From: a virus
Virus record (IMG/VR): IMGVR_UViG_3300042691_007427
Span: 1-23,820 of that record
Direction: 5' to 3' (one strand)
DNA length: 23,820 nt
Part shown: one piece after another, positions 1 through 23,820 of the stretch
Numbering within the stretch: position 1 is the first letter of the stretch
Layout: every line of letters starts with the position of its first letter
Notes under the pieces: generated by a model
Told to the model about the DNA's origin: nothing
Seen by the model: only the letters and a program-made list of their open reading frames with translations
Databases searched by the model: none
Translations under genes and position numbers: made by a program

Positions 1-170
1 GAGGGGGTTGGTGAGGATATCTGGGCGACTTGTTGTATGGATGATCGTAAAAAAAATTTTGAACTTCGCTGTCTGTTTTCCCAATCTAATAAATATTCTT
101 ACTAATGCTTAAAAAATAGGCACACTAAAAAAATTTCCCTTTGCAGATCAAGCACTTAGTGCGTGACGAG

Positions 171-373
171 GAACATTTATACAAACTAATTAGATTGGCG
201 CGATTTTGCACGCGCAAGCCCTTGATTTATAAGACATTTGTAAATCTACAACACTACAGTCAGTAGGGTCTTAGTTTGTATAGATGTTCCTACACAGAAA
301 CTAATTAGTTTGTATGTAGGAAGTTTTATAGGAACTAATTAGTTTGTATAGATGTTCCTACACCGAAACTAAT
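171..373. repeat. Cluster of about 25-bp direct/inverted repeats
   Basis: The consensus is AACATYTATACAAACTAA, usually preceded by TAGG and followed by TTAGTT. One copy is on the plus strand at 171-191. Inverted copies are at 271-295 and 339-363, and a shortened one is at 305-322. The unit GAAACTAATT follows two of the inverted copies (about 297-306 and 365-374). Embedded perfect palindromes are AAACTAATTAGTTT (298-311) and AACTAATTAGTT (333-344). An exact 21-bp copy of the 171-191 unit sits 2.1 kb away at 2298-2318. The layout suggests binding sites for a phage repressor, activator or replication initiator. Confidence 0.75.
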
Positions 374-471
374 TCGTCGGTCGTTCGTTCGTCAGTTAAT
401 CCCGTGGAATTAGGCCGGCGCGCGGTGATAGTAGGCAGTGCCGTTCGGGGCACGTCATGATAGTAGTTTGG
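372..471. promoter_or_regulatory. Left copy of the recurring motif module
   Basis: The module contains ATTCGTCGG (372-380), GGTCGTTCGTTCGTC (379-393), GTTAATCCCGTGGAATT (395-411), TGATAGTAGG (425-434) and ATGATAGTAGTTTGG (457-471). The same five elements recur in a different order at 1321-1439. The conservation is read directly; a regulatory role is inferred from the non-coding, upstream position. Confidence 0.55.
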
Positions 472-492
472 TCTGCTGGCGCGCCAAGCGCG

Positions 493-522
493 AAAACCCC
501 GCTCCGGTTTCCCGGGCGGGGT
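493..522 (-). terminator. Intrinsic terminator of the leftward gene at 568-1221
   Basis: Read on the minus strand, an 11-bp stem (ACCCCGC-CCGG against CCGG-a-GCGGGGT, one bulged base) closes on a GAAA tetraloop. It is followed immediately by TTTT, the form of a rho-independent terminator. It lies 46 bp past the stop codon of the leftward gene. The DNA between (about 531-565) is very GC-rich and self-complementary (repeated GCGGCCGC) and could form further hairpins. Confidence 0.8.
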
Positions 523-567
523 GCGACTGGTCGCGCGGCCTCGCGGCCGCGCGGCCGCGCGGGGGTC

Positions 568-1221
568 TTACGCTGAAGCCTTACCCTTTACCACGGTTCC
601 CTTGGCGCTGCGGTTCAGGGTGTAGCCGAGTTCGATCAGGCGCGCGACTATGCGCGGGTGATACACCGTGTCGCTGAGATACACGTCAAGGTTATCCATC
701 CATGCCGCGAACGCGTCAACATCAGACATTGTCACGGTAGCATCATTGGCGGGTGCCGCCGGCGCTGCTTTCGGGGCTGCTTTGCGGCCGCCGCCGGACT
801 TGCGGCCGAACCCGTGGGCCTCGCGAACCTGTTTAGCCGCGTCCCGCATGTTGTGCTTTGATTGGTGCACGGCATCCCCTGCGGTTATCTGTTCATCGGC
901 TTTTTTGCCGTCCTTGCCGATAACGCTTACGCTCACAATGCACGCCTTTGCGGCATGTAGCGTTAATGCGTCGACGAACAGCGCGCGCACATTGTGGCCG
1001 GCCGCTTCGAAATCTTTCGCGTACAGCGAAACCACGGCCGCGATACGCTCGGCGATCGGCTTGGACCCGTCCAATTGACCGGCGGCCTTGGCGGCCGCCT
1101 CTTTAGCCTTGGCGAGCATAGTCTGTCCGGCGGCGCCGGCCTCAAGGATCAGGGAACCGACGGCCGCGTCACGGGTTGCGACGACGGGAAGGGACGGTGC
1201 TGCTTTTTCTGCTTTTGCCAT
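568..1221 (-). CDS. Hypothetical Ala-rich phage protein, 217 aa
   Basis: I do not recognise this protein. The start is set at the ATG at 1221 because GGAG lies 6 nt upstream; a GTG four codons earlier overlaps that site. Three parts can be seen. Residues 1-90 are Ala-rich and probably helical. A central part has strand-like text such as CIVSVSVIGK. A low-complexity linker of Gly, Arg, Lys, Ala and Pro follows (from about GRKSGGGRK to AAPAAP). The C-terminal 60 residues look folded (VDAFAAWMDNLDVYL, HPRIVARLIELGYTLNR). The basic linker would allow nucleic-acid contact, but no known DNA-binding motif is evident. It has its own predicted promoter (1293-1321) and terminator (493-522), so it is a single-gene unit. 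An early or regulatory gene is plausible because it runs against the structural operon. Confidence 0.8.
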   Translation of the reverse strand: MAKAEKAAPSLPVVATRDAAVGSLILEAGAAGQTMLAKAKEAAAKAAGQLDGSKPIAERIAAVVSLYAKDFEAAGHNVRALFVDALTLHAAKACIVSVSVIGKDGKKADEQITAGDAVHQSKHNMRDAAKQVREAHGFGRKSGGGRKAAPKAAPAAPANDATVTMSDVDAFAAWMDNLDVYLSDTVYHPRIVARLIELGYTLNRSAKGTVVKGKASA

Positions 1222-1292
1222 GATGAACTCCACAAGTTAACAAGTGTTCGGCACGGGGCCGGGTTGGTGTCGCTGCACTGCCGACACCCTCA

Positions 1293-1321
1293 ATCTTACA
1301 GGAAAATCGCCGCGTGTCCAA
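1293..1321 (-). promoter_or_regulatory. Predicted sigma70 promoter for the leftward 217-aa gene
   Basis: On the minus strand, TTGGAC (1316-1321) and TAAGAT (1293-1298) are separated by exactly 17 bp. Transcription would begin near 1286, giving a leader of about 65 nt before the ATG at 1221. Four of six bases match the -10 consensus. Confidence 0.5.
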
Positions 1322-1334
1322 ATCCCACGGGATT
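1321..1334. promoter_or_regulatory. Palindromic operator candidate abutting the -35
   Basis: AATCCC-AC-GGGATT is a perfect 6-bp-arm inverted repeat that touches the -35 hexamer of the predicted leftward promoter. A related, inverted copy (16 of 17 bases for 1321-1337) is at 395-411. Position and symmetry suggest a dimeric repressor or activator site; the binding protein is unknown. Confidence 0.5.
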
Positions 1335-1338
1335 AACG

Positions 1339-1439
1339 ATGATAGTAGTTGGTCGTTCGTTCGTCGTACGTTTGTCTATCCATCGGCCATAGATTCGTCG
1401 GCCGGTCAAGCCAGCGCCCCGCGCACACATGATAGTAGT
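1339..1439. promoter_or_regulatory. Right copy of the recurring motif module
   Basis: It contains ATGATAGTAGTTGG (1339-1352), GGTCGTTCGTTCGTC (1351-1365), ATTCGTCGG (1393-1401) and ATGATAGTAGT (1429-1439). The palindrome AATCCCACGGGATT at 1321-1334 joins it on the left. It lies between the 25-aa leftward gene and the promoter of the 217-aa gene. Confidence 0.55.
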
Positions 1440-1445
1440 ATCCTA

Positions 1446-1462
1446 GCCCGCGCGAGGCGGGC
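1446..1462 (-). terminator. Small GC hairpin after the 25-aa leftward gene
   Basis: A perfect 6-bp stem (GCCCGC/GCGGGC) with a 5-nt loop begins 6 bp beyond the TGA of the mini-gene on the minus strand. No T-run follows, so it is at best a weak or factor-dependent terminator, or an RNA end-stabiliser. Confidence 0.3.
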
Positions 1463-1467
1463 CTGTG

Positions 1468-1545
1468 TCAGATAGCGAACGCGAGCCAGAGGAGCGCGTA
1501 GAGCGCGGCCGACAGCGCGATGGCGTGAACGTAGGCTTTGAGCAT
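1468..1545 (-). CDS. Predicted 25-aa single-span membrane peptide
   Basis: The frame encodes MLKAYVHAIALSAALYALLW followed by LAFAI and TGA. One lysine and one histidine precede an almost wholly hydrophobic segment, so it should form one membrane helix. GGAG lies 7 nt before the ATG. The gene sits between the 158-aa leftward gene and the regulatory module, with a hairpin on each side. It could be a small lysis, superinfection-exclusion or toxin-like peptide, but nothing in the sequence separates these. The frame is short enough to arise by chance; the good ribosome site and fitting membrane segment are what support it. Confidence 0.5.
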   Translation of the reverse strand: MLKAYVHAIALSAALYALLWLAFAI

Positions 1546-1559
1546 GGGGTTCTCCGTGC

Positions 1560-1579
1560 GCCCGGGCTTGCGCCCGGGC
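1560..1579 (-). promoter_or_regulatory. GNRA-capped hairpin between two leftward genes
   Basis: An 8-bp perfect stem, GCCCGGGC twice, closes a 4-nt loop that reads GCAA on the minus strand, a GNRA tetraloop. It lies 11 bp past the stop codon of the 158-aa gene and just upstream of the ribosome site of the 25-aa gene. It has no T-run. It may protect the upstream message end or control access to the downstream start. Confidence 0.5.
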
Positions 1580-1590
1580 TGTGTGGTGGA

Positions 1591-2067
1591 TCAGGCGCAA
1601 CGGATCTCGTACTTGGGAACTTCACGGATTTCGGTCCCCACTTGCACACGCTTGCAGGCTTCGCCTTCTGTCGGAAGCTCGAAGCGAACCACAGCGCTTA
1701 CGTTGACACCGAAAAACGTACCGTCGTAGTGAAACGAGCGGCTCGCGCTCCACTCGCTAGCGTAGTCTGACGAGCGCGCTTCGTCGAAGCCTAGGCTTTC
1801 AGCGATCTCAAGGATCTTCGCCACGCGCTCGCCCTTCAGGCTGTCGACCTTTGCGTCAAGGTACAGGTACAGGCGCGGGCTGGTGTACACCGTAATATCG
1901 GCTGACACTGAATCGACAGCGCGTTGAAGGTCCGCTGTCATCGACAGCACAGCCGCGATAAACGCGCGTGAATCTTCTGCGCGCTTGAGATCGCGACGGA
2001 TCGAGCGAATCGAATCGCGCTTGACAGCGAGGATCGAGGACACCGACAGGGTTTTGCGCTTCGCCAT
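1591..2067 (-). CDS. Hypothetical phage protein, 158 aa
   Basis: I do not recognise this protein. The start is at the ATG at 2067 (MAKRKTLSV), with GGAG about 9 nt upstream; the frame stays open for 51 more codons upstream, but that part is non-coding in character. The N-terminus is strongly basic (KRK, then RDSIRSIRRDLKRAED) and helical. A mixed alpha/beta middle follows (ITVYTSPRLYLYLDAKVDSL). The C-terminal half is beta-rich (FFGVNVSAVVRFELP) and ends in KYEIRCA with two cysteines among the last 22 residues (EACKR, IRCA). It may bind nucleic acid through the basic helix, but this is a guess. A motif copy lies 107 bp upstream (2174-2187), as also happens before the 217-aa gene, suggesting shared control. 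Confidence 0.8.
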   Translation of the reverse strand: MAKRKTLSVSSILAVKRDSIRSIRRDLKRAEDSRAFIAAVLSMTADLQRAVDSVSADITVYTSPRLYLYLDAKVDSLKGERVAKILEIAESLGFDEARSSDYASEWSASRSFHYDGTFFGVNVSAVVRFELPTEGEACKRVQVGTEIREVPKYEIRCA

Positions 2068-2173
2068 TTTGCTTGCTCCAAGTAAATGAGTGGGTTGGTT
2101 ACTGCGTGCTACGTACTGCAAGATGAATCCTACACAAAAACGCGCACTGTGTGTGCATAACTTGGCCTGAGAG

Positions 2174-2187
2174 ATGATAGTAGTTGG
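2174..2187. promoter_or_regulatory. Third-site copy of the ATGATAGTAGTTGG motif
   Basis: This is identical over 14 bp to the copy at 1339-1352 and lies at a similar distance upstream of a leftward start (107 bp against 118 bp). Read leftward it is CCAACTACTATCAT. Its TACTAT could be a -10 element, but no convincing -35 precedes it. Confidence 0.5.
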
Positions 2188-2193
2188 TAGGTA

Positions 2194-2236
2194 CCCACCC
2201 CCCACCAGGACCCCCGTCACCCCCCTCCCCCCGCCC
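2194..2236 (-). other. G-run tract, potential G-quadruplex
   Basis: The plus strand has six C-runs of 3-6 bases in 43 bp (2194-2196, 2198-2203, 2211-2215, 2220-2225, 2227-2232 and 2234-2236). The minus strand therefore carries six G-runs with short loops, more than enough for a quadruplex. It lies upstream of the leftward gene starting at 2067 and before the rightward late promoter at 2341. Structure formation is inferred. Confidence 0.6.
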
Positions 2237-2297
2237 AGCCCTTTTATCAGGCCCGTATAAAATTTCCCCCGTTTTTACAACTCCCACATCCTACAAA

Positions 2298-2318
2298 GAA
2301 CATTTATACAAACTAATT
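2298..2318 (+). repeat. Distant exact copy of the left-end repeat
   Basis: These 21 bases match 171-191 exactly. The two copies flank the whole leftward gene block and this one lies 22 bp before the TTGACA of the first rightward promoter. A short inverted repeat, CCGCC-CTA-GGCGG (2320-2332), follows directly and could be part of the same control site. Confidence 0.75.
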
Positions 2319-2340
2319 CCCGCCCTAGGCGGCGTTGGGC

Positions 2341-2370
2341 TTGACAGTTTGTGAGGTGGTCTGCTAGCTT
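2341..2370 (+). promoter_or_regulatory. Rightward promoter candidate before the terminase genes
   Basis: A perfect TTGACA (2341-2346) is followed 18 bp later by TAGCTT (2365-2370), a weak -10. The predicted start of transcription is at about 2377, which is the ATG of the small terminase gene. That gene has no ribosome binding site upstream, so a leaderless message is possible. The GCTTGAC context is shared with 4345-4351 and 7662-7668. Confidence 0.5.
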
Positions 2371-2376
2371 CGAAGC

Positions 2377-2925
2377 ATGCATAGCGCCATTCATGCAGAT
2401 CAGTTACTTCGTAGTGTGGCTTTAGCGGTTGCGAGAAATGCAGTGGGAGCCATGCGCCCCGAGCATGAGATCGCAGCTTCGGAAGGCATAACCGTAACTG
2501 AACTTGCCGCCATCCAGCAGAATCCGCAGTTTCGGCGGTATGTGGATGCATTTACTACTGAACTACGCGAATCCGGGTTCTCTTTTGCAGCAAAGTGCCG
2601 GGTTCTGGCTGAAGATCTGTTGCCGAACGCGTATCACATGGTCAAAGACCCAGACGTACCCGCCGCAGTCCGCGCAAAAGTCATCGAGAATCTCGTGGAA
2701 TGGGCTGATTTGAAGCCAAAGCGCGACAATGCGACAACTCTACCCGGCACTGGGTTCAGTATTACGATCAATTTGCCGAGTACAGCCCAGATTGCGTCGG
2801 GTAAAACCGCAGAAATCGTTGAAGTAGCTACCGAAAACTACGTAGAATCAACTTCTAGCGCCCCGAGACTCGTATTTGATGAGCCTGAAGACTACGAATA
2901 CGCGGGCGACGACGTCTACGTCTGA
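2377..2925 (+). CDS. terS: Probable terminase small subunit
   Basis: The small terminase subunit recognises phage DNA and loads it onto the large subunit for packaging. The call rests mainly on position directly before the large subunit, 8 bp apart. Supporting features are a size typical of TerS (182 aa) and an N-terminal helix-turn-helix-like stretch (GITVTELAAIQQNPQFRRYV, about residues 38-57). A helical middle (VPAAVRAKVIENLVEWADL) fits oligomerisation. The C-terminal 40 residues are acidic and Tyr-rich (DEPEDYEYAGDDVYV) and probably flexible, as in TerS tails that contact the motor. The ATG at 2377 has no ribosome site; a later ATG at 2452 has GGGAG but only 2 nt away, so I keep the first. 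Confidence 0.7.
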   Translation: MHSAIHADQLLRSVALAVARNAVGAMRPEHEIAASEGITVTELAAIQQNPQFRRYVDAFTTELRESGFSFAAKCRVLAEDLLPNAYHMVKDPDVPAAVRAKVIENLVEWADLKPKRDNATTLPGTGFSITINLPSTAQIASGKTAEIVEVATENYVESTSSAPRLVFDEPEDYEYAGDDVYV

Positions 2926-2933
2926 CATAAACA

Positions 2934-4334
2934 GTGTCGAACTCAGTTATTTACACCCCACCAGCGTCCCTTGCCGGCTTTCTGACGTCGGAATCGTTTG
3001 TTTCTCTCGTCTCAGGCCCGGTTGGGAGCGGGAAATCCAGCGCGGCGATGATGAAAATCGCGTACCACGCCAAAAATATGAGAAAGGGGCGTGACGGAGT
3101 ACGTCGTTCGCGTGCAGTGGTGGTGCGAAATACCAACCAGATGTTGACGGACGCGACGATTCCGACCTTCATGACGTGGTTTCCCGAAGGAATTGCAGGA
3201 TCGTACGCACGCACAGATAAACGTTTCTTCTTACGTTTTGACGATGTTGAGTGCGAGGTGCTGTTTCGGGGGCTGGATGACGCAAACGACGTACGTCGTC
3301 TGCTGTCGTTAGAGTGCTCCTTCGGTATTCTTGATGAGTATCGTGAGATCCACCCCGACATCTTTAACGCATTGCAGGGTCGCGTAGGTCGCTATCCTTC
3401 GGTAGCCAACGGCGGGTGTGTCACAGATACAGGCGACCCCAACCATCACATATGGGGTGCGACGAACGCGCCTGATGCGGATACGTTCTGGGAGGAATAT
3501 ATGACCTCCCCACCGAGTACGGCGAGTATCTTCATGCAGCCATCGGCTCTGTCAGCAGAGGCCGACTGGAAAGGTAACCTGATCGCTAACTACTACGAGA
3601 CGTTGGCAGAAGGTAAGACCGAGGACTGGATCGACGTCTACATCCACAATAAGTTTGGACGGTCACTGAGCGGCACGCCGGTGTATCAGAGATCGTTTGT
3701 GCAGGACTTCCACATTGCGTCAGAACCACTCGAAGCGATTCATAGTCCGTCGCACCCCATCACATTGGGTATCGACTTCGGACGGACGCCTGCGGTAGTG
3801 TTTATGCAGCGTGACCCGCGCGGTAGAGTGTTAGTGCTGAATGAGTTAACGGCGGTCAACATGGGTATTGAGACGTTTATTACGTCAGAACTCACGCCGT
3901 TTATTGCCAACCACTACCCCGGGTATGACTTCGTCGCGGCACCGGACCCGGCGGGGTTTATGAAACAGCAGCTAAACGAGATGACGCTGGTGGATGCGCT
4001 CAAGAACGCTGGGTTTCGGTGTGTTAAACCACCTACGAACGACCCGGAGCGCAGGATACAGGCGGTTGAGAGGTTGCTGGCTCTGCAGGTTGAGGGGAAA
4101 GCGATGTTTCTCGTGTCGCCGGTGTGTAAGCAGTTGATAAAGGGCTTTCGGTCGGGGTACCGGTATAAACAGCGCAAAAACGGCGAGATGGAAGACCGGC
4201 CGGAGAAAAATGAGTCATCGCACGTGCATGATGCGCTGCAATATGGCGCTGCGGTGATCGACATGAACATACGCGGGTTTGGGATACAGCCGGCGAGGCG
4301 AGAGATTAAACGCGTTAGGTATGCCTACACCTGA
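2934..4334 (+). CDS. terL: Terminase large subunit (packaging ATPase/nuclease)
   Basis: This is the motor that pumps DNA into the prohead and cuts it. The ATPase domain is clear: Walker A GPVGSGKS (residues 28-35) and Walker B GILDE (131-135). The RNase H-like nuclease domain has its acidic residues in LGIDFGRTPA (D281), AAPDPAG (D338) and HVHDALQY (D433). The length of 466 aa is normal for TerL. The start is the GTG at 2934, because the first in-frame ATG comes after Walker A. No ribosome site precedes the GTG, so translation is probably coupled to terS, which ends 8 bp before. The class of packaging (headful or cohesive ends) cannot be told from this sequence. Confidence 0.95.
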   Translation: MSNSVIYTPPASLAGFLTSESFVSLVSGPVGSGKSSAAMMKIAYHAKNMRKGRDGVRRSRAVVVRNTNQMLTDATIPTFMTWFPEGIAGSYARTDKRFFLRFDDVECEVLFRGLDDANDVRRLLSLECSFGILDEYREIHPDIFNALQGRVGRYPSVANGGCVTDTGDPNHHIWGATNAPDADTFWEEYMTSPPSTASIFMQPSALSAEADWKGNLIANYYETLAEGKTEDWIDVYIHNKFGRSLSGTPVYQRSFVQDFHIASEPLEAIHSPSHPITLGIDFGRTPAVVFMQRDPRGRVLVLNELTAVNMGIETFITSELTPFIANHYPGYDFVAAPDPAGFMKQQLNEMTLVDALKNAGFRCVKPPTNDPERRIQAVERLLALQVEGKAMFLVSPVCKQLIKGFRSGYRYKQRKNGEMEDRPEKNESSHVHDALQYGAAVIDMNIRGFGIQPARREIKRVRYAYT

Positions 4335-4346
4335 CTCTGTGCAGGC

Positions 4347-4374
4347 TTGACAGGACGGGGTACAATGCGATAAC
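4347..4374 (+). promoter_or_regulatory. Promoter candidate before the pre-portal gene
   Basis: TTGACA (4347-4352) is followed after 16 bp by GATAAC (4369-4374). Transcription would begin near 4381, exactly where the GGAGG ribosome site of the next gene starts, giving a leader of only about 10 nt. It lies in the 57-bp gap after terL. Confidence 0.45.
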
Positions 4375-4391
4375 GCCCGTGGAGGCTGGTG

Positions 4392-5198
4392 ATGACGTTT
4401 TTCTATCCGTCGAGTACGTTCGAGGACAAACACGAGCCGTTTGAGCTACAGGTATCACGTGGCCTGATCGCAGGTCATCGCGCGGTTCACGTCTTTGGTT
4501 ATAACTTTGACGTCGATACGACGGAAACGACGGTGTGGCCGCACATCGGCAAGATACCACACCCAGCCGCAGCACTACAGATGAGTGTTAGCTCCACCAG
4601 CGCGAGCGACGCGGCCGCAGGCACTGGGGCACGGACGGTACTCGTGCGTGGGTTGGACGCTAACTACCACGAGATTAGTGAGACCGTCACACTTAATGGG
4701 CAGACGGCGGTTACTACGACAAACGCGTTTATCCGCGTTAACTATTTGCGAGTGATGACTTCTGGGTCATCGCTGTCTGCTGCTGGGGATATTTATATTG
4801 GGTCGGGGGTTGTCACAGCAGGTGTGCCAGCCACGGTGTATGACCTGATTAAGTATGACTACAACAACTCCATCACAGCGCACTACACCATACCTGCTGG
4901 GTATACAGGGTATGTGATGCAGGGGTTGTTCTCGGCTGGGCAGAGTGGTGGCACCGCGCCGGTACGTGGTCGTCTGCTGACTACAGACCTCAACGGAATA
5001 CGTCACACTGCTGCTGTGACCACCGTCAACAACGGGGTGGCGGACTACGCGTTCGAGTATCCCATCGCGATACCTGAGAAGATTGACATCGAGGCGACGG
5101 CGGTGGGTGTGTCGCAGAACAACGAGGCGTCTGCGATGTTTATTATTGTGCTGGTCGAGGGTTCGCAGCAGCCCGCACCCGGCATACCGAGGATCTGA
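4392..5198 (+). CDS. Conserved phage beta-rich structural protein, 268 aa
   Basis: The ATG at 4392 has GGAGG 6 nt upstream; the GTG just before it is less well placed. From memory this belongs to a widespread phage family recognised by an N-terminal pattern like QVSRGLIAGHRAVHVFG, a DVDTTETTVW segment, then VRGLDANYHEISETVTLNGQ. All three are present (residues about 17-33, 38-48 and 80-99). The rest is strand-rich with Thr, Ser and Gly (AHYTIPAGYTGYVMQGLFSA). No catalytic residues are evident. The place between terL and portal, with only 2 bp before the portal gene, points to a virion protein, perhaps on the capsid or head-tail joint. The exact role is unknown to me. Confidence 0.75.
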   Translation: MTFFYPSSTFEDKHEPFELQVSRGLIAGHRAVHVFGYNFDVDTTETTVWPHIGKIPHPAAALQMSVSSTSASDAAAGTGARTVLVRGLDANYHEISETVTLNGQTAVTTTNAFIRVNYLRVMTSGSSLSAAGDIYIGSGVVTAGVPATVYDLIKYDYNNSITAHYTIPAGYTGYVMQGLFSAGQSGGTAPVRGRLLTTDLNGIRHTAAVTTVNNGVADYAFEYPIAIPEKIDIEATAVGVSQNNEASAMFIIVLVEGSQQPAPGIPRI

Positions 5199-5200
5199 CC

Positions 5201-7291
5201 ATGGCACTAGGACTGGCGATCATTCCCGTGGCGAGTGCTGCGGACCTTGAGAACGAGGCGCGCAAACGCAACGACGAGATGCAGGCTCAGCCTGTGATTC
5301 AGGGTCTTGCGTCACACGTTAAAGAACGCTGGGAGAGTGCGCGCGTTGCCAAACGCCAGCTCGAAGAGCGCATGCTTAAATGCCTGCGGCAGCGCAACGG
5401 TGAGTACGACCCGGAAAAGCTGGCTGAGATCCACGAGCAGGGCGGCTCAGACATCTTCGTGCAGTTGACATCGGTTAAGTGCCGCGCGGCAACGAGCTGG
5501 TTGCGCGATACGCTCTTGGGTACCGGTGCAGATAAGCCGTGGGGACTGGACGCAACGCCAGAGCCCACGCTACCACCCGAGATCATGGCTGGGCTTCAGC
5601 AGCAGTTGACTCAGCAGATCATGGCGCACATCGAGCAGGGTGGTGTGCCGCCGACGGAAGAGCAGCTTCGCGAGGTTGCCTCGCAGATGAAAGACATGGC
5701 CATGCGGCAGCTTCAGGAAGAGGCCAACCGCAGGGTTGATCGCATGGAACGTAAGATGGAGGACCAGCTTGTTGAAGGCGGATGGTTGAAAGCCTTGAAC
5801 GAGTTTCTCGATGACATCGTGACGTTTCCTTACGCGGTCGTTAAAGGTCCCATCAAACGCAAGCGCAAAACACTTGAGTGGCAGAACGGTCAGCTTGTGC
5901 CGTCTGAGACGATCCGCAACGAGTGGGAGCGGGTCGACCCGTTCTATATCTATTGGGCACCGTGGGCATGGGAGTTGAACGACGGCTACGTCATCGAGCG
6001 ACACCGCCTGACGGCTGAGGAGTTGCAGGCGCTCATTGGTGTGCCGGGGTATAACGACGACGCCATCCGCACGGTGCTCAACGACTTTGACTCGATGGGT
6101 ATGAAACAGTGGCTGTGGACCGACGCGTCTAAAGCGCAGGCCGAAGGTAAGTACGTCACTGAGGCTGTGATCAGTGGTGACTTGATTGATGCGTTGCAGC
6201 TTTGGGATTCTGTGAAGGGCAGCTTGTTGCTTGAGTGGGGTCTTACAGAAAAAGAGATTCCTGATCCTGCGTTGAGCTACCCTTGCGAGGTGTGGTTGAT
6301 CGGCACGCAGGTTATCCGCGCGGTATTGAACTATGACCCGCTAGGTCGCAAACCGTACTACCTCACGTCGTATGAGAACCTGCCCGGTTCAGTAGAGGGC
6401 AAAGGTGTGACGGATCTTTGTCGTGATTCACAGGCGATGGTTAACGCGTCTGCGCGGTCGCTTGCGAACAACATGGGTATCTCATCTGGCCCGCAGGTGG
6501 GTGTAAATATCAGCCGGCTACCACCGGGTGAAGACATTACCGACATGCACCCGTGGAAAATCTGGCAGTTCCAGAGTAGCGAGATCAACGACGGGTCGCA
6601 GCCGCTTCAGTTCTTCATGCCGCAGAGTAACGCTACGGAACTGATGGGCGTGTTTGAGAAGTTCTCGGCACGCGCTGATGAAGACACCATGATCCCGCGA
6701 TACATGACAGGTGAGACGACACCGGGTGCGGGGCGCACTTCGTCTGGTCTGTCGATGCTCATCAGTAACGCTGGTAAAGGGATCAAGCAGGTCATTACGA
6801 ACATCGACCAGAACGTCATCATCCCGGCTATTGAGCGGTTGTATCAAGACAACCTCCGCTATAGCGAAGACCCGGACCTCATTGGTGACGTCAACATCGT
6901 GGCCAAAGGTGCGACGAGCCTCGTGGTGAAAGAGGCCGAAGCGATTCGCAAGAATGAGTTCCTACAACTCATCTTGAATAGCCCGGTGGCACAACAGATC
7001 GTTGGCCTACCCGGAACCGCTGAGCTTCTGCGCGACTCGGCTCGCAACCTGAGTGGTAACGTAGACAGGATTGTGCCGGAGCGTTCGCAGCTTAACGTCA
7101 TGCAGCAACAGCAGCAGATGATCGCCCAGTTGCAACAGCAGATCGCGATGCTCATGGGTCAGGCAGAACAGCCCGGGGCTGGTCCTGCACCTCAACAGCC
7201 TATGATGCGGCCGAGAAATGTACTGCCCGACGGTTCGCAGGTAGGCGGTCGGGAATCGAACTTTGTCTCAGCTAGACCAAACGGAGTCTGA
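5201..7291 (+). CDS. Portal protein (head-tail connector)
   Basis: The portal forms the 12-subunit ring at one capsid vertex through which DNA enters and leaves. At 696 aa it is in the range of podovirus portals. N-terminal motifs fit the family (VKERWESARVAKRQLEERML, then RAATSWLRDTLLG). A long charged helical stretch (about 125-195) leads to FPYAVVKGPIKRKRK and VDPFYIYWAPWAWELNDG. Then come SYENLPGSVEGKGVTDLCRD and RSLANNMGISSGPQVGVN, the usual stem-to-wing region. The C-terminal 60 residues are Gln-rich (VMQQQQQMIAQLQQQIAML), a probable barrel helix. AGG lies 8 nt before the ATG. It is followed after 1 bp by a small Dps-like gene rather than directly by scaffold. Confidence 0.92.
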   Translation: MALGLAIIPVASAADLENEARKRNDEMQAQPVIQGLASHVKERWESARVAKRQLEERMLKCLRQRNGEYDPEKLAEIHEQGGSDIFVQLTSVKCRAATSWLRDTLLGTGADKPWGLDATPEPTLPPEIMAGLQQQLTQQIMAHIEQGGVPPTEEQLREVASQMKDMAMRQLQEEANRRVDRMERKMEDQLVEGGWLKALNEFLDDIVTFPYAVVKGPIKRKRKTLEWQNGQLVPSETIRNEWERVDPFYIYWAPWAWELNDGYVIERHRLTAEELQALIGVPGYNDDAIRTVLNDFDSMGMKQWLWTDASKAQAEGKYVTEAVISGDLIDALQLWDSVKGSLLLEWGLTEKEIPDPALSYPCEVWLIGTQVIRAVLNYDPLGRKPYYLTSYENLPGSVEGKGVTDLCRDSQAMVNASARSLANNMGISSGPQVGVNISRLPPGEDITDMHPWKIWQFQSSEINDGSQPLQFFMPQSNATELMGVFEKFSARADEDTMIPRYMTGETTPGAGRTSSGLSMLISNAGKGIKQVITNIDQNVIIPAIERLYQDNLRYSEDPDLIGDVNIVAKGATSLVVKEAEAIRKNEFLQLILNSPVAQQIVGLPGTAELLRDSARNLSGNVDRIVPERSQLNVMQQQQQMIAQLQQQIAMLMGQAEQPGAGPAPQQPMMRPRNVLPDGSQVGGRESNFVSARPNGV

Positions 7292-7292
7292 T

Positions 7293-7667
7293 ATGAAAGG
7301 CATTACTGCCACTGCCACATTTGAGGGCTTCGTTGCCATGGCGCAGCATGCCCTAACGAACACACGTCAGCAGCATTGGAGGACTCGTAGCTTCGCTCAG
7401 CACGAAGCACTTAGCGAGTTCTATGAAAAGTTTTCTGAGAAATTAGACGAGACCGTGGAGTGCTATCAGGGAAGGGAAAATCTGATCGTGGTCCCAGAAA
7501 TGTCGTTTCATAAAGAAGCGGACCCGGTCGTCATGATCAAGACGATGCGTAGGTTTCTCGATGAGAACCGGGATGTGATGACCAGTTATCGCGAGATCCA
7601 GAATCAGTTTGACGAGTTGATCTCGATCATGAATAAAGCGCTGTACAAACTACAGTTTCTTGCTTGA
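7293..7667 (+). CDS. Small Dps/ferritin-like phage protein, 124 aa
   Basis: The ATG at 7293 has GGAG 6 nt upstream. The core reads TRQQHWRTRSFAQHEALSEF (residues 24-43) and then KFSEKLDETVECYQG (46-60), closely like the first half of Dps proteins. The residues H28, H37, D52 and E56 line up with the ferroxidase residues of E. coli Dps (H51, H63, D78, E82): the H-D and D-E spacings are identical (15 and 4), while the H-H spacing is 3 shorter. Two further helices follow (DPVVMIKTMRRFLDENRDVM and REIQNQFDELISIMNKALYK), giving a four-helix bundle. It may belong to DUF5856, a phage family I recall as ferritin-like. It is shorter than Dps (about 167 aa) and lacks its DNA-binding N-tail. It could bind metal, pack in the virion or act in the cell; none is proven. 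Confidence 0.7.
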   Translation: MKGITATATFEGFVAMAQHALTNTRQQHWRTRSFAQHEALSEFYEKFSEKLDETVECYQGRENLIVVPEMSFHKEADPVVMIKTMRRFLDENRDVMTSYREIQNQFDELISIMNKALYKLQFLA

Positions 7668-7692
7668 CGGTGTAGAAACTGGGTGATATAAC
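7664..7692 (+). promoter_or_regulatory. Promoter candidate before the scaffold/capsid block
   Basis: TTGACG (7664-7669) and TATAAC (7687-7692) are 17 bp apart, the best match to sigma70 in the window. The predicted start (about 7699-7700) is 1-2 nt before the ATG at 7701, so the first message would be leaderless or nearly so. This would give the scaffold and capsid genes an extra transcription start, sensible for the most abundant virion proteins. Confidence 0.6.
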
Positions 7693-7700
7693 ATAATCAC

Positions 7701-7943
7701 ATGAGTCAGTTTATTGGTACTAAGCCTGAACGGAAGCACATGCAAGCGTTATCGCGCTGCAAGCTGCCGGAGAACGAGGCGTTGATGGATTTGATGAAGC
7801 AGACACTATTCGACATTAAAACTCGACTGGTGGAAGCGGAGCAGCCATCTCGCATCGCTCAACTTCAGGGGCAGGCCAGACTGATTATTGATTTCCTCGA
7901 CGCGGTCGAAAGATCGCAAGAGATCTTAACGCGGCTTAAATAA
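7701..7943 (+). CDS. Hypothetical 80-aa helical protein
   Basis: I do not recognise this protein. It is charged and helical, with a likely coiled coil in the second half (LMKQTLFDIKTRLVEAEQPS, then IDFLDAVERSQEILTRLK). No ribosome site precedes the ATG, but the promoter at 7664-7692 would place the transcript end at the start codon. The gene sits in the position where podoviruses often have one small gene between portal and scaffold. A role in head assembly is inferred from place only. Its stop is 82 bp before the scaffold gene. Confidence 0.75.
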   Translation: MSQFIGTKPERKHMQALSRCKLPENEALMDLMKQTLFDIKTRLVEAEQPSRIAQLQGQARLIIDFLDAVERSQEILTRLK

Positions 7944-8025
7944 CCGCATCCGTAGCAAACCATTATGTTGGCGGCAGACCGGATAGCCGGAGCCTTAAAA
8001 CAGAGTTGGAGCGAAAGGAAAACGT

Positions 8026-9000
8026 ATGGCTCTCCCGAAGCAGGTTGAAGAACAACTTAGGCAGTTGGAAGAAATTGAGAAGCAGCTTGAGGCTGCGAAG
8101 GTGCCGAAAGAGTCCGCCTCGAATGAGGAAACTCTAGAAGCTCCGAGCGCGCAAGCAGAGCCGCAAGATCCTCCGAAAGCTGAAGATCCGCCTTCACCCG
8201 CTGAGACGAAGCCAGATAAATCAGCCGAGCCGGTAGTTGCCGAGGATACGTGGCAGCAGAAGTACAAGACCCTCAAGGGAATGTACGACGCTGAGGTGCC
8301 TCGACTACACGCTCAGGTAAAAGAGCTTACGGCTCAGATGGCGCGGCTTCAGAGCGCCGTTGACAAGCCCGCAGCGAAAGAGCCTGATCGGCCGACGAAG
8401 TTGGTAACGGACGCTGATGTTCAAACGTTCGGTGAGGATCTGATTGAGGTGCAGCGTAAGGTTGCACGCGAAGTAGCGATGGAGTTTCGCGCGGAGATTG
8501 ATGCGCTGAAGGCCGATAATGAGAAGTTGCGCGAGCAACTGAACACTACTGGTTCTCAGGTCATCGAGTCTACGTTCGAGCAGAGGTTGCACCGCATGGT
8601 GCCGGATTTTGACAAGGTCAACGTCGACCCGAAATGGGTCGAATGGCTGAACGAGTACGATCCGATTCTGCGCGGTCCCCGCAAACTTGTTGCTCAAGAA
8701 GCGTTCAACCGTGGCGATGCCGAAGCGGTGGCAGACTACGTGAAGATGTTCAAGCAAACAATCGCTCCCGTAGAGCCGTCGAAGTCCAAAACCGAAGAGT
8801 TAGAACGCCAGATCCAACCTCGTCGTGCTGCGACAGGTACCGGGCAGCCCGCGCCGAAAGGCAAGACGTACACCAACAAAGAGGTGGAACGTATGTTTAG
8901 ACAGGCGGCTGATCTCGGTGCTCGTGGCAAGCTCGAAGAGGCACGTAAACTTGAAGCTGAAATCGATGCTGCGTACGTAGATGGTCGTGTTACCACCTAA
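8026..9000 (+). CDS. Capsid scaffold protein
   Basis: Scaffold proteins guide coat assembly and then leave the prohead. This 324-aa protein lies directly before the coat gene and has the expected make-up: an N-terminal coiled coil (1-24), an acidic Pro/Glu linker (28-72), the segment DTWQQKYKTLKGMYDAEVP (74-92) common in such proteins, and a long coiled coil (about 93-175). A folded part follows (FEQRLHRMVPDFDKV to NRGDAEAVADYVKMF). The C-terminus is basic (QPRRAATG, KGKTYTNKEVERMFRQA), which fits coat binding in P22-type scaffolds. AAAGGAAAA precedes the ATG. No protease gene is seen nearby, so release without cleavage is plausible. Confidence 0.85.
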   Translation: MALPKQVEEQLRQLEEIEKQLEAAKVPKESASNEETLEAPSAQAEPQDPPKAEDPPSPAETKPDKSAEPVVAEDTWQQKYKTLKGMYDAEVPRLHAQVKELTAQMARLQSAVDKPAAKEPDRPTKLVTDADVQTFGEDLIEVQRKVAREVAMEFRAEIDALKADNEKLREQLNTTGSQVIESTFEQRLHRMVPDFDKVNVDPKWVEWLNEYDPILRGPRKLVAQEAFNRGDAEAVADYVKMFKQTIAPVEPSKSKTEELERQIQPRRAATGTGQPAPKGKTYTNKEVERMFRQAADLGARGKLEEARKLEAEIDAAYVDGRVTT

Positions 9001-9045
9001 TAATCAGCGTCGGTTTAACCAAACCTGTTAATTTAGGAGTTAACC

Positions 9046-10047
9046 ATGCCTGCCGTTTATCCGGTACAAGCGCCGTTTGATACGAGCACCTCGTATTCGG
9101 GCGCGTTTATCCCGACCCTGTGGTCTGGAAAGCTGCTTGCCAAGTTCTACCAGAACACCATGCTGTCGGAGATCGCCAACACCGACTACGAAGGTGAACT
9201 GAAGAACCAAGGCGACACCATTCGTATCCGTCTGGCTCCGACCATCACGATTTCTGACTACACCGCTGGTCAGAATCTGAACTACGAAGTGCCCACGCCT
9301 ATCTTCCAAGATATGCAAGTCAACAAGGGCAAATACTTCGGCGTTCAGGTCAACGACGTGCTGGCCTATCAGTCGGACATGAACCTCATGAACATGTTCA
9401 CTGAGGACGCCGCCAAGCAACTGAAGATCCAGATCGAGAACGAAGTGTTCTTCAACTGCTTCGTGACCGAAGGTCCTGCTGCCGCCAACAAAGGCGCGTC
9501 AGCTGGTGCGATCTCGGCTGCGTACAACCTCGGCACGGATACGACCCCCGTTGATCAGGCGACCCCTGAGAACGTGCTGAAGGCGATCCTGCGTATGTCG
9601 ACGGTTCTGGATGAGCAGAACGTGCCGGAAGACGGCCGTTGGCTGGTTCTGAGCCCGTACGACCGCCATCTCCTGATGCAGTCGAACCTCGCGCAAGCCT
9701 ACTTCACCGGTGACTCGTCCAGTACCATCCGTACGGGTAAGATCGGCATGATCGACCGCTTCACGGTCTATGTGTCGAACCTGCTGCCGCGCGGTGCTGC
9801 TGGTAAAGCGCTGGTGTCTGGCCTGACCGATACGGCGACCGGTGCTTCTGTTGCTAGCGCCAAGGCCCGTCGTGTCATGATGGCTGGTACCAAGGCTGCT
9901 TGCTCGTTCGCGATGACCGTGAACAAGACCGAGCCCCTGCGTAACCAGACTGACTTCGGCGATATCGTCCGTGGTCTCGCGGTTTACGGTCGTAAGACTG
10001 TCAAGCCCGAAGCTCTGGTTCTGGCTCAAGTTGGTTCGGCGACCTAA
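9046..10047 (+). CDS. Major capsid protein
   Basis: At 333 aa, directly after scaffold and with a strong ribosome site (AGGAG 6 nt before the ATG), this is the coat protein, expected to have the HK97 fold. The N-terminal half is typical: TLWSGKLLAKFYQNTMLSEI, then the E-loop-like GELKNQGDTIRIRLAPTITI and FGVQVNDVLAYQ. The middle includes PEDGRWLVLSPYDRHLLMQS, a pattern shared by many podovirus coats (WLVLSP). The C-terminus has the spine and P-domain type text AVYGRKTVKPEALVLAQV. Codon choice is more GC-rich and uniform than in its neighbours, as for highly expressed genes. Confidence 0.93.
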   Translation: MPAVYPVQAPFDTSTSYSGAFIPTLWSGKLLAKFYQNTMLSEIANTDYEGELKNQGDTIRIRLAPTITISDYTAGQNLNYEVPTPIFQDMQVNKGKYFGVQVNDVLAYQSDMNLMNMFTEDAAKQLKIQIENEVFFNCFVTEGPAAANKGASAGAISAAYNLGTDTTPVDQATPENVLKAILRMSTVLDEQNVPEDGRWLVLSPYDRHLLMQSNLAQAYFTGDSSSTIRTGKIGMIDRFTVYVSNLLPRGAAGKALVSGLTDTATGASVASAKARRVMMAGTKAACSFAMTVNKTEPLRNQTDFGDIVRGLAVYGRKTVKPEALVLAQVGSAT

Positions 10048-10059
10048 TAGGAGATAGAC

Positions 10060-10428
10060 ATGCCTAGCGTAACTTCGTATGGCCGCATGGTTGGCGGCGT
10101 CACGACTGGCCTTACGGCCGGTACCACCCAGACGGCCGCTGGCGCGACTGCTCTGACGGGTGCGATCAACACCGTTACTGTTGTCGGCACCGACAACGAC
10201 GGCGTTATCCTGCCCTCGGGGCGTGGTCAGGGCGATCGGGTCACGGTTGCTAACCTTGATTCGGCGCAAGACATCAAGCTGTACCCCAACACCGGCGGTA
10301 CGATCAACGGCGCAGCGGCTAACACCCCGCTCGTCGTAGGTCAGCAGCAGGTTGTTGAGTGCATTCAGATCGGCACTGACGGTCTGACGTGGATCGCGCT
10401 GCTTGGCGCGGTTGCCACGCCTGCGTAA
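10060..10428 (+). CDS. Probable capsid decoration or small head protein, 122 aa
   Basis: AGGAG lies 7 nt before the ATG, and the gene follows the coat gene by 12 bp. It is rich in Thr, Gly, Ala and Val with alternating strand-like text (INTVTVVGTDNDGVILPSG, then GDRVTVANLDSAQDIKLYPN). The short beta-rich form, lack of catalytic motifs and place after the coat gene fit a capsid-binding cement protein. The text GTDNDGVILPSGRGQGDRV and KLYPNTGGTING recurs, as I recall, in small phage proteins next to coat genes. A head fibre or completion protein is the main alternative. Confidence 0.65.
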   Translation: MPSVTSYGRMVGGVTTGLTAGTTQTAAGATALTGAINTVTVVGTDNDGVILPSGRGQGDRVTVANLDSAQDIKLYPNTGGTINGAAANTPLVVGQQQVVECIQIGTDGLTWIALLGAVATPA

Positions 10429-10436
10429 GCGGGTCC

Positions 10437-10461
10437 GGCAGGGGGCTAATCACCCCCTGCC
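10437..10461 (+). terminator. Strong hairpin after the coat/decoration genes
   Basis: A perfect 9-bp stem (GGCAGGGGG/CCCCCTGCC) with a 7-nt loop lies in the 48-bp gap. It is followed by ACTTTGG, not a T-run, so it would be a partial terminator or a block to RNA decay. Either would leave more coat message than downstream tail message. Confidence 0.5.
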
Positions 10462-10476
10462 ACTTTGGAGTTATAC

Positions 10477-10740
10477 ATGACACTTGATGAACTACTTACC
10501 CACCTAAAAGGTGAGATCCTCGCCAACAAAGCCACCGCGCTTATCGAAGGCAAATACACAGTAATCGCTGTGGTTGATGGGTCTGAGTGGGTGTTGACCG
10601 AGGAAGGTCGTGCGGCTGAGGCGATGGTCTCTAATCAGGTCGCTGCACAGAAACCTCGCAAACTCAAAAGTATGCTGGTAGAATCACAAGTGGCTGCGTC
10701 TGAGCCCGCGCAAGGGCTCCAACCCCAAGGGACGCCATGA
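10477..10740 (+). CDS. Hypothetical 87-aa protein
   Basis: I do not recognise this protein. The ATG at 10477 has TTGGAG 6 nt upstream; the TTG inside that ribosome site is not the start. The first 45 residues could form a small alpha/beta domain (TLDELLTHLKGEIL, YTVIAVVDGSEWVLTEEGR). The C-terminal 35 residues are disordered (Gln, Pro, Ser, Lys). Its stop overlaps the start of the next gene (ATGA at 10737-10740), so the two are translated together. The place between decoration and adaptor genes suggests a head-completion or accessory head role, inferred only. Confidence 0.7.
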   Translation: MTLDELLTHLKGEILANKATALIEGKYTVIAVVDGSEWVLTEEGRAAEAMVSNQVAAQKPRKLKSMLVESQVAASEPAQGLQPQGTP

Positions 10741-11369
10741 AAGCTCTGAGCACATTCTTTCCGCGTATCCTGCCGTATCTGCCGGGCTGTTCTGAGCCGC
10801 TCGCAGAGCAGGCGCTACGGAATGCTGCTATCGAGTTTTGTGAGGCGGCGCAGGTTCTGCGCCAAGACCTCGAACCGTTCAACACGGTTGCCAACGTTTC
10901 GCAGTACGATCTCACTGCGCCTACGAACCAACACGACATCTGCCGCGTCTTTAGCGTCAAGCTAGACGAGATTTACTCGCTGCAAGGTGTCCCGGTCGAG
11001 GCGATTCGTACGGTTCCGCAGAATCTTTCGCTTCCGCGTGGGTTTTATACCGACCGTACTGATTCGCTCTTTACTCTCAAGCTGACCCCCACGCCTGATA
11101 AGGCGTATGCTACAGTCGTAAACGTCGCGTTGCGCCCTCGTATCACGGCAACTACGCTTGACGACGACCTGTATAACATCTGGATTGACCCGTTGGTCGC
11201 TATGACCATCGCTAAGTTGGCTGTGATTCCCGGTCAGCCTTTCACAAACCCTGGTTTGGCGAAGTACATGGAGTCCATGGCTGCTCGTCAGACTGTGAGT
11301 TCGCGCATCGAGGGCAATTACGGCCTGTTGCGTGGCTCTATGCGTGTTCGCACGCGCCCCTTCGCATGA
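10737..11369 (+). CDS. Head-tail adaptor-like protein, 210 aa
   Basis: This resembles podovirus adaptor proteins that bind below the portal. N-terminal helices (ALRNAAIEFCEAAQVLRQDL, about residues 25-45) are followed by a beta section (NVSQYDLTAPTNQHDICRVF, then YTDRTDSLFTLKLTPTPD, VVNVALRPRIT). The C-terminus is helical (LVAMTIAKLAVIPGQPF, then LAKYMESMAARQTVSSR). A helix-beta-helix order like this is known in SU10-type and T7 gp11-like adaptors. It overlaps the gene before it by 4 bp and is followed 8 bp later by a second adaptor-like gene, consistent with a connector of more than one ring. Confidence 0.65.
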   Translation: MKALSTFFPRILPYLPGCSEPLAEQALRNAAIEFCEAAQVLRQDLEPFNTVANVSQYDLTAPTNQHDICRVFSVKLDEIYSLQGVPVEAIRTVPQNLSLPRGFYTDRTDSLFTLKLTPTPDKAYATVVNVALRPRITATTLDDDLYNIWIDPLVAMTIAKLAVIPGQPFTNPGLAKYMESMAARQTVSSRIEGNYGLLRGSMRVRTRPFA

Positions 11370-11377
11370 GGTAGCCC

Positions 11378-12079
11378 ATGGCACTTACTGCTCAGTCCAT
11401 TATCCGCCGCGCGGTTGAGACTCTTCAGGACACGACGTCTGTTCGTTGGCCTGTCAACGAGCTTGTCCGATACCTCAACGACGGTCAGCGTGAGGTTGTA
11501 CTCTATCGCCCTGACTCGATGGTGACGAACTCGACCATCACGTGTGTGACCGGGTCTAAGCAATCTTTGCCGGCAAACGGTGCCAAGCTCATCGAGGTTA
11601 TTCGGAACGCTGCGTCAACTAGCGACAAGAAAGCCGTGCGGATGATCAACCGAGAGATTCTGGACTCGCAGACGCCGGGGTGGCACAACATCGCTGGGTC
11701 GGTCAATATTCTGCACTTCATGTATGACCCGCGTGATCCGAAGGTGTTCTACGTCTACCCGCCGGCCACGACGTTAGCGCAATTGGATATTGTCTACGCA
11801 GCGTACCCAACAGATATCACTGAGCCCGCCGATGGCGCGCTCTACACCGCTGTGTCTGGCAACATCAGTCTGCCGGATATCTACGGCAACGTCCTGCTCG
11901 ATTACATCCTCTACCGCGCGTACACCAAAGACAGCACTTACGCAGGCAACGCACAGCGTGCGCAGTCTCACTATGCTGCCTTCGCCAACGCCCTCGGTAT
12001 TGAGATCCGCGCTACGGTTGCAGTAGCGCCGAATCCGGTCGACAATCCTAACCGTGGCATGGTCACTCAAGCCGCGTAA
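11378..12079 (+). CDS. DUF6682-like connector/adaptor protein, 233 aa
   Basis: The text SIIRRAVETLQDTTSVRWPVNELVRYLNDGQREVVLYRPDS (residues about 7-48, in shorter parts QSIIRRAVETLQD, VRWPVNELVRYLNDGQ) is the hallmark of a phage family I recall as DUF6682. KAVRMINREILDSQTPGWHN and KVFYVYPPA are also typical. After a helical start the middle is beta-rich, and the end is helical (NVLLDYILYRAYTKDSTYAG). GAGG lies 6 nt before the ATG. Family members occur beside portal-proximal genes; a role in the head-tail joint is inferred from position. No enzyme motif is present. Confidence 0.75.
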   Translation: MALTAQSIIRRAVETLQDTTSVRWPVNELVRYLNDGQREVVLYRPDSMVTNSTITCVTGSKQSLPANGAKLIEVIRNAASTSDKKAVRMINREILDSQTPGWHNIAGSVNILHFMYDPRDPKVFYVYPPATTLAQLDIVYAAYPTDITEPADGALYTAVSGNISLPDIYGNVLLDYILYRAYTKDSTYAGNAQRAQSHYAAFANALGIEIRATVAVAPNPVDNPNRGMVTQAA

Positions 12080-12090
12080 GGACATGAGAC

Positions 12091-12426
12091 ATGGCCGAGA
12101 AAATCAGGCTCGTACAAGGTGACACAGGACCACAGGTTCGTTTGACATTGACGGATGAGACGTCGGGTAACCCGACGGATCTCACTGGTGCGACGGGGAC
12201 CTTGTACGTTCGTGCGATCGGTAGCACTACGGTCGTGATCACGCGCCCGCTGTATATCAATCCGGCCACGGCAATCAATGGTATTGCTTACATTGTTTGG
12301 GGCGAAGGTGACCTGAACAACGCACCCGGTGATTACGAGGGTGAGGTTGAGATCACGCTCGGTACTGGTGAACGCATTACCATCTATGATCTGTTGAAGT
12401 TCAAGATCCGCGCGGACTTCACATGA
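12091..12426 (+). CDS. Baseplate/tail protein with BppU-N-like domain, 111 aa
   Basis: The N-terminal text VQGDTGPQVRLTLTDETSG, PTDLTGATGTLYVR and DYEGEVEITLGTGERITI matches the beta-sandwich domain found at the start of phage upper baseplate proteins (BppU_N type). In this case it is the whole protein, so it may serve as a small adaptor for fibres. AAGGA precedes the ATG. It overlaps the next gene by 4 bp (ATGA at 12423-12426). Family assignment is by motif recall. Confidence 0.65.
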   Translation: MAEKIRLVQGDTGPQVRLTLTDETSGNPTDLTGATGTLYVRAIGSTTVVITRPLYINPATAINGIAYIVWGEGDLNNAPGDYEGEVEITLGTGERITIYDLLKFKIRADFT

Positions 12427-13067
12427 ATCTGGAAGCGTCGTGGAAGAAGCTCATACTCGATGTCGACAACCAGTCCATCGCGCTTGCTTCGTCGCCTGAG
12501 TACATCACGCTTGTCACGGAAGTCGGTCTCTTCATCTGGTTTATCTACAAAGACGATACCGTTACGCTAAGCGACGGTACGGCGTTTTCGTTTGGTAAGC
12601 TCCTCACCGACAACCCCTTCGTATCTGACGCGCAGGCACGCAACTTTGGCAAGTATGTTGTTGACGCCTTTGGGGCTACCGATGCGGTGACGCGCCGCGA
12701 CTTTGGAAAAAGGGCGTTTGACACGACGAATGCCTCTGATGCTTTGGCTAAGTCGATTGGTACGCGTCTACAGGATACGTACTATGCGTCGGACGCCGCT
12801 GCTCGTACGTTTGGTAAGTTCTTAACGTCTTCGATCACCGCTACAGATGACCTTGATGGTGAAGCAACCACCGAAGATGATCAGGAGATCCAGTTCTTTA
12901 AGGTCTTGAACCACATTGCAGGTGCTACGGACGCCAAAGCTCTTACGTTTGGCAAGATCCTGGCCCATACCGCTGCATCTTCAGACGCTGGTTCTCTTCG
13001 TAGCCAGAACTATTGCGACTTCACATATTTCGCCGAGGACTATGTCGGCGAGTCTCGTACTTTCTGA
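12423..13067 (+). CDS. Repeat-containing tail protein, 214 aa
   Basis: After a 50-residue N-terminus, the protein is made of six or seven units of about 18 residues with the pattern SDA-xx-R-x-FGK-xxxDxxxA, for example SDAQARNFGKYVVDAFGA and SDAAARTFGKFLTSSITA. The fourth unit has lost FGK (SIGTRL), and an acidic insert (GEATTEDDQEIQ) breaks the row. The C-terminus YFAEDYVGESRTF is, as I recall, shared by phage proteins with other versions of these repeats. A fibrous or spacer role in the tail is inferred from the repeats and neighbours. It is translationally coupled to the gene before. Confidence 0.75.
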   Translation: MNLEASWKKLILDVDNQSIALASSPEYITLVTEVGLFIWFIYKDDTVTLSDGTAFSFGKLLTDNPFVSDAQARNFGKYVVDAFGATDAVTRRDFGKRAFDTTNASDALAKSIGTRLQDTYYASDAAARTFGKFLTSSITATDDLDGEATTEDDQEIQFFKVLNHIAGATDAKALTFGKILAHTAASSDAGSLRSQNYCDFTYFAEDYVGESRTF

Positions 13068-13078
13068 AAGGAAACGAC

Positions 13079-13537
13079 ATGCTCAACGACAAACTCAAGC
13101 TCGCAGGTGAGGTCAAGCTCGTCCTCCGCGACAAAGATGGCAATATCAAAGACACGCGCGAGGTGAAGAACCTTGTGGTAAACACAGGACTGGCGTTCAT
13201 CATCAGTCGTATGGCTGGTACGGCTAAGAATGTCATGTCGCACATGGCGCTTGGGTCAAGCTCCACGGCCGCCGCTGCTGGTCAGACGGATCTGGTTAGC
13301 ATGCTTGGCTCGCGCGAGGCTCTGGATAGCACGACTATTACGGGCACGAACAACGAGAAGATTCAGTATGTTGCCACGTTTGAAGCGGGTGACGCGACTG
13401 GTGCCGTTGTTGAGGCTGGTATTTTCAACGCTTCTGTTGGCGGCGACATGCTTTGTCGCACTGTTTTTTCTGTCGTGAACAAAGCAGCAGACGATACTTT
13501 GGCCATTACTTGGACGATCACGCTGTCGGCTGTTTAA
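13079..13537 (+). CDS. Conserved phage tail protein, 152 aa
   Basis: The ATG at 13079 has AAAGGAAA upstream; the frame is open further back but that part overlaps the preceding gene. The text LKLAGEVKLVLRDKDGNIKD, VKNLVVNTGLAFIISRMAGT, MSHMALGSSSTAAAAGQTDL and VEAGIFNASVGGDMLCRTVF is a full match to a common phage family I know only as a tail-associated protein. It is beta-rich with no catalytic residues. It lies directly before the giant fibre gene (31-bp gap), so a role as collar or attachment piece for fibres is reasonable but unproven. Confidence 0.75.
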   Translation: MLNDKLKLAGEVKLVLRDKDGNIKDTREVKNLVVNTGLAFIISRMAGTAKNVMSHMALGSSSTAAAAGQTDLVSMLGSREALDSTTITGTNNEKIQYVATFEAGDATGAVVEAGIFNASVGGDMLCRTVFSVVNKAADDTLAITWTITLSAV

Positions 13538-13568
13538 TTCACAGTAGTTCGAGCTTTGAGGTATTGAG

Positions 13569-16500
13569 ATGACCACGATCGTTACCCGTGCTAGCAAGGG
13601 AACACCTCTTACGAATAACGAGGTGGATACCAATTTCACGAATCTCAACACGGATAAGCTCGAACTAGGCAGCACATTCTCATCTGGCACTGCTAATAGC
13701 GTTCTCTACCTAAACGCTAGTAAGGTAGCTACTAGCGGCAGCGTTCTTACGTTCGACGGAGCGCAGCTTGGTGTAAACGGTATTACCGTAGGCCGTGGTG
13801 CTGGGGCGGTATCTACCAATACTGCGGTAGGGGCTAGTGCGCTGGCGGCGAATACGAGTGGCCTTGAAAACACTGCGCTTGGGCGACTTGCCTCTAGGGA
13901 CAACACAACTGGCTCATATAACACCGCAGTCGGTAGCGGCCCATTACTTTTGTTGACGACTGGATCAGCCAATACGGCAATTGGTCGGGCGGCTTTGCAA
14001 GCTGCAACAACATCTTCTGATAACACCGCAGTTGGTTACAGGAGCATGATTGCAACTACCACCGGGGCATCCAACACCGCCCTTGGAAGCGAGGCTCTTC
14101 AAGCCAACACCACCGCCTCTAATAACACTGCTGTTGGGTATCAGTCAGCATTCTCAAATACGACTGGAGCAGACAACACTGCTGTCGGTTGGAATGCATT
14201 GTATGCAAACACAACTGGCAATTTACATACTGCCATTGGTAGACGGGCGCTGATTGGTAATACGACCGGAGTAGAAAATACAGCCGTTGGCGCTAGCGCC
14301 CTAGCAGCGAATACAACCGGTAGCTACAACACTGGTATTGGCAACGCTGCGCTTTTATCTAACACCACCGCCGCGTTCAATACGGCTGTTGGCTATTTGG
14401 CGATGCGGGACAACACTACCGGCAGCCAAAACACCGCCTTTGGAATTCAATCGTTAGTCTTTAACACAACTGGTGCAAATAACGTCGCAATTGGCGTTGA
14501 CGCTCTCCAGAAAAACACGACCGCCAACAACAATACGTCTGTGGGGCATCAGTCAACGTACAACAATACTACGGGCGCAAGCAACGTAGCGGTAGGTAAA
14601 GAGGCGCTTTACTCCAACACCACCGCATCTAATAACACTGCGGTTGGTTATCAAGCTGGATATACAAACACTACAGGCATACAAAATCTGTTTTTAGGAG
14701 TACAAGCGGGATATACCAATAATGGTACAAGTAATATTGCGCTAGGGTTCCAAACTTTTTACTACAACACTACTGGAAGTTCTAACGTCGCAATTGGGGT
14801 TCAAGCTCTAGTTGCTAATACCACCGCTTCTAATAATACCGCTGTAGGCTATCAGGCGGGATTTAGCAATACCACCGGCTCCGAGAACGTAGCCATCGGC
14901 CAAGGGGCGCTTTATAGCAACCAGACCGGCGTATTCAACACCGTAATCGGAAGGAACGCTGGTTATTACAGCACTGCTGGTGGCTTGACCGCTGTGGGTG
15001 AACAGGCAGCTGTAAATACTACAACTGGAATTGCAAACACGGCTCTTGGTGGGCGCGTAACTGGTGTTGCAGACGCTGCCCTACAAGGCAACACCACTGG
15101 TTCCTACAATATAGCAGTAGGCACTGGGGCGCTCGCTTCCAACACCACCGCCTCTAACAACACTGCTGTAGGTTATCTAGCAGGATACGCCGTCACCACA
15201 GGCACGGGTAACTCCTATTTCGGTCAACAGGCAGGGCCGTACACAACAGCAAGCACAGGAAGCTATAACGCTGGATTTGGTGCTGGCGCTTTGTATGGAT
15301 TAAGTAGTGGCGCGAACAATACTGCCTTGGGATATCAAGCTCTTCTTTCCAACACCACCGCATCTAACAACACTGCTGTTGGTTATCAGTCGTTTTTTGC
15401 TAATACTACTGGCGCTGAAAACACTGGGGTTGGTTATCAATCCGGCTATAGCAACGTCGGTGCGTCGTACAACACGTTTTTTGGCTTTAGGGCCGGGTAT
15501 GTAAATAACACCGGTAGCGTTAACACCGGAATTGGGCGACTTGCACTTGGCGGGGCAGGCGCTGGGGTTACTGGAAGCAATAACACGGCGATAGGAAACG
15601 CCTCGCTGTATACGGTGACTAGCGGCTCTAATAATTTTGCTGGTGGCGTTGAGGCGATGCGGTTTAACACTACCGGCGCAAACAACGTAGGTATCGGTCA
15701 TGAAGCGCTGTGGAGCAGTACCACCGCATCTAACAACACGGCGGTAGGCTACCAAGCGGGTTGGGCAAATACTACCGGCGCAAATAACACGTTCATTGGT
15801 ATGTACTCAGGCACTTCAGTGTCTACGGGTTCATCCAACGTCGGTCTTGGGTATCAGGCATATGGTGCTAATGCTGGATCGACGGGTAGTTATAACGTAG
15901 GTATCGGCCAGCAAGCCCTGTTCTCTAATACCACCGCATCCAACAATACTGCTGTTGGTTACCAAGCTGCTTATAGCAACACCACTGGTGGCGTAACTGC
16001 GCTTGGCCGTCAAGCCGCTTACAGTAACTCCGTTGGCTACATCATTGCGATTGGGGACACGGCCGCATATAGCTATAACTCCTCTGCTGAGAACTATGGC
16101 TCGATAATGATTGGTGGTGTAGCCGGATACAACACTAGTACCGGCAGAGATAATACAGTTCTGGGTTCGTATGCTTTCCGATTTAATACTACTGGCAGTT
16201 TTAATATTGCAATTGGAAATGCAAGTTTATATTCCAACACCACGGCTTCCAACAACACTGCGATAGGTTATCAAGCGATGCTTGATAGCACCGGGGCTAA
16301 TAACACGGCTCTCGGCTATCAGGCTCTACAAACAAATAATGCGGGCGGAACAAATAACGTAGCAATCGGTTATCAAGCCAATCGAAATAATACTTCCGGC
16401 AACTACAACGTTTCGGTTGGATTGCAAAGTCTATTAAGCAATAGTAGCGGCACTGCTAATACTGCGCTGGGTTATCAAGCGCTTAACGCCAATACCACAG

Positions 16501-19013
16501 CAGATTACAACACTGCCGTCGGGTATCAATCGCAATACGTCAACACTACCGGTGTAAGCAATACATCTGTAGGTCGTGGTGCTCTGTACGGATATCTCGG
16601 ACTTGGCACCGGTTCGTATAATTCGGCGTTCGGAGACTTAGCGCTATTTGAGAATAGCACCGGACTTTCTAATACTGCGATTGGTGCATACGCTCTTCGG
16701 CTAAGTACAACTGCTTCTAACAACACTGCTGTTGGTTATCAGGCATCTTACTCAAACACAGTAAACAGCAACACCACGGTTGGCTATCAAGCAGGTTATG
16801 CCAACACAACTGGCGGTGTAACTGCGGTGGGCTTTACTGCGTTGTACGCCAATACAACTGGCGTTGCAAATACAGCAATGGGTTGGAAAACTCTTGATGC
16901 CAACACCACTGGCGGTTTCAACACTGCATTTGGTGAAGAGGCTTTGGGAGGAAACACCACAGCTTCTTACAACACTGCCGTCGGTTATCAGGCAGGGTTT
17001 AGTAATACGACTGCAACTCAGAATAACTTTTTTGGTTACCGGGCTGGTTATAACACCACGACTGGTGGATCAAATACCGCGCTATCTCAAGGCGCTCTTC
17101 AAAGCAACACTACTGGCGGCGCAAATGTAGCGGTTGGCACGGAGGCGTTATTCTCTAACACCACCGCCATCAACAACACCGCTGTTGGATATCAAGCCGG
17201 ATATACAAATACTACCGGAAACTACAACACCGCTACTGGATATAAGTCCTATTACTTAAATACGACAGGCGAGCGTAATGCAGCATTTGGTTTCGAGGCT
17301 TTATATAGCAATACAACGGGCTTCCGTAACACTGCAATTGGTATGTGGGCGCTACAGGCCAACACTACCGCCTCTAATAACACTGCCGTTGGATATCAAG
17401 CCGCCTACAGCAACACTGCTGAAACCGGCCTAACAGCTATTGGATATCGGGCTTTATATAGCAATACGACCGGGAATTTGTGTACTGCCGTCGGCACTAG
17501 TGCGCTTGAAAACAATACAGGCGGAGTTCGTAATGATGCATTTGGCTTGGCCGCGCTGTATAGCAACACAACTGGTAACTACAACGTAGCGGTTGGTGGC
17601 TACGATAGCTCTGGATACTCTGCGTTATATACCAACACAACCGGTAGCAGTAATACCGCCATTGGAACTGGAACGTTAGCAAAGAACACCACCGCCTCTA
17701 CCAATACTGCCGTAGGTTATCAGGCCGGGTACGCGAATACGACTGGTTTTCTCGATGCTTTCGGTGCGTTTGCTTTGCTGAGCAATACAACCGGCAATTA
17801 CAACAAGGCGTTCGGTGAATCCGCTTTACGCTCAAATACTGTAGGTAACGGAAACTGTGCGTTTGGTGGTTCTGCGTTAAGGAACAATACTACTGCTTCC
17901 GAAAACTCTGCGTTCGGCGAGTCTGCGCTTCGGGCAAATACAACGGGCGCTTACAATACGTCGGTTGGTGCATCAGCCCTCTACTCCAACACCAGCGCTG
18001 GCTTTAACACTGCTGTTGGTTATCGGGCTGGGTACACTAATACTACGGCGCAATATAGTGTTTATGTTGGTGTTGAAGCAGGACTTACATCCAATGCTGA
18101 ACGAAACACAATTGTTGGCGCGTATGCAGGTCAGCTTGTAACGGGAGCAAACAACACCTTAATTGGTCAAGATGCTGGCGCTGTGTTAACCACTGGCGCA
18201 AAGACCACCATCATCGGTCGCTACAACGGCAACCAAGGTGGCCTCGACATCCGCACTGCTAACAACTACATCGTGCTGTCGGATGGGGATGGGAATCCGA
18301 GAGGGTTCTTCACTGGTAGTGGAGACTTAGTTGTAAACGACACCGCCCCGGTTCTTAATGGTCAAACCACGCTTTCTCAGCGAACTGCTTCCGGAGCAGG
18401 AAGCACAAACCTTGTTTTGCAGCAATTTCATGCTGGAACAAAGGCTATTGATTTTGGTTGGTATGGGTCAACAATCGGATCAATAGCTAACGTCGGTGGC
18501 ACAGAGATAACATATGCAACTACCAATACTTCAACTACCGGAGCTCAACTTGTAAGGGCTGGTGTTTCTTTCCCCGCCACCCAATCCGCATCCTCTGACG
18601 CCAACACGCTAGACGATTATGAGGAAGGCGACTTTTCTTCGAGTGTCGCAATCTCAGGGTACACGACAGCAGGAACTGGAACATACACAACTAAAACTGC
18701 GTTTTACACAAAGATAGGTAACGTAGTCCATTATCAGATTTATCTAAACTGGACGGCCCATACTGGTACTGGAAATATGCTTATTACCGGACTGCCTTTT
18801 ACATCAAGAGGAGGCAGTAGTTATGCCGGATCGGCAATCGGGTACTTTCACAACATTGCCCTTACTGCTTCAAACGTTCCAACTCTTTATGTTTTGCAAA
18901 ATTCTACGACTATTGAATGGTATCAATTTGCTGTTGGCGGCGGAACGGCCACTGGAATTGCGTTAGATACCGCCGGAGAGATTATTTGCAGCGGCACTTA
19001 TATTGTAGCTTAA
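13569..19013 (+). CDS. Giant repeat tail fibre/adhesin, 1814 aa
   Basis: This gene takes 5.4 kb. Residues 1-30 (TRASKGTPLTNNEVDTNFTN, then LNTDKLELG) are a typical phage fibre start that should attach to the tail. Residues about 82-1556 are about 85 tandem copies of a 17-residue unit, best NTTASNNTAVGYQAGYS and NTTGSNNVAIGxxALYS. The NxAxGxxA core resembles YadA-like head repeats, which form trimeric left-handed beta rolls, so a trimeric fibre is likely. From about 1557 (GGLDIRTANNYIVLSDGDGN) the repeats stop. FPATQSASSDANTLDDYEEG marks a region common before phage fibre tips, and the last 120 residues look like a separate beta-rich tip, likely to bind the host. No S74 self-cleaving chaperone is seen at the end. 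GAGG precedes the ATG. Six-frame shadows here are products of the repeats. Confidence 0.9.
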   Translation: MTTIVTRASKGTPLTNNEVDTNFTNLNTDKLELGSTFSSGTANSVLYLNASKVATSGSVLTFDGAQLGVNGITVGRGAGAVSTNTAVGASALAANTSGLENTALGRLASRDNTTGSYNTAVGSGPLLLLTTGSANTAIGRAALQAATTSSDNTAVGYRSMIATTTGASNTALGSEALQANTTASNNTAVGYQSAFSNTTGADNTAVGWNALYANTTGNLHTAIGRRALIGNTTGVENTAVGASALAANTTGSYNTGIGNAALLSNTTAAFNTAVGYLAMRDNTTGSQNTAFGIQSLVFNTTGANNVAIGVDALQKNTTANNNTSVGHQSTYNNTTGASNVAVGKEALYSNTTASNNTAVGYQAGYTNTTGIQNLFLGVQAGYTNNGTSNIALGFQTFYYNTTGSSNVAIGVQALVANTTASNNTAVGYQAGFSNTTGSENVAIGQGALYSNQTGVFNTVIGRNAGYYSTAGGLTAVGEQAAVNTTTGIANTALGGRVTGVADAALQGNTTGSYNIAVGTGALASNTTASNNTAVGYLAGYAVTTGTGNSYFGQQAGPYTTASTGSYNAGFGAGALYGLSSGANNTALGYQALLSNTTASNNTAVGYQSFFANTTGAENTGVGYQSGYSNVGASYNTFFGFRAGYVNNTGSVNTGIGRLALGGAGAGVTGSNNTAIGNASLYTVTSGSNNFAGGVEAMRFNTTGANNVGIGHEALWSSTTASNNTAVGYQAGWANTTGANNTFIGMYSGTSVSTGSSNVGLGYQAYGANAGSTGSYNVGIGQQALFSNTTASNNTAVGYQAAYSNTTGGVTALGRQAAYSNSVGYIIAIGDTAAYSYNSSAENYGSIMIGGVAGYNTSTGRDNTVLGSYAFRFNTTGSFNIAIGNASLYSNTTASNNTAIGYQAMLDSTGANNTALGYQALQTNNAGGTNNVAIGYQANRNNTSGNYNVSVGLQSLLSNSSGTANTALGYQALNANTTADYNTAVGYQSQYVNTTGVSNTSVGRGALYGYLGLGTGSYNSAFGDLALFENSTGLSNTAIGAYALRLSTTASNNTAVGYQASYSNTVNSNTTVGYQAGYANTTGGVTAVGFTALYANTTGVANTAMGWKTLDANTTGGFNTAFGEEALGGNTTASYNTAVGYQAGFSNTTATQNNFFGYRAGYNTTTGGSNTALSQGALQSNTTGGANVAVGTEALFSNTTAINNTAVGYQAGYTNTTGNYNTATGYKSYYLNTTGERNAAFGFEALYSNTTGFRNTAIGMWALQANTTASNNTAVGYQAAYSNTAETGLTAIGYRALYSNTTGNLCTAVGTSALENNTGGVRNDAFGLAALYSNTTGNYNVAVGGYDSSGYSALYTNTTGSSNTAIGTGTLAKNTTASTNTAVGYQAGYANTTGFLDAFGAFALLSNTTGNYNKAFGESALRSNTVGNGNCAFGGSALRNNTTASENSAFGESALRANTTGAYNTSVGASALYSNTSAGFNTAVGYRAGYTNTTAQYSVYVGVEAGLTSNAERNTIVGAYAGQLVTGANNTLIGQDAGAVLTTGAKTTIIGRYNGNQGGLDIRTANNYIVLSDGDGNPRGFFTGSGDLVVNDTAPVLNGQTTLSQRTASGAGSTNLVLQQFHAGTKAIDFGWYGSTIGSIANVGGTEITYATTNTSTTGAQLVRAGVSFPATQSASSDANTLDDYEEGDFSSSVAISGYTTAGTGTYTTKTAFYTKIGNVVHYQIYLNWTAHTGTGNMLITGLPFTSRGGSSYAGSAIGYFHNIALTASNVPTLYVLQNSTTIEWYQFAVGGGTATGIALDTAGEIICSGTYIVA
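13812..18236 (+). repeat. Tandem 51-bp degenerate repeats in the fibre gene
   Basis: The 17-residue units give a 51-bp period over 4.4 kb. The first two NTTASNN units lie 510 bp apart (14106 and 14616), exactly ten periods. About eleven units carry the near-identical NTTASNNTAVGYQ version, for example at 14106, 14616, about 15350 and about 15928, every 4-10 units. Third codon positions vary freely (AAC/AAT, ACC/ACT/ACA), so copies are old or recombined rather than fresh slippage products. A few units have inserts or deletions of a few residues. Confidence 0.9.
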
Positions 19014-19052
19014 TCACGCCGGATGGCGCGGTCGGACACTTAAGGAGAAATC

Positions 19053-19310
19053 ATGGCGCTAACTAAAGAAGCAGTAATTGACCAAATCACCGTTAGTGAG
19101 AACGGGATTATTCTCTATAGAGAGGCAACACGGATTCTGGAGGACGGTGTAGAGATCAGCAAGAAGTATCACCGCTGGTCGCTCTACCCCGGACAAGACC
19201 TGTCTAACGTTCCAGCAAACGTAGTTGTAATCTGCAATGTAGTCTGGACGCCGGAAGTAATCGCCGCCTATCGGGCGCAACAAGCAGCAAACAAACCTCA
19301 AGGAGCCTAA
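19053..19310 (+). CDS. Hypothetical 85-aa protein after the fibre gene
   Basis: AAGGAGAA lies 5 nt before the ATG. The text VIDQITVSENGIILYREATR, ILEDGVEISKKYHRWSLYPG and TPEVIAAYRAQQAA is of a type often found right after fibre genes in phages of aquatic bacteria (my recall). It looks like a small beta domain followed by a short helix. The function is unknown; a fibre assembly factor or small virion protein is possible by position. Confidence 0.75.
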   Translation: MALTKEAVIDQITVSENGIILYREATRILEDGVEISKKYHRWSLYPGQDLSNVPANVVVICNVVWTPEVIAAYRAQQAANKPQGA

Positions 19311-19313
19311 ACC

Positions 19314-19526
19314 ATGAACGAAACCCTGACCGCCGAACAAATCGCCAAGCACTACGCCGCCGCAATGGACTCGGTTAACCTCATCAACGCTGGCAAGCCT
19401 GAAGGCATGAGCGACGCCGACTGGGCGGACTGCCTTGCTCGGAACAAAGAGCACCTCAAGATCATGCTTGCAAAAGACTTCTGGACAACGGAAGATTTGG
19501 CACCGCTGCAAGCTGCATCGGAGTAA
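19314..19526 (+). CDS. Hypothetical 70-aa helical protein
   Basis: The gene follows 3 bp after the preceding stop, with AAGGAG inside the end of that gene. It is all helical and charged (EQIAKHYAAAMDSVNLINAG, then DWADCLARNKEHLKIMLAKD). No known motif is seen. It may work with the 85-aa protein, as the two are paired and coupled. Confidence 0.7.
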   Translation: MNETLTAEQIAKHYAAAMDSVNLINAGKPEGMSDADWADCLARNKEHLKIMLAKDFWTTEDLAPLQAASE

Positions 19527-19550
19527 TTTTTAACCCACAGGAGCACCCAC

Positions 19551-19724
19551 ATGGAAAACACCAAAATCACGCTTGACTTGCAACTTTTGAACGGTATCCT
19601 TGGTTACTTGGGTACCCGGCCGTACAACGAAGTCTTCCAACTGGTCTCGGCGATCCACAACGAAGTTGCGCCACAAGTGCAACCGACTGTGCAGCCGACG
19701 GCGGAAGACGCCCCGCCGCAGTAA
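19551..19724 (+). CDS. Hypothetical 57-aa protein
   Basis: The frame starts with MENTKITLDLQLLNGILGYL, continues GTRPYNEVFQLVSAIHNEVA, and ends in a Pro/Gln/Ala tail (QPTAEDAPPQ). AGGAG lies 8 nt before the ATG and the next gene begins 8 bp after the stop, so it fits the operon well. The motif of one helix, a YNEVFQLVSAIHNEV helix and a disordered tail resembles small phage proteins that sit before lysis genes. No function is known to me. Confidence 0.7.
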   Translation: MENTKITLDLQLLNGILGYLGTRPYNEVFQLVSAIHNEVAPQVQPTVQPTAEDAPPQ

Positions 19725-19732
19725 GGAACACT

Positions 19733-20233
19733 ATGGTTTTAGAAATCGCCGCGACGCTGGCGGCCGCCGAAGCTGCGGTCGCTGGCATCAAAAAAGCAAT
19801 TCAGGTAGGGCGCGATGCTAAGGATTGCTTAGGCGATTTCATGGCGCTCTTCGACGCGCAGGACAAGATCCAAAAGGCATCAACCGAAGAGCGCGCCAAA
19901 CTCCCTCCTGAGAAGCAACAGAGCGCCATGAGTGAGGCGCTAGAGACCGTCATCGCCGCGAAAAAAATCCGCGAGATGACTGAAGACCTTAAACAATATC
20001 TGGTCTGGAGCGGGCAGGCTGACGTCTGGGACGAGATCCAAAGAGAACACAACGCGGTCATCCAACGACGAAAGGCCGCTGAACTTGCTGCTAAGCGCAA
20101 AGCTGAACAAGAAGCCGCCGCACGGTTGAAGCGGCGCAAAGAAATTATGTTGCTTGTGACTGTGATCGGCACGGGCGGCATCATTCTCTACCACATCGTC
20201 AACTACATCATTGACACGTGGCCTGCGCAATGA
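19733..20233 (+). CDS. Tail-anchored coiled-coil membrane protein, 166 aa
   Basis: The N-terminus (LEIAATLAAAEAAVAGIKKA, then IQVGRDAKDCLGDFMALFDA) matches a phage protein type found near fibre and lysis genes, as I recall. A charged coiled coil follows (HNAVIQRRKAAELAAKRKAE, about 105-137). One membrane helix lies at the C-terminus (IMLLVTVIGTGGIILYHIVN, about 138-158). The form is the reverse of an i-spanin, which has its membrane span at the N-terminus, so I do not call it a spanin. Its stop overlaps the start of the 27-aa membrane gene, so it may be the first gene of the lysis cassette, or a virion protein that enters the membrane at infection. Confidence 0.7.
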   Translation: MVLEIAATLAAAEAAVAGIKKAIQVGRDAKDCLGDFMALFDAQDKIQKASTEERAKLPPEKQQSAMSEALETVIAAKKIREMTEDLKQYLVWSGQADVWDEIQREHNAVIQRRKAAELAAKRKAEQEAAARLKRRKEIMLLVTVIGTGGIILYHIVNYIIDTWPAQ

Positions 20234-20313
20234 AAGAGATCATGGCTATCATCGCCATTCTGTTGTTTGTTGTTGTGCTGATGATGTTCGTCTTAGCAGG
20301 AGTATCAGTATGA
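20230..20313 (+). CDS. 27-aa single-span membrane peptide
   Basis: The frame encodes MKEIMAIIAILLFVVVLMMF and VLAGVSV. Apart from one Lys and one Glu it is entirely hydrophobic. ATGA overlaps link it to the genes on both sides (20230-20233 and 20310-20313), which strongly supports real translation by coupling even though it has no clear ribosome site. It sits at the head of the lysis genes and may be a pinholin-like, antiholin-like or holin-assisting peptide. This is inferred from place and form. Confidence 0.65.
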   Translation: MKEIMAIIAILLFVVVLMMFVLAGVSV

Positions 20314-20603
20314 GAATGACTACTGAGGAGATCGAGGTTAGGATCTGGGCGATCATCTCGCTATGTCTTGCCGCGATCCTGCTGTTGTCTGTCGTATCGA
20401 TTATTTTTGGCGTGCTGTTCGTCGAGCATGATCTCGAACGCATCAGCCCTATCGACACACAACTGATCGGCATTCTCAAAGACATCATGTTGTTAGCCAT
20501 CGGTGCAGTTGGTGGGCTCGTAGGTCGCAAAGGTGCGTACGCGGCTGCCAATCTCATGACTAAAAAAGGAGATGACGATGCTACCGCTCGGCCCATTACT
20601 TGA
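20310..20603 (+). CDS. Two-span membrane protein, holin-like, 97 aa
   Basis: AGGAG lies 8 nt before the ATG at 20310; a TTG far upstream in frame is a shadow. Two hydrophobic segments are seen: about 12-38 (IWAIISLCLAAILLLSVVSI onward) and about 52-75 (LIGILKDIMLLAIGAVGGLV). The loop is acidic (EHDLERISPIDTQ) and the tail is charged (KKGDDDATARPIT). Similar proteins with MTTEEIxVRIW starts are found in other phages before a holin. It may be a second holin or an antiholin. It overlaps the next gene by 26 bp, which carries that gene's ribosome site. Confidence 0.7.
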   Translation: MRMTTEEIEVRIWAIISLCLAAILLLSVVSIIFGVLFVEHDLERISPIDTQLIGILKDIMLLAIGAVGGLVGRKGAYAAANLMTKKGDDDATARPIT

Positions 20604-20991
20604 GGTTGGATCGAAGATTTTAGATAGGGTCATGCCTGACCCTGAGGCTGCTGCCAAAGCCAAGCAGGAGCTTGCGCAGCTAGAGCAAAACGGTGAACTC
20701 GCCAAGATGGCGAACGAGACCAAGCTCTTTCAATTGAACGTTGAGAACACTAAATCCGCTCGGGAGATGCAGGTTGCGACCCGCAGCAAAATACCTGCGG
20801 TGCTGTCCATCGTCACGGTCGCCGGGTTCTTCGGTTTGCTCGTAGGTTCTGCGTTGGGCTACATGACTTTGACAGGCTCTGATGTCATGATGCTCTTGCT
20901 CGGCGTGCTCGCACGCGAGACGGCCTCTGTCTACAACTTTTGGCTCGGCTCCTCGAACTCCAGTCAAACCAAGGATCTGATGAAGAAATGA
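20578..20991 (+). CDS. Holin, GTA 3TM holin family-like, 137 aa
   Basis: The ATG at 20578 has AAGGAG 6 nt upstream; the ATG at 20572 touches that site and is too close. A charged helical N-terminus (AAAKAKQELAQLEQNGEL) is followed by membrane spans at about 72-96 (IPAVLSIVTVAGFFGLLVGS) and 102-118 (DVMMLLLGVLARETASV). The ending NFWLGSSNSSQTKDLMKK matches the conserved xxFGSSxGSxxK end of the holin family named for gene transfer agents. Holins make the membrane lesion that lets endolysin out. The stop overlaps the endolysin start (ATGA at 20988-20991), the usual pairing. Confidence 0.85.
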   Translation: MLPLGPLLEVGSKILDRVMPDPEAAAKAKQELAQLEQNGELAKMANETKLFQLNVENTKSAREMQVATRSKIPAVLSIVTVAGFFGLLVGSALGYMTLTGSDVMMLLLGVLARETASVYNFWLGSSNSSQTKDLMKK

Positions 20992-21650
20992 TCATCACCC
21001 TAGATCAATTACGCGCGGCAACGGGTGCTAACGAAGCGAACGCTGAGAAGTACCTTAAGCCGCTCAATGATGCGATGGGACTCTATAACATCGACGACCC
21101 ACGAGTCGTTGCAGGGTTCCTCAGTCAGGTCGGCCATGAGTCCGGTGGTCTGGCTACAGTCGTTGAGAACCTCAACTACCGCGTCGCTGCGCTTACCTCA
21201 CTATTCGGCCGGCACCGCATCAGCGAAGCAGATGCCAAAGCCTATGGACGTGACGACGCTACAGGCCAGAAAGCCAATCAAGAAGCGATCGCAAACATCA
21301 TCTATGGCGGTGACTTCGGTCGTAAGAACCTTGGCAATACAGAGCAAGGCGACGGGTGGAAGTATCGCGGTCGAGGTCTTAAGCAGCTTACAGGTCGAGC
21401 GAACTACAAAGCCTGTGGTGAGTCGCTTGGTCTGAATCTAATTGATGACCCTGATCAGCTTGCGCAACCTGTAGCTGCGGCGCTTTCTGCTGCATGGTTC
21501 TGGGCTTCACGCCGTGGTCTGGGTATTGAAGACGCCGCAGAAGCTGGTGATGTGCGTAAAATGACAAAGTTGATCAACGGCGGTGATATTGGCCTACCCC
21601 AGCGCGAAGCGCTGTATGCTGAAGCTCTGAGGGCAATTGAGGTGGCGTAA
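20988..21650 (+). CDS. Endolysin, glycoside hydrolase family 19
   Basis: Length 220 aa. GH19 enzymes cut beta-1,4 links and in phages act on peptidoglycan. The family pattern is clear: FLSQVGHESGGLATVVENLN, with catalytic Glu probably E51 and a second Glu at E60; then GGDFGRKNLGNTEQGDGWKY and RGRGLKQLTGRANYK; and ALSAAWFWASRRGL. No signal peptide is present, so release depends on the holin next door. The ATG at 20988 overlaps the holin stop. The enzyme's own stop overlaps the next ATG (TAATG at 21648-21652), which ties lysis to the tail gene that follows. Confidence 0.93.
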   Translation: MIITLDQLRAATGANEANAEKYLKPLNDAMGLYNIDDPRVVAGFLSQVGHESGGLATVVENLNYRVAALTSLFGRHRISEADAKAYGRDDATGQKANQEAIANIIYGGDFGRKNLGNTEQGDGWKYRGRGLKQLTGRANYKACGESLGLNLIDDPDQLAQPVAAALSAAWFWASRRGLGIEDAAEAGDVRKMTKLINGGDIGLPQREALYAEALRAIEVA

Positions 21651-23269
21651 TGGCGGCTCTGACGATTAAGTCGTTTGATGGCATCTCACCTAAGGTGCCG
21701 GCGCGATATCTCCCCGAGTCGGGTGCTCAGACCGCGCTCAACGCGAACGTCTTCAATGGTTCGTTGCAGCCACTGGCCAACATTGGTTCATCGGTAACGA
21801 CGCTTACAAAGGTTGGTACGCCGCTAACCATTTACCGTTTTGGTCAAGACATTGTCTCGGATACCCAGTATTGGTTCCACTGGACGACCGACGTCGATGT
21901 ATGCCGTGGGCAGATCGCAGGCGACACTTCGGAGTGGACGTACTACACCGACGGCGTGCAGCCGAAAGCCACGTACGCTTCAATCGCGACCTCGGGGTCT
22001 GACTACCCCACCAACTCAATACCTCTTGGTCTGCCCGCTCCTACGACAGCCCCCGTGGCGACTGCGGGTGCTCTGCCACCCAGCACCAACGCGATTCAAG
22101 AAACGCGGGTCTACACGTTCACGTATGTGAACAAGGTGTCAGGTATCGAGGTTGAGTCTGCACCATCGCCAGCCTCATCTGAGGTCACGGTCTACCCTAC
22201 GCAGTCTGTCACGGTCGGCACCTTTGCCGCTGTCCCAGCAGGCTATACAGCAACGCATCGCAGGATTTATCGGTCGACGGCTGGTGTTTATCTCTTTGTC
22301 GCCGAGATCGCGATTGCTACATCGTCCTACACAGACTCGATCCTTGCAGAAGATCTTGGTGAAGAGCTTCCATCTCTGACGTGGACGCCGCCACCGGACA
22401 CACTCGTTGGGTTGATCAATCTGCCGAACGGCATGATGGCTGGGTTCAAAGGGCGCGACGTCTACTTCTGTGTGCCGTACCGTCCGTACGCATGGCCGTT
22501 GCAGTACATCCAGTCTCTTGACTTCCCTGTTGTCGGCCTAGGCCGCATGGACACGACGCTTGCGGTGTTGACCAAAGGCGTACCGTACTTCATTCAGGGC
22601 GCATCACCTGACTCGATGGTGGTGGTCAAGTCGAACCTTGAGCAGGCATGCGCTTCCAAGCGCAGCATTGTGAGCTTCGGCAACGTGGTGCTTTATGCGA
22701 GCCCGGACGGGCTTGTGATGCTGTCGCCGGGGAATTCTAAGGTCTTGACTGAGAACATGTTCACCCGGGCGCAGTGGCAGTCGCTTTTCTTGCCGACGTC
22801 GATCCACGCGTACCAGCATGACATGAAGTACATAGCGTTCTATAACAACGGCGTTACGTCGGGTGGTTTTGTGTTCGATATCCTGACTGGTAAGTTCACG
22901 GTCAACGACACTTACGCTACCGCAGGCTACACCGATCTTCAGAACGATAAATTGTTCCTGACCTTTGCCGACCGGTCTGTTAAGGTGTGGCTCGCAGGTG
23001 CAGCACGTAACGTTACATGGAAGTCGAAGAAGTTCTCCATGCCCCGGTTCATGGGCTTTGCGTCAGCTAAGGTCGAAGCTGAGGCCTACAATCTTACGGC
23101 TAAGTTTTACGCTGATGGTTCGCTGATCCATACGCAGACTGTGACGAGCCGCGATCCATTCCGCTTGCCCCCCATACAAGGGCGTGATTGGGAAGTTCAA
23201 GTAGAAACCTCACACGAGGTTTTCTCCATCGCCATGGCGGAATCCGTTGAAGAGTTGAAGAGTGTCTAA
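21650..23269 (+). CDS. Tail nozzle-like protein (beta-propeller type), 539 aa
   Basis: The start SFDGISPKVPARYLPESGAQ and ALNANVFNGSLQPLAN is typical of large beta-rich podovirus tail tube/nozzle proteins. An Ig/Fn3-like part is seen in the middle (about 128-235: TRVYTFTYVNKVSGIEVESA, HRRIYRSTAGVYLFVAEI). Then come propeller-like repeats (GMMAGFKGRDVYFCVPYRPY, VVLYASPDGLVMLSPGNSKV, KYIAFYNNG, GGFVFDILTGKFTV). It would form the lower part of the short tail through which DNA leaves. Lying after the lysis genes is unusual among better-known podoviruses. Confidence 0.75.
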   Translation: MAALTIKSFDGISPKVPARYLPESGAQTALNANVFNGSLQPLANIGSSVTTLTKVGTPLTIYRFGQDIVSDTQYWFHWTTDVDVCRGQIAGDTSEWTYYTDGVQPKATYASIATSGSDYPTNSIPLGLPAPTTAPVATAGALPPSTNAIQETRVYTFTYVNKVSGIEVESAPSPASSEVTVYPTQSVTVGTFAAVPAGYTATHRRIYRSTAGVYLFVAEIAIATSSYTDSILAEDLGEELPSLTWTPPPDTLVGLINLPNGMMAGFKGRDVYFCVPYRPYAWPLQYIQSLDFPVVGLGRMDTTLAVLTKGVPYFIQGASPDSMVVVKSNLEQACASKRSIVSFGNVVLYASPDGLVMLSPGNSKVLTENMFTRAQWQSLFLPTSIHAYQHDMKYIAFYNNGVTSGGFVFDILTGKFTVNDTYATAGYTDLQNDKLFLTFADRSVKVWLAGAARNVTWKSKKFSMPRFMGFASAKVEAEAYNLTAKFYADGSLIHTQTVTSRDPFRLPPIQGRDWEVQVETSHEVFSIAMAESVEELKSV

Positions 23270-23820
23270 GCGTCTGCCTTCGATTGTCTCGGACATTCCG
23301 CGTGATCTGCGGATGTTTCTTGATCGTCTGCGCGAGCTTGTGGCTGGCTCAGGACAGGAACGTCTCGTCACTGCGAAAGAGCTGTCTGACGCAGGTATCG
23401 CGAGTGTTGATCAGGCGGGTAACCTCACACCATCGACTACTACAACGTATTACGCGACACCGCCTGCACCGACCAATTTGGTTGTAACTGCCGCGACGCG
23501 TAACATCATCGTTGAGTGGGATGCGCCGCTGTATGAAGGGCATGCGTACACCGAGATCTGGCGCAATACGACGAATACAATTGGTACGGCGATTCGCGTC
23601 GGCATGTCACCCGGTTCTACATTTACTGATCCGGTTGGCCCCGGTGCGACACGGTTTTATTGGGTGCGGTTTGTCAACGTGGATAACACGCCCGGTGCGT
23701 ATAACGCTGTGTCGGGTGTCTCTGCGACAACCTCGGCTGAAGTAGCTTATCTTCTCAGTACATTGACCAGTCAGATAACATCGTCACAGCTTGCGTCGTC
23801 ACTCAGTTCACGTATTGACC
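23262..23820 (+). CDS. Tail tip/J-like fibre protein, 5' part only
   Basis: A GTG at 23262 opens a frame that stays open to the window end (186 codons). It overlaps the previous gene by 8 bp, with GAAG-rich DNA before it. The N-terminus is charged (SKRLPSIVSDIPRDLRMFLD). An Fn3-like domain follows (about 67-170: PPAPTNLVVTAATRNIIVEW, then YTEIWRNTTNTIG, TRFYWVRFVNVDNTPGAYNA). The last part starts a helical stretch (LLSTLTSQITSSQLASSLSS). This order is found in central fibre or J-like proteins of phages. The 3' end is missing, so length and tip are unknown. Confidence 0.7.
   Translation, partial: MSKRLPSIVSDIPRDLRMFLDRLRELVAGSGQERLVTAKELSDAGIASVDQAGNLTPSTTTTYYATPPAPTNLVVTAATRNIIVEWDAPLYEGHAYTEIWRNTTNTIGTAIRVGMSPGSTFTDPVGPGATRFYWVRFVNVDNTPGAYNAVSGVSATTSAEVAYLLSTLTSQITSSQLASSLSSRID

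Follow-up and report, generated by a model that had tools for sequence, protein, structure and literature searches.

A predicted Dps-like metal-binding protein of family DUF5856 encoded next to the portal gene of a phage

Introduction

What is a 124-aa protein with the residues of an iron-oxidising site doing in the head operon of a phage? The question is raised by the small gene at positions 7293..7667 (+ strand) of the window, the term used here for the whole stretch of DNA that was analysed, a virus record of 23,820 bases that carries terminase, portal, scaffold-like, capsid, adaptor, tail and lysis genes on its + strand. An earlier note, made from the letters alone, had pointed to Dps-like ferroxidase residues in this gene and had suggested that its product might be a virion part. 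Dps is a bacterial protein that sequesters iron and so shields DNA. The best reading of the evidence assembled below, held at a probability of roughly 55%, is that the gene encodes a late protein associated with the virion, which would bind metal in a Dps-like manner at a site lying across a dimer, oxidise Fe(II) and limit Fenton damage.

Dps proteins encoded by phages are already published, as is a 'ferritin' in Vi01-like virions for which a Ferrojan-horse role was proposed (PMC10892097). New here are the connection of the window protein with the ferritin of phage Sajous1, T4 rI.-1 and the Dps site, and three traits of the family: invariance of its ligands, loops of two lengths and lack of the fifth ligand.

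Genomic context

The gene was delimited by its ORF call, its family matches and its predicted fold. Its ATG (7293) lies one base past the stop codon (7289-7291) of the gene directly upstream, and a GGAG ribosome-binding motif can be read from the sequence 6 bases ahead of the ATG (7283..7286, + strand). The upstream gene (5201..7291, + strand) encodes the portal or head-tail connector protein, as identified by PF23899 SU10 portal (3.2e-8) and phrog_332 (1.6e-57). Downstream follow an 80-aa gene (7701..7943, + strand) that has no family match above the cut-off in Pfam and PHROG searches, a coiled-coil gene (8026..9000, + strand) that matches phrog_13678, a family with no assigned function, and is called scaffold-like by its position, and the major capsid gene (9046..10047, + strand; PF25209; phrog_267 1.2e-53). 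The placement between portal and scaffold in a head operon, as originally described, is therefore upheld by profile matches for the portal and by position for the scaffold. The endolysin gene (20940-21650) is far from this locus.

The order terminase, small gene, portal, DUF5856 gene, 80-aa gene, scaffold-like gene, capsid is kept in two relatives (L001 and L002), in which the DUF5856 protein is 87% identical to that of the window, and a third relative (L003) has the same order up to the end of its contig. The window has no Rfam match, and a promoter search near the DUF5856 gene gave nothing above chance.

Three further observations concern other genes of this group. The gene at 4389-5198, which separates terminase from portal, shares 47% identity with its counterpart in L001 and 78% with those in L002 and L003; since the terminase and portal are about 91-92% identical, this gene appears to be fast-evolving or swapped. 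The major capsid gene is uninterrupted in the window and in L002, unlike in L001, where an interruption of about 1 kb (L001:9894-10891) codes for a 286-aa LAGLIDADG homing endonuclease (PF03161, 1.9e-26) and matches no Rfam intron family. Finally, positions 13569-19013 encode a 1,814-aa repeat protein with many NTTGxxNTAVGxxAL-like units, whose first 810 residues have matches to PHROG virion structural and tail spike families; no Pfam family covers its whole length.

In other phages, the DUF5856 gene is found directly after the portal gene (DSL-LC05), two small ORFs ahead of the gene for a head-to-tail connecting protein (MW202711), or adjoining tail-fibre, endolysin, holin or internal-virion genes, with several podoviruses having it beside holin or endolysin genes. 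It overlaps the antiholin gene rI in T4 (as rI.-1), lies beside a lysis-inhibition gene in ValerieMcCarty03 (gp108), and has an HNH endonuclease gene upstream in one IMG/VR group. The common factor is mostly a late structural or lysis module, without a single fixed slot.

Family assignment

The window protein matches Pfam DUF5856 (PF19174) over the full length of the model with 62.3 bits, well over the curated cut-off of 34.6, which answers the profile search that the earlier note had proposed. It also matches PHROG_858 (1.3e-18), as does T4 rI.-1, also named MobD.6 (9e-55). Pfam describes the function of DUF5856 as unknown, and PHROG_858 is labelled 'starvation-inducible transcriptional regulator', which looks like a distortion of the name behind Dps, 'DNA protection during starvation'. 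A literature search found no paper naming DUF5856. Weak matches to the unrelated families DHR-2, RIN1 and Sul3 fell below the cut-off and were set aside.

The family is widespread among tailed phages: tblastn searches with the window protein and with the T4-like member of phage phT4A matched 416 phage records and 1,418 records, respectively. Searches of bacterial genomes with the window protein gave no relatives, while those with another family member gave one match, on a 4.1-kb contig of an alphaproteobacterial MAG. E. coli Dps used as query against IMG/VR likewise returned no relatives. When the predicted structure of the window protein is searched against BFVD, predicted proteins of Pithovirus LCPAC404 and Fadolivirus are matched (Foldseek E 0.0009 and 0.003), so the family may reach beyond phages into giant viruses of eukaryotes.

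Site residues

Four residues make up the predicted metal site. H28, the first ligand, is encoded at 7374-7376 and followed by W29 (both codons 7374..7379, + strand) at the end of helix A; H37, the second ligand, is encoded at 7401..7403 (+ strand) at the start of helix B; and D52 and E56, the third and fourth ligands, are encoded at 7446..7448 and 7458..7460 (both + strand) in the middle of helix B. The residues, the D and E spacings of 15 and 4 and the length of 124 aa are as first reported. The Dps spacings used in that comparison are also right, as the invariant H51, H63, D78 and E82 of E. coli Dps are separated by gaps of 12, 15 and 4.

None of the four residues varies in 36 IMG/VR homologues or in a set of 11 divergent sequences, whose identity outside the window group is 21-34%. 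Among 99 distinct homologues that were fetched, the pattern H...H-15-D-4-E is kept in 98 of the 98 intact ones, the 99th being a fragment that ends before the Glu and was left out. As a control, the window protein was shuffled, and H-(8 to 12)-H-15-D-4-E arose in 311 of 200,000 permutations. This frequency and the invariance in all 98 homologues, including those at 21-34% identity, indicate that the pattern is more than chance.

The gap between the two histidines is indeed 3 residues shorter than in Dps, but the doubt that had been drawn from this does not stand, since sister proteins have a gap of 12. Of the 98 homologues, 60 have a gap of 9, 37 a gap of 12 and one a gap of 18; the family thus has two common loop lengths, the shorter of which occurs here, and the 37 members with the longer one have the spacing of E. 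coli Dps. The idea that the short gap abolishes the site was rejected on the same grounds. Position H37+4, where Dps has its fifth, acidic ligand (D67 in E. coli), is occupied by Gly in 89/98 homologues and by Ser in the window protein (S41, followed by E42, as noted earlier), which makes the missing acidic ligand a family-wide trait. An extra His, 3 residues N-terminal of H28, is present in 94/98 homologues and replaced by Arg in the window protein.

A separate observation concerns the rI.-1 gene in the T4 mutant record OZ209057 (L149:1195-1377), which differs from that of the T4 reference (L150:520-906) by only two changes. The codon of the second ligand His becomes one for Pro, and about 55 bases further on a one-base insertion shifts the frame before the ligand Glu. 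The T4 reference copy is intact.

Predicted fold

AlphaFold2, run on a single chain with 36 sequences, predicts the window protein as a four-helix bundle (helices 6-30, 34-62, 78-96 and 100-123) with pLDDT 90. In a VIA-align comparison, M. smegmatis Dps2 (MsDps2) ranks first (Z 15.0; 120 residues at 2.2 A), and Dps or other ferritin-like proteins make up nearly all of the 50 matches listed. A second family member, with the 12-residue gap, is predicted with pLDDT 95, and 50/50 among the matches listed in its Foldseek search against the PDB are Dps or Dps-derived. The best Foldseek E-values against the PDB are modest for both models (0.04 for the window protein and 0.02 for the second member), and Z scores for helical bundles can be inflated; the weight of the argument therefore rests on ligands, profile match and fold taken together. 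Both models have no BC helix, with none placed between residues 62 and 78 of the window protein.

At the sequence level, phmmer with the single window protein gives weak Dps matches (0.03 and above). A profile of 11 homologues searched against PDB sequences is led by Dps-family chains (1.1e-5) with the ligands aligned, and hhalign against eight Dps sequences gives a probability of 91% (E 9e-7) with the four ligands in register. The earlier note had named two findings that would refute its proposal, a fold other than a four-helix bundle and site residues that vary among homologues; the predicted fold and the invariant residues speak in its favour on both counts, and the residues that it singled out correspond by HMM and hhalign to H51, H63, D78 and E82 of E. 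coli Dps. The four-helix Dps-like fold is almost certain, and a metal site is very probable.

The window protein has one Lys/Arg in its first 15 residues, no Lys-rich N-terminal tail and a negative net charge, so DNA binding through a tail in the style of E. coli Dps is unlikely. Many Dps proteins likewise have no Lys-rich N-terminal tail.

Relatives in virion preparations

The suggestion of a virion part finds support in relatives studied by published mass spectrometry. LIMEstone1 ORF78, which has a predicted late promoter upstream, was identified in virions by 3 peptides with 28% coverage (PMC3296691). Sajous1 gp217, assigned as ferritin by Phyre2, was found in CsCl-purified particles with 10 spectra, and the authors consider that proteins with low counts are possibly contaminants (PMC10892097). 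In CsCl-purified virions of ValerieMcCarty03 and ValerieMcCarty04, the 'starvation-inducible transcriptional regulator' has 26 and 27 spectrum matches, counts equal to those of the baseplate proteins (PMC13119998). The annotation of another family member, phiR1-37 g280, is that of a structural protein of the phage. Membership of PHROG_858 was confirmed for LIMEstone1 ORF78, Sajous1 gp217, ValerieMcCarty03 gp108 and phiR1-37 g280, which means that the virion-linked members span Ackermannviridae, Straboviridae and a jumbo phage, all being distant relatives of the window protein. One T4 omics paper makes no mention of rI.-1. By analogy with these relatives, the protein is probably also present in the virion of the window phage.

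Discussion

The window protein is best read as a Dps-like protein of the ferritin superfamily in shortened form, which would be expressed together with the late structural genes and would most likely be present in the virion. In the model, the turn that joins helices A and B has H28 on one side and H37 on the other, and helix B reaches D52 and E56 only after another 15-19 residues. A single chain cannot put H37 and D52 on one metal, since 15 residues on one predicted helix span about 22 A (1.5 A per residue). As in Dps, the site would instead be shared across a two-fold axis, H28/H37 coming from one subunit and D52/E56 from its partner. Fe(II) may then be bound and oxidised with H2O2 or O2, so that iron would be kept out of Fenton reactions close to the phage DNA, the virion proteins or the infected cell. 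Ferroxidase activity is, on balance, slightly favoured, and the site could hold another metal, iron being the presumed one. Against this reading stand the absence of the fifth acidic ligand and the BC helix that is missing from the predicted structures.

The first of these points also fits a different role, in which the protein is a structural or assembly part of the virion and H-H-D-E holds a structural metal such as Zn that stabilises a dimer or ring, with no ferroxidase activity. The detection of relatives in virions agrees with such a role, as does the position of the gene, which adjoins the portal gene in DSL-LC05 and in the window group and is near the connector in MW202711. The gene nevertheless has no fixed structural slot across phages, unlike an obligate assembly part, and its ligand set and spacing fit a ferroxidase site, so a purely structural metal is considered rather unlikely. 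A further alternative is that the resemblance is accidental and the protein an ordinary helical bundle with His, Asp and Glu spaced by chance. Such bundles are common and the Foldseek match of the window model to the PDB is weak, but ligands kept in every intact homologue, 37 homologues with the 12-residue gap and profile searches in which Dps proteins come first leave this explanation with hardly any credibility.

Two other roles start from neighbours and from the virion itself. The overlap of rI.-1 with rI in T4, the adjoining lysis-inhibition gene in ValerieMcCarty03 and the holin or endolysin neighbours in several podoviruses would suit an intracellular late protein that acts on lysis timing or lysis inhibition, its presence in virions being carry-over; T4 genetics reportedly shows an effect of rI.-1 on lysis inhibition. 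This role is improbable for the window protein, whose gene lies in a head operon far from the endolysin gene; it also leaves the invariant metal site unexplained and sits poorly with the baseplate-like spectrum counts in ValerieMcCarty virions. Alternatively, virion-borne iron could serve as bait that lets the phage make use of the iron uptake of its host to get in, as was proposed for the same family in the Vi01-like virions of Sajous1, but the same authors saw no plating loss on TonB- and FeoB-deficient Salmonella (PMC10892097). With the gene linked to head and lysis modules besides tail genes, the bait role is very improbable.

If the preferred reading of a virion-associated Dps-like ferroxidase is true, phages may carry their own iron-handling protein. 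DUF5856 is 'unknown' to Pfam and a 'regulator' to PHROGs, yet its members have an intact, predicted four-residue Dps iron site and are reported in virions of separate phage groups. A label correction is suggested for many phage genomes, as the 1,418 records matching the phT4A member illustrate. Because T4 rI.-1 belongs to the family, the best-known laboratory phage offers an immediate test of whether phages carry an iron-oxidising protein. A broader proposal, put forward tentatively and rather doubtful, is that tailed phages ranging from small podoviruses to T4-like and jumbo myoviruses commonly have a compact Dps-like virion ferroxidase, T4 rI.-1 included, as an iron-detoxifying protein delivered or used at infection or assembly.

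Several known systems can be compared with the window protein. The Dps proteins encoded by Gratiaviridae and Lactobacillus phages, compared here by description, are portrayed in the passages considered as like bacterial Dps, with a proposed role in handling iron and oxygen in the course of infection; those passages do not report them as virion parts. Bacterial Dps proteins (E. coli Dps, M. smegmatis Dps2 and MrgA) share with the window protein a similar predicted fold, four of the five ferroxidase ligands in register, profile similarity and a Trp after the first His, but the window protein is about 40 residues shorter and has neither a BC helix (in the model) nor the fifth acidic ligand nor a Lys-rich tail. 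The protein is Dps-like in its proposed working and is not filed as a canonical Dps because the fifth ligand is absent. Sajous1 gp217 and LIMEstone1 ORF78 of the Ackermannviridae, known from virion preparations, belong to the same family but have Phe after the first His where the window protein has Trp; in their phages, which are tail-spiked myoviruses, the gene belongs to a small group of structural genes close to that for the DNA primase. T4 rI.-1 and ValerieMcCarty03 gp108, also of this family, are 128 aa long with an intact H-H-D-E set and a gap of 9, and they have the antiholin gene rI as neighbour, whereas the window gene lies in a head operon. The closest match is DUF5856 / PHROG_858 itself, which has the same ligands, length and fold, the window protein being set apart by Arg in place of the family His at H28-3 and having the more common H-H gap of 9. 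The window protein is accordingly filed as a further member of this already known, poorly characterised family.
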